Below, one piece after another: positions 1 through 64,000 of a stretch of 64,000 nt of DNA (positions within the stretch are counted from its first letter, which is position 1; every line of letters begins with the position of its first letter). The stretch is from the NCBI GenBank assembly GCA_034670405.1, contig JAXDDX010000012.1, forward strand, positions 3,379,001 through 3,443,000, given 5' to 3'. Source of the stretch: Hoplostethus atlanticus. Lineage: Eukaryota; Chordata; Actinopteri; Trachichthyiformes; Trachichthyidae. The notes under the pieces are model-generated. The model had not been told where the DNA came from, did not search any database, and was given only the letters and a program-made list of their open reading frames with translations. The position numbers and the translations under genes are program-made.

Positions 1-371
1 CAAGTTGCACCGGTTTCACCATGTCAGTCTACATTTTGTTTACATTTACTTCCCCATGAGATCACGCGAAGCGGTGCATTCAGGCTCCCTGTGGCACGAT
101 AATCTTAGTAATATCCTCTAGTGTGTGATGCACCATTATTTTCAGATCTTGTAGTCTGTGCGTGTTTGAGATTAGAGAGAAGAACATCTGTGACGATTCT
201 CCTCGTGCGTGATGCAACCCGATTTCAAAATCGGTTAGGATTTTAAAACCTGTGGTGTGAGCCCAGCCAAAGCAAGCCCAGTAGGACAGAGGCTTCCATT
301 CTCAAAAAACAATTCAGTTTAAAAATAAAAGCCCCAGAAAAATACTATACTGTAAGCCCATATGGAAAGAA
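1..371. other. Non-coding flank, nothing recognised
   Basis: No coding exon, RNA gene or clear repeat boundary is visible. The stretch is AT-rich unique-looking sequence that runs into the diverged repeat starting at 372. Confidence 0.6.
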
Positions 372-835
372 ATTGTGGTGCCCCCTATTGGCCATTTTTA
401 AGATAATTTTACAAACTTAGTTCAACATAAATATCTACCAAGTTTTGTGATGATTGGACAAACTTGATTTATGGCCAAATTTGCGCCAGGCCCATGCACA
501 TGTTTGGAACTGGTGGTGCCCCCTATTGAGCGATTTCAAAATAGTTTTACACATGTAGTTCAACATTGTTATGAAACATATCCTGCAAGTTTTGTGATGA
601 TTGGCCCAACGGTTGTTGACTTTGGTCTATGTGCTGAGCCACGCCCTTTTGAAGTTCATTGGTCAAAATCTCGTTTTTGGGCCTTAATTACAGCGCCACC
701 ATCTGGCTCATGTTTCTTGGAAAGCATTTGCACATCATTTCCAGTTATTGGGCCAAGTTTCATGGTTTTAGCTCATTCCAGCTCACGGCAATTTGCGACA
801 CGGCATAAGACAACAAACTAGAAAAGGTTCAATTT
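372..835. repeat. Diverged interspersed repeat with repeated monomers
   Basis: The blocks GGTGCCCCCTATTG and TTTTGTGATGATTGG each occur twice. The first is at about 375 and 513, the second at about 443 and 599, so the period is roughly 140-157 bp with an indel. A third, weaker block begins near 692 with GCGCCACCATCTGG. The order of motifs is kept, so this is an internally duplicated, decayed repeat. The 116-codon open frame across it has no recognisable domain and I do not call it a gene. The repeat class is not resolved. Confidence 0.6.
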
Positions 836-912
836 TCTGAAGAAAATTTGTGTGCTTGCTTAAGTGTTTTTTATAAAGTAAATTTAATCAGAAAGATACT
901 GTGTTAACAAAT

Positions 913-1006
913 GGTAGAAGTAGTAAAAGCAGAAGTAACAGCATCACCAGCAGTAGTAGTAGCAGAAGTAGAAGTATTAGCTGAAGTAGCAGAAGTAGTA
1001 ATAGTA
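913..1006 (+). repeat. Impure AGT/AGA/AGC trinucleotide tract
   Basis: The run is a mosaic of GTA, GAA and GCA triplets (repeated AGAAGTAG and AGTAGTAG units). It reads as a degenerate triplet microsatellite and is not within a supported exon. Confidence 0.75.
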
Positions 1007-2829
1007 AACCACATTCATCCATAAATTATATGAAGTAAACCACAAACTGAGTTTCTGTTCAAATTATGATTTCGATATAATTTTTTATTTTGATGAATTA
1101 TGGATAAATATAATGGAATATGGGGAGTGGAAATAGACCCATTATAAACTATTGGAGTTGTGTCAATGAATTGTTGTGGGAACGTGGAGTGTAGACAATC
1201 AGCTGATTGAGGCAGTAATTGTAGTAATTGTATCAGCTGGTATATAAGAGCTGAGCTGTCATGAAATGTTTTTTGGTTTGTAGTCACACGGTTTTTTTGA
1301 CCACTGAGTGACAGTAATTTGAAGTTGGTTTTTATTTCTTTTATTTTTCTACTTTAATATCAACCCTTATGTATGTCATCTGGTAAGAACAATTAATTTG
1401 TTTCTGGAAAAGAAGAAAACCATAGCACAACAGAGTTTGAATGAGAAAGGTAAATAAATGACAAAAGAAAGAAGCAAAGAAGCATTCTAAAGGACAAGAA
1501 GGGAGCAAATATGTTGTTGGAAAGTTGCTCTTTTGTTCGGCAAAAAACCTGCTGGTTGTTGAGCGCCGATCGACTGAAATGTGTGTTTGTACCGTGGACT
1601 GAAAAGATTTCACAGCCATTTTTTTTTTTTAGTGTTAGTCTTAGTTCCTTGTTTCACAGTGCAGGAAACTCCAACTGAATGTCATAGTTACCAGCCATGC
1701 CAGCAAGGGATTAACAAATCACCTCATGTCATTTGTGTGCATGTGTGTTACAGTGCTGGAGGCTGATTAAAGACATCCATCAGACTATGACAGCAGTGCA
1801 CCCAGATGAGGTTCCACAGCAAGCATTTCTTTTGTCTTCTGGTTGTTTGTGATTCACTTACCAACTATTTATTGGGTTTCAAGGAGGGCAGAGCATTGGA
1901 TATCAAAGTATTTTAGTTATTGCATTTCATTCGTGTTGCTAGTCTATCGTCAAGATATGGAGAGCACACATACATAGGTAGCAGTTAGTCTAAGAAGGTT
2001 TGCTCCGAAGAGAAATAGTAAAGACAATGTGAATGTAAATTCGCACAGAATGTTAGAATTTATCATTTATTAGTTATTATTTTGTGTCTGATACTGTGTT
2101 GTGTGCCATGAACATGTCTGTGTATTGCACAAGGAGCAAGTGAGGCCCTACAAGGAAGTCATGAATCTGACCTTGACCAGAGATAGTCCATAGGATGAAC
2201 CATCTCAACCGTCTTAGTTTGGAGAACCAATCATGAGAGACTTCTTTGTTTCCAAAGAAACTATAAAGATTGTAGTTAGCTGATTTTCAGTGAGAGAGCA
2301 TAGGGAGATTTTGACTTTCTGTGGGACCTGTGTCTTTCTCTCTCTCTCCAATATATGTGTACAATATATTTTTATACTTCAACCTGTCAATGTTTTGTTA
2401 TTATTTCAAGAGTTCTGAGTGCTTACAGGCAATTTCCACGACAACAACCTGCATCCTGAGACTATCCTGACCTGGTCGTAACAAGACATACCATAAAATA
2501 GGACATGGGTAGGTGTCTTGTGGTTATCATATGAATGGAAAGTATCGCCTCTATCTATTGAATCTATAGAATGGAATCTATCGCCTCACAAATCCCTATT
2601 TTTTTTTTTCTACTCTCTTTCACCAATGTATTTATTATTAGGCTACACCAAATTCAAGCCTATGCTGGACAATACATTAATATAGTCCTTAGTCCAGTAA
2701 TTTGGCACTGTTCTCAGCATGTCCCAGGCAAAAAGTGTTGATTATAGCACGGCAAGGTGACACATTGAGGATAGTGAGCAAGTCATGAGGTTCAGTGATG
2801 TTGGAGAAGATGAAATTTAATGACAAATT

Positions 2830-2847
2830 AATTGATGATCATCAATT
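2830..2847. repeat. 18-bp perfect palindrome
   Basis: AATTGATGATCATCAATT is self-complementary without mismatch. It could be a dyad binding site or simply chance in AT-rich DNA; no neighbouring feature decides. Confidence 0.6.
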
Positions 2848-3367
2848 TTCATTTCATGTTTTAAATCGAAGAGCCCATTGACTGATTACCACACACCAGT
2901 AGCCTATAATGTCATTAGGAGGCTACAGCATTGGGTATTCTCTGCCCTGTTGGCTAAAAGTGATAAATGGAATCAAACCGCAATAGATTTTATTTGTGCA
3001 TTTTAAGTGTGTGTGTGTAGCCTAGCCTACCTTCAAAATGCGACAAGATAAAGTTCATAGTTATGTTATTTGCAAATTGATGATTCTTCAATGAACTTCA
3101 AGGTTCTTCAAGTAGTTGTTCAAATGTTTTTGTCACAACATCCTGTGGGAAATGCACATGCAATTTTCAAGAACTTTCTTGAAACTGTGCATGAAGTATG
3201 TTATGAGTTTTCAAGATCATTCGCTATCAGGAAATCCACCCCAGGTCAGTGAAATCACATCTAACTTAATAACATGCACCGAATGTGCCCCCACACTCTC
3301 ACATGCAAGCATATGGATATAGTACCCCAGCAGCTGATATACAGCTGCAAAGCCTGCAGTTTTGCTG

Positions 3368-3370
<3 letters not shown>

Positions 3371-3414
<44 letters not shown>

Positions 3415-3417
3415 TTT
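3371..3417. repeat. (TA)n tract followed by T run
   Basis: About 18 TA dinucleotides are followed by 10-12 T. The tract is a simple repeat that could extrude or be length-variable. Confidence 0.9.
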
Positions 3418-3912
3418 AAAAACAACTAAAATGACTTTCATTTTTTGTCCAATATTTTTCTTTGTTTGTGTTCTCATTGTTTATTTTAAATGGTAAAAAA
3501 ACCCATAGACTCACATCTAATGGTTAAAACCATGCTACTTAATTGGCTGATCTTGGTACTTGCTTATTTTTGTTCTTTACCGATTGCTGAATTGACTGAT
3601 ACATTTATTCATTAATTGTCGCTGTTGCAATCACAACGAAATGTTACTTTACTTACTGTCAGTTCATGAGTAAAGGAAGGGTGTAACTGGGAAGTAGGCC
3701 CTGGAATAGATCATTGCATCATATCCTTGATAGAAAACTACATTGCTGAGAAGAATTCCTGTAAACTGTATTGCAACAGACAGAAACATTTATTTTGTGA
3801 ATGAGAAGCTGCAATATTTCTCCTAATCTATCCTTTTGACAATGTTTGTGGAACTGTAAAAAAATGAAGAATAAAGAAATGTGCTGCTACTTGCTTTGTG
3901 TAAATTTATAAA

Positions 3913-6469
<2,557 letters not shown>

Positions 6470-6498
6470 CCCCCCGCCCCCGCCCCCGCCCCCCCCGG
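6470..6498 (-). repeat. C-rich run, G-quadruplex candidate on the minus strand
   Basis: Four C runs of five or more are separated by single G bases. On the minus strand this gives four G runs with one-base loops, which fits the classical quadruplex pattern. It sits about 1.2 kb upstream of the candidate first exon. Confidence 0.7.
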
Positions 6499-7692
6499 GA
6501 ATTCGTGTTAAAAAATCTCAAATTCTGCAGTAGACTTTAAATTCTTTATTCTGTGTACATGAAAAAAACAACACATTTTTGCACTGATAGTGGTTGTTTT
6601 GATTTGTACACAAATCGACAGTGTACTGAAGTGAACGATGAACGAGAAATTAAAAGAGCGATTTCTTCGCGAACGACTCACCAGTACAATTAATCACTTC
6701 ACTGAACCAAAGCGTTGAGCGGTCCGATACAGAAGGTGAACAAAGCATGTCTGGTCTAGTAGCTATGTGAGCGGAATGAAACAAGAAAGACCATTGCGAG
6801 ACATTTTGTGGAATGTACTATAGTAGTACGCTGACATACTAGTGGAAAATCTGTATTAAGTTTGTAAATGAGGTTATATGAAGACACAAATCATGGCGGT
6901 TTACTGAGTAAATGTTATTGATTTGACCTATTTGAAATGGAAAAGAAAGCTAGGGTATTCAACTAATCCCTGTTATCATAATTAATCGATTGAGAATGGA
7001 GTGTGTAGTGTCGGACCGAAAGAATCGAGTTAGTTGAAAGAGTCGGTCTTCCCATCGCTAATACCAAGGTATCACAATTAGTTTGACAATGACATTCAAA
7101 TCCACTTAAGTCCCAAGTCATGAAGGGCAGGTTCAAGGAGACACAAATTGTCCAAAAGGGGCATCACTGAACACGAGGAGTGTTCTACACTCACCGTACA
7201 AGGAGGGACAAAACTGAAATAAAGAAGGTGAAATTGTAATAAGACTGTATCATTTGAGCCAAGGGGCCAGGCAGAACACATGATGTAGCCTGTAACACCA
7301 CAGTATCTGAAACACTCAGCACTTCCTGACCTTGGGAAACCACTCTCAAAGGTGTGTGCCCCTGTGGTTTTGTGTGTGTATGTGTGTCGGTGATGTCATC
7401 AGACCCACTAGGGATCTGGTTACCAAGGATTATGTATGTGTGTGGGTGAAGGAGAGAGACAGGCAGGCGGACAGAGAGAGAAAGCATAAGGGGAGCCCTC
7501 AATAGACCCAAGAGAGACGCAAACACGTTCAACTCCACCCACACAACAATGAAATATGACACTTTCATAGAATTGGGGAACATTAGAAACCCAACCCAAA
7601 AAAAACCACAATGTGAGTATGCACACACTGAATTTAAGTCACATTGGTGTGTCAGAGGCAACTCCCAATCTCACCTTGCCGCACAACACCTG
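6499..7692. other. Flank upstream of the candidate promoter
   Basis: The region contains unique-looking non-coding DNA. No exon on either strand has both splice sites and a conserved frame. The 156-codon minus-strand frame around 7191-7661 is low-complexity in places and has no domain. Confidence 0.5.
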
Positions 7693-7701
7693 AAGATGGC
7701 G
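7693..7701 (+). promoter_or_regulatory. YY1-like AAGATGGCG motif at candidate promoter
   Basis: AAGATGGCG matches the core AANATGGCG that in vertebrates is often found at or just downstream of CpG-type transcription starts. It is right at the upstream edge of the CpG-rich block and on the same strand as the candidate exon. There is no obvious TATA box. The position supports a TATA-less promoter here but does not prove it. Confidence 0.4.
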
Positions 7702-8197
7702 CTCCGTATTCTTCTATGAGCGCTCAAACGATGGGGATGGTGCCGCGTGCGTGTGTGTAAACGAGAGAGAGAGAGAGAGAGAGAGAGCGAGACAGAGAGA
7801 GAAAGCTGCTGTCTGCCTCCTCTCCGGTGGTGTTGCCTCCCCATCGCTGCAGTGCTTTGCTCCTCTTCTCTCTCTCTCTTTCTCTCGCTTTTGTACCCAG
7901 CGCTTCGCCTCCTCCTCCTGATCCTCCTCCTTGTCCTCCTCCGCCACCTTCAGTTCCTTCTTCTCTCCTCCCCGTGGATGCCTCAACCTTGCAAGCCCCG
8001 ACCGCCCCCCCCGACCCAGCATCCCAGGCAAATGGTCGCTCCATCCACCGTCAACTCAGGACGCAGGGAAAAGGCGCACCGCTCCGTTCCGATCTGATCT
8101 GAGCACACTGCGGATTGACTTGAAAGAGAGGCGGACGAGGGGGAAAAGGGAAACGAGGATAAGCCGGTCGCTGACAGTGGCCTAGGATCTCATTTCG
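7700..8197 (+). other. Candidate non-coding first exon and CpG-rich promoter, possibly of ctnnd2
   Basis: This is one of the few GC- and CpG-rich single-copy blocks in the window. It has a (GA)n tract, pyrimidine-rich leader-like sequence and an end at CATTTCG followed by GTAAGC, a strong donor at 8198. The 5' limit is a guess. Joining G8197 to the exon at 43978 keeps the reading frame: the codons before the junction read ADSGLGSHF and the split codon is Gly, followed by Ala-Met. Upstream the frame closes at a TGA at 8116-8118 and contains no ATG after it, so the exon would be untranslated leader. Short upstream open frames exist, for example ATG at 7978 to the stop at 8095. I infer a 5' UTR exon; it could instead belong to another transcript or be an unrelated CpG-rich patch. 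Confidence 0.4.
7762..7803 (+). repeat. (GA)n tract within candidate 5' leader
   Basis: The GA repeat is interrupted by CGAGACAG. It lies within the candidate first exon, where GA tracts are common in promoter or leader DNA and can bind GAGA-type factors. Confidence 0.85.
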
Positions 8198-9492
8198 GTA
8201 AGCGCAAAGTCCTTGTACTCCTGTAGACTTACCATGCAAAGAAAGAGAGGATGACAGGTAAACGCATGCGTGTGTGTTTTTTGTTGTTGTTGTCCTTCAT
8301 CCTTTATTAGAATGGGACATGGTCATGCAATTTGTAGATGCGCAGGACACCTAAACGTGGTTACAACTTCTGCTCCATGCATCGAGGATGATTTTGGGAA
8401 ACTGTTAGGTTAAAAATGATGCTTTGGTTTTGATCATAAGCTTGCTAGCAAAGCCCTTTTCAGAAACAAGCACCCAACTGTGCTCAGATCACCCATGACA
8501 GATCCTTGGCTCCAGCTGACTACTGACCCAAATTCACTATCAGCTACTCGTAAAAGTGCCTTAAAGGGGGTAAAAGTACCTTCAATTGTAAACAAAGGAG
8601 ACTTATTGCCAGATATAGACTAATTATTTTGGTTTGTCAACAGCAGTAGGATAGTTGTAGGGAATTACAAACATTTCCTGTGGTACTTGGAAATGTACTT
8701 GTGGTATTCCTTAGGTGCCTGATTTAGGTGTCACCGGACAGCCGAATTCAATGATGCACAGTTCCACATGCCTTATGGAAGGCAGTTCTGTTACTACAGA
8801 ACGTGAGTGTCCTGTTATATCTAAATCAAGTACTATGGGATTTTTTTTGTAAGGGTATGGATCAGTGAGTGAGTGAGCAGCGATACAAGGATAAGAGATA
8901 TGGGTAACCCTCCATGCCTTTCCCACAGTCATACCTGTGTTTTGATCAATAGAAATGTGCCGAAGAGGGGTGGTGCATTAGCAGCTTGTCAAGGGCATAC
9001 TATGTATCCATTAGATGATGTGGAGGAGGAGGGGGGGAGAGGAGGAGAAGGAGAAGAAGGAGGAGGGTTGGGCCACTGTTAGGCATGCTCTCACATTGTG
9101 GGAATGTGTTAAGCCTATTGCATCTCAACATTTGGGCAGGTGGCAAGTGGAATGAGGCACAGGCCTACAGAAGGAGAGAGAGCGTTAGTACCACTGCATG
9201 CTTAGGTCTACATCACACTAAACCATGTGCCGCTTGGTCTCTGTTGCTTCCACTTCACACGTTGTGATACTGTTCTGGTCAGCACGATGGCAGTGTCCAA
9301 GTCGTATCAAACATGTTTGGTAGACGGTGAACACTTTATTCCAAGATTTGTCCTTGAGGGATGGGCGGGTGCCTGGGTGACCAGGTCAACCCCTCATTTT
9401 ATTGCGGAAATGTATTAGTAACGGTGTGTAACAAGGAGAATACCATCCTCTCTAATACCCCTCAAACTGCCCTCTGGGTATATAGCTTAGAC
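8198..9492. other. Start of candidate intron 1
   Basis: The stretch begins at the donor GTAAGC. A perfect ACGCATGCGT palindrome at 8262-8271 resembles the NRF1 site core (GCATGC) and lies just inside the intron. A purine-rich block occurs at 9021-9072. No exon is seen. Confidence 0.45.
9021..9072 (+). repeat. Polypurine (GGA)-rich tract
   Basis: About 50 bp is almost only G and A, with GGAGG and GAAG units and a run of seven G. It is a candidate triplex or quadruplex region. Confidence 0.75.
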
Positions 9493-9685
9493 CAGTGGTT
9501 CCCAATCCAGTCCTCAAGTACCCCCTGTCCTACAGGTTTTAGCTCCAGCTCTACTCAGGCACACCTGAACCAATTAGAGGCTTCACGTTTTCATGATACC
9601 TTCATTGGTTCAGGTGTACCTGCGTAGAGCTGGAGCTAAACCCTGCAGGACAAGGGGTACTTGAGGACTGGATTGGGAACCACTG
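9493..9685. mobile_element. hAT-type MITE with 8-bp target duplication
   Basis: The left end CAGTGGTTCCCAATCC and right end GGATTGGGAACCACTG are perfect inverted copies. The flanks are GCTTAGAC on both sides (9485-9492 and 9686-9693), a perfect 8-bp duplication. The CAGTGGTT-type end and 8-bp duplication are hallmarks of the hAT superfamily. The 193-bp element is foldback-like over most of its length: arms such as CTCAAGTACCCC and GGGGTACTTGAG pair. It has no coding capacity and so would depend on a transposase elsewhere. Confidence 0.93.
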
Positions 9686-9922
9686 GCTTAGACGTATGGG
9701 ATGAGATGAGATGACCACTGTTCAGTCTGTTTCAACCACCATGTAATCCACTTTTCCAGTGCTTTAAGCGATGACAGTACAAGTGCTTTCCTTGCCAATG
9801 AGCCACACATTTTTAAGAGTTTCAATAGATTTTTTTATTTATTGTTGAAGCACTAAGCATCATCATCAAAGACCTATCACTGTGGGAACTGTCTTCATCG
9901 ACTAATTCTCTCTTTCTCTCAT

Positions 9923-9934
9923 ACACACACACAC

Positions 9935-10018
<84 letters not shown>

Positions 10019-10024
10019 ACACAC
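9923..10024 (+). repeat. (CA)n microsatellite
   Basis: About 100 bp of CA with single interruptions (a CG near 9939 and a CT near 10012). Confidence 0.95.
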
Positions 10025-10060
10025 TCTCCATCCTGTCTAAATTTCCTAAAGATTAGCTTC

Positions 10061-10096
10061 TTTTATGCCCAGTGAATGTCTCCACTGGGCATGAAA
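10061..10096. repeat. Short strong hairpin
   Basis: ATGCCCAGTG and CACTGGGCAT are exact complements around an 8-base loop, and the flanking TTTT and AAAA extend the stem. No target duplication or gene context explains it; it could be a small foldback relic or a structured conserved element. Confidence 0.6.
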
Positions 10097-11143
10097 AGCC
10101 TTGTCCTTCATCGCGGACACAGATTAAGCTAATTCACACAGCAGTGCACGCCTAATGCCTAATCACCATGCTGCGACGGCAGAACAGACCAGTCGTTATG
10201 CTATGGGAGCTGAGAGAGGAGAGAAAGAGAGAGAGAGGGCGAGCAGGGAAAGCTAGCCGCCGGTGCCTATTGATCAGACGGAGGGGCTACTGGCAGGCAT
10301 CCACAGGAAGGAGTGCTGACGGCAGACCAAAGAGCTGCTGAGATGAGCTGGCCCAGCAGTCGCCTTATACTCTAGCGCTGATGAGAAGTGAAGAGTTTGA
10401 ATTATATCCTATGCTCCCTGCAGCAGACCAGGGTCAGAGAGTATGTGCAAAAACTGTAATGCATTTGGGTTTTTTTTAATCAACGTGGCGTGTGAGATGG
10501 GTGGGGTTTAGTGCATCTGCATTCAATAGTGTCTAGTAAGTTGTAAATCACAAGAAAAGTATGCTAAATGGACTTCCAAATACTTTCCTGGGATTGTCAA
10601 ACTTCTGGCGTCCTGTGTGACTAACTCCATGCAGCTGATACAGCAAGTAAGACAAAACAAACTATATAAAGTATTTGCAAATTCTATTCCAGACACATGG
10701 TACCTAATACACTTTCATTACTCGTAATGAATGGGGGAGATTTGAGATCAAGAGACAACCGCTGCAAAAGACAAATTGGTAAATTCCACACCTTGTTAAT
10801 CTCAACATTTACAGTATGTGGCGAGAATCCCCCTTATTCAATTTGATAACTCTGCCACCAAGGAGATATACTATAGTATGTAGACTATCGGCTTTAAATA
10901 TATACTTTGGAGTGTATACTTTATAGTACATGCTGTTTCAATTCAGCAGTGCCAGCTGTCCCACTAGCCCACTGATGTTGACAAACATGTCCATCTTAAC
11001 AAGTGATGCAATCTTACATTTAGTCTATCATCTTACTTTTCTTAAAACAAGTGGAAAAAATCCTCCAATAGGCCGAGATAGTTTCCCTGGTTTCCAATGC
11101 AGTTTCACTTGTTTGAGGAATTTTCTTAAATCAAGGGACATTT

Positions 11144-11400
11144 GGGCAGCAGGGTGTCGTAGTTTTGTAGGGAGACGGTCCGTCACCAGGAGGACCTGAG
11201 ATCAAGCCCCCATGTTGGCAAGCATAAACCCTGCTGAAGAGTCCTTGAGCAAGACACTGAATCCGTAACAGCTCCAGGAGTGCTGTCTGCAGCTGAGCCT
11301 AGCCTCTGACCGCCCCATCGAAGGGGCCAAGCAAAACCAGTTTTTCCCTACAGGCATCAATTAAGTGTCACATAATGCCTTCATTATTTTGAAATAAGGA
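11144..11400 (+). mobile_element. tRNA-derived SINE copy
   Basis: The head GGGCAGCAGGGTGTCGTAG is followed by a B-box-like GAGATCAAGCCCC. The body contains CCTTGAGCAAGACACTGAA, which also appears (reversed) in the copy at 18258-18393. The head matches the copy at 20199-20290. These shared parts support one SINE family in three places. The 3' end is not sharply defined; the poly-A near 11428 lies beyond it. Confidence 0.65.
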
Positions 11401-13311
11401 AGATCACTCCCCATGTCATCTGATTTTAAAAAAAAAAAAAAAATCTCACACCACAGGCAGATTCTTTCCATTTGTTTTGTGGAAAGTGTACAAGATTAAA
11501 TGACTGTTCAAGATGAGAATGATGATCAGGCGTTCCTCCAGAGGAGTTATGAGGCCCGATGGCAACTGCCTCTGAAAGAGCCCTGACTGACACAAACCAG
11601 AGGTAACGTCAGATGCTGTTCACTGTCACGATTGGAGATGACATCAAGTGGAGGGTCTGACATATATCCTTCCTGCAGGTGCCTATCTAATCAGACATAC
11701 TCGAGATATAACATGAAACTGCAGTAAGGTTAGAAATATACACCCCTACAAAGTCAAAGAGCAGCGGTGAAACTGAGGAAAATCACTCCAGCATTTATCT
11801 CCGGTCCCAATAAACGTATTGGTGCATGATTAGACTGTGTATCATTAAATAGTGTTGTAATTTTTGTTGATATGAAATCGAAACTCTAGTCACAAGCTTT
11901 GTCCTTGAACACACAAAAGGTAGTTACTGCTGTTTGCCTTTGTTGGGCACTATACACTATGTACAGTATAGGTCTATACAGCACTACTGATCTTTACAGT
12001 GGTGACATGATTGGAGTTTGAAATACCAACTGAGCAAAGAGACGAGACGAGTGTAGAGGAAACAAGATTAAAAAGGGGTTGAAGAAGAAAATGGTTTGAG
12101 TCAACACTTTGCTGCCGTTGAGCCACATTATCTTCTATGTTTTCTCCACTGATCACAATCTCTAGTAGGCTTCAGGCAACTGGCTGACGCTTGATCTATA
12201 CGTGCCAATCCTATTGATTGCATATTCACGAACACAATGGGACGCTAATTGACAGCCACGGTGCACCCATCAATCACAGAGTCAATGCTCATGTCGGTGA
12301 TTAGATGCTTATGAGCTTGGTTAATGACATAAAAGACATTGATGTGCCTCTGCTAATGGTCAATTTTACAGTAACCCCATTACAGTGAGATTGTTACAAG
12401 ATTACATACATGTTATGGACCATTAAACATGTGATATCACTCTTCTTTCCCTTAAGGGGGCTACACACTGCTGTACATAGCTGATATGGGGATATGTCCA
12501 GGTAATATTATTGTTTGTGTTTTACTGTTTGTGTGTGTGAGAGAGTCGGTTTGCTAGTTTGCACACACGAGTCAGGCACAAACCAAATCAATGTTAACTT
12601 TTTATAACATATTATAACAGTGACATCTGTTTGCTTGTTCTGTTGTTTTCCTCACTGTTCAAATCAGAGTGAGAATTAAATTCATCAACACCTTGCCCCA
12701 TCAACAATTCATTTAGCCCTGCCAGTGATGCCGCAGTGAGTTGGTTTTATATGTAATGTGCTTTTAGGGAGAATACTTGACTGGCAATGTATTGCAAAAG
12801 ACGATATCAAGATCTGAACATTTATGAAGAAGAACAAACAAAATGAAAACTAGCGAACCCTTTCCGAAAACATAACTCAAACCTAGCTGGAATGGAAATC
12901 CAAACTGAAAATGAAATGAAAACGAAATAAATCATTAAATTACAATAAGCCTGATTAACAAGACAAATTTCTAGACAAATTTCTCATTTGGGGGATCAAT
13001 TGAGTATCACACAAAAAAGTAAAAAAAGTACTGCTTGATCCACAAGCTGATCAACACCATGAGGCGGGAGATTGAATACTGCCCTGCATAAAGGACCTAC
13101 CTTCTAATATAGGAGAGTCAGGCTGACCTCCTTCCTCCATGCTTGCCCCTGTAGCACCATTAGTGTGTTATCACCTTTTGCTGAACTTGGAATAAAAGCC
13201 ATAAAAAATGGGGAAAATCATCCGTAGTGTAGAGGTCAAAGGAGCGGACAGTGGACAGTGTCGTCACATCACTGAGGGTGTAACTCATGTGCAGTTGCAC
13301 GGTTTACCCGC
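11401..13311. other. Candidate intron sequence
   Basis: Apart from an A run near 11429, no repeat or exon was recognised. The sequence is moderately AT-rich and unique-looking. Confidence 0.5.
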
Positions 13312-13400
13312 TTAAAGCTGCACTAGACAACTTTGCGTGTTGGCGGCTCCAGGTGGCAGCGAGAGGTAACTTGAAAAATGTGAGTGTGTCTTTGAATTCC
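13312..13400. mobile_element. One end of a TTAAAGCTGCACTAG-type MITE
   Basis: TTAAAGCTGCACTAGACAACTTTG closely matches the left end of the complete element at 15530-15863. No matching right end was found downstream, so this is a truncated or solo end. The right limit is arbitrary. Confidence 0.5.
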
Positions 13401-14019
13401 TTTTCAGCTCCAGGGTTGCTGTTCTGTAGCTGACCCTGTACTTGGACATCTCCGTGGAGGGTTGGTTGCAAGCGAAAAGAGAATTCCCCTCTCAGTAAAG
13501 TATCACACGCTTCCTCTTTCCCCTTTTAGACAGTAGTGGTCAAGCATGGCAATAACAATGCCAGGGTTTATGGCTCGGCTCCCACCGGGGCCACCCATAC
13601 TAAAAATATATGAGCTCATGGCACTGGAAGGTGGTAAAAGGTAAAAGCATTCACCAATTGCTTTGTATTGTATATTTTAGTGATTGGGAGGAGGTCTTGG
13701 GGGGGCACAGGAGGAAGAGGGTGAGAAGGGAGGAGGTTGCTATGTGTCAGTATAGGAAAGTGTCCAGCAGAGCAGCAGCAGCAGACTTGTCAGCTCTCAA
13801 GCTGCTGTGGCCTGTATATATGTGTGTATGTGTTTGTGAGAGAGAAAGAAAGAGTGTGTGGTTGCCTACCAGTGTGTTTCTAGAGGGGAGAATCTGCCGC
13901 CGATTCTCCTCCCATCTCCTAATGAGCTTGCTGCAGATGGGACTCCCTCTGTCATCCCACTGCCCTCCTCTCCTCCCTCCTCTCCAGTACCCCCCACCCC
14001 CTTCCCTTCAGTCTCTACA

Positions 14020-14330
14020 ACAAGGGGAGAAGGAGAGTGAAGAGAGAGTGAAAAAGAAGCATGGAGAGAGGGGAGATGTTGATGAAAGGGCTAGGGGGTT
14101 AAGGATGCAGGTGCGAGAAGAAGGGATTCACAGCAAGGGGTAAATGGGGTGAGGAGATGAGGTGTAAAGAGATTGGTGAAATATGGAGAGCTGGTGACAG
14201 AGAGTGTGTTGGGGATTGAGAGAGGCTTAGAGTAGGGAGAATAGTGGAGAAGAGGAAGAAGTATACTGGGAGGAGACAGAGATCAGAGAGAGCAGGAAAC
14301 ATCAAATGCAAGGAGTGAAGGAAATGTGTG
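14020..14330 (+). repeat. Polypurine-skewed tract
   Basis: Roughly 300 bp is dominated by GA, GGA and GAA units on the plus strand with few pyrimidines. It is a simple-sequence derived region and a triplex candidate. Confidence 0.65.
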
Positions 14331-14715
14331 AAGAAAAAACATAACAGTAGAAAAAATAGCACAAAATCAGTGGAAAAAGCAGAAATCGACGAGGAAAGCA
14401 GAGGAGTCCCCGCACTGTGCTATAATTACTGGTGCCAAGATTTTAAATGGCACGTTTTCAAACCTAATGGTATGCATTAGTTCAGGTCCTACAAGGGAAC
14501 AGTGAGAGCAATATGTCTGTGGTTGCCTAGCCTCGACATCACGTCTCTGCCTGCCACGCTCCGTACTTGCTAGGCTAAGCTGAATTAATAATTGGCTCGG
14601 CTAGCCAGGTCTGCCAGAGTTAATTGAGCATCAAAGAGAAGCCATAGCCAGAGTACAGATCATCTTGATTTCCCCGGGCGAAAAATGTAGCCTAGAGTTG
14701 GCTTATGCATGTATG

Positions 14716-14900
14716 AGTGAGTGTGTAAGTGTGCATGTGTGTGTTCATCTGTGTGTGTGCGGGTGTTGTTGTGTCTTTGTGAGCGTGTGTCTCTGTGTAG
14801 GTGTGTGTTTCTTTATGCGTGGGGGGTATGTGTACCTTAATGTGTGTGTGTGTTTTTCTTCATGTGCGCTTTATCTGCATGTGTGTGTGTGTGTGTGAGC
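14716..14900 (+). repeat. Degenerate GT-rich repeat
   Basis: Many short (GT)3-8 runs are separated by point changes, which suggests an old, decayed microsatellite or a cryptic minisatellite. Confidence 0.75.
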
Positions 14901-14947
14901 GACATGGGGAAAGAGGATGCGATGTTACTTCGGACACGTGGTGCAAT

Positions 14948-15066
14948 AGGGTGGCTGGGTGGTGGAGACTGTCTCGGAACCAGCAGGTCACAGGCTTGAT
15001 TCCTGCAACATGTCAAGGAAACATTAAACCCCTATCTTCTGCCCTGCACTCTGACCCCTCTCATGG
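14948..15066 (+). mobile_element. Diverged tRNA-derived SINE head
   Basis: The sequence starts AGGGTGGCTGGGTGGTGGAGAC. It has a B-box-like CAGGCTTGATTCCTGC, then a short body with AACATTAAACCCC. Length and box spacing fit the tRNA-like head of a SINE. It is diverged and family assignment is open. Confidence 0.5.
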
Positions 15067-15529
15067 AATACATACATGCATGTGAGTCTCAGAGGGTAAT
15101 TACACATTTTCTAATATGGCTATCCTAAACTGCTAAAAAGGATTTACTGCAAACATAAGGACCCCACTCTCTCAGATCGGAGAGATGCCACACAGGAGAA
15201 AATTGCAGAGCTGAAGCCAAACAGATAGAGAAAACAGCCATAATGACATGTTACCTGGCAGTAACAGCATATTGCTGTTTGCTTCCACTATAGTCTCTTT
15301 GTGCAGCAACATGACATTATCTATCTGACTGGTCAAGTGGGAAATAACATGTTGGATGGGATATGAACACCTGCGCCAGGATGTGTGTGAGTGTGTGTGC
15401 ATGCCTGTATGTGTGAGCGTGTTTGTGTTTTTTTCTCTGTTACACTTTTCGACAGCACACATCATTGTTTTCTCTGTCTAATGAACGGAAACTTTCAAAC
15501 CCATAAATGTCATGCACAATACATGTAAC

Positions 15530-15863
15530 TTAAAGCTGCACTAGGCAACTTTGAGCGTTTACCAACCCGGCCGGTGTGTGATCGCTGTATACCAAAGGAC
15601 ACCACAGAGACAAAGGATCTAACGTTGGTGAGTCCAGCTTTCTCTGGACAGAGCGCTCACTGCTGTTTTGATTCATCACTTCCTGTGGGCGGGGGAAGAG
15701 TATGTACCTGACACCAAAATGAAATGTGGGCAAATAGAGCAAATCTGCGGTGTCTCAGTAAGGCGGGATGGGATGCTCTTCTCTATTACAACCCCACTTT
15801 GTGCTCTCGGCTGATAAGACAGGTGTATTTTTTATCATAAAAATCCTGCCCAGTGCAGCTTTA
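15530..15863. mobile_element. MITE with TTAAAGCTGCACTAGG ends
   Basis: The left end TTAAAGCTGCACTAGGCA and right end TGCCCAGTGCAGCTTTA are inverted copies with one internal mismatch. TGTAAC flanks both sides (15524-15529 and 15864-15869), giving a likely target duplication of about 6 bp. The 334-bp element has no supported reading frame. The superfamily is not clear from the ends alone. Confidence 0.75.
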
Positions 15864-17100
15864 TGTAACCGTTCAAATGAGGTATTTTCCTTGTATATGG
15901 CCTCTGAAGAGGCTCCAAAAATATTATGTTAGGTCTTAAAGGCGGATTCTTCCCCTGTTCCCAAGCGAAACCCACCTCACTAGTAGCAGTGTCAGGGAAG
16001 TACCAGGACAGATTCAGAATGAGTTCAGGGGGGTCCAGTTTATCAATATTTTTGCTAAAAGGCACTGAAATCCTGGACCAGTTCAAAACATAGACAGTAC
16101 ATAATATACACAATACAACATATGTCAAGCTGTACACTGAACGTGTAATTCAATGAAGGTGGATATAGACATATCGTTCCCTTTTTCTTATAATCCATTA
16201 ACCCTAACTTAGAAATCTAGGCCTAATTGGACTGTCTGATTGGCATATTTTATATATTATCAGCAACTTTATAAATGACACCCAGTTATATCTTCTGAAT
16301 GATGAATGATGTTTTCTAATGAAATACAGAGAGATTTCACTTCAGCGGAACATTTTAAGTTAACCTGCTCCAATAATGCAGTCATTGTTGATGTTTAGAC
16401 TTTTTTATTATTATGAATTAAATTAATTATAATTGCTTGCACTAAATAACTATCTGAAAGAACCATTTTTAGAGCGATGGCTTCATTGGAGGACATCTTA
16501 TTCAGTATGGCATCTCCAGTTTGGGATGAACATTTGAATGGGATGGCTTTTGGTTTAACTACGTCTAGTGATTTGAAAAACTACATGCTAAAAGTTAAAC
16601 CGCTGCCTGGCTGTCTGATATTAGTTTCATAAGCAGTGAAGTGTTTGAGTGGAATGAGCATTGACTGTTTGATTCACCACTAAAAAAAAAATTTTTTCTG
16701 CAAGCTGTAGTTAATATTAGAAACTAATGAATGTCTCAAAATGTTTATCCTTTTTACAGTTGGAGAGGTTACTTCCTGCATCCTGCTGCTCCTAAAGAGT
16801 GAAGCAGCAATGATAGCTAAACTCCATTTCAGAAGGGCTAAAGACAGGAAATGATTTCTTCTGATATTAGTGTAAAATCATTTTCCATCTATTTAGGTGA
16901 ATTAAAATGTGAAAGTACTACATTTTGATTGTCTATTAGTTGATAATGAATAGGTTGATTGTACAGAGTATGACTTAACTTCTCCATTCATCAGCTTCTT
17001 TAAAAAACAACAAATTTGATTTACTTTTCTCATTCTTTTCAACACCTCTTGGGAATCCTTGATCTGCAACACACACTCACACACACGTGCACGCACGCGC

Positions 17101-17138
<38 letters not shown>

Positions 17139-18257
17139 GTGTCTCTATCCTAAAAGCTTTAGGGCAGTATAAATGCCATAGCAGATGGCTGTGGCCGGAT
17201 CAGCAGACAGCCCATCAGTGGCACACAGTGATCCTTATCATCCATGTAATGCTGTGGCTACTTCCACCTGTCAATCAAATGGCTCTCTCACATCTGTAGA
17301 AAATGATTTGATGGGAATGATGGGAAAGACACACATAGAGATAGCAGCCAGACGAATACGGCCCAATGGGTCAAGCCATCTTATATTATTGCCTTGATGT
17401 GTAGGGTTTATGTGTGTGGATATGTGCCTGTAGGAATCAATGGATGGGGAGAGAGAGAGAGAGAGAGAGAGGGGATGACAGGGAGGAGGCAACATGAGGG
17501 TAAGATGAGAAAGAGAAAGAATGGACATAATACACAACATGCTGACTACGAACTTGCAGCAACCACCTGTAGGAAGCAATCCACACAGTACGATAGCAGG
17601 AAAACGCTGAGTAGCTTAGCTGTCTTTTCAGCGTGACTACCCAAGAACAGCAGCTGAAATAATGTTTTGGCCATGGGGCATTTTAGTAGGTTGTTTATTG
17701 ATGTATGTTGACACTGAAAGCTACATCCACCGTGTAGCATCAGCTCCCGCTGTCCGCATTATTCTATTTCATTTCACAGTTCCTGAGCTAACAAAGGCAG
17801 GTTTTCTGTCTAGCTCCACATTGTGCTGTTCTGAGTGAAGCTCATGTGTCAGTGCAAGCTGTATGGATTCTATCACGATATTCAGTATTTTTATTTATGC
17901 CCAATGCTTCTCAAGGCATGCCTGGCTATACTGCATGTCTCCATACAAAATGTTTACAGGTTACTTACTTCTTTAGGGGATTTTCAGATCAAATTGGAAG
18001 ATGATCTCCTGTGGACTGATAAAAGCACAAATTCATTCAAGAATACAGAATGCCAAAGAAGAAGAAGAAGAAGGTTCATGTTTTATTTTTGTTATGTTGG
18101 TGTTGTCGGTGGTGGGCTATGAATTACAGTATATATCACAGACATCTGGGAGAGAAATTGCCTTCAAGTTAAGATTCACAAGTAAACATGTAGTAGGTGC
18201 TGGAGGTACTTGGCAATGTGTTCAAATTCATCAAGGCAGATGATGGGGAAGTAAAGC
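15864..18257. other. Candidate intron sequence
   Basis: The stretch holds a (CA)n tract at 17069-17136 and a short (GA)n near 17450-17471. Otherwise it is AT-rich and unique-looking with no exon. Confidence 0.5.
17069..17136 (+). repeat. (CA)n microsatellite with CG interruptions
   Basis: The CA repeat contains several CG and GT steps in its first half and a pure (CA) run in the second half. Confidence 0.9.
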
Positions 18258-18393
18258 ACCCTTTTTTTCTTTCTCCGCCCCCGCCATATTCTCTTATTTC
18301 CAGTGGACTCAGTGTCTTGCTCAAGGACACTTCAGCAGGCTGGATGCTCACTACACCACCTTGTTATCCATCCGGGATCGAATAGCCTCATAA
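18258..18393 (-). mobile_element. SINE copy, minus strand
   Basis: Read on the minus strand the copy has a GATCCCGGATGG head and then CTGAAGTGTCCTTGAGCAAG, matching the body of the plus-strand copy at 11144. The shared GTCCTTGAGCAAGACACTGA block is the main evidence. Confidence 0.6.
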
Positions 18394-18723
18394 ATTGCAT
18401 TTGATGTCACGTGTTCATTCTCTGTGATATTGATGGCAGGGGTATACTGTACACATCCCAACTGTAACCAGCCTCTAGAACTGCAAGCGCACATTAATTT
18501 CACTCATCTGTCTTCTGTGGGTTGCATCTGCTATGTATAATTCATCAAGCAACTCCTTGTTGATATCCGCATATAAATTAACTGAGATATTGTGCAGCTC
18601 ATGAATTTCCAATGCCGTATGTACACAGCGGCCCCACAGTACATCAACTCTGCTGTCTCTAGCTTGGCTTGTGAGAAATGGTGTAAAAAAAACATTTGGT
18701 ATTTTTGGAATCTTTTCAATTGC

Positions 18724-18850
18724 GAAATGGGTGAAAAGCTGGCCCACGGGCTTTCCGCAAAATGTTACAGACCTTTTTCGAAGCCAAGCCACCCCTCACT
18801 GTTGTCTGTACCAATTAGGACTGGAATCTGCTGGGTTTGCTGGAGATATG
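18724..18850 (+). repeat. Diverged direct repeat, copy 1
   Basis: The order GGGCTTTC, CTCACTGTTG, CCAATTAGGACTGGAATCTGCTG matches a second copy at 19250-19360 (GGCTTTTT, CTGACTGTTG, CCAATTAGGCTCGGAATCTGCTG). The two copies lie about 520 bp apart. The element class is unknown. A 105-codon minus-strand frame (18475-18792) overlaps copy 1 but has no recognisable domain. Confidence 0.55.
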
Positions 18851-19249
18851 CTGGATCTCAGTCGCAGAAAGAAAAAAAAAAAAGCAAGGATATCTGGGTG
18901 TGTCTGTGTCAATACTGTTGGGTTGTGCAGACTTCACTGAAGGCACTTTGACCACCGGCCTTTTAAGAAAAGATCAAAGATCAGAGGTTTGGTCTTTTTC
19001 ACCAACAACTGGCAGCAAACTGAGCAAAAGGGATCGATTAGGAAACTGGTCAGGCGTGGGTCACGGATAGTGCTCAGTTTGTTCACATTTAACAAGGAGA
19101 TGGTGACATGGTGTTTTCAAATTGCCGTCTGGCCATCAATTTGTTCTGTCAGTTATTTTATAATTACAATTAATTTCGTTTGGCTTATATACACGTGAAT
19201 GTGTTATATCTGCACTTGTTAGCTTACTATTGGGGAAGGCTTTCAGTTT

Positions 19250-19360
19250 GAAATAGGTGTGGCTCACAGGCTTTTTACAAACTGCTGCAGATACCCCTGA
19301 CTGTTGCTTAGGCCAATTAGGCTCGGAATCTGCTGCGTTTTGGAATGTGCCAGAGATTTT
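19250..19360 (+). repeat. Diverged direct repeat, copy 2
   Basis: This is the partner of 18724-18850, matching block by block with point changes. The pair may be old tandem duplicates or two parts of one decayed element. Confidence 0.55.
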
Positions 19361-19467
19361 GAGTGAAAGTCTTTATATCTCAGAGAGAGAATATTTGTTT
19401 CTTTAGGCCTTTGCAAAGGATTGAGAAAAAGGACTTGCAGATTCTCAGGACTACACAGAACCTGCAC

Positions 19468-19470
<3 letters not shown>

Positions 19471-19518
<48 letters not shown>

Positions 19519-19574
19519 TTCCTCTCTGTCACTCTCATCTCTCTCTTTTACCCTCTCTCTCTCTCTCTCTCTCT
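19471..19574 (+). repeat. Compound (CT)n-(CA)n-(CT)n microsatellite
   Basis: A pure CT run (19471-19500) is followed by CA (19501-19518) and, after a short gap, another CT run (about 19550-19574). Confidence 0.92.
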
Positions 19575-20198
19575 GTGGACTGCCGATAGACAAGACTACA
19601 CATATTCTAACCCAGCGAGAAACAATTGATTATATACGCCCTCGTTTCAACAGAAATCCACTTTGCAGCCAGGGAATCCTACACACACACACACACACAC
19701 ACACACAAAGAGTGCCAGAAAGCCAGAGGGGTTTGAGCTTGTAGGTCCTCACTGTACATACCAGTTTACTTATGTGATATGAACTAATTTGACCTGAACC
19801 GTAGACAAAATGATGGAAGATGGAAGTTTTTTTCATGTCAGTGTGTCTCTGCAAGGGAACTTCTAAGGTAGAGTGTTTATTCTACTGAAATGGATTATTT
19901 GCGTCTCTCCAGCAGAGAGACAAGATAATATTGATTTCACTGACAGTGTTTATGACATTTACCTGTTTATGCTTTTGTCTGTCTTGCCTGGAATAAATAT
20001 CGGGTGGTGCATGTTTTTGACCTTGAGTGTAGCATTCACTCAGCCTAGACTGTCCAACATCACAAAATAAACAGGGCTTAGAATAAGATGGAGATCAATG
20101 TAGGGATTGGTGAGGATTTAATAATAGTGTTATACTTGTTATACGTTCCCTGTAGGGGAATGTTACACTTCACAATCATTTCACTGCCCTCCGAGAAG

Positions 20199-20290
20199 GT
20201 CAGGGTCAGCAGGATGGTTGCTTACCAGCAAGGGGGCTTGAGCCCAGGTCCTCCAGTGGGAAAGACAGTACACTAGGCCACCCTGCCGCC
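20199..20290 (-). mobile_element. tRNA-derived SINE head, minus strand
   Basis: Read on the minus strand the copy begins GGCGGCAGGGTGGCCTAGTG. It continues with GGAGGACCTGGGCTCAAGCCCCC, a good B-box region. The same order (GGCAGCAGGGTG, then GGAGGACCTGAGATCAAGCCCCC) is found on the plus strand at 11144, so both are one family. Confidence 0.68.
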
Positions 20291-20772
20291 TCTTTGTTGC
20301 CGCTAATATTTTGGAAGTTGCGTGTATTTATGAAAAAAAATCAAACTTAAAAAAAGTTGCATTCATTTTTGTGCTGCTAGGGTTAAAAAAAAGGAACCCT
20401 GATTTCAACCTCTCATCCACTGATGCGTGACAAGTGTGTTGAACTGTTAAATAATGTGGGATCACTGGGTCTAATGAAACCAAAGGCAGAGTGATGTGTC
20501 CGACTTTGATCTTTTGGAAGTTTCTAGTCCGCCAGCACACCACTGTTAAACTGTTATGGCGGGGGATGAGCTGGGAGGGAAGGTTTTTAGATCCTGTTGA
20601 GTGTTTCAAAGCGTTTCATCATTTCCATGTCTTCCACCAGGATAGGATTGCAACGAACTCTGTTTTCAAATGAGTAACTTCCTCTCCCCCCCACTATGTG
20701 ATTAGTATAATTTTGAAGGGGCAGAGAAGTCAATTTTGTGCAGGAGTTGCAGGTATGTAGGACATGTGCACG

Positions 20773-20830
20773 TACACACACACACACACACACACATACA
20801 TTCACACATGTACACACACACACACACACA
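20773..20830 (+). repeat. (CA)n microsatellite pair
   Basis: Two CA runs are separated by TACATTCACACATG. Confidence 0.9.
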
Positions 20831-21077
20831 GGAACACACAAACATTTCTGTTTTGCATTCAGACTGGTCTGCAGTCATACTGTGATGAAAATTGAATTTC
20901 CATACTCTCATGGTTAGTCTACGGTGGCCCTAAGGTGCACAACACAACAACAACATAATGACATTAACCCAAAACACAACAGCATTAACAGAAACGAAAC
21001 ACTTCTGAAAACGCTGCATTTGAAAAAACAAACAAACATGTACAACATGCCAAAACGCAGCATTTCCAGTCATGCAC

Positions 21078-21338
21078 AACGGAAGTGCTCCGGGTCACTA
21101 GGGGCAGTGCCACGTGGAATTAGTTTGGTTTCAGACCAAAACGTAACCAAAACGTTACAGATACAATTAATTATAACATCAAATGCATTAAAGCAATCTT
21201 ACATTGAGGAGTTTCCGTTGGTTCAGATGATTAAATATCTAATTAGCTAAGGGATTTAAACCTGGCGAATGTCTGAATGAGCGAGAACGGGATCACAACC
21301 ACGTTGCACTGCCCCTAGTGGTCCGGAGCACTTCCGTT
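21078..21338. mobile_element. Inner inverted-repeat element nested in the foldback
   Basis: The left arm AACGGAAGTGCTCCGG and right arm CCGGAGCACTTCCGTT are inverted copies. The match continues imperfectly through CACTAGGGGCAGTGC and GCACTGCCCCTAGTG for about 38 bp. It is about 261 bp long. I see no clean target duplication, so it may be a nested MITE or the natural core of the larger foldback. Confidence 0.6.
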
Positions 21339-21357
21339 AACTAACTTGAAATGCTAC

Positions 21358-21926
21358 TGTGGCAGGGTGCCACATAACCGGGGTCCTTGACAGACAGAGA
21401 CATAGGCAGGGGAGAGTTAATGGGCCAGCAGGGCCGTTTTATTGTCCTACAATACCGCACACAATACCAACGGCCCGGGTCTTGACGGCAGCGCGCCGTC
21501 GGCGCCGTCTCCCTCCGCCGGCGCCCTCCTTCGGTCCCGGTGGGCCAGCCGCGGAGCCCCAAGGCTGCCCCAGCCTGCCAGGCTTCCAGGGGCGTCCTGC
21601 CCCAACCCCGACTGGTCAGCCCTTGCAGGTGGCTCCCGACTGCGTCCTCCGTGGACCTCCGCCGGACGCCGCGGCAGGAGACGGCCCGCACCCGCTCCGT
21701 CGTTCCCGCTGGCGCTGGCCCCCGTCTCTCCGCATCCACGCGCCAGCCTCTCACACTGGCGCGTCCCTCCCCACTCACACATTCACATACAGGTTAAAAA
21801 GGCCCCAGCTGCAATCAGTCCCAACTGGCTGCAGCTGGAACCGGATCCAGGAAAGAAGCAGTCCACTAACTCACCTCTCTCCTGGATCCAATTAAGCCTC
21901 CCCCACCCTCCCTCCAGTCCGCCACA
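21358..21926 (-). repeat. LTR (3' LTR in element orientation)
   Basis: This 569-bp copy is GC-rich and ends TGTGGC...GCCACA. The outer plus-strand end TGTGGCAGGGTGCCACA is itself a small hairpin. I count about two differences from the partner LTR: one base substitution in ACATTCACATACAGG and one extra C in the C run near its end. Confidence 0.93.
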
Positions 21927-22180
21927 TACCCCCACCGCCAAACTGAGGCTGGGGAGCCGTCCGGCCGAAGCCAACTCCCCCCCCCTCCCTCCCTCCCTCC
22001 CCCCCATTTGAGAGCGAAGAAGAAGGCGATGAAGGGTCCCGCCCGGAACGGCTCGGAGTCGGTGGGGCCAGGTGATGCTGCGAGGTGGTGAGGGAGGCGC
22101 CTTGCCATCACCGGCCGTCCCCTGGCAGCTGGTGTCGCCACGACGGCACGGCGATGGCGATGCTCTCCCGTCTCTGCCTG

Positions 22181-22202
22181 TCGATTCCCGGTCAGGGAAC
22201 CA
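22181..22202 (-). other. tRNA-Glu-type primer-binding site
   Basis: The plus strand reads TCGATTCCCGGTCAGGGAAC plus CA, which equals the T-arm and acceptor end of eukaryotic tRNA-Glu with CCA. A 2-bp spacer separates it from the LTR at 22205. This fixes the orientation of the element as minus. Confidence 0.85.
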
Positions 22203-22204
22203 AA

Positions 22205-22774
22205 TGTGGCAGGGTGCCACATAACCGGGGTCCTTGACAGACAGAGACATAGGCAGGGGAGAGTTAATGGGCCAGCAGGGCCGTTTTATTGTCCTACAAT
22301 ACCGCACACAATACCAACGGCCCGGGTCTTGACGGCAGCGCGCCGTCGGCGCCGTCTCCCTCCGCCGGCGCCCTCCTTCGGTCCCGGTGGGCCAGCCGCG
22401 GAGCCCCAAGGCTGCCCCAGCCTGCCAGGCTTCCAGGGGCGTCCTGCCCCAACCCCGACTGGTCAGCCCTTGCAGGTGGCTCCCGACTGCGTCCTCCGTG
22501 GACCTCCGCCGGACGCCGCGGCAGGAGACGGCCCGCACCCGCTCCGTCGTTCCCGCTGGCGCTGGCCCCCGTCTCTCCGCATCCACGCGCCAGCCTCTCA
22601 CACTGGCGCGTCCCTCCCCACTCACACATTCACACACAGGTTAAAAAGGCCCCAGCTGCAATCAGTCCCAACTGGCTGCAGCTGGAACCGGATCCAGGAA
22701 AGAAGCAGTCCACTAACTCACCTCTCTCCTGGATCCAATTAAGCCTCCCCCCACCCTCCCTCCAGTCCGCCACA
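22205..22774 (-). repeat. LTR (5' LTR in element orientation)
   Basis: This is the 570-bp partner of 21358-21926. It differs by about one substitution and one indel. It is followed by the right target duplication GCTAC. Confidence 0.93.
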
Positions 22775-23488
22775 GCTACGTTTTGGCAAATGTTTCCGTT
22801 AATGCTGTTGTGTTGTCATGTAATGTCGCAGTGTTGTACATGTTTGATTGTTTTTTCAAATGCATTGTTTTCAGAAATGTTTAGTTTCTGTTAATGCTGT
22901 TGTGTTGTGGGTTAATGTTATCATGCTGTCAGCTTTTGTTGCTTCGCTAATGCCGTTGTGTTGTGCACCTTAGGGCCACCGTAGTAGTCAGGCAGTTGTT
23001 ACTCCTTCTCCCATTATGGTACATTCACGCAGCACGATGCCAGAGCGAGAAGGGGTCTGCACCAGCTTCTCCAGGGGAGGCCCCCCACCCTCAGCCCCAA
23101 GCCCTTTCTAGGCTGACTGGTGGGGGAACTGGTGGGGGTCTCATGCACTACTTTGTGAAGCACAGGTCAGTGGGCTATCAGTGAGAGCCCAGGGTGCCAA
23201 CAAGGCCACCCAGTTGCAGAGAAACCATGGCAACTATTAGCCAGGTTGGTGTGGTTGCTATGGCAGCATATAGATCACTGGTCCACTGCTGGGATGGAGT
23301 GATATAATGGGCTGGTAGAGGGAGGGAATTAGGCTTTGCAGAACATGCCTCAAAGTACAACCAGAACAAGTATCAATTCTATTTGATCAATAATAGACTG
23401 AAATGGCAATGATGGATATTGGAGTGCAGGAGTGGTGAAGTGTAGATTAGAAGATACATACTTTCCTTACCACATTTACAAAAAACTA

Positions 23489-23552
23489 TATTCTATCTCT
23501 CTATCTCTCTCTCTATCTATCTATCTATCTATCTGTCTACTTCTATCTATTT
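23489..23552 (+). repeat. (CTAT)n / (CT)n tract
   Basis: CTATCTCT units pass into about six CTAT repeats and then degenerate. Confidence 0.88.
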
Positions 23553-23732
23553 TTCATATTCATCCATATTTATTTTCATGTTTATTTATTGATGTGAAAA
23601 ACAGGACGACCCTAGCGAGCTAGACCTCATTAAGCGTATGAGGAGGGAATTGATCCATCATTCAATGACTGGTTGGAGGGGAAATTTGAATTTGAAATTT
23701 GAATTTTATTAGTGGCAGCCGCTCATGCACAG

Positions 23733-23766
23733 TGGGGGGGGGGGGGGGTGGGGGGGTTGGGGGGGT
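23733..23766 (+). repeat. G-run cluster, quadruplex candidate
   Basis: A run of 16 or so G is followed by G7, then G2 and G7, separated by one or two T. This is a classical intramolecular quadruplex pattern. Exact run length may be unreliable. Confidence 0.85.
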
Positions 23767-24447
23767 ATGACAGAGGCAAGCAAATATAACAGCCTGTCCC
23801 ATGATTGCTTCATTCTAGGAGGCAGTACTCCAATCAGAGCAAAATCAGCCACGTTGTTACCGACTCTTGATTTGTCGCCGACACTACCGAGGTTTCCCAG
23901 GCTCTTTCACTTGAATGTGTAGGGTAGCGCCGGATCAAGGAAAGCATTAGATTGGTGTTGTGTGATTTATGGAAGGGTTAATCAGAGGAGTTTGACGCCA
24001 CAGTGTATCGATAGCCTGTGTTGCTACTTGTGTATTACTGCTTTGTCGCCCCACTGTGAACAGGACAACAAGGCAGGGAAAAAGCAATATCCATCTTCTA
24101 CTTGATATAAACCTTGCAAGCGCTTTCATTTAGAACTGTCCAATTATACTTCATGTTAATATAATTAACACCCTCCAGCCAATCACTACTGATTATTCTC
24201 CCAGGCGATGGTATATGGTACGATATAGTCTACACGGTAGGGGTTGGCTTGATTAACATCAAATTAGTGCGTGTTGTTAAATTCATCATGTTGTTGCATT
24301 AAATTTGAGCGTTCCTATTCATTGCTGTTGTTGTTTTTTACGACTGTGAGATGTTTGCCTGTAGTGGGCAGCGGTCATTCAGTCACACAGATTGAGTGAG
24401 GCAATGTGTGTATGATTGTGTGTATGAGAGTGTAATGCAGTATGGTT

Positions 24448-24450
<3 letters not shown>

Positions 24451-24491
<41 letters not shown>
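24451..24491 (+). repeat. (GA)n microsatellite
   Basis: A pure GA run of about 20 units. Confidence 0.95.
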
Positions 24492-24492
<1 letters not shown>

Positions 24493-25265
24493 AACTGAAG
24501 AGTATGATAGGCAATAGAAAAAAATGTGACAGAGGGAGACAAAAGGTAATAGATCACAAAAGAGAAAGCGGTGTTTGAGTATTTTTTTTGATGGAAACTT
24601 ACACCCTCAGATACTCTTACACTCAATACATTCTATGACTTATTTTGTGATGAAGTGTTTCTGTTGTACCCACATTTCCCTCAACCTGTTAGTGATTTCC
24701 TACATTTCCCAGACTGCCTTTCGACAACCCCCAGAGAACGTGCCTGAACTTGTTGCATTCACCTGGGTTTTACATGTAGTAGGAGAGAGCACTACTGATA
24801 GCGTAGTAGAGCAAGATAATTTGAGTTACTGCTTGAGTAAAAGCGAGCATCGCACCCCTTACTCAAACATGGCTGCATTATATTCTGGAGAAATTGGTGT
24901 CTCTTCCTCTTCTGTTCTCTTCACTTCTCCATGTATGATTCTTGAATGTTGAGTCAAGGAAGAAGCCACTTTGGTTCTGAGGGGCTGACACCAAAACTAT
25001 CTACTACTATTATCTTGTCACGTCATGTCATTTGGCCAGTTATCCACAGGAATAAGAAAAATATATTATATATATATTATGACACAATGTGTTTTTTGGG
25101 TGGATTTTTCTTTTCTCTACCCATTCCCAAAATAACCTTGATAGCTTGGTTCCCTTATTTAGGCAGGAGGTCGTTAGTTAGGCATATTGGTGGGCCAACG
25201 GATCATGGTTTAATGACTTGCTCCTTTGATCCCATCTCTCTCTCTATAAATCTTTCTGTCAAACA

Positions 25266-25267
25266 TG

Positions 25268-25334
<67 letters not shown>

Positions 25335-25350
25335 AAATACACACACACTG
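25266..25350 (+). repeat. (CA)n microsatellite
   Basis: CA runs for about 60 bp, followed by impure CA with CT and AAT interruptions. Confidence 0.93.
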
Positions 25351-25488
25351 GTGGAGGGCACAGTCAGGCTAGGAGGTTAACAACTCACTGAGGCCCCATA
25401 TGTCTCCTGCAACAGCAGCTGATCACACCTCTGAGGAAAAGAGGCTGAGATGGAGGGATGGAGACAGCCAGACAGAGAGAGGAAGAAG

Positions 25489-25546
<58 letters not shown>

Positions 25547-25547
25547 A
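25489..25547 (+). repeat. Compound (GT)n-(GA)n microsatellite
   Basis: About seven GT units change directly into a GA run with one AAAG interruption. Confidence 0.92.
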
Positions 25548-25817
25548 TCTCCTTAATGCTTCTTAATGAGTAACGATGGAGTAGCGGGGATAGTCAGGTT
25601 GCCCACAATATGCTCTGATCATCTGTTTTTTCCACACAGTCTAAAGCTTTTATAATGGCTTGAATGTCCTGTCCTGTCTGGGTTTGTGTGTCTTTGTTTT
25701 CTATGTGACTCGTTGAAAAATGATGAGTCAGAATTTGGGGAGAAACAGCCCCGCTCGCTTTATTCAGATCAGACAGAGTGCTCTGTCTGTGTCTGGCTCT
25801 CAGCTTTCAGGCTTACG

Positions 25818-25860
25818 CACACACACACACACACACACGCACACACACACACACGCACAC
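25818..25860 (+). repeat. (CA)n microsatellite
   Basis: The CA repeat has two CG steps. Confidence 0.92.
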
Positions 25861-26032
25861 AAAGTTAGACGGACTAACCAGCTGCCCCAAGGTCTTTTGG
25901 CTTGTGAAAAGGGACAGAGAGCTCTATTGTTTTCTCTGTGATTCAGTTATTACACACAGATTAACACAGTGGAACTCCTCTGTGACACCCAAGGGCTTTG
26001 GACCCAGAGAGAGCAAGCACTGAATGCCTTCT

Positions 26033-26036
<4 letters not shown>

Positions 26037-26070
<34 letters not shown>

Positions 26071-26080
26071 CTCTCTCTTT
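26037..26080 (+). repeat. (CT)n microsatellite
   Basis: The CT run has one CG step near 26069. Confidence 0.93.
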
Positions 26081-26286
26081 AGCACACACACTTGTATGTT
26101 GTATATGTAACGTGATGATACATACTTATTCAACCACTTGCATGCAAACAGTTGCAATTATGGATAAATACGCACACACACACAATGTCCATGCATTTGT
26201 CTAGAGGAATGTGTTCAGTGGCTGATAAGGAGGAGAATGGGACATCAGCATTAGAACAGAAATGCCAGCGCAGCGCCGGCTCTTTC

Positions 26287-26295
26287 ACACACATA

Positions 26296-26350
<55 letters not shown>
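26287..26350 (+). repeat. (CA)n microsatellite
   Basis: CA with an AAACAC start, then a pure run of about 25 units. Confidence 0.94.
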
Positions 26351-27581
26351 CCCCATACATTCAGTCCTATAGAATATAGAGTTATTATTTGAAATGATGG
26401 CAGAGACTCAGCGTGATGGGCGTGGCAGCAAACAAAAGGATGCTGTGAAGCTGTGAAACAAATTACAGTCACTCTGATAGACGGCCACTAATTTCCATTA
26501 CAGAACGACATCTTCTAGTGAATAGAACAATTACAACAGTTCTCCATGTCTTTGTCCGTGCAGAGGACACATGAAAACAGGTTTAAATACATGAAAGAAA
26601 GGGAGAGGTTCTGGGGAGGGAGGAGGGAGGAGGGAAGGCACCCCGGAGAGAGAGGAGTGATGAAGTCCAGTGAATGGAGAGAGGGAGGGATGGGATGAGT
26701 GATGGAGATGGAGGAGAGAGGATGACATCATGCTGTAGGGGTTGAGGCAGCAGGGTCCCAGTGGGATTTCCCCTTCCTCTGACAGATGTACGGCATCTCA
26801 AAGGGATCAAACACAACCGGCAGGAAGACTTTCAGTTCCAAGCAGCTTGCAGGAGTGTGAAAAAATCCAAGCCTTGCGTGTGCACGTGTGTGTGTGTGTG
26901 TGTGCATATCCTCTTTTCTCGTAGCTCGTCTTACATACATCAAGCTCACTTAAATTTGATGAATTAACACAGTCTAACTTTAAGGGGAACCTATAGTGTT
27001 ACAGTTGCAGTACTTTTGTGAATCTGATTCACTCAGTGTTGTGATGAGAAATACAAAAACCAGGAGAAAAGTAACATCCCATGAGAAAGTAATGAGAGAT
27101 GTCCCAAAAAACATGAATTCTCTATAAAAAAAACCTGGAACATCTCATCCATTCCACAATCATATGCTTACTGGACTTGGAGGCTACAGTGGGAATTTAA
27201 CACTCAACCATGCCAGTGTTAATGCCTTGCCCTAGTTAGTCACACAGGACCACAAAACACCTGGGGTGCGCAGATGTTATTTCGTCCTTAACATAGCGTG
27301 GGATGTTCAGCCAGTGTCTAAAAAAATCTCATTCAGAAAGATTAGAGAATAGGATCATATCTGCTATCAGTTACAGAGAAATGGCAAAGGTGGATGTGGC
27401 ATACTGACATGAAGCCAGGGAGAGACTACTGTGTTGATCAGGACCGCTAGTGTTATTGTCTGCCTTGGCTTACAGGTGGTTTCATAGCACTAATATCTAA
27501 ATGACGGTAATGGCAGCATCCGTGTGTGTGTGTGTGCACGCTATCAAACACTCTTTAAGCGGCGACCAGATCATGCTATCC

Positions 27582-27582
<1 letters not shown>

Positions 27583-27624
<42 letters not shown>
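27583..27624 (+). repeat. (CT)n-(CA)n compound microsatellite
   Basis: A short CT run changes directly into CA. A short (GT)n lies about 50 bp upstream in inverted sense. Confidence 0.9.
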
Positions 27625-27627
<3 letters not shown>

Positions 27628-28144
27628 GCTTATCCATGTGAGTAGTGCATTCACATTGTATATGTATTAAATGCCATGGCTGTGGAGGGATAGGATGGAT
27701 GTGTGTTGATATAGCCATGTTCTCAGCAGCTCCCAGCCTGTCTAATCTGGAGCGCTCCCAGGGGTAGCACAGCCTCTACACTGTGGCTTTACAGGTTTCA
27801 TACTGTGGTGAGCTTTACAGTGCAACACAAGCCACAGCTATGGGTGGAACCGTGTGGATGTGTTGCTTTATGTCCTGATGGGAGCGTGTGTCTGTTTATA
27901 CTTACACATGAAAGGTTTCAATCCAAAATGAGATATATTTATTGTGGAAAACAATTGCAACCTGAAACTCATCAGTCAGCATTTCACAACCACAGACGAT
28001 CCTTACAATATGACAATGATTTTCTCAGCAAGGTTAATGAATCGTGACTCATAATAGTAACCCTTTTATTCTAGGAATCTCTTTGTAAGAGTGGGTGTCA
28101 GTTTTTCAATGGTGCATTTCTTATTTTGCAAATGAAACTCTTCA

Positions 28145-28270
28145 TATTTACCGCTGGTAGCTGCCCTGTACAACCACCGTCTTGTACTGTTGGCCACAGA
28201 GCCGCTCCACTGAACCATTTGGGGATTAAGTACTTGCTCAAGGGCACCTCGGCAGGAGATGTTGAGAGAT
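28145..28270 (+). mobile_element. Interspersed repeat fragment, SINE/LINE-tail type
   Basis: The order AGCTGCCC, TGTTGGCCAC, GCTCCACTG, GGGGATTAAGTACTTGCTCAAGGGCACCTC is shared with 55206-55325. Conserved CTTGCTCAAGGGCAC-type blocks are widespread in fish genomes in retroelement-derived repeats. The exact family is not resolved. Confidence 0.6.
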
Positions 28271-29093
28271 GGGATGAATGTTACTTGTTGGCTTTCCCAC
28301 ACTTTCCCAGCTGGTCTCGGGAATTCAAAGTGCCGTTGCTCTTTGAATTGTGTTGAGTTTGTGTTTGAGACTCAGAGCGGTTTACATTATTGTCAAGACT
28401 GAAAGCAGGGAGTCTGTGAAGTCTTCTCTCTTACTCTTACTATACTTTTCTCTCATTCTTTTCCCCTCTCTCTTTCTTTCCATCCAGCTCTCTCCGAATA
28501 CTGACCCTGTCACTGTCAATCTCCCACTCTCTCCTAGTGGCTGTCCTACTTATGTAGTGAGAGAGATGGGGACGACATCATACTGTAGATTCGAGAAGGT
28601 AAAACACGGAAACAAACACAGAGGGAGGCAAAAATTAGCCAAGACTGGGTGTTCTGACTCCCCTGGGCTGACAAGCAGGCGAACAGACAAGGAACACCGA
28701 TGGGGTTGCGAGTTGCGAGTCAGATTACTACAACCTGTCGGTAACAGTTACTGCCGAGCCCCTGCTCTTGCATCTTACCATTCTGATGTTTACCACAGTA
28801 TGTAAAACTTATAAAAGGCAATCAGATATGAAATGACCACCCATTTTTCTTTGGTCCTGTATCTCGTCTTCACTTTGGTCCCGTCACACAGGAACGCACC
28901 GTGTCATTAGATCACAGACCAACCCGGGCCTGCTGTCTCAGAGATAACACACAGGTAAATGTTGGGCCTAATGCTGCCGTATCCCCTTTGAATGCCAATC
29001 ATATCTTCACATACAAGACAGTGTATGATGACGACAGCAGTCAAGGTTATCAGCAGTATACCCTCATTGCTCTGTGTCTCTGCTCCATCTTGT

Positions 29094-29129
<36 letters not shown>

Positions 29130-30949
29130 CAGTAAGTGTTTAAGGTGAGATGTGGCGGTGCTGCTCTCATAAAGATTTAAAACCCGTCATGCTGTCTCTC
29201 CGCCTGTCAGAGGTGCTGGCAACGCACGGAGGTCGGCAGCATTAGCAGGTCACTGTTCGACAGAAGATGATAATCACACTGACATGGGTGAGCGATGACT
29301 AAGAGGGATGCAGTGAACACAATGGAATTTTCCTTGCATCCGTGGCGCTCCAAACAGAGGGATGACAGATGACTGCTAATGTATTCCAATGTACAAGGAG
29401 TTGTGTGGGTTTTTGCTGGTGGAACTCCATAGTTTTCTTGCATTTCTCCACCTAAAGCCTCAGACTGGGTTGCACGTCCGAGGGTGAACTCCCTTCACTT
29501 AGCTTAACTCAGTCAATAGACATAGCCAGTAGGATGTATCCAAAAAGAGAGGTCTTAGCTGTGTTTAGTGTTTTTTAGATGTACTTTGTGTTGTCATTCA
29601 CTCTATCAAGGGCTAAAGCTTCCTGCCGTGTCCTGTGCTTGCCAATGACAGCCACACTACCAGCCACTTAATGCTCTTCAATTTATAGAAAAGGTGTAGC
29701 ATTTCTTCCAGTGGAGTGAGTGTAACTGACTAATGCAACTGTGTTTCAAAAGCACAGGGAGAGAGGCATAGAGGAAATACAGGCTTTCAGCACCAGGGAC
29801 AGTTCCATGAGACTACGTGGACAATGTGGCTGCTGTGAGGAATTGGGTTTGATTTCCACTACAAGGCACCACAGAGCTAGCCAAAGCCAACTCACTATAA
29901 ACAATTTCCCACATAACAACATTACTGAGGTTTGTTTTGAATCTAGCTGCCCACAGCAATAAACTGTAAGCTGGACTCTTCTCTCAATTACGTTAATGAA
30001 GCTTTTGAACTTCTTGAGTTGGCCTCTAACAAGCCCCACTTGGCTCTGCTGTCGGGCAAGGGGACCAAATGGGTCTTGTTCGGGCCTGAGGCATAATTGA
30101 AACATTTATAACACGGTGGCAGAAGCGATGTTTATGATTAGTTTACTTGAATCTGCTGGCAGCGAGATGTAAAAACAATCAACAAACAACACTTGTTGTT
30201 TGTGGCAGTGGAAGTGGAAAGCAATGAATAACTGGAAAGTTCTTAAAGAGCTGTTCAGCATTCACATTTAGCACGTAAGAACAAACATATGGCAAGTGCA
30301 GCAGAGTCGTGGGGGCCATGGTCTTCATGGGATGAAGCAACACGCTTAGAAAAAAGGAAATTGGAAGTAGCTAACATACACCAGAAGGAAGGGTCAACAT
30401 GTAGGGGTTGTTTCTCAAGCTAAGCAGGGACAATATTTTGTAAATTGGAAAGTGTAGAGAGGAAAAAGTTTAGTTTGCTAGAATTGTGAAATATACAGGC
30501 GTCTAAAATTAGATGAATTATTGGAGAAACCTATGATTAGTGAGATGAAGAATATGGTCCTTATCGTTCCCTTGAAGGATCGGGAGTCTTTTTTTTATGG
30601 ATTTTTACAAAGAAAGTGCACTCATGCTCTGTTGCATGTTTCTAAATGTACTGAGCATCTTCTTGGTGCTGAGTGTGCTATGTCTCTTCAAATGGGCTTT
30701 CAATCATTAGTAAGCAACATTAGGAGCCATGAGACGCCTTCTCCCAAGCAGCTGTTAAGCACTGCTAGCTAAAAAAGCTGATCTGTGGATGTAGGCCCTT
30801 ATCGCTCTCTTCATGCAAGACAGACCATATTTTCATGTCTGAATGGATTTGGAGATGTGTATGTGTGGGGTGGCTGTGTTTCTGCATGTAAGTGAATGGG
30901 TTTGTTTGTTGAGAGAAGGAGGGTGAGAGAAAGAGAGATGATTGACTTG

Positions 30950-30974
30950 CTGACTGGCTGACTGACTGACTGAC
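30950..30974 (+). repeat. (TGAC)n tetranucleotide tract
   Basis: Five or so TGAC units follow the impure TGACTGGC start. Confidence 0.85.
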
Positions 30975-31509
30975 GCTGAGAGACCCTGGTTGATGACAGG
31001 GCCGTTAGACCTGAGGCTAATCCAGGAGCAGTAGACTTGCACCATGAGGCATGAACTGTGAATGGGAGAAAAAACATCAATATATCATTGTCAATAGCAA
31101 GACAATTGGTAGCCTCTTTCTCAAAATGAAGACCACATTTCCCAAAAACCCTGTTGCTTCCTGTTGTAAAGAGGATGTTGCCACTTGCTCCGGGTGCGTT
31201 TGTTTTCTGTTTCACTTTACTGGAGAAGTTCCTTCATCTGTCATTGTGAGAAACTCTGAAAGCTTCAGCTTTGTTTGTGCTGCAAGAACAGCTGCCCTCT
31301 TCTTATTTAGTGCCATGAAGCAAGATTTCCCGGGAAATCTGCTGGATTTTTTAACATTGTGTAACACAATGTAAAATGCAGTGTAGACACCTGCAGAGGC
31401 TGTCAATCTTCTCAGCGGAGGTCCCATTTATTTACCGTAATTATGCTAATGTCTCAAAATGATTTGTTAATGTTTTACACATAGCACCTTTAAGCCCGTG
31501 CACGTACCT

Positions 31510-31540
31510 GTGTGTGTGTGTGTGTGTGTGTGTGTTTGTG
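31510..31540 (+). repeat. (GT)n microsatellite
   Basis: About 13 GT units, then TTTGTG. Confidence 0.92.
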
Positions 31541-32596
31541 CAAGAGGGTATGCAGGCAGGCATGCAGAGTTATCTCAGGTTGTATCCATCTTGTTGAGAA
31601 AACCAGAGTTTGTAGAGTGTCAGAGTGCGAAGGAAGGAGAATCATGTGCATCCTGTGTGTCTGTGTGTGTTGTTGGCAGCATCAGCACCAGAATATCAGG
31701 TGCACATTGTTCTGACAGGTGTGAGGGAGGGAGGTGTAAGACAAAAGAGAGAGATGAGACTCAACAAAGGTAAGATTTGTTTTCTTCCCACTATCTCCTC
31801 TGTCTCACCCTTGTTGTTTCTCACCCACTCTCTCGTTCTCCAGTCTTGACTCTTTTTTTGTACTTCTTATTCTCTTGATCACCTACCCTCTCTTGCTCAC
31901 ATGCTCTTTGTCTCTGCCTTTCATCGTGTTTGTCGGTTTTGTTGCGAGGGCTGAAATAACTTGTGTCTTGCCACTTTGTTTTCCAAAGTGACGGGGGAAC
32001 TGTGACACTCCTGTTCGCCTTCCTGTTGACAGCTCCGGCTTTAGGAGGCGGCAGCATTGGTTCAGACGTGTTAATGAGCTATCTATTAGTCTGCCAGTCA
32101 AAGTGATGCAACCTGCTTATGACCTGTCATTACTGGGCATGATGTTGCATCTCCTAATTGTTTTCTCTCAGCACTGTGTTTGAATTCTTTCAACTTACCA
32201 TGAAAGCAATCCTGTTGCATTACTTTCTGTTTTGTCAAGTAAAATCTCTTTCAGGGTTTGGGTTCAATTCCCTTTGAATTCAATCAATTGAGGTACTGGA
32301 TTTTCCACATTTGGAAATTGCCATAACAAGGATCTCATATCCAATCAGTCAAGGTTTTTTTTGAGCATGAAAGTCCTATCATTACTATGTGAATTACCCC
32401 AACTCTGACCCATACACTAAGGGTTTGTTCTTTTGATACCCACACTCTGGCGTCATTATATCAATCACAAACTTGCAGACTGATCTTTTTCCTCAAAATG
32501 ATGGGAGCGTTTGTCTATAATCATTAACTAGCTGGTGACTTACTGTCTTAGGAAACATCATCTGCATATATACACCATTTAAAAGCTGCACTCCTG

Positions 32597-32764
32597 TGTA
32601 GCTTGAGACTGCATAGTGGTTAAGACCCCTATCTCTGGAATCACATGTATCCCGGCTGGCCTGGGATCGAATTGCACCAGAGCCGTCTCTGTGTCTGTCC
32701 TAGTCGGTGTCCTGTCTCCTGTCTGCCTCTCATCCTTCCTACTGTCTGAAGAAAGAAAAAAAAA
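32597..32764 (+). mobile_element. tRNA-derived SINE
   Basis: The head GCATAGTGGTTAAGAC is A-box-like and CTGGGATCGAATTGC is B-box-like, about 45 bp apart. A pyrimidine-rich body with repeated CTGTCTGCCTCTC follows and the copy ends in an A-rich tail. The box spacing is that of a tRNA head. No clear target duplication was found. Confidence 0.65.
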
Positions 32765-33333
32765 CATACTATAGGGAATGAAGTTTCCACTCTCCTGTAC
32801 CAAAAAAGTTGGAATAATTTTGTCTCTATCTCGTCTCCCTCTCCCCTGATTGACTATGACTATGACTGTGGGGGTAGAGTTTTCTGACTTTGTATGCAGA
32901 TCGCTTCTCCTGCATGTCTTCAAACCCAGCGCCCAATCTAGGTCAACCATCTCACTGCTCCCCAGCTGCCTGCCTTCCTGCCTGCCTGCTTGCCTGAGCT
33001 GTGTGTGTGTGCATGCATGTGTGTGTGTGCGCGTGCCTGCCACACTTACTTTCAGTGCTCCAGGCAACAACAACACCAACAAAAATTGAAAATGTTTTTT
33101 TTTCTTTAAGATAAATCTATTAATTATTCATTTTTGCTATAGAAGATTGTCAAATAATTTGTGTTCTATGTGTAATAGAAATGCTATAGTAGCAATAGCT
33201 GGAGATATTGATTGAGGTAATCAATGCTGCTGCCTCTACTGACTGCTTCCATCAGTGCTTTTGAAAGCAAGCAAAACAGGCCTCAGGCGTCAAATTAGTT
33301 GCCTGGGAGCAGACTCCTGAATCCTGGTAGAGG
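32765..33333. other. Candidate intron sequence
   Basis: It holds a CCTG-rich and GT-rich segment around 32965-33040. No gene or element boundary is seen before the hAT element at 33334. Confidence 0.5.
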
Positions 33334-33745
33334 CAGGGGCGATTTTAGGACATGAGGTGTTGGGGGGCTGAGCCCCTCAGAGAAGGGTGATTTTGTTGCC
33401 TGCAGACTTGTGTCGAATTTCTAAAATTAATTAATTACATTTTATTTAACGCGTGCTGCGCATGCACATTGATTTACTGACTTTACTCAAATAGAGTAAA
33501 ACTAGTAGGTACAGCTAGTGACCAGACCTGCAGAGAGCCTTTTAGGAGGTATGGATACAATGGATTCAAGAAGGGGAAGAAATCCTCTCCATGACACTCA
33601 GGTTTCACTGAAACCACTGAGGAGCAGGTACTAAAGTATCCTGGAACAGATTTTAGAAGGATACTAGGTATACAAATATCATAGTAAAACTATAAGAGCC
33701 TATGGTAATATTATAAGAATACCATAGCAGATTAGAAAATACCAT

Positions 33746-33858
33746 TGTGGCGGACTGGGGGGAGGGAGGGTGATAGGTTCGGCTGGACTCAGTGGCTGCG
33801 GCCAATTAAAGCTGATTGCAGCCGAACCTACCACCCTCCCTCCCCCCAGTCCGCCACA
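33746..33858. mobile_element. 113-bp near-perfect palindromic element related to the LTR element
   Basis: The ends TGTGGCGGACTGG and CCAGTCCGCCACA are inverted copies, and about 40 bp of each arm pairs (one mismatch seen, GTGATAGG against GTGGTAGG). ACCAT flanks both sides (33741-33745 and 33859-33863), a perfect 5-bp duplication. The terminal TGTGGCGGACTGG is identical to the start of the LTR at 21358-22774 read on the minus strand. The middle also resembles that LTR (GCTGATTGCAGC against ACTGATTGCAGC). It could be a solo miniature LTR or a MITE that shares ends with the LTR family. Confidence 0.85.
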
Positions 33859-34515
33859 ACCATCAAGTAGGATTAGGTCACTATAAACTCACTGCCGAGG
33901 AGCACAGACGTTCCTCTAGGAATGTTCTAGGAATATTATAATGGTTTTTCCTCCTGAATTACTACAAAAATGCTACAAATTTGCTTTAAGTTCAACAATA
34001 TTTTCCTCATATTATAGTGCATAAAGCCTTTTAGGAGGTATGGATACACTGTATTCAAGAAAGGGACAATAACTCTGATCAATTTAGCCCAGAGAAACAG
34101 ACTGGTATACCATGCAGAGGACCTGGTTCCTTTCACTGATTTGTTTTAGTGTGTTAGGTTTAAATGAAAGGATCCATTGCCTTTGCGTGGATATCGTATC
34201 CAGCCAAAGGTAGAGTTGTAACAGTAGTTCTGTTCTATTGGGGGTACATCTTAGAGCTGTTGTAGTCTCATCATGGTGAAATAGTACTACCTCAAAGATT
34301 CCTCTCTCATCTGTCTTGCCTGATCACTTTCTTACCTGGCTGCTGTTCATTTTCTGTGGTTCTGCTGCTTTTCATCAAGTACTTTCTTCTATCCATCTAT
34401 GGATAAATAAATGGTTACATTACAAGCTGACATTTCAGTCATTTTTGCTAACATTATACCTAGCAAGTTACAAAGCTAGTGAGTGTTGTAGCTAGCTAGC
34501 CGATCTGGTGGCGGC

Positions 34516-34517
<2 letters not shown>

Positions 34518-34549
<32 letters not shown>
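34518..34549 (+). repeat. (CT)n tract inside the hAT element
   Basis: A pure CT run of about 15 units lies 140 bp from the element's right end. Confidence 0.93.
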
Positions 34550-34550
<1 letters not shown>

Positions 34551-34687
34551 TATGTGTTGCAGTTCTCTCTACATGCTTTGAAAATCACTATGGTTATTTG
34601 TTCATTTGAAATCAGTATGTATGCCTGTGAGTTGGGTTGTCTTAGCCTAGGTAATGTAACCCCAAAAAGGGTCTAAAATCGCCCCTG

Positions 34688-35739
34688 GGTAGAGGTGGCT
34701 TCTGGGGCCACACCCACTACAGTTCTCTCGGACTTGGGTTTGACAAACCCATGATATACAGTTTGAAGCTATGTAAAAGGACATTTAACAAGACTATATG
34801 TTTTATTACTTATAGCACAACCACATAACCACCCATGTTGTCTTGCTTGTTTGGATAGTCTAGTCTGAGCTCATGCCTGGATGACAACCAGGCAGGGCTC
34901 AAGCCAAGACCATTGGAACACAAAAAGTCCTGAAATCCCTGGGTTTGTAATTTCATTGTGAATTTGTGCATAGTAGCTCACTTACACAGGTTAAACTGCA
35001 TTTTTAAACTGAGCTTAACTTGTGTGACCTTCTTCGGTTCTGTTTATCTTCTGTGAAAACCTTTTTCTTTGATGGTTCAAACACATTGTGGTGGTAAGGT
35101 TAGGTTGCACAGCATGCTACTACCAGGGGAAGAAAAAAGAGGTGCCTGAAGATTTGGTGAGACACTTAACTCCCCGCCAACAAATCTGATCACTTCTATG
35201 AGGAAAAGCTGCTAGTAATAACCCTAGGCCAGCAACGGAAATTGTAAACTAATTTATTTTTTATAAAACTGTCAGATTATTGATGGAATGTGTTACATTG
35301 GTGGCTAGTTTCTGAGGAGTCACATGCAATTGAGTGTGTGTCTGTGTGTGTGTTTGTGTTATCAGTGGCAGACGCTCAGAAATCTGAGAAAGATGTAATC
35401 ATTTCAAATAAAACAAACAGAATGAATTATTTTCGTTACATCATTTTGTGGTCATTAAAATTGCATGGAAGGACAGGGCTATGTTTTGTAGCTGGATTTT
35501 TTCATTTGTGGTTCACATTGGAATGTTTGGTTTGCTGGAGAACATAAACGTGTGTGTTAAGTGTACCAAAGCTGAGAATAGTCAGCATGAGCAACCAAAG
35601 TCTGCATAAAACCTCAACCACGGTATTTCATGGCTTCATACAAGTTTGAACACTTCCAAGTTGGTGTCCTTCTGACAATAATACCCATATGATATGAATG
35701 GAGTGGAAGTGATTCCTGTCAGTTTAGACATGTAATGTA
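34688..35739. other. Candidate intron sequence
   Basis: No exon, tRNA-like head or inverted-repeat element is recognised. Confidence 0.5.
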
Positions 35740-36240
35740 CATGATGTACAACTGAACCTCATTCTGACTGGAAGTGTAACTGGGAGAGGTAATCACACGA
35801 CACTTTTTAGATGGACTATTTTGAAAGAAAATCAGAAATTTAAACAGGGAGATGTTGGAGGAGGCCTTTGTAACAGCAGGTCCTACTGCTTTTAAACTCA
35901 ACCCGACGTAGCGCCTCCAAAATAATATCCTCCTTTGGACACATTCCATCCTCAGTGATCAGTGTCACAGCTGCCCAAGCTTTGTTTAGGTTTGTTGCTA
36001 TGTATTATTTCATATTTCTTGGCAGAACTGAATGCCCTGAATAAGTAAGGAATTGAACACTACACAGGTGAACATGTGGCATTTCGAAAGCCACTTTTTG
36101 GTGGAGATTTACTGGTGGAGGTAATCAGTTTTTGAGATGGTTTTCTGAAATCTTGAAATTGAAAAGGGAGTTGGCAGAGGAGGTCTTTATTGTGTATCAT
36201 AGGACTGAGGATGGGATGGGTTAAGAAAGATCCTCACATG
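35740..36240 (+). repeat. Diverged internal duplication, unclassified repeat
   Basis: The order GAGGTAATCA, GATGG, TTGAAA, GGGAG, GGAGG(C/T)CTTT appears at about 35788-35870 and again at about 36118-36188, with many changes. Between the two, 36021-36089 matches 37910-37980. The region looks like a decayed repeat with duplicated parts. Confidence 0.45.
36021..36089 (+). repeat. Direct repeat shared with 37.9 kb, copy 1
   Basis: ACTACACAGGTGAACATG and GGCATTTC match ACTACACAGGTGAACACG and GGCATTTC at 37949-37976. The preceding AACTGAAT and GAATTGA blocks also match. Confidence 0.65.
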
Positions 36241-36689
36241 TTTAAATTCATTCTTACAGCTGTTATAACATCTTTGAGCTCTGAGTCACTTCTACTTAGA
36301 TTTAATAAATGAATGTGTAAAAAGCATAAAATGTACATTTATGATCATTGCCACGCTATTAAGTTAGCATATAAGATTGATTTCAAATGTCATTTTAATT
36401 TATTTTCTATCTTCATATTTAATTGTTGTTGGTGTAATTGTTTGATTTATGAGTTCCTCACAAGTTGAAGTCGTTATTTATCAAATACTACTGAATTATG
36501 TACAGGTTACAAAGTGTTGTAGCCCACTTCTTTATTTGTCATTGCCATTTTCTTTTTCCGTAGGCAGGCAATAATGAAATGTGCTTACTTGCATATGAAA
36601 ACACTGTATTTTCTTTCTTTTATTTGTGGGTGTACGTGCACAGAGGTATATGTTTATGTGCTCGCCCAGATAGGTCTTGTGGTGTTGTG

Positions 36690-37189
36690 ATGTGTGCGTG
36701 TGTGTGTGTGTGTGCACCTGCTCCATCTCTCAGCAGTGCTAACTGAATTATGCATTATTCACAGTTTAATATTAGACATTACAGGGGGGTAAATTGGAGC
36801 CATCAATCACCCAAGACATTCATATTTGCCAGAATTTGGGAAGGTAGTCTTTGGGAATCAGGAGTGATTGGCTGGGGAAATTGGGTGTGAAAGTTCTAAT
36901 TATTATTTCTTCACTTTCCAAGCTTTGCCTCATTGTAATGACATTAGCGTTATTAGCCATATGTTTAGGGATGATTGTTATTTGAGCTCCTGAGGATGCT
37001 CACAGGTGCACGCAAAGACACACTGCTAATGAGTTATATTCTTAAGGCAGACGATTCAATTCAAAACTACATTGGTTGAAAAAATTTGCACAAATAAATT
37101 AATAAATCATGGGGGTTCACACCACTGAAGGACAGACTGCACTCAGACCCCAAGACTCATGAAAAGCATGAACCATGTGTATGTATGTG

Positions 37190-37223
<34 letters not shown>

Positions 37224-37554
37224 TGCATTTCTGTTCAAATGTGGATATGTCTTGTCCTCATTGCTTGCTAGGTAGAGAGACTCCCCAAAACGAAAATTGA
37301 ATTCTTGGAGCGGCTTTGTGTAATCAAAAATCAACAGGACCGTTTTAGAAATGTGATACAGCCAACCCGTCCATCTCAAAGAGAATATTGGACTGAATAT
37401 TGACTCTGAGTAAAGATATATACACAGCACACATTAGGAAATGTTGACAAAATGTAACACCAATTAAGCCATTCCACACCAGTGCAGAAGATATTGGTAT
37501 GAAGCCAACATCATAGTTTTACTCTGAGATGTTTGCGTTCTCCTATCTGGGCAG
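36690..37554. other. Intron sequence with a possible conserved non-coding block
   Basis: Short (GT)n tracts lie at about 36697-36713 and 37191-37220. The part 36740-36990 is AT-rich, free of simple repeats, and dense in ATTA/TAAT homeodomain-type cores. That is how many developmental non-coding elements look, but conservation cannot be judged from one sequence. Confidence 0.3.
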
Positions 37555-37900
37555 TGTTGGCGCCTGCGTGGTCCCCTAGTGCTATGATGACGCTGACTGA
37601 GCTGCCGTTTGCTGTGATGCCCCACATCAGATCTGGATGTCCCACCATAATAAACTTTTATACATTGTGTATACGCTGCTTGCCCAAACTCGGCATCTAT
37701 TCCACGCCCAACCGTCCTGGTAGGGGGATCCCTCTCTGAGTAGCCCCTCCCGAGGTTTCTTCCAATTTTTCCTTAAAAGGTTTTTTTGGGGAGTCTGGGG
37801 GATGTCGTGTACTAACCATTTACTGTTTCACATGTTGGGCACTGTGAAGCTCTTTGAGACTGTAACGGTGATTAAGGGCTGTACAAATTGCTTAGGCTTT
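37555..37900 (+). mobile_element. Interspersed repeat tail, probably non-LTR retroelement derived
   Basis: The sequence has ACCATAATAAACTTTTATA, GGTAGGGGGATCCCTC, GAGGTTTCTTCCAATTTTTCC and a terminal part with GGGCTGTACAAAT. I recall this block order as a common fish interspersed repeat. I cannot assign the family. Confidence 0.5.
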
Positions 37901-37909
37901 GCTTCTGTG

Positions 37910-37980
37910 TCTTAGTTCAAAACTGAATAAACTGAGGAAGAAATTGAGCACTACACAGGTGAACACGGGGCATTTCAACA
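37910..37980 (+). repeat. Direct repeat shared with 36.0 kb, copy 2
   Basis: This is the partner of 36021-36089. It directly follows the interspersed tail at 37555-37900, so the two may be parts of one larger repeat. Confidence 0.6.
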
Positions 37981-38276
37981 ACTGTTTATTGCTAATTGTG
38001 GGCACTGATGGGGTGTAGATATTAAGCTTGTTCATGTGCGCCCAATTCCTTTGCTGTGTGTCTTGTAGTGTGCGTTCACCCATAGTCCTGTGTGATGAGG
38101 TTTTATTTGAAGTGGGCTCCCTACAGGGTCTTTTGATGGTAAAACTCCCTGGTATACCTTCTTTCATCCCTGGTTTTGATGCAGGCAGAATAGTCACTTA
38201 AATAGACATGTTGCTCTTACCAGCGGCATGGATGGGGACGTTTGTGACAGCAACAAAAGCAGTCAATGAAGAACCT

Positions 38277-38329
<53 letters not shown>

Positions 38330-41300
38330 CAATTAGCTTCATCAGTTTGTGTCTGAATGCAGTTTGTCCTCCAGCCATGAATTACATTATAGATTTATCC
38401 ATGGTATTTTATCCATAAAATGTTAATAAATGAGACGTGTGGTCATGCACTCATAACAGAAGTTCAATCACGAGAGACTAGGATTACAATTCTAAAAAAT
38501 TATTAAGAGCATGAGAAAGATGTGCGTGAGCGTAGACTCCAAGAGGTATCCAGCGATAGGGCGAAGCTCCCTGGGGCAGGAGACAGGAGAACCTATAGAA
38601 CAATCCTCAAGAAACCTCCGTCTCTTCGTGCAGCTATCGTGTCTTCAAACCCGAACTGCGCTTCAAAACCTTGTCAGCCCTGTAAATATTTCAGCGGTGG
38701 CATCCCATGTGGAGGGGAGAAGCACTTTTGATTGCCTTGGAGCCACCCACTCGAACATGCCAAGGACAATGGTTTCCTGATCACGCCTTACCTGCATTGG
38801 GCTTGGGGATGGAACAGGAGATGGGCGGGCGGGGGGAAGATGAGATAAAACAAGGAGACATTCTGTACAGTCTCACAGCGCATTCATGGTTTTGGAAGAA
38901 AAGAAAAAAGATCTTGGCATGAGTAGTCAAACATCAGGGAATGAATATGAGAGGAGGATTGTGGGAGTTGTGTGAAACTTTCCGGATAAGGTGTGATAAA
39001 AATACAACTTTTACTTTTACTCAATGAAGAGCACAGTGGCATGTTGTGTTAAACTGTTTTTCTCAGGTGCTATCAACCCTGGTAAAGTTTGATAGTTCTC
39101 AGGTGTAGAGCAATGAAGTGCCTGATAATGTGCTTGTTCAACACAGCAGTGCTGGTGGCACAAAAAATTGTGGCGCAAAATTGGACACTCAACACATTAT
39201 GGGGAAAAACGTTTTTACATTTGCTCTGCAGTTTCCCTACAACACTGTTAGATTTCCTCACTTAAACGGAAGGACACAGCTAGTTCAAGCTGCTGGCTAG
39301 ACAATTAAACCAACTAAAATTCAAAGTGTGACAACGAGAGCGAGGAAGCGAGAGATTTTTGCTTTCTACCATGCAGAGGAGAGTGTTTTTTCCTTCATCC
39401 CTTTATCCCAGAGAGAGAAGAAGAGAGGAAAAGGAGAGGAGATGAGGGTAGAGGGTAGAAGAGGGCAATGCTGCAGAGCCAACAAGGCATAAAGTTAGAC
39501 AGCTGAAGGGTCAGGGGGCAACGGAAGAAAACGACGCCTCACTGCACCTCAGAGGAATGTGTGTGCATATGTGTGTGTGTGTGCACGCGCATGTGCTTGT
39601 GTATGTGTGGTGTATTTGGTCAGAAGGGAGCAGGTGTGGAGGCCTGTTGGGTCAGGGAGGGCACATGGATCAGAGACTAACATGCCTCTCTTGCCAATCT
39701 CTGACTGTTTGACTCACGGCGTGGATAACCTGCATGTGTTTTTGTTTGTGTGTGAAGCAGGATTATTTTTTTCCGACTGTGAGCAGAGAGAGAGCACGGA
39801 CCAAGGAGCGCAAACATGCCAAAGTTTTATGTGAAGTGACAGCCTGGCTCAAGTCCTGGAAATGGGGAGATAAGATGTCCAATAACAAAACACTCTCAAC
39901 CAAACTCTCAACCTACAAGCCTACTTGTACTTGCAGTTGGGTGGGGTTTACCCGAGCAGGCCAATTCACACCATGTTAATGACAACACACACACAAGGAT
40001 GATAATTATACACATGACTTGTTTCCACTGTCGTCCTAAAGTTGTTTTTACAAGTAAACAGACGTACTTATATAATACTTCTATGCTCCGCAATATATAC
40101 AGTAAAATAACCCTGTGGTCCAGCATACGTTCCTACTGTAATTTTGTCCAAGATGTTTTCAAATTGCTCTTGAAACTGTAGAGCATTGAGAAGGATATAT
40201 ATATATACGTATATGATATATAGACACAAATGAAAGGAAGCAATGATAGATGGATAATGGATGGACTGATGGGTAGATGGCAGGCAGACAGAGATGCTGA
40301 AACTTGAAGTGAGGCAGGCGGAGATGTGGGTGGGCAAAGTAAACAAACAAAGTAACCTCATCTTACTCATATAGGATGTATTTATGGATGCATTGTTAAT
40401 TCTGGAGCCGCGGGTCTAAATGGATGTAATTGTAGTTGAAGTTGAGTCTAAATGGAAGAGATATACCCACAAGGTGTTGAATAGTTCTGCCTTTCTGGCT
40501 GTCTCCTCTGCCCATTGAAACTTGTGAAGAGTGAGATTACTAAAGTAGGACTTTCAACTGTGATGTGCAGGAAGGCTGTCTGTTGGGAGGGCTTTTGTGT
40601 TGTTTACACTTCGGCTCTCCAAGGTACTTCTGCTAAACGCCAGGGCCTCTCCTGTGCTGTCAGAAACGGGAGGCTTTTGTCTGAGCTTTTCATGTCTTAT
40701 CTGGGCCAGAGCCAAATGAAATGTCAGGCCATCACTCCTCCCCAGTTCAACAGGAAGCCGCACACAACTCAAATCAGCCAGAATGCGCTGCAATTAAATG
40801 CGTCCCATAAGCTACAAAAGCCCCCTCTAAGCTGAGGTTCCTGTTACATTGTACCCTGCAGGGCACAACACATCTATTCAATAGCAGCTTAACTGTGCCT
40901 GCCGACAATAGCCTGAGAAGAACATTGGGAAGGTGGAGCATTGTGACATTTGATGGCAAATGTGTTGGTACCGGCTTTATCTCTGCAGCAGCCAATATAC
41001 TGTGAGCCAACTTTGCAATTTTCTGAACACAGCACCTGTCTGGGCATTAATCACAAAGGTTTTGTGTCTCCGCCATACATGATCACCAGCTTCCCCAGGA
41101 CATAATGATTCAGTGATCAGTGATGTGTACAGCTGTATGCAAAGACTTGATGGGTCTGGAACTTCTTTGGTGTCTTTGGCTTCAAGAAATACTACTGTAG
41201 TCAAAAACTACTGAGCTCTCAGGAGCCCAAATCTGATGAGTCATTTATTCACTTTCTTAGGGCCACCACACTAAGAAAACTACCACTGCTAGAAAAAAAT

Positions 41301-42964
41301 GTGAACTTAAGAAAACACTGTAACTTAGCCCCCCTCAAAAAAAGGAAAGGAAAACAAGTATACATCCAGAAATTGTGTCTTTGGCAAAATAAACTAGGTT
41401 TTAATGCCAGAACCAAAACTCACTGTTGGTGGGTCACTGTTGCTAGAGGGCCTAACTGTTCACTTTCAGGTAGAAAACACTTGCAGAACTCCACAATAAA
41501 CCGGGTGAGGGGAGGCTCTCCTTTGCCCACTGACTTGCACATTTGGCTGTCTCATTCAAGAGAAATGCGGCAGCCAGCCAGCTGGTGTAATATGGTCTTT
41601 GCTGGGGTTCTGGCTGCTCAGGAGCCAAACTCTGATGACTCATCTCCACTCAGGAGGGGAGAAGCCAGACACAGAAGTGGTGTTTGTCAGTGAGAGTGAA
41701 AATAACCATCTGCAGGCCATCTCGCTAACATCTTTTATTTACCGACACCACCCTGTCTGGCCTGCTGTCTGTCTGCTGGCTAGCCGGCTGGTTGAAAGGC
41801 TGACAGGATGTTTGATTTGCAGGCTGTCTGGATCCTGACTGACTTGTTTACTGCGTCTCTGTAAGCTGATTGACTCTTGCTTGTTATTTGACACCGATGG
41901 CTCACTTGCTCTCAACGTCTGTTTGATTGGCTCTCGAAACGACTGACTGTGTGTAAATAAAGATTTGTTCTTAATTACCCTGCCAAAAACGGTAAAATAT
42001 AAATAAACTTGTTTAAACTAAATGTTACACAAGTTGTAACTTCCAATGCAGATGTGCACATACACGTGTGTGTGTGTGTGTGCGAGGTTTCATTTCGATA
42101 TGTGTAGATGAAAACCAAGGATAGCACACATTTGGCAACTCACATGATCTCCACATCAAGTGTTAAGCGTTAGGGGATGAGATTTACAGATAGCAAACGG
42201 TAAAGTAGGGGACTCCTTTATCCAGTCCCACTTTCCCTCAGTTCATTATTTAGTCTTTTACTGAAGTCGAGGCCGCTGTATTGACAAAATCAAGTCCCCA
42301 TGGTCCCTCTTTTCTATCTAAAACTCACAGACCAATTTACCCAGATTTCTCCGGATTCTCTCTCTCTCTCTCTTTTTCTCTGCTCGTAGCTCACAAAGGA
42401 AAGTGGTAAAGGAGGTTTCAATGTTGCTTAAAAACAATGCACAAAACATCATCATTTTTTGAGAGTTTTTAATGATGCAACTCGCGCTTGAAGCATCAGG
42501 TGGGATATGAAACCACCTTGATGTGTTTTCTCCAGACGTTGGTCAGCAACGATTACAATGGCTGTCTTTTCATGAGGTTTTAGGGACTGCAGTATTCTGA
42601 GGCAAAAAGACATCATGCACTACACTTTGCCAAGATATTAATGAGGAAATGCCAATTAATGAGAAAGCTTTCCCGCCAGTGTATCTACCGACTCCAAAAC
42701 TTCATTGGGGTGAATGGAGCGAATCTACAGCAGCTCAATGAAGGGGGAGGGGCCTGTCTTCTCCACCATGAACAAGACTGATAAGGCACTTGTATTATTA
42801 GTAATAAAATAATAAAAAATTTGTATTGGAAATATTCAGATGTGGTTCTGTGACAGTATATTGTATATAAAAAGTGTATTACAAATTTAGCCAACCCCAT
42901 GGTGGATTATACCATTTTACCGTAACCCTAGGGAGACGCTATAACACGTCCCACGTGAAAATCA
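37981..42964. other. Candidate intron sequence
   Basis: Holds (CA)n at 38278-38324, (TA)n near 40196-40220, impure GT near 39559-39610 and a CT run near 42357-42373. A short diverged direct repeat (TCAGGAGCC, TCTGATGA(G/C)TCAT) lies at 41219-41246 and 41617-41643. The open frames at 38511-38780 and 41301-41693 have no recognisable domain. Confidence 0.45.
38278..38324 (+). repeat. (CA)n microsatellite
   Basis: A pure CA run of about 22 units. Confidence 0.95.
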
Positions 42965-43252
42965 GTGTGTAAATTCCTTTTCACACTAAGCACCACTTGG
43001 GAAATGAAAAAAGACTTGAACGTTTCAGTATTCCACTATTCACTGCAATCTGAACGGCAGATATGTCAGAGAGAAACACCACGACTCGAAAAATTTGGTT
43101 TTAAAAAACTCAAACCAACCGAACTAGATGCTAGCAATGCGTGCTCTGCTAACATTAGCGACACCGCTAACGTTCCATCAGCTAGCACAAATCCAGGCTG
43201 CCACAGAGCATACTGCGGATGTACCAGGAACCAGCCAGCAAGCAGTTACTGA
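42965..43252 (+). pseudogene. Possible N-terminal fragment of a transposase-like protein
   Basis: A 95-codon frame reads RLEKFGFKK followed by a Ser/Thr/Asn-rich stretch (DTANVPSASTNPG). A charged LEKFGFKK block before a low-complexity Ser/Thr region resembles the N-termini of some hAT or zinc-finger transposases. I see no zinc finger, catalytic motif or dimerisation domain and the frame stops. It may be a decayed element or a chance frame. Confidence 0.2.
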
Positions 43253-43977
43253 TGAAACCCCAGCGCTAGGTTGAGTGAATTAGTGTCCTATTGCTGTATA
43301 TGTTTCGGGTGCTTAGACTGAATTCGTTCACTGTCAGACTTCATCTCACTGAAGCGTGTGCATGCGTAGCTATGGCGTCGTGGATCTCCGTGTCTGTGGG
43401 CCTTTTCTGAAAAACAGGAGACCCCGCTGAATGTCACAGTGTAGTTCGCACCCTAGAAAATTCATAGCCATTACAGTGTTGTGGACTGTGCCACAGAGCT
43501 ACATGTCTCTGAGATTTATACATTGCTTTCTATCTTACAATCAGAAAATATAAAGTACTGTGCCTAATATGCACAGTGGAGTCTGGTGTATTATTCATTG
43601 ATTATTATTAGGAAATTTTAGCAGCCATAATTGAGCAGAAGCATGCAGTTAGCTCTGCTTCTTGCTCTGCCAACATGGCTTATGGTGCCTATCAAAAAAG
43701 GGCCAGTTGATTCTGAAGTCATACGTTATACATTGCTGCTGCACTGCACTTTCTTCAGCTCAAAGTGGAATTGATTGGAAAATCCTGCCTAAAGGTCTAC
43801 AGTGGCTCCCCCTTAACAAGCAAATAGATCACTTCAATTGACATTAGGCTTTGTTTAATTTCCAACTGGAAGACTGAAGTTTGTACTTTGATACTGTCCT
43901 CTTTTAGTCTCCTCTTTGTCTCCATAGCTAACATGCAAGGAGGTTACCAATCATTATTCTTGTGTGTGTGTGTGTAG
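43253..43977. other. Intron sequence upstream of the catenin exon
   Basis: No other exon is visible. The last 17 bases before the exon are a (TG)n run ending in AG, which serves as the acceptor tract. Confidence 0.6.
43961..43977 (+). promoter_or_regulatory. (TG)n acceptor tract of the ctnnd2 exon
   Basis: TGTGTGTGTGTGTGT is followed directly by AG. The usual pyrimidine tract is replaced by an alternating TG repeat. UG repeats in pre-mRNA are known binding sites for TDP-43 and CELF proteins, so use of this acceptor may be regulated. The AG at 43979-43980 could also serve as acceptor and would delete one codon while keeping the frame. Confidence 0.6.
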
Positions 43978-44108
43978 GAGCGATGCCGGTTCCAGAGCAG
44001 CCTGAGCAGGAGAAGGGGGCCATGGTCCCTCCTGTGATGCCAGCCTCCAACGGAGACGGATCTGAGACAGAGACGACCTCCTCCATCCTTGCCTCCGTTA
44101 AAGAACAG
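43978..44108 (+). CDS. CTNND2: Coding exon of delta-2 catenin (CTNND2), N-terminal region
   Basis: The 131-bp exon has an AG acceptor and a GTAGGC donor at 44109. It encodes (G)AMPVPEQ, then a variable part, then [11 protein letters not shown] and ILASVKEQ. Known vertebrate CTNND2 has [19 protein letters not shown] and ILASVKEQ in this order with the next exon starting ELQFERL, so the exon boundary after KEQ also fits. Intron phases are 1 at the 5' side (split Gly codon) and 0 at the 3' side. Delta-2 catenin is a neuronal armadillo-repeat protein that binds the juxtamembrane tail of classical cadherins and acts in dendrite and synapse structure. This exon covers the stretch before the N-terminal coiled coil; the armadillo repeats lie far downstream, outside the window. 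The close relative PKP4 starts MPAPEQ and also has ILASVKEQ, but lacks [11 protein letters not shown] in this form, so CTNND2 is preferred. The paralogue (a or b in fish) is open. The methionine at 43983 could be a start codon (GCGATGC context). Confidence 0.88.
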
Positions 44109-44126
44109 GTAGGCTCAGGCAGTTTG

Positions 44127-44145
44127 CTCTCTCTCTCTCTCTCTG

Positions 44146-44186
<41 letters not shown>
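44127..44186 (+). repeat. (CT)n tract 18 bp after the exon donor
   Basis: About 60 bp of CT with two G interruptions starts 18 bases after the donor. CU-rich intronic tracts near a splice site are typical PTB-binding regions, so it may influence inclusion of the exon. Confidence 0.92.
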
Positions 44187-44187
<1 letters not shown>

Positions 44188-44511
44188 GTTCTTTCACCTT
44201 GTCTTTCTCCCTAGTCCTTGAACTGCTTATTTTGAGGCAGGTCAAGAGGTTGTCACTGTTATTCAGAGGAGCAGGCGCTCCGCCACTTTAAAGTGTTTAG
44301 AAGAAACCAAAGATTGATGGGTGTCAAGGGAAAGTGAGAGTGTAATGGATGGAAATGATGGAGATTACAGGGCGAGAGCTGTAGCCAAGTAGACATAATT
44401 GGAAAGGTCATTAAAATCAAGGCAATTACTCAACAGGGAGCATTGGAAGGTAGCTACAGCGCTGCTAGGGAACAGGCAGGGCAGTGATACTGCCTAGTTT
44501 CAGGTTAGCAG

Positions 44512-44960
44512 GAAGACTGGGGGAGGGGAGAATTGGAGCGATATAGCATGGTAGGTAGGATGAGAGAATGGGATGGAGACAGGGAAGACAGTGAGGGGGA
44601 TGGGAGGATGAGACAATACAAGCGACGGAGGGAGGATGTGAGGGATAGAAGAAACAGGGGGCAGGGTGGGAGAGGACAGAGGTATAGGGGAGAATGGGAG
44701 GGTGATGGGAGGAGAGAATAATAGCAGAGAGGAATGATGGGAGGATGGACAGAGGGGAGAATGGGAGGATGGTGGAGAGGGTGGGTCGGTGTGAGGGGAG
44801 GAGGTAGAGGGGGCAGATGAGTGCAGGACCTTATCAGTTCATAACAGTATATTTTCCAGTGGAGGCTGCTGAGACAGCATGCAATATTGAGAAGGAGAGA
44901 GAGATAAAACGGAAGGAAGAGGCAGAGAGGGGGGAGAAAGTGGAAGGGAGAAAACTCTGT
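44512..44960 (+). repeat. Purine-skewed region with diverged minisatellite
   Basis: Some 450 bp is dominated by GGGA, GGAGAA and GATGGGAG units. GAATGGGAGGATG-like units recur near 44690, 44740 and 44760. The Arg/Gly/Glu-rich open frame across it is a composition artefact. Confidence 0.6.
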
Positions 44961-45143
44961 GGGTTTGATTAATACAGTTCTACAGTGTCTGAGTGGGAGT
45001 TTGGTGGAGAAACGTCACATTCACAATCGATAGCCTTCGAGATACTGAAGGCCAATGTGTGTGTGTGTGTGTGTATTGTGTAAGCACGCACAATAAAAGT
45101 CAGCATATTTTTCTTAGCTTCTTTACTTCAATGAAGGTCCCCG

Positions 45144-45146
<3 letters not shown>

Positions 45147-45188
<42 letters not shown>
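45147..45188 (+). repeat. (CA)n microsatellite facing a (GT)n tract
   Basis: The CA run lies about 70 bp after a (GT)n at 45056-45075. The two are complementary and could pair in RNA or single-stranded DNA. Confidence 0.92.
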
Positions 45189-45193
<5 letters not shown>

Positions 45194-46319
45194 CTTGCCT
45201 GTGGGCTGAAAAGACATTTTGAGTCCCAAATTCCTCTGAACAAAATCCTCAAGTTCACACTAATTGCATTGGGTGATTTGTGTTTAGCCTTGGACCTATT
45301 CCTTGGTGTAATGGAATGCTGTTTCATTTAGATTTAGCTCGTCAGGGGGTGAGATACAGCATAGATTTATCATTTTGCCTATCTATTTTGCCTCTGAAGT
45401 TCTCCTTAATTTAATACTACAAAATATTCCTTTTACCCTTACCGGGTGAAGGACAAATGCTGATGGCAGTTTAAGCTTTTTTTTCCCTTTCAAATGACGT
45501 TCATTTGTGAGGGTATTTTTCCCATCAGAAGAATCTCTCAGTGCTCTCACATTACTGAAGCACTGATGCGTGCGGTATTTAGTCAGATCTATGCAGTGGA
45601 CCAGATTTGAACCCGAAGCCTCCCACACGGGGACACCAAATGTACAGAAGTTAGCCCAAAGGGTATCACATCACCATTGTTGAAGTCTGTTTTTTTCCTG
45701 CACTGCTACTGCTCTGATACGCCTCCCCCGAGGCAAAAAACATGACTTGAAACAATTCACTGTTCAGTCATCAGAAGTCACAAAGAATTGTCTGGCAATC
45801 AGTTGTTTGAGCGAGGTTTTTGTTACAATAAGCCTAATCAGTCAGGCTTCTACAATGGCATCCACTGAGACTCTGTATCTGGGCCTACTAGGTTTCAGGC
45901 AGGGCACCTCTGAAACAGATGTAGCCATCAAAGTCCTGTTTGGTAAATGCTTGCTGCTTTGTTGCTGCGACCCCAGGAGGAATTGTTTGGAGTATTGTGC
46001 CGTACCATTGCAAGATTGATACGTGGTAGACTGACCTCTAAAATCTACCACTGTTTTCCTCCAATCGAACCTTTTTATATACTGTTTAAAAAAGTAGATC
46101 AGTCCACTTTCCTTTTTTCTCTGTATTGAGACAGTAGGGAAGCTGAGATGGAGTTAAAGACGGAGGAAACACAGGAGAGAGGGTTCAGCTGGATTTGGTG
46201 CACATCTGATACCAGATCTAGCGGTCTTAACCACACCATCTCTGGGCACCCACCTAAATCTATTACATTTGTGTATGAGGTATTACTATGTACTGTTTTG
46301 TAAATATCCAGAATAATAT

Positions 46320-46490
46320 GATGCCGGCAACCTAGAGGTTTGGGGGTGGGGAAAGTACACTACTAAACTACTATTGAGGTGGACTTGAGCAAGGCATGGA
46401 GCTGCTTAGTGACCAGCAGTAAAAGACTGAGGTTGGGCAGCTTCCAGGTATGAATGTGTGTAATGTGTGGGAGTGGGAAGTAGGACGGTG
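46320..46490 (+). mobile_element. Decayed SINE-like fragment
   Basis: GGCAACCTAGAGGTTTGGGGG, then GACTTGAGCAAGGCATGGAGCTGC, then GGTATGAATGTGTGTAATG follow the order of a common fish SINE type. It is strongly diverged, so the call is tentative. Confidence 0.4.
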
Positions 46491-47039
46491 CTGAAAAAGA
46501 CCATTCACTCTCAGCAAAACTCTTCTTTGCGTGAAGTTCACTCTTCTTCTATAAATGGAAGAAAGGGGGTCACGGGCAGATAAACTGTTTTTCCTTACAT
46601 GCTATGTCTTGCACTGTCCCTGTGCACAGTATGGGAGGGGCTGTTGTCATATCGCTGCACCAGGGTGACAGATTCCTTTACATTTATTGCATTCAGCGAT
46701 TAAAGGCATTCGGCTTCGAACATATTCTCTAGGCATTTAATAATTTGTTCCACCAAACGTCCTTGCACACTCCTTCAATTGTTCCTCTGTATGTGGTCCC
46801 ACACAATTGCTTGTAGATGAGAAAGGTTTTATGTATATTATATACTTGCCCTCAGCAAGTGCTTGCTCAATGCCATGATGAATAATACATCTACACACAT
46901 GCCACATGGAGACACCATTGGACCATCATTATTGATGGCATGCACTCTTCAGCTGAGGCATTTTGTGATCTATTTGCTTCATATCAGCACATATTAAATA
47001 TGGAACATATTCTTGATCTTGATCTCTTCCCATCTCATA

Positions 47040-47041
<2 letters not shown>

Positions 47042-47082
<41 letters not shown>
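47042..47082 (+). repeat. (GT)n microsatellite
   Basis: A pure GT run of about 20 units. Further GT runs follow at 47170-47191 and 47357-47396, the last with periodic CG steps. Confidence 0.94.
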
Positions 47083-47083
<1 letters not shown>

Positions 47084-47709
47084 ATGTAAGATGTATGATC
47101 AAAGGTAAGCCTAAATATAACTCACACCCTCAGTTTCACACTGACAGCATCTGTCCAGGTGTGGAGGTCTGTGTGTGTGTGTGTGTGTGTGCCTGCACCT
47201 GTGTGTGTTGCTCCAGTAACCCAGCAGGCCCTCTCCCTGTGCGCCACATCATCATGCCTAACACACACCTCTCTTCACCGTGGCTGTCCCTGCGTGGATA
47301 CACACATGGCTTCGTTTCCATTAAGAAGATGCCATCTGTCTGCTTTTCTGTTTATGTGTGTGTGTGTGTGTGTGCGTGTGCGTGTGCGTGTGTGTGGCCA
47401 GTGGTTAAGGTAATAATAATAATAATGTTGTATGTTGATATCAAGTGAAATTATTTGGTAGCGCTGTTTGCCCAGGAGGTTAATATGTTTTCATATCAGT
47501 AACTGTCCCATCCGTCTGGATCGTCGCAGCACACACACCTATGCAAGCATGCAAAGATACAGACATACAGTACATACACGCTTAAACACATAAATGAACA
47601 CACTCAAAGTAATGTAAATAGACTTACTGTCACTCGCCATTCATCACAGATGTTTTTGCATTCATGCAGGACACATCTTCTAGGTGGGAGTGTATGGAAC
47701 ACTTTATCA

Positions 47710-48013
47710 GACTTGAAGAAAATTAAGCGTAACCCACAGACGAAAATCCACAAAAATGTCCACGATCGCTTGTGCTTAGAAACTGATAATCAAATCAATA
47801 CTCTAAATAAAGGCATTTAAATTTTTATTTTAATTTAAATCTAATTTCCAAATGTATGTTTTTATTGTTGCCATTCAAGCACATTGAAAAGCAATTTTAA
47901 AGCAAAATTTTGCATACAAAAATTGCATGTGGATAGTGGAGATCAGTTGCAGATCATGGTGCTTTTTTATGGATTTTCTTTTTGTGGGTTACACTTACTT
48001 TAGTCCAATACAA
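47710..48013. mobile_element. Probable MITE with imperfect long inverted ends
   Basis: AAGCGTAACCCACAGACGAAAATCCA on the left (47725-47750) pairs with TGGATTTTCTTTTTGTGGGT and TACACTT on the right (47969-47997). Weaker pairing continues outside both. The middle is AT-rich and contains its own small dyad around TTTAAATTTTTATTTTAATTTAAA. No clean target duplication was identified, so the exact ends are uncertain. Confidence 0.5.
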
Positions 48014-49660
48014 TCTTTCATAGGAATGAAGCTGGTGGTCAAGTTGAATGGAGGTCATAAGCCCGACAGGGCCTGACACTCTCAGATGAATTTCAGCTGA
48101 CTAACGGACTCAAAAGTTGAACTATTCCACTATATGCTGTCAATTGAAATTTCAAAGACATTGCTGGCACAGCTCCATTTTTAATCTTTCATATTTAACA
48201 GCCCTTCCACTGCTACATTTAAATTGCTCAAGATGATTTGCACGATGTTGCATCATGCCTAAACCTGCGTCAAGAAAACGCCACAGAGACCAATTTAACC
48301 ATTGCTGATATCCTGAATCTATCAGTGTGCTGCATATCTATCATTTAGCTGCTTTTTTTCTGGCTCTGGAATCATCATCGACTATTTAATCTTGTTGCAT
48401 CTTAAATGGAGCCTCAGCTAGATTTACGTTTACGGCTTGAAAGATAGACTAATAGATTTTCAAAGCAAGAAAAACACAACAGGAAAAAAGAAAACAAAGA
48501 CTAGCAGGCACTTGGAGAGCACAAACTGAACAATTCTCCAACTTGCTGTTACACCCAAAGACATCACTTACATTTTAAGTTAAATTTATTTCTTGACTCT
48601 GCAAACAAACTCTTAGGATTTGGAATGGAAGTCACTTTCTCCGTTAGTTTCATAATTATGGCCAAAAAATTGTTTAATGGTAGAAATACATTGTACACAA
48701 TGGAGACAGACAGACAAACTATCATGCGTGGAAACACAACCTCCTTGGTGGAGGTAAAAAGCAGTGGTAAGATATTGAGCAGGTACCAGAAAATGCCTTT
48801 CTGTAGAGAAATGTTTATAGGGCAATTTCAAAAGGGCCAGTGTGTGAGGTTCCCTTAGGTGGTGGAGCAGTTTATTCCCCAGTTGGGGGCGGGGGCAGCT
48901 GCACAGAAAGATCTCCCCACGGTGTGCAACTTAGTCCTGGGGGTTCGGGGGAGCGGGCTGTTGCTTGATGGGGTACGATGCTCATTCTCATTTCTCTTGA
49001 ATAGAGTGAAATGCGTTCTGACTTTCAACTGGGTCATTTTTTTGTACTCTTATTAGTTTCTAATTACAGGTATTGTTGTTGGAGAGGGTTCTGGCTGTTT
49101 TCACTCCCAGCTGTGATAAGACATGTAGGCTCTACTGGAAAAGCACCAGGGCATTTTGTGAAATTGAAAAAAAATAATGTATAGATACCAATTTTTAACA
49201 AGTCAGCCATTTTTTTTTCTAAATAAGATGTTTTGGGGGAGCAAATGACTGATCTTTCCACGATTCCTGGAGGCTATCTAGTAATAGGGTGAGAAACAAA
49301 TGAGCTAAGCTATCAGACGCCGAGTCATTTGGGAAGCCAACGGCAATGTCATAATTGCTGTGAAGGATTATGTCATGTGAAATTTTAGGCTGTTAGAATT
49401 GGTGCGATAACAACCCGGGTGAGGTCATCGCACACAGGGAGGGAAGTTCTTTTTTGGAAGATATCATTTTATCAGTTTGGACTAATTAAATAGACTGCAG
49501 TGTTAAATATTGCTCCCAAAACGTAGTAATTTTAATTAAGTGTTGTTTAAGACTTGTTTGTATAGAAGTAATTATTGTTGCTGCATTCTGTGATTTATTT
49601 TGAAATGTATCTTAATTCATTCATTTAAACCTCTGAGCATCAATCACCTCATAGAAACTA

Positions 49661-49699
49661 CACACACACACACACACACACACATACACACACACACAC
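49661..49699 (+). repeat. (CA)n microsatellite
   Basis: CA run with one TA step. Confidence 0.92.
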
Positions 49700-51907
49700 G
49701 CCACATTTTGAGTCTTAAATTACTCACACCACTGTAACCAGATGATTAAAGATGTTTCGGAGACACACAGCATATACTACTTGACCATATTCGCGTGTGT
49801 GTGTGTGTGTGTGTCCATTTTCCATTTTAAAAGGTCCATTTTATAGCATGGCAATGTGTGGCTGAAGACCAGAGATCCACAGCTTACTCTCAGTCACCAG
49901 GTCAAGGTTACCTCCATCCTGTGTCATATCAACACTGTACCATCAACAGTAGTAACCTCACATTGTCATTACAACAAGAATCGTAGTGCCATCATTTTCA
50001 TCATCATCGTCATCACTGACTTCCTCTTCCACCACCATCTCCCTGCGTGTCATGTTTTTTTTCAGCGTGAGCCGGAAGTATCCGTAAACCACTCGAGTTA
50101 TCAAGCGTTCACAAGTGACGGAGGCGTTCATTCTGCGTATTTGAAGTTGTTTTTCAGAGCTGAGAGGGTAATGTATTCCAGACTCTAGACCGCTGGTTAT
50201 TCTCCAGACTCCCTTTCTTCTCTGCCGTTTGAGTGCAGTTCATTGGCATTTACAGCGAGTGGAGAACCTCCCTCTGCTAATGTGCTCTCACTAAAGTTGA
50301 CTTCGGCACTGGCTATTGACTACGCCTATTCTCAACGGTTCAACACTCTCAAATACTAATACAACTTGCTTTGAAAGTAAGTTTGTGTCAGGTGTGTGTG
50401 TGTTGCGTGTTTTGTGTGTGTGTGTCCCGACGGGTTGCAGTCTCTCTCTCTCTCTCTCTCTGCATCCCCCTCCATCTCCGCCTCTTCTTTCCTCTCACCT
50501 TTATCGATACCCTGTCTATTGCTGGGGCTGACAGCTTTCATTTGCGGGTAGTATAAATTAATTCTGTCTCAGGGTCAGAATGAACAGGAAGAAATTAATC
50601 CTCCCATGCTCTCACGACACTCAAATAAGACGGTTGATGATAACCTTGTAACTCCCAAAAAGGAAACATTTCACAAACTGGGGCTTATTTTCCAGTTGAT
50701 ACCCATGAAAATTGGAAATTACTGACAATGTTTTATGAATAAAAGATTTTTATGAAATCAACACACAGAGGACCATGTCAACTTTCAATTTATATTGAAA
50801 AAAGCCACAAAAAGAGTTAAAAAGTTTCTCACAGCAGTAACAATATAGAAACCTGTGCCTTTCTGTTGACCTGCATAACAGTACTTTTTTCTGCTGTGGC
50901 AGCGGTTAACTCTGAAATGACACAGTCATACCACCTCCGTTACAGCTTTGACAGCACATCAGAGAGTGGATGTGCTGGTTCAAAGCGTTTTGTGCTTTGA
51001 AAAGATCTGCCAGCTTCTCTGCCAGTTGGTTTTCAGGGTGAAAATTGGGTTTGGTGCCTCTTTCTCACTGTGTGTGTCCTCAGTGTCCTTCAACATTTGC
51101 CTCTTTTACTGTGCCAATGTGGGAGGGGATCAGTTAGCTCGCGGCCATACATTCTGGACTCTGTGGATGTGTACATGTGTGTGTGTGCAATATGTAGGTG
51201 TGCATGTGCGTGTTCATCTGTGCACATGGGTGTGTATGTGTCTGCATGCTTGCCTGTGTCTGTGCGTGCGTGCAGAATATGTGAATGATTCTGCTTGCAT
51301 GCATGTAATTGTGTGTGTGTGTATGTGTCTTGTGAATAAGTACAGTGTAATCCTGGAGATGGCTGTCTGTTAGATAGGGGAGAAATCCACCAGCTCTGCC
51401 AGTAAACACACCCAGCAAGGAGGGGATGGGAGACACACACACACCCACACACACACAGATATCCAATTACACTGTGTGGCCAAACCTGTCTCACTGCAGT
51501 AAAGCAGTTTTCCAGGGTTTGCATTTTCATGCATCAGTCATTCATTGAAGAGCAATACCATGTGTGCCACCCAGTCGTACAGTGTGTCACTCCAGCCTTC
51601 AAAACACCTGCAAATGCCAAGTGCAGTATTCATATGAAAGAGACCTATTCCTGCCAATGACTTTGCATCTTTTAGATCATGCTAAAAGCCGCCAAGGTGA
51701 CTAGTGGCGGTTTTCATGCAAGCTTGAGTGGGAAGTCTGTCACTGTAATGGTATCCCCCTGCCATTTCCTCACTGAAAGAGCATCTGCGGTTGACGGTGG
51801 CAGAGAGGGGAAGTATTCAGCTGCCTCAACCTGGCTCAGAAGTGCTATGGCTGGGGAAGAATTAATAGAAGTTGGCCCGAGGGCTGCTGTGCTCTTTGGG
51901 ACTGTTG

Positions 51908-51938
<31 letters not shown>

Positions 51939-51944
51939 CGTGCG
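51908..51944 (+). repeat. (GT)n-(GTGC)n microsatellite
   Basis: A GT run passes into GCGTGCGTGCGTG. Confidence 0.9.
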
Positions 51945-52203
51945 TGACGTTGGGTCTCTGTCTGCCAGTGGTGCTGCAATGTTCCATTTAGTCAACATCA
52001 CCCGGCTAGCACCCCCACTGTACTGTCACCATCATCATCACTGTTGTACTGGCAGCTGGCAGGCTGCACGCTACTGCAGCTGCCACGCTCTGGGCCAGAG
52101 AGGGAGAGAGAGGGAGATGGAGGAAACTGTGTGAGAAAGAGAGAGAAAAAGGTGGGAGGAGAGGGAGAGGGAGGGAGGGGGTGTGGGGATTCAAAGAATA
52201 ACA

Positions 52204-52236
52204 GAGAGAGAGAGAGCGAGAGAGAGAGAGAGAGAT
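52204..52236 (+). repeat. (GA)n microsatellite
   Basis: GA run with one GC step; it follows a broader purine-rich part from about 52097. Confidence 0.9.
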
Positions 52237-53714
52237 GGGTTTCAGTGGCAGACTTCCAATACCCAGCACTCTGAGACAACCACCAAACCAGACTTGCCAA
52301 TTACTGTTTGAAGGTCAATCAGTGAAAGTGGAATCACAGTACAATGCTGTTTGTACACTCTCTGTGGCAGGGATAAATGATCCAATACCAACACGCTAAG
52401 GCTGCTGGGAAGCTAAAAAAAAAACCTTTCTCAGGGAAAACAACCAACAAAGTGAAGACTAAAACTTTCCCTCAAAGATGATGAAGACTAAGGGTGTGCT
52501 CGTACTATTCGGCTTCTTTGAAAACCGCAGTTTGTGCTGATAATTTGAAAACGTGAATTGCGGGACGTACACTTTGCTTCCATAACGACCAGCTGCAGTA
52601 GCTGTCAGCAAACGTGACAACTCTCAGACACTTGACTCCCATGACACAGCCAACGTGCTCCCATACCGACTCTTTATGATCAGAGTAACAACGACAATCA
52701 ACTTCTCTACCAGTACCTTCTCTATTTCCATTATGGTTTTTGTTGTAAACTGTCAGCTGCCTGCATACTGTGAAACCCTTCCTCTTCTTCATTGTGATTA
52801 GTCGGCTGACATAAAAATCTATCCCCGTCATCCTATAAAAAGTTGAACTGTTCTCAACTTTAGAGGCTCTGCCTAAAATGATGCCAGGTGCAGTAACACC
52901 TTCCATCTTCCTCGAATCCTCCATTCTCATTGACTTCCGTGTATATAAGGCGCTAACAGTTTCAAAACAGTGGGATGGCATGAACACACACTACAATGAA
53001 AAAAATCCATTCTGACTTTCTCTGGTATACCTTGCCTCCACAGTTTTTATTGGCGTTTTACTGGAGCACAACCACTTCAGTAACAAAGCTGAAGGTAAAC
53101 TCGGGTAAGAGAACTTTCCCGATATTGATTGTTTTTAGGGATACATGCTCTGCCTGTTTTATGATAGGGAGCTAAGTCCAGAGCAACTATGAACAATTGA
53201 AAACTGGGCTGAAGGTCTGCAGCTTGCGAGGCTTTCCCCCATGATGCTCCAACAAGCCTGGACCCAATATTAATGTGTTCATTCGTCATGTGTCCGCCGT
53301 CCCCTCCCAGAATTATACCTGGTCATCTCCGAATCCTGTAGAACCAGGAAGAACAATAACATCGTTAGACAGGAAGTGTAATGATGCATGAAATCAATAT
53401 GTACAATCCTGCCTCACCCGGGGCATGCTGGGTAATGGAGTGTCAGGAGTGCTTTGGAGCTGTTTTAATCACGGCACCTTGGAACATACACACGTAAACA
53501 AGCTACTTACTGCCAAAATACCACAACCCCCCGAGATGTGTGTGTCTGTGTGTGTGTGTGTGTGAGATTATTTTTACATAATTGGCAGGTCTCAAATTTG
53601 AACAGTTGTTGAGCATCCAAAGTAAACGGTGCATCCATATGCCTATGCAAAACATAAACCAAGCAGCATGTGCATGCATTTCTGACTGACTTTAGTCTGT
53701 GAGGAGGACTGTGA

Positions 53715-53790
53715 CCCCCCCGCCCCCCCGCCCCCCACATCATCTTCACTCTGACGATCACAGTGCCCCCCCCTCCCCCCTTGCTTCCCC
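53715..53790 (-). repeat. C-rich cluster, quadruplex candidate on the minus strand
   Basis: Several C runs of six or more (CCCCCCCGCCCCCCCGCCCCCC, then CCCCCCCCTCCCCCC) occur within 75 bp. A second cluster with CCCCCATA units follows at 53916-53960. The minus strand fits G-quadruplex patterns and the plus strand i-motif patterns. Confidence 0.75.
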
Positions 53791-55205
53791 AGCCTCTCCC
53801 TTCTCCCTCACCCGGGCTCTGTTTCATTAGCCTTTAACGCTGCGACACAGCCCAACCCTGATCCTGCATGTAAAGTAAGAGCTCTTCCTGCTAATCACCT
53901 TGCCTGCCTTCTCAACCCCCCCCCCATACCCCCCATACCCTCCATACCCCCCATCCCCACCTCCACCACCTCCCACTCTACCTGCATGCTAATGCTACAT
54001 GAGGCTGAAGTTTGGCTCGGGCTTGCATATATGCCTGCATGCTGATGAAGCTGTTAGCAATATCTTGAATGCTAATATTGCAATAGCCAAAAGGCTAACG
54101 CTGAACCTTAATTCTAATAACATCTTGATTAGCAACACCTACAGGTGGCACTGTAACTTCAATACTAATGGCACAAATTTTGCACATAGCCTTTGTTAGC
54201 TCTTGTTTCTTGAGCAATAATGATCTGTTGGATAGCAGCCAGCATGAGGCAATAAACAAGAATTTACCAAGATGAATCTGTATATCCTAACCTCAGCTAA
54301 TGTAGTGTAAGACAGACTTGAAATCGGTTTCTCTGGTCGATATCCATTTATCCTTTGTTATTACTCCACCAGTCTATGGTGTGAGCAGCTCTCCAGGGCT
54401 CAGCGGGTCTAAAGCGATACAGTAATGTGCCATGGTGATGTTGGAGCAAGCTAGCGCCCTGGGGCTATGAGCGAGGCCTGGAAAACTGCAGGGTGATGTG
54501 TGAGAAAAGCATTGATTAATTGAACATGTCTGTCAGGGCCCTTTGTTTACAGGCAAAGCTAAGCGCTGGGGTCAGGCGCTACGGGAGATGTTCCTGTTGG
54601 ATGGAAATAGAGAAACACCGTTACCTAAATCCTTCAACTGCTCCATTGTCCCGTCCACCCCATACACACCATCACCTTAGACGTAGCTGGCTGTTGTTGG
54701 AGTGGATGTTAGAATATATGGACTCAATGCTGCTTCCACTTTTCTGCTACCAGTCTCTCCCACTGCTTTTTTTTTTTTTAGCATACTGGAACTTCAGTCT
54801 GCGTACTACAGTTCAAAGATTGGCTCGGTGTCACTTCATCTGGGCCTGTAGTCTGGCTGGCATGATTAGAAAACATGAGACAGGCCTGTGCGGGTAAGCT
54901 TTATCCCTATTGGGAGGAAATAGGCCTTTCATTCTCTTTGAGTCCATATCGATCCAAAAATGAGAAAATGGAAAGATTACTCCAAGATGGAAAGAGCCAT
55001 TAAAGAGCCGGGGAGACGAAGAGCTCAGAAAATGCCCCAGTATTTATCAATTCACTGGCATTTTTTTTAACCTTTTATTTCACTGCACACCTCGTGTGTG
55101 TATGTGACAATTAAACTTCTTGAATCTTGAATCTTGAATCTCTATCCAGGGAAGGCTTTGCTGATTGTGCATGCTCTTCTTCAGCAGCACTCCGCTTCAC
55201 ATGTA

Positions 55206-55325
55206 TACACCTGGGAGCTGCCCAGTAGAAACACAGTCCTCTATTGTTGGCCACTGAGAAGCTCCACTGGGGCAGCTGGGGGTTAAGTGCCTTGCTGAAG
55301 GGCACCTCCACAGTAATTGTTGAGG
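55206..55325 (+). mobile_element. Interspersed repeat fragment, same family as 28145
   Basis: AGCTGCCC, TTGTTGGCCACTGAG, GCTCCACTGGGGCAGCTG and GTTAAGTGCCTTGCTGAAGGGCAC occur in the same order as at 28145-28270. The copy here is better preserved. A short ATCTTGA triplication lies just upstream (55118-55140). Confidence 0.65.
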
Positions 55326-56002
55326 GAGGACAGAGCATTACTCATTCACTTTCTCCTGCCGAGCCCGTTTTTAGACCCTTTAGGCTGCTGATGCGCTGGA
55401 AGTGACAGCAATAAACAGTAAATGCCATAAATGCAGGCATTATGTACAGTATTGATGTATCACACTAACAGTTAAATCTTATTCATTGTGTTCTTCATTT
55501 ATGCATTGTATCATTTCTGTAAATCACAATAAAATAAATCATATTCCAGAGCTGTGAGTAGCATTGGATGAAAAGATTGTTGTGGTATGCACTGCAGCTA
55601 GGACTACATCTCTGGTATAGTTGTATTTATGAGACATGCACATGCACATTCCTGGCATATTACACAGAATTATGTCGGCATGTGATATACGGCTTTGTGC
55701 CCAGCGTATACCGTATGCAACATTACGTCTCCATATGCTGTTTGGCGAAGTCTATTTTTTGACTTCAATTATCTCCATAGTCACATTCAGCGTGATATGT
55801 CACTGCACTGCAATGCACAGCGCAGCAGGAAGGCTCAGCGAAGGGCTCTGCGTGGCGGCGAGCCTTCTCCATCGGCATGCTAAGTAGATAAATTATGATC
55901 ACGCTCCCCTCGCCAGGGTTGACATATACACTGTAAAGAGACTGGCTAATGAAGAATGGCTCTGTCATTGGTGTTGTCTCGGAAATAAGGCAGATCACTC
56001 CA

Positions 56003-56045
<43 letters not shown>

Positions 56046-58890
56046 TTTTCTCCCTCTCCCCCTCTCTCTGTCTTCTTTACTTTCCTGTCATTTTCTCACT
56101 CCCTCTTCCTTTATTCCTTTATTGCTCCATTGCTCCTCCACCCATCCTTCATTCTTCCTGTGTTTCATTCTCTCATTGCATTCTGTCTGTCTGGAATAAA
56201 TTAGGTTTTGGTGTTGCGAATGCATCATCTCCCCGCTACCCACAATGCTTTGCGGTAGATGTGCATCTAACCATCTCTAATGAGTTTGGTTGCGTTTGTG
56301 TTGTTGTTGTTGTTGTTGTTTACGGTGTGGTAATTTGTCGTTGCCATAGAAACTCTTCCAAATGCACCCATCATTACTTTGTGCTTAAATCCATCATTGC
56401 CAGTAGCTCGGAGGCGGCTACGCAAATGGAATTTGATTAATATGATTTGACATCATTTTTCCATGAGCTTCCCCAGGAAGCGGGTGTTAGAAGTCTCTGT
56501 TGTGTCCATTAGTTTATATCGAAGTTGTTTGGAGGCACAACATGCACAACAAAAATGTCAGTCTTAACAAATCTTCTGATGCCATGAGTTAATAACACTT
56601 TTTTCCATTGCAGTTTCACTTGTTCCAAGAATTTTATTTTGATATATTTCTGCACCATTTTTTGTTTTTGTTTTCTGCATTCGTGTTTTACATTACTGCT
56701 CTCTATAGTACATTTTTTGATATTTAGAAAATTGTCATTTCATTGTTTTTGAAAGCATCTTCACTTTATGTTTTTTTTTTTTACATGTACCTGCATGCAC
56801 AGTACTGTACATTTATTCTACTTGGCCGATTCTGATGAAGAACGCTTAATTAACGCTGATTAACAAGAATAAAAAACTTTCAATGATGGACACTTTTTCC
56901 CCCCAAGTCCTCTCTTCTCCAGAGATGAGTGACCGACTGAATTTTGACAAGGCATGTCATCACGTAGAAATTCCCTTTGAACTGTGTTTCTGGACCGCTT
57001 GGTGAATATTTTAGTGGTGGTAGGGGGTGGAACCTCGTTCGTTATTTTTTCCTCTTCTTTCGCAGCACTTTGGGGTGGAAATGTCATATTGTCAGTGGGA
57101 GATGCCCTGGGTAGCAGCTCCACTCAGCCTGGCCTAAATGTAAATGTCAGTAGAGATGTTTTAAAAAATGTAGCCGGATGTGACTGTCAAAACGCCCCTC
57201 TCCTCACCCATCTCTCTCTCTCTCTCTCACTTCTCTCTTCACTCTCTCTCCCCTTTTTCGTGGACATTTATAATACTCTCTCCCTCTCTCCTCCTCCATC
57301 CTTCCCCCATCTTTCTTTTTACCCACACCTGGATACCTCCCCTCTTTCTCCCCCTTACTCACTCTTTTCTCTTCTCTCCCTCTCTCTTGTTTATCCTCCC
57401 TGTCTCTCCCCTTCGCTCTCCCTCCTCTCTTCTCTTCTCCTCCCCCATCCCGTCCTTTACCTATTTAATCCTCTCTGGCCCTCTCTCTTTCTCTCTCCCC
57501 TCCTTTTGCCCTGTCTCTCCTTCACCCCTTCTCTCTCCCTCTCTCCTCCTCCCTTCTATCTCTCTCCGTCTGTCTTATGTCTCTGTGGTACAACTCCGTC
57601 AGTAAGTTGTCTGTCATCTGTCAGTTTTGTTGCCTCATTTCCATTTCTCCTGCTTTCCTCCCTTAATTTTACCCAATGGTGTGGAATGAGTCTCTGAAAC
57701 TTTTCTGCACTTGCTCTTTCTCTTCCCTGACCTCATCAGACTCCTTATACTCAACCAGCCTCCACCATCTCCTCTTCCTCATCCTTCCTCCTCCTCTCTT
57801 TCCCACACACCTCCTTTTCCCCATTCTCCTTTCATCTGCCTTACCTGTCATCTTTTCTTGTCTCCCTGTGTTACCCTGTGTCAGTGTCTCCCTCTCTCTC
57901 TACCTACCGCGGTACTTTTCTGTCAACTCACCTTTCTCTTTCGCGTTGCGGTTCTTGCCTCGGAGGCCATGGCCCAGACCATCTTTGCCCCTTCACCTCC
58001 GGTGCGATGTGGGGTGTTACACTAACACAACCTACCTGTCAGGGGAGATTTATTCCCCAACCTTTTGGAGCTCTTGATCGTGGTCTGTGTGCATCTGTAA
58101 TCTGCCTTGGAGAGGAGAGGTGAGGCATTCACCCCGCACGGTTCAGCCCTCTCCCCCCCCCGGCTGGGTGGCTGGGGACCACGTCTGTCAACGCGGCATT
58201 AAACATTTAAAACCCGGTCTGTGAATCACTCCAGGCATAGCAATGGAGCCAGCAGAGAGAGCGAGCGAGAGGGAGAGAGAGGGAACCGTGAGACAGATAC
58301 AGAGAGAATACAAGGTCTAGACCATCAGGAGATAAATAGTGTGAGAGAAGAAAGTCTCTTTCAGTCATTCATTGGGAGACAGGGAGACACAAGACTCAGT
58401 AGCTATCACTGTAGAGGAGGCAGAGGAGGCACACAGAATGGAGACAATAGCCACTTCTGCTGCTCTGGGCCAAGCCAACCCATCTCTAACAGGTGTGACC
58501 GCATATTGTTGCAATGCCTTTGTTTCCATCTCAGTAACCAAGAGTGGAACAGTGTGGAACATCTCAATAACACAATTCAACAGAGATACATTTTCCTGTT
58601 GCGACTTGTTTGCTTTGTTTTCCCTGGCTTTTCATGGATGTAGCCCAAAATCTCCTCCAAAAACAGTGGGTCATTTAATAATCTTCACTTAATCCAATAG
58701 GCCAATAGACTTAATCCAATAGTCACAAATGTGCCAAAATGCAGCATTGCCAATGCTAAGCCAGAGAGGCTTGTTACGCACTGCTGCCAAAGTTAATCAT
58801 AGCGTGACTACATTTGTAAGAGACGAGTCAAGTGAATGAAATGAGGGATTTAGGGTGAGCAGGAGACACCTACATAATCAAATCACAATG
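55326..58890. other. Candidate intron sequence with pyrimidine-rich tracts
   Basis: CT-rich tracts are at 56003-56110 and 57206-57900. A (GTT)n lies near 56304-56321. The part 56205-56460 is free of simple repeats except for the GTT run and looks unique; it might be a conserved non-coding element. The 237-codon Ser/Leu/Pro-rich frame at 56984-57697 is a product of the pyrimidine tract. Confidence 0.45.
57206..57900 (+). repeat. Long polypyrimidine-skewed region
   Basis: About 700 bp is dominated by CT, CCT and TTCT units. Such strand-asymmetric tracts can form triplex DNA and also give misleading Ser/Leu/Pro open frames. Confidence 0.8.
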
Positions 58891-59222
58891 GCTATGTCTG
58901 CATTACAGTGGCCCAAACACAAAGCTTTGGCCTCCATGTGACACAGATCTGATTTTTAGTGCATTGTTAACACAAAAAAACACACAGAATCTGATCTTTT
59001 CAATTCTGATTTGGGCCACATTCGTATGTGGTCTTGGACCTCAATTTCACATGGCTTCCATAAATAGACTGTCGAGTAAACATGATATTATTTGTTGTTG
59101 TTCATTTGCGCTTGCGTTTCAGGATAGAGGTCTGTTCATACTTGTGTCGTGTTGAATGTGAACAAATCGGATCTGAGAAAAAAATCTGATTTGAGCATTA
59201 AGGCCTGTAGTGTGAATGTAGA
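58891..59222. mobile_element. Possible foldback MITE, diverged
   Basis: The left end GCTATGTCTGCATTACAGTGGCC is loosely complementary to the right end GGCCTGTAGTGTGAATGTAGAT. Inside, ATCTGATTTT and AATCTGATTTGGGCCACAT have related inverted partners (ACAAATCGGATCTGAG, AAAATCTGATTTGAGC). I recall similar sequences as widespread non-autonomous elements in fish. No target duplication was resolved. Confidence 0.45.
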
Positions 59223-60521
59223 TTTTCAGAAGAGAAAGCGCTGTTTTTCTGGACAGCGTGCAATATCTCACTGCCATTATTTTATTACACAAGCACACAC
59301 AGCACAACTGTGCATACAACTGTAGTTAAGGTCAGGACAAGCAGCTCTGAGTATTTTAATTGGCCATCAATGGTCCCCATTTCAACAAGCTGTTAACCAC
59401 GGCTGTACCGTCACACAGCTGGCTGAGGTCAAATAGGTCCGGTTAACAAGTGGGCTTCCTTCTCAAGCAAGTAAAAATCACATTTTGTTGCCGTTTTGCA
59501 AATCATGCAGATTAAAGGAGCTTTTTAGTCAGATGGCATACCTCACTGATGAACCAGTGGTAATTGGCAGTCTGTCACTGATCAGTCAATGATAATTAAC
59601 TCCAACCTAGAATTAGTGATGACATTTGACCATTGAAACAGCCAATTAGAGCACATTGAGGAATAGAGCAATCAATGGCATACGCATTCCCTGACCACAC
59701 ACACACACTCACAAACACGCAGAAAAAGGTTAGAATACAGGCCTGTTTGCTGCGTGACCAACTTTGATGGTAAAATGAGCTGATGTCTCCTCCCAGCAGG
59801 TGTCTGAGAACAGCGCTGTAACACCTAAGCTCAGTGTCAGCATCTTCTCACCTCCCTTGTTGTTACAGTCCCACACCTTTGCTCCCTCAATTGTGTCTCT
59901 GCTCTGCTGTACCTCTCCTCTTCTTCATTTCCCTTCCTTCCCTCTCCTCTTTTTCTTCCAGGCACAAATGTAAACACAAACAGACGTCACCGTTACATGC
60001 CATAAATACAAACAAGGCTATACAGCATCTTTATCACAGTATCTCATTGTGCAGACAGAGAGCGTATTGGTGCTATAGGAGTAATTAAAGGATAGAGATG
60101 GAAGAAAAGGCTGTGATGAGATTTGATCCCGTGGTAGAATAGAACAGGAAGCGAGACAAGGCTGTTTTCTGTTTTATTGTAGCTGGAATAGAAAAGAGAT
60201 AACGGGGCCGTGGGCTGAGGGAGAGAGCAGACAGCGTTGTGATAGCTGTGAAGTTAGGGGAGATGTCAGATGGATGAAGAGGCAGAGAGAGAGAGAGAGA
60301 GAGAGAACCTGACGGAGGCTGAGAAAGAGGAAACAGGAGGAGAAAGAGTTTGACTCAGAAACACAGGCGGAGGGAAGGGGTGACGGTGCAGACTGAGTGT
60401 TTGCCCTGTGGGCCCGGCTGGCCACAGGTGATCCGGCAGACAGCACAATGTGTCACTCTACATTCTGTCAACAACAAGGCAAGTTATTTCTGGAAGATCG
60501 GAGCTTCAAATTTAGTCTATT

Positions 60522-60524
<3 letters not shown>

Positions 60525-60554
<30 letters not shown>

Positions 60555-61160
60555 GTCTTGTACTACTGTCCTTTTGGAGTCCTTGTGAGGACATTTCTGT
60601 AAAGGGAGGTCATTTTCCAAGGGACTAGCTATGGGTTAGCTGTAGGGTTAAAGTAATAACCTGTCACATTTTCATATAAATAGATGTCTGTTGCTACTTT
60701 ATATGGCCGACTGATATAACACAATAGTGATTCAACCTACCGTTTGTTGTTCTAAACACCCGGTTTCAGGTAGGTCTAAACCCCAAAAATCCTCGGGGTC
60801 ACAGGAAGCGATGTGTTTCACGTTTCTAGCAGAAACAGCAGCAGTTTGTTTGGAATAAGTAGAAGAAGAACTGGGTAGCTAGCATGAGCAGTGAAAGCCA
60901 CCATTTCTGAACAGAAAAAGAAAAGAGCGCCAACAGAAAACCCAAGGAAAAATATGTCACAGTACTGGACACACTGTTTGATTGACAGGTGATCCACAGG
61001 CACCGAAAAAAATATAGGAGCATCCTATTAGAATTAGGATTAGGTAAGAGTTAAGGCTATGTAGTGGTGAGGGTTATGTTGTAGGGAATGTAATCAATGG
61101 GATGCCCTCATAAGGATAGGAGAACAAGGCTGTGTGTGTGTGTGTGTGTGTGTGTGTGAG
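60525..61160. repeat. Interspersed repeat bounded by (GT)n tracts
   Basis: GGTCTTGTACTACTGTCC and GTCCTTGTGAGGACATTTC follow the first GT run. GGGTTATGTTGTAGGGAATG and CCCTCATAAGGATAG precede the second. I recall these two blocks as the two sides of one common fish repeat. Here they are separated by about 370 bp of other sequence (about 60660-61025), possibly a later insertion. Confidence 0.4.
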
Positions 61161-61439
61161 TCCGTGCGTGCGTTTGTGTCTAGACAATAGTCCTCCTGTT
61201 TATGGTTGCACTCAGCTACCACAATGCCCTGCTGAAATCTGTATCTCCCAAAAGAAATTTCTCTCTCTCTCTCTCTCTCTCTACCTAATGTTCTCTATCT
61301 AATGTTGGTTTTGCTCTATACTCGTGTGTGTGTGTGTTGCATGTCTCTCTCTTTGTCACACCCTAATGAAGCCTCTAACTTTTATGGCTCATACATCCCT
61401 GAGTCCCTGTCCGACACACACTTGCAAACACACACACAC

Positions 61440-61446
<7 letters not shown>

Positions 61447-61474
<28 letters not shown>
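61447..61474 (+). repeat. (CT)n microsatellite
   Basis: A CT run of about 14 units; another of similar size lies at 61259-61284. Confidence 0.9.
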
Positions 61475-61484
<10 letters not shown>

Positions 61485-62690
61485 ATGAGGCTTAGCCCTA
61501 TTGTTTTCATAAGGATAATCCCCAACACAAACTCTAGAAAGAAAGACGTTCCAGGGACTGCAGCTCATCCACTTAAGGCAAAGCAACATCTGGACAAGCA
61601 CATATTTTATCAAACAATAATTGGCCCCACTACTGGTAGTAGTTTTGAAGAAACAATATGGAAAAGGTCCAAATGGATTTTCTACTCTACTTCTCTACTT
61701 TTTGCCAAGGACAAAAAGAGCAAAGGAAATAAGTTGGATAGAAGGGTGAAAGAAGTGTGAAAGAGGAAGGATGCAGAAGTTCAAAAAACGATGGGTGGAC
61801 AGGATGGAAAGAAGGGTGGTTAGAAGGGAAGGAAAGAAGGAAGGAGCTTAGGACTTTAAATGTCTGGAAAGGCAAAAGAAGTGTGAAGCAGGAAGGAATG
61901 AATTATGGAAGCAGTGAGAGAGGAAGGATGAGGTAAGGAAAATAGGAAGTAACAGTATTGATTTGGCCACATAATGAAAAAAATGGTGACAGAGAAAGAA
62001 AGCAGGAGTTAAAAATAAAATAACATGGATAAAGGCTCGGCAGACAATTACTAATACAATAAGATGTGATGTGACTAAACCTCTGTGTCATGACAAGATG
62101 CATGAGCCAAGGAAGCAAGGAAAGATAATTGCATGGATGGATGGATTAATAGAAGGGAAGAGGCGAAGGAAGAAAGGAATGAAGGCAATGAGGACAAGAA
62201 GAAACACACACACCTCTCCACTCCCATCCCCTCCCCTTACTTCTTCTACCATTATGGAGTTAATGCTAAAAGCCAAAGTGCTTTCTAACCAGTGCTCAAT
62301 TTGATAAAAGGGGCTCCTGAAAATCTCCTCTTTGCTCCAAACCCCTACACTGATGCAAAAGCAGGAACATAGTGAGGGGGTGTAACTTTAATCAAATCAG
62401 CCACCTCCTCAATCACCTCTGGCTCTTCCGTGGGTAGGGAGTATTTTCATTACTACCTATCGTCTGGGTACTATGGATTTGACCCTTGAACTCCTTACTT
62501 TTGGTCGCTTCTAATCTGGGAATGTAAGGAAGGAATTTAACCTTCACTCATTGAAAGTCATTCAGAATAAGAGCACAAGCTAAATACCTAAGATCTCATC
62601 TAAAATTGAAGGTAGGATTAATCTGAATGTAATGTCTTTATGGACTTTGCAGGGTTATACACATGCAAGCCAGAGATCAAATAGTATTTG

Positions 62691-62730
62691 CAACTCATTT
62701 ATGGTGTTTGCAACTCATTTATGGTGTTTG
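62691..62730 (+). repeat. 20-bp perfect tandem duplication
   Basis: CAACTCATTTATGGTGTTTG occurs twice in direct succession without mismatch. Confidence 0.9.
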
Positions 62731-63380
62731 CTTTAACTTTTCTGTGTACCAGATGGGGGACTTTTACCACATTAGGATCCAGATAGTGTGAGGGAAGTTG
62801 GCAATCACAGAGAAGTGTGTGAAATGATTTTCAAATGGTTACCTGTGAACATCCAAGCTTTCTGAAGGCGGCATGAACTGAAATAGAGACAACTGGATAT
62901 GCTGCTGCATACAAATTTGTGTGTACTTGCTGCGGCTTCTTAGTGCTTATTTATTTACACCCCATACCAGTGGGGGCGCATCAAGATTAAAGAGATAAAC
63001 ATAACCTAGGGAAACCAGAAATAGCGGTGACAAAAACTCAGTGAACAACATCAACAACAAGGGCGGTGAAAGAGCGACAAAGGCGGCTGAGGGGAATATA
63101 AGGATTTAGAAACTTAGTCTTAAAAGTGCAGAAACAAACTCAGCAAGTTGAGCTTTGAAATGATTCATTTTGAAAGAGTTGACCACAGGATTTTAGCATG
63201 GAGATGAAAACAAAGGCAGTGAACCAGAAAAGAAAATGGAGATGCTTTTCCACAAGGCAAACACAACCAATCACATGATATGTTAGACCGATAGCAGACA
63301 GTCACACAGTGGGAGCTGGAGTGCAAAGAATGACACTATTCTGAACCTATACGGTGGCTACAGCCCTCTTCAGGTTGGTG

Positions 63381-63381
<1 letters not shown>

Positions 63382-63412
<31 letters not shown>
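63382..63412 (+). repeat. (CA)n microsatellite
   Basis: A CA run of about 15 units. Confidence 0.93.
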
Positions 63413-63413
<1 letters not shown>

Positions 63414-64000
63414 CTCACACTGACATTTCAATGAGCCTATCAACGACTTCACTCCCCAGCTATGTCCACCCATTCCATATATCAGCTGCTTGGCTTCAGG
63501 AGGCAATAACCCAGCAGAGAGCACCAGAATGAGCCAACTGCTCAGAATAAAAGAGATCTATTGCATTGCCTTTTATTTTGATTTTTTTCCTCTCTCGTGG
63601 CGCTACAGTATTCCAGAGATCACTCATTGGCTCGAGAATGTTATACTGCATTTCTAGGGGTCGGGGACATTTTATTTTGAAAAGAACAATAAGGGAGTGA
63701 AATAATAGGAAAACCACCTTATACTTTCAGGTTTCAGTGTGTATGTGTCAGGTGTGTGTATGTATGTCAGTTTGTGTCTGTATGTATACACATGCATATA
63801 TATGTGTGTGTGTCTGTTGATCCTGATGCACATACTGTACCTTACTGCTATCCTGTATTAATGTCTGTGTGTGTGTGTGTGTGCCTGTAAGTGCATGTAT
63901 ATACATCTGTAAATGTGCATATAGGCATGTGTGTGTTGATCCTTCTGCAATGTATTTTTTTTTATGTGTGTGTGTGTGTGTGTTTAGCCTACTGCGTAAA

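Follow-up and report, generated by a model that had tools for sequence, protein, structure and literature searches.

A palindromic U3-U3 insertion of Hoplostethus atlanticus as a probable by-product of plus-strand mispriming in a miniature LTR retrotransposon family

The 113-bp palindrome at positions 33746-33858 of the window (the whole stretch of 64,000 nucleotides of Hoplostethus atlanticus DNA that was analysed) is very probably an aberrant cDNA that a non-autonomous (TRIM-like) LTR retrotransposon produced through mispriming of plus-strand DNA and that was then integrated. It is one of a set of insertions in this genome that carry the U3 start of the LTR, facing outward, at both outer ends. 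As read from their sequences, these insertions combine U3-U3 ends with 5-bp target site duplications and junctions at inverted repeats, and some of them display tails copied from a tRNA, palindromes placed after the polypurine tract, or arms of chimeric origin.

Such a product could arise in a few steps. Plus-strand DNA begins at the polypurine tract, so that its 5' end would be the U3 terminus. Its 3' end would stall inside the LTR or, presumably after second-strand transfer had failed, remain as strong-stop DNA following partial copying of the primer tRNA. This 3' end would then pair, over a short complementary segment, with a second plus strand, or fold back on itself, and reverse transcriptase would extend it until run-off at the U3 terminus of the template. 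The product, comparable to a primer dimer, would have U3 at both ends, and the integrase would take these two ends instead of one U3 and one U5, inserting the molecule with the usual 5-bp duplication. In the window copy, synthesis may have ended near LTR position 79 (...CAGCCG, 74-79), with annealing to CGGCTG at 35-40.

The window palindrome and its relation to the LTR family

The sequence-only reading of this DNA had described a 113-bp palindrome with its own 5-bp duplication, and direct reading confirms ACCAT on both sides (Table 1). The arms pair perfectly over 27 nt and, after a mismatch at nt 28, again up to nt 40. Folded as single-stranded DNA, the palindrome reaches -60 kcal/mol, whereas 200 shuffles average -19.53 kcal/mol (sd 2.78), giving a z of -14.56. 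No other site of the window combines 26-nt arms, at most one mismatch, a loop of 20-99 nt and a sequence that is not simple, but these hairpin criteria miss the arms 9492-9574/9604-9686, and the palindrome is hence not the sole strong hairpin present. This second hairpin (9492-9686), which begins ccagtggttcccaatcc and is composed of two 83-nt arms with 94% complementarity around a 29-nt loop, has the appearance of a separate MITE-like repeat. Near-identical stretches (gccttttaggaggtatggataca...), noticed by eye at 33537-33578 and 34026-34067, flank the palindrome, which may therefore sit in an older repeat.

The motif TGTGGCGGACTGG has exactly four occurrences in the window: one at each end of the palindrome and one at the start of each LTR of the minus-strand element 21358-22774. 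With up to 2 mismatches allowed, 7 matches are found for 1.18 expected, a number reached by none of 100 shuffles. The earlier claim that the palindrome ends equal the LTR start is thus borne out, with the precision that the palindrome derives from LTR subfamily G, not A. It is composed of G positions 1-79 joined to reversed positions 48-1, and its first 79 bases are equal at 75 of 79 positions to a G-type solo LTR found elsewhere in the genome (L036). The subfamily G LTR (617 bp; reference for mapping, L036:501-1117) is related to, and distinct from, the 570-bp A-type LTR of the window, which served as the reference for A. L036 had also been considered as a 5-kb element; this was rejected, as it is a solo LTR within a duplicated stretch. 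The window palindrome contains no tRNA copy, its strand having ended inside the LTR.

Table 1. Features of the window related to the palindrome and to the miniature LTR element.
Feature	Position	Strand	Basis
U3-U3 palindromic insertion, 113 bp	33746..33858	+	direct reading, folding, genome matches
Left arm = subfamily G LTR positions 1-79	33746..33824	+	79/48 junction; 75/79 identical to L036 LTR
Right arm = subfamily G LTR positions 1-48, reversed	33811..33858	-	44/48 identical; 14-nt overlap with left arm
Target site duplication ACCAT, left	33741..33745	.	direct reading
Target site duplication ACCAT, right	33859..33863	.	direct reading
Miniature (TRIM-like) LTR element, subfamily A	21358..22774	-	sequence comparison
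5' LTR of the miniature element, 570 bp	22205..22774	-	sequence comparison
3' LTR of the miniature element, 569 bp	21358..21926	-	sequence comparison
Primer binding site, 22 nt = complement of the genome's tRNA-Glu + CCA	22181..22202	-	tRNA comparison
Polypurine tract end (GGCGGTGGGGGTA), directly before the 3' LTR	21927..21939	-	sequence comparison
Target site duplication GCTAC, left	21353..21357	.	direct reading
Target site duplication GCTAC, right	22775..22779	.	direct reading

A solo LTR is a complete LTR that begins with U3 and finishes with U5, and the palindrome differs from it by having U3 at both ends. The two direct terminal repeats and short internal region that define a TRIM are found in the element 21358-22774, and not in the palindrome. 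This element is itself enclosed by arms of 98 nt, 91% complementary, at 20950-21047 and 22832-22929, and a stretch with its own imperfect inverted ends (about 21078-21338) lies inside these arms (20950-22929), forming nested inverted-repeat elements. The window is also dense in dinucleotide repeats.

U3-U3 insertions across the genome

In the 633-Mb genome searched, scoring of 40 of 558 candidates placed matches to the 113-bp unit over its whole, or nearly whole, length at 10 or more places (window included), and matches to positions 1-79 only at a further 31. Many of the latter are ordinary LTR starts, and others are U3-U3 copies of different length. Many intermediate forms exist genome-wide; their absence, making the shared LTR start a chance match, had been named by the sequence-only reading as a possible refutation.

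A catalogue of 33 insertions with U3 starts facing outward at both outer ends was assembled from the best 113-bp matches, opposite-strand tag pairs, tRNA read-through matches and loci met between these, and is not a random set. An exact 5-bp duplication encloses 28 of the 33; the script gave 27, and the 28th is L047, one arm of which measures only about 10 nt, with its right end placed at 1306 and GCCAT on both sides. In the remaining copies, the duplication matches at 4 of 5 bases (L012, L113, L114) or 3 of 5 (L061), and L015 has a changed end, with a 4-bp repeat if this end is placed at 999. Duplications of another size had been named as a possible refutation; the 5-bp size stands for the 28 exact copies, and the exceptions are the three copies matching at 4 of 5 bases, L061 and the 4-bp repeat of L015. 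Ordinary copies of the family (L021, L023, L025, L028, L036-L038) also carry 5-bp duplications, and the constant short duplication, equal to theirs, identifies the U3-U3 copies as products of an LTR-retrotransposon integrase. The earlier proposal of a hairpin element built from two inverted LTR starts and inserted by the same kind of integrase is thereby supported, and the origin by plus-strand priming is an addition to it.

Insertion lengths lie between 82 and 1565 bp, except for one copy of 7120 bp with a tandem-array interior (L039, which was considered as a 7-kb coding element and rejected on account of this tandem-repeat interior). The shorter palindromes measure 82, 97, 111, 113, 121, 123 bp and longer. 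Three architectures are encountered. In the first, U3(1..x) is joined to reversed U3(y..1); in the second, a complete LTR followed by the primer site or a tRNA copy is joined to reversed U3. In the third (L017, L033), a U3 palindrome takes the place of the 3' LTR, in the order LTR, internal region, polypurine tract, palindrome, and one duplication encloses the whole structure; in L033, for example, everything from the full 5' LTR through the internal part to the palindrome lies within a single GTGTG duplication. Since L027 contains a run of N, an assembly error at the palindrome is possible for this copy. At a further locus (L089, C8:330366-331046), left out of the U3-U3 counts, a U3 is followed by a short fold-back that ends before U3 and is joined to the target at a shared GGATCAT; it is possibly an unfinished product, of which the snap-back arm stopped before U3, joined by end joining.

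This variety bears on the other option of the sequence-only reading, a very short palindromic solo LTR left by an element with 113-bp LTRs. The TGT...ACA ends and the 5-bp duplication are indeed those of the genome's solo LTRs, but palindrome lengths and junctions vary, and each arm is the 5' part of an LTR of 570-617 bp (ordinary LTRs of this family measuring about 570-620 bp), the solo forms of which have a different U5 end. The check that had been proposed, pairs of the 113-bp unit around a primer site against lone copies, yielded lone copies with 5-bp duplications and no such pair among the loci read. The solo LTR explanation therefore retains next to no probability.

The frequency of U3-U3 copies was estimated with a 21-base U3 tag, which occurs 762 times in the genome (377 + 385), its reversed control being found 0 times. 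The first 100 of these 762 tags, a sample not chosen by shape, correspond to 81 loci (82 clusters at 2 kb, two L039 tags being merged), all of which were looked at. U3-U3 insertions account for 16 of the 81 (L001, L011, L016, L029-L035, L039, L061, L079, L113-L115), a proportion to be read knowing that a copy with two U3 ends is likelier to retain one intact tag, and that U3-U3 copies may be missed because 41 loci were covered over 681 bp only, 3 of these having been extended. The duplication is an exact 5-bp one in 13 of the 16. Five tagged copies (L058, L068, L074, L087, L112) have a common flank, which points to one LTR insertion multiplied together with a host segment; these five and two L036 duplicates imply fewer independent ordinary insertions among the other 65 loci.

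Within the same 100 tags, adjacent opposite-strand U3 tags less than 2 kb apart form 9 pairs with U3 outward and 0 with U3 inward (p 0.004). Among the first 100 of 164 U5 tags, no opposite-strand pair lies within 2 kb, compared with 7 same-strand pairs, a control that is suggestive rather than exact, the U5 tag being longer than the U3 tag, limited to subfamily G and hence stricter. The outer ends lie at the U3 terminus, which is set by the polypurine tract, and the sampled U5 tags yield no opposite-strand pair, the pattern of a plus-strand origin. For this reason, self-priming of minus-strand strong-stop DNA, which would yield R/U5 ends, was rejected.

Two independent insertions in opposite orientations, or an autointegration product, followed by deletion, could in principle leave similar structures in so abundant a family (762 U3 tags). 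One 5-bp duplication around the whole structure in 28 of 33 copies, the exclusively outward orientation of the close opposite-strand pairs and the tRNA copies found at three junctions all run against this explanation, to which we give hardly any weight.

Junctions, tRNA-Glu read-through and the origin of the arms

The positions at which the arms join are consistent with annealing at short complementary stretches. The arms overlap by at least 8 nt in 11 of the 21 simple copies, compared with 11 of 150 simulated random joins (Fisher p 2e-6, with the caveat that copies sharing a recurrent junction are not independent events). The overlap is shorter than 8 nt in the 10 other simple junctions, L009, L012 and L016, which map poorly at the junction, being counted as such. 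Several joins are recurrent. In subfamily G, 311/485 is shared by L020, L034 and L113, L114 has 311/484 and an overlap of 2 nt, and 48/78-84 is seen in several members of the 113-bp class. In subfamily A, 52/85 is common to L032 and L033, and L031 has 45/45. These joins coincide with, or lie next to, inverted repeats that the LTR already contains, for instance CGTCTCCC (299-306/473-480 in G) and GGATCCAGGA (39-48/76-85 in A).

In the 110-bp class, the junction reads ...GCAGCCG-AACCTACC in the window copy, ...GCAGCCGGGCCT-ACC in L010 and L011, ...GGGCCTT-CC in L009 and L012, and ...GCTGA-GTCC in L013. As these details differ within the class, the junction sequences argue for repeated formation at a hot spot, and not for one copied element. 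Copying of one 113-bp insertion from another may account for some of them.

The nature of the joined strand is indicated by the copies in which the LTR end is followed by tRNA-Glu sequence beyond the primer site. This arrangement occurs at 3 places of the genome (control, 0), each time within a U3-U3 insertion that carries a 5-bp duplication: L069 (CTCAC; the same genomic place as L029), L070 (CAGAT) and L071 (CCTTG). Their tails are identical to the tRNA-Glu complement over 32, 43 and 33 nt, respectively, with the genome's tRNA-Glu gene L140 (anticodon CTC), plus CCA, as the reference; about 5-6 tail bases are common to the LTR at the junction, and at least 27 nt remain tRNA-derived. Ordinary primer sites match this complement for 18-22 nt only (22 nt in the window element; 18 nt in 10, 19 nt in 1 and 22 nt in 8 of 19 other LTR-PBS places, L118-L136). 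The three copies thus contain primer-tRNA sequence that is not encoded by the element, the hallmark of a reverse-transcription product, and its extension past the ordinary 18-22 nt indicates that the joined strand was a reverse-transcription intermediate. The arms of L022, L122, L126, L132 and L136 are instead joined at the primer site or shortly after it. A 39-mer of the L070 tail is present at 5 genome places, including L070 itself; Rfam at gathering score did not call the L070 tail a tRNA, and ARAGORN reported tRNA-Glu in 3 of the other 4 places, L143 being the exception.

According to PMC13191261, synthesis of HIV-1 plus-strand strong-stop DNA ends chiefly at m1A58 of the primer tRNA and less often at 55, 54 and 37; DNA ending at 58, 55 or 54 is an active template, the anticodon-loop product not being active. 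The 18- and 22-nt primer sites of the fish family fit the described stops, and the L070 tail extends to the anticodon loop. Judged by tail lengths against these stops, the joined strand in L069-L071 was plus-strand DNA continued past the usual tRNA stop. The existence of two primer site lengths (18 and 22 nt) also resembles the lentiviral primer over-extension sequence described in the same source (PMC13191261).

These interiors are relevant to a further explanation, according to which the palindromes would be DNA transposons or MITEs, for example, Ginger-like ones with an integrase-type transposase, the terminal inverted repeats of which equal U3 by chance. Ginger transposons use gypsy-like integrases, and both the inverted ends and the constant duplication length would be accounted for. 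Nevertheless, a transposon bounded by terminal inverted repeats leaves unexplained why the interiors mix truncated LTR, primer site, tRNA copy, internal region and polypurine tract; the family's ordinary U3...U5 copies have the same duplication length, and no transposase-coding element with these inverted ends was present among the loci met in passing. We consider a DNA transposon very unlikely.

Plus-strand priming may take place between two molecules or within one, and the arms of 13 long copies were compared in this respect. Both arms are mutually closest in five (L034, L113, L114, L115 and L035, the ranking of the latter being trivial as it is the only A-type copy in the set), and in the 8 others one arm or both resemble a different copy more closely, most clearly in L018 and L070. 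In addition, the arms of L029 come from subfamilies G and A, and in L043 a G-type U3 is linked to a full-length LTR of a different family, F2, within one GATAC duplication. From these relationships, priming between molecules is supported for some copies, and self-priming is possible for others. A strictly intramolecular origin, in which one plus strand folds back into a hairpin that is later opened or copied, would suit the copies with mutually closest arms, but it is improbable given the 8 of 13 discordant long copies. As a sole route, it is refuted by the chimeric copies, L029 and L043; as one of two routes, it is possible. A hairpin has only one free end and would still need opening and conversion into a duplex, whereas plus-plus priming directly gives a two-ended duplex.

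Candidate helper, implications and known systems

The enzymes could be supplied by the family F2, for which at least 8 same-strand pairs, 4.6-4.7 kb apart, were found among 40 scored matches. One F2 copy encodes an integrase upstream of reverse transcriptase and RNase H, with Integrase_H2C2 in L138 (10441500-10442700), and RVT_1 and RNase H in L139 (10442700-10444330); the rve core scores 31.4 bits, slightly below the cut-off of 32.6. This is the domain order of Gmr1, the integrase preceding the reverse transcriptase, according to PMC2582038 and PMC8220671. The polypurine tract and U3 start of F2 align with those of the miniature elements. Its primer site is TGGGGGCTCGTCCGGGAT, which we take to be complementary to tRNA-Pro, unlike the tRNA-Glu site of the miniature family. 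Among 24 exact LTR-PBS places (19 fetched, 5 known loci), none revealed a coding partner primed by tRNA-Glu: 16 continue with the miniature internal region, 7 with reversed LTR or tRNA sequence (L136 for 49 nt only) and 1 (L120) runs elsewhere. The Gmr1-like F2 is a candidate helper.

The U3-U3 copies indicate that the integrase is able to insert DNA with two U3 ends. Abortive reverse-transcription products, known from test tubes, are found here as inherited insertions with integrase signatures (16 of 81 loci), and they preserve plus-strand end points, including tRNA read-through, that are otherwise visible only in short-lived intermediates. Palindromic MITE-like repeats may, in the same way, be retrotransposon by-products. 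Titles and abstract openings contained no earlier description of U3-U3 palindromic insertions, most of the subscription literature being outside this search, and an earlier description is possible.

A broader proposal can be made tentatively, with rather less than even confidence: plus-strand strong-stop DNAs might prime each other as a regular exit for tRNA-over-extended strands that are unable to finish second-strand transfer, and, with an integrase requiring only U3 ends, the family would keep shedding palindromes with inverted ends. If true, this would open a physical path from LTR retrotransposons to elements resembling integrase-driven DNA transposons, and genomes would constitute an archive of primer-tRNA modification.

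Several known systems share part of these features. DIRS elements, MITEs and Ginger DNA transposons have inverted ends as well. DIRS elements, however, are not known to make a target duplication, and 28 of the 33 U3-U3 copies have one of exactly 5 bp. Ordinary copies of the family are similar to TRIMs, with two LTRs, a short non-coding internal region, a primer site, a polypurine tract and a 5-bp duplication, but a TRIM has, by definition, direct terminal repeats, whereas the palindromes have inverted U3 ends and mostly lack an internal region. Gmr1-like Ty3/gypsy elements are approached through F2, with its integrase before the reverse transcriptase and the polypurine tract and U3 start it has in common with the miniature family; F2 codes for proteins and has a different primer site, whereas the miniature family is non-coding.

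Among reverse-transcription intermediates, one parallel is over-extended plus-strand strong-stop DNA, in which the plus strand copies the tRNA beyond the usual stop, as minor products according to PMC13191261; here, the genome contains such strands as insertions, linked to a reversed U3. Self-priming of HIV-1 minus-strand strong-stop DNA also involves unfinished reverse-transcription DNA that misfolds or misanneals and is then extended (PMC4668388). That process concerns the minus strand in vitro (PMC4668388), whereas the U3 ends and tRNA tails of the fish insertions point to the plus strand, and the products were integrated with target duplications.
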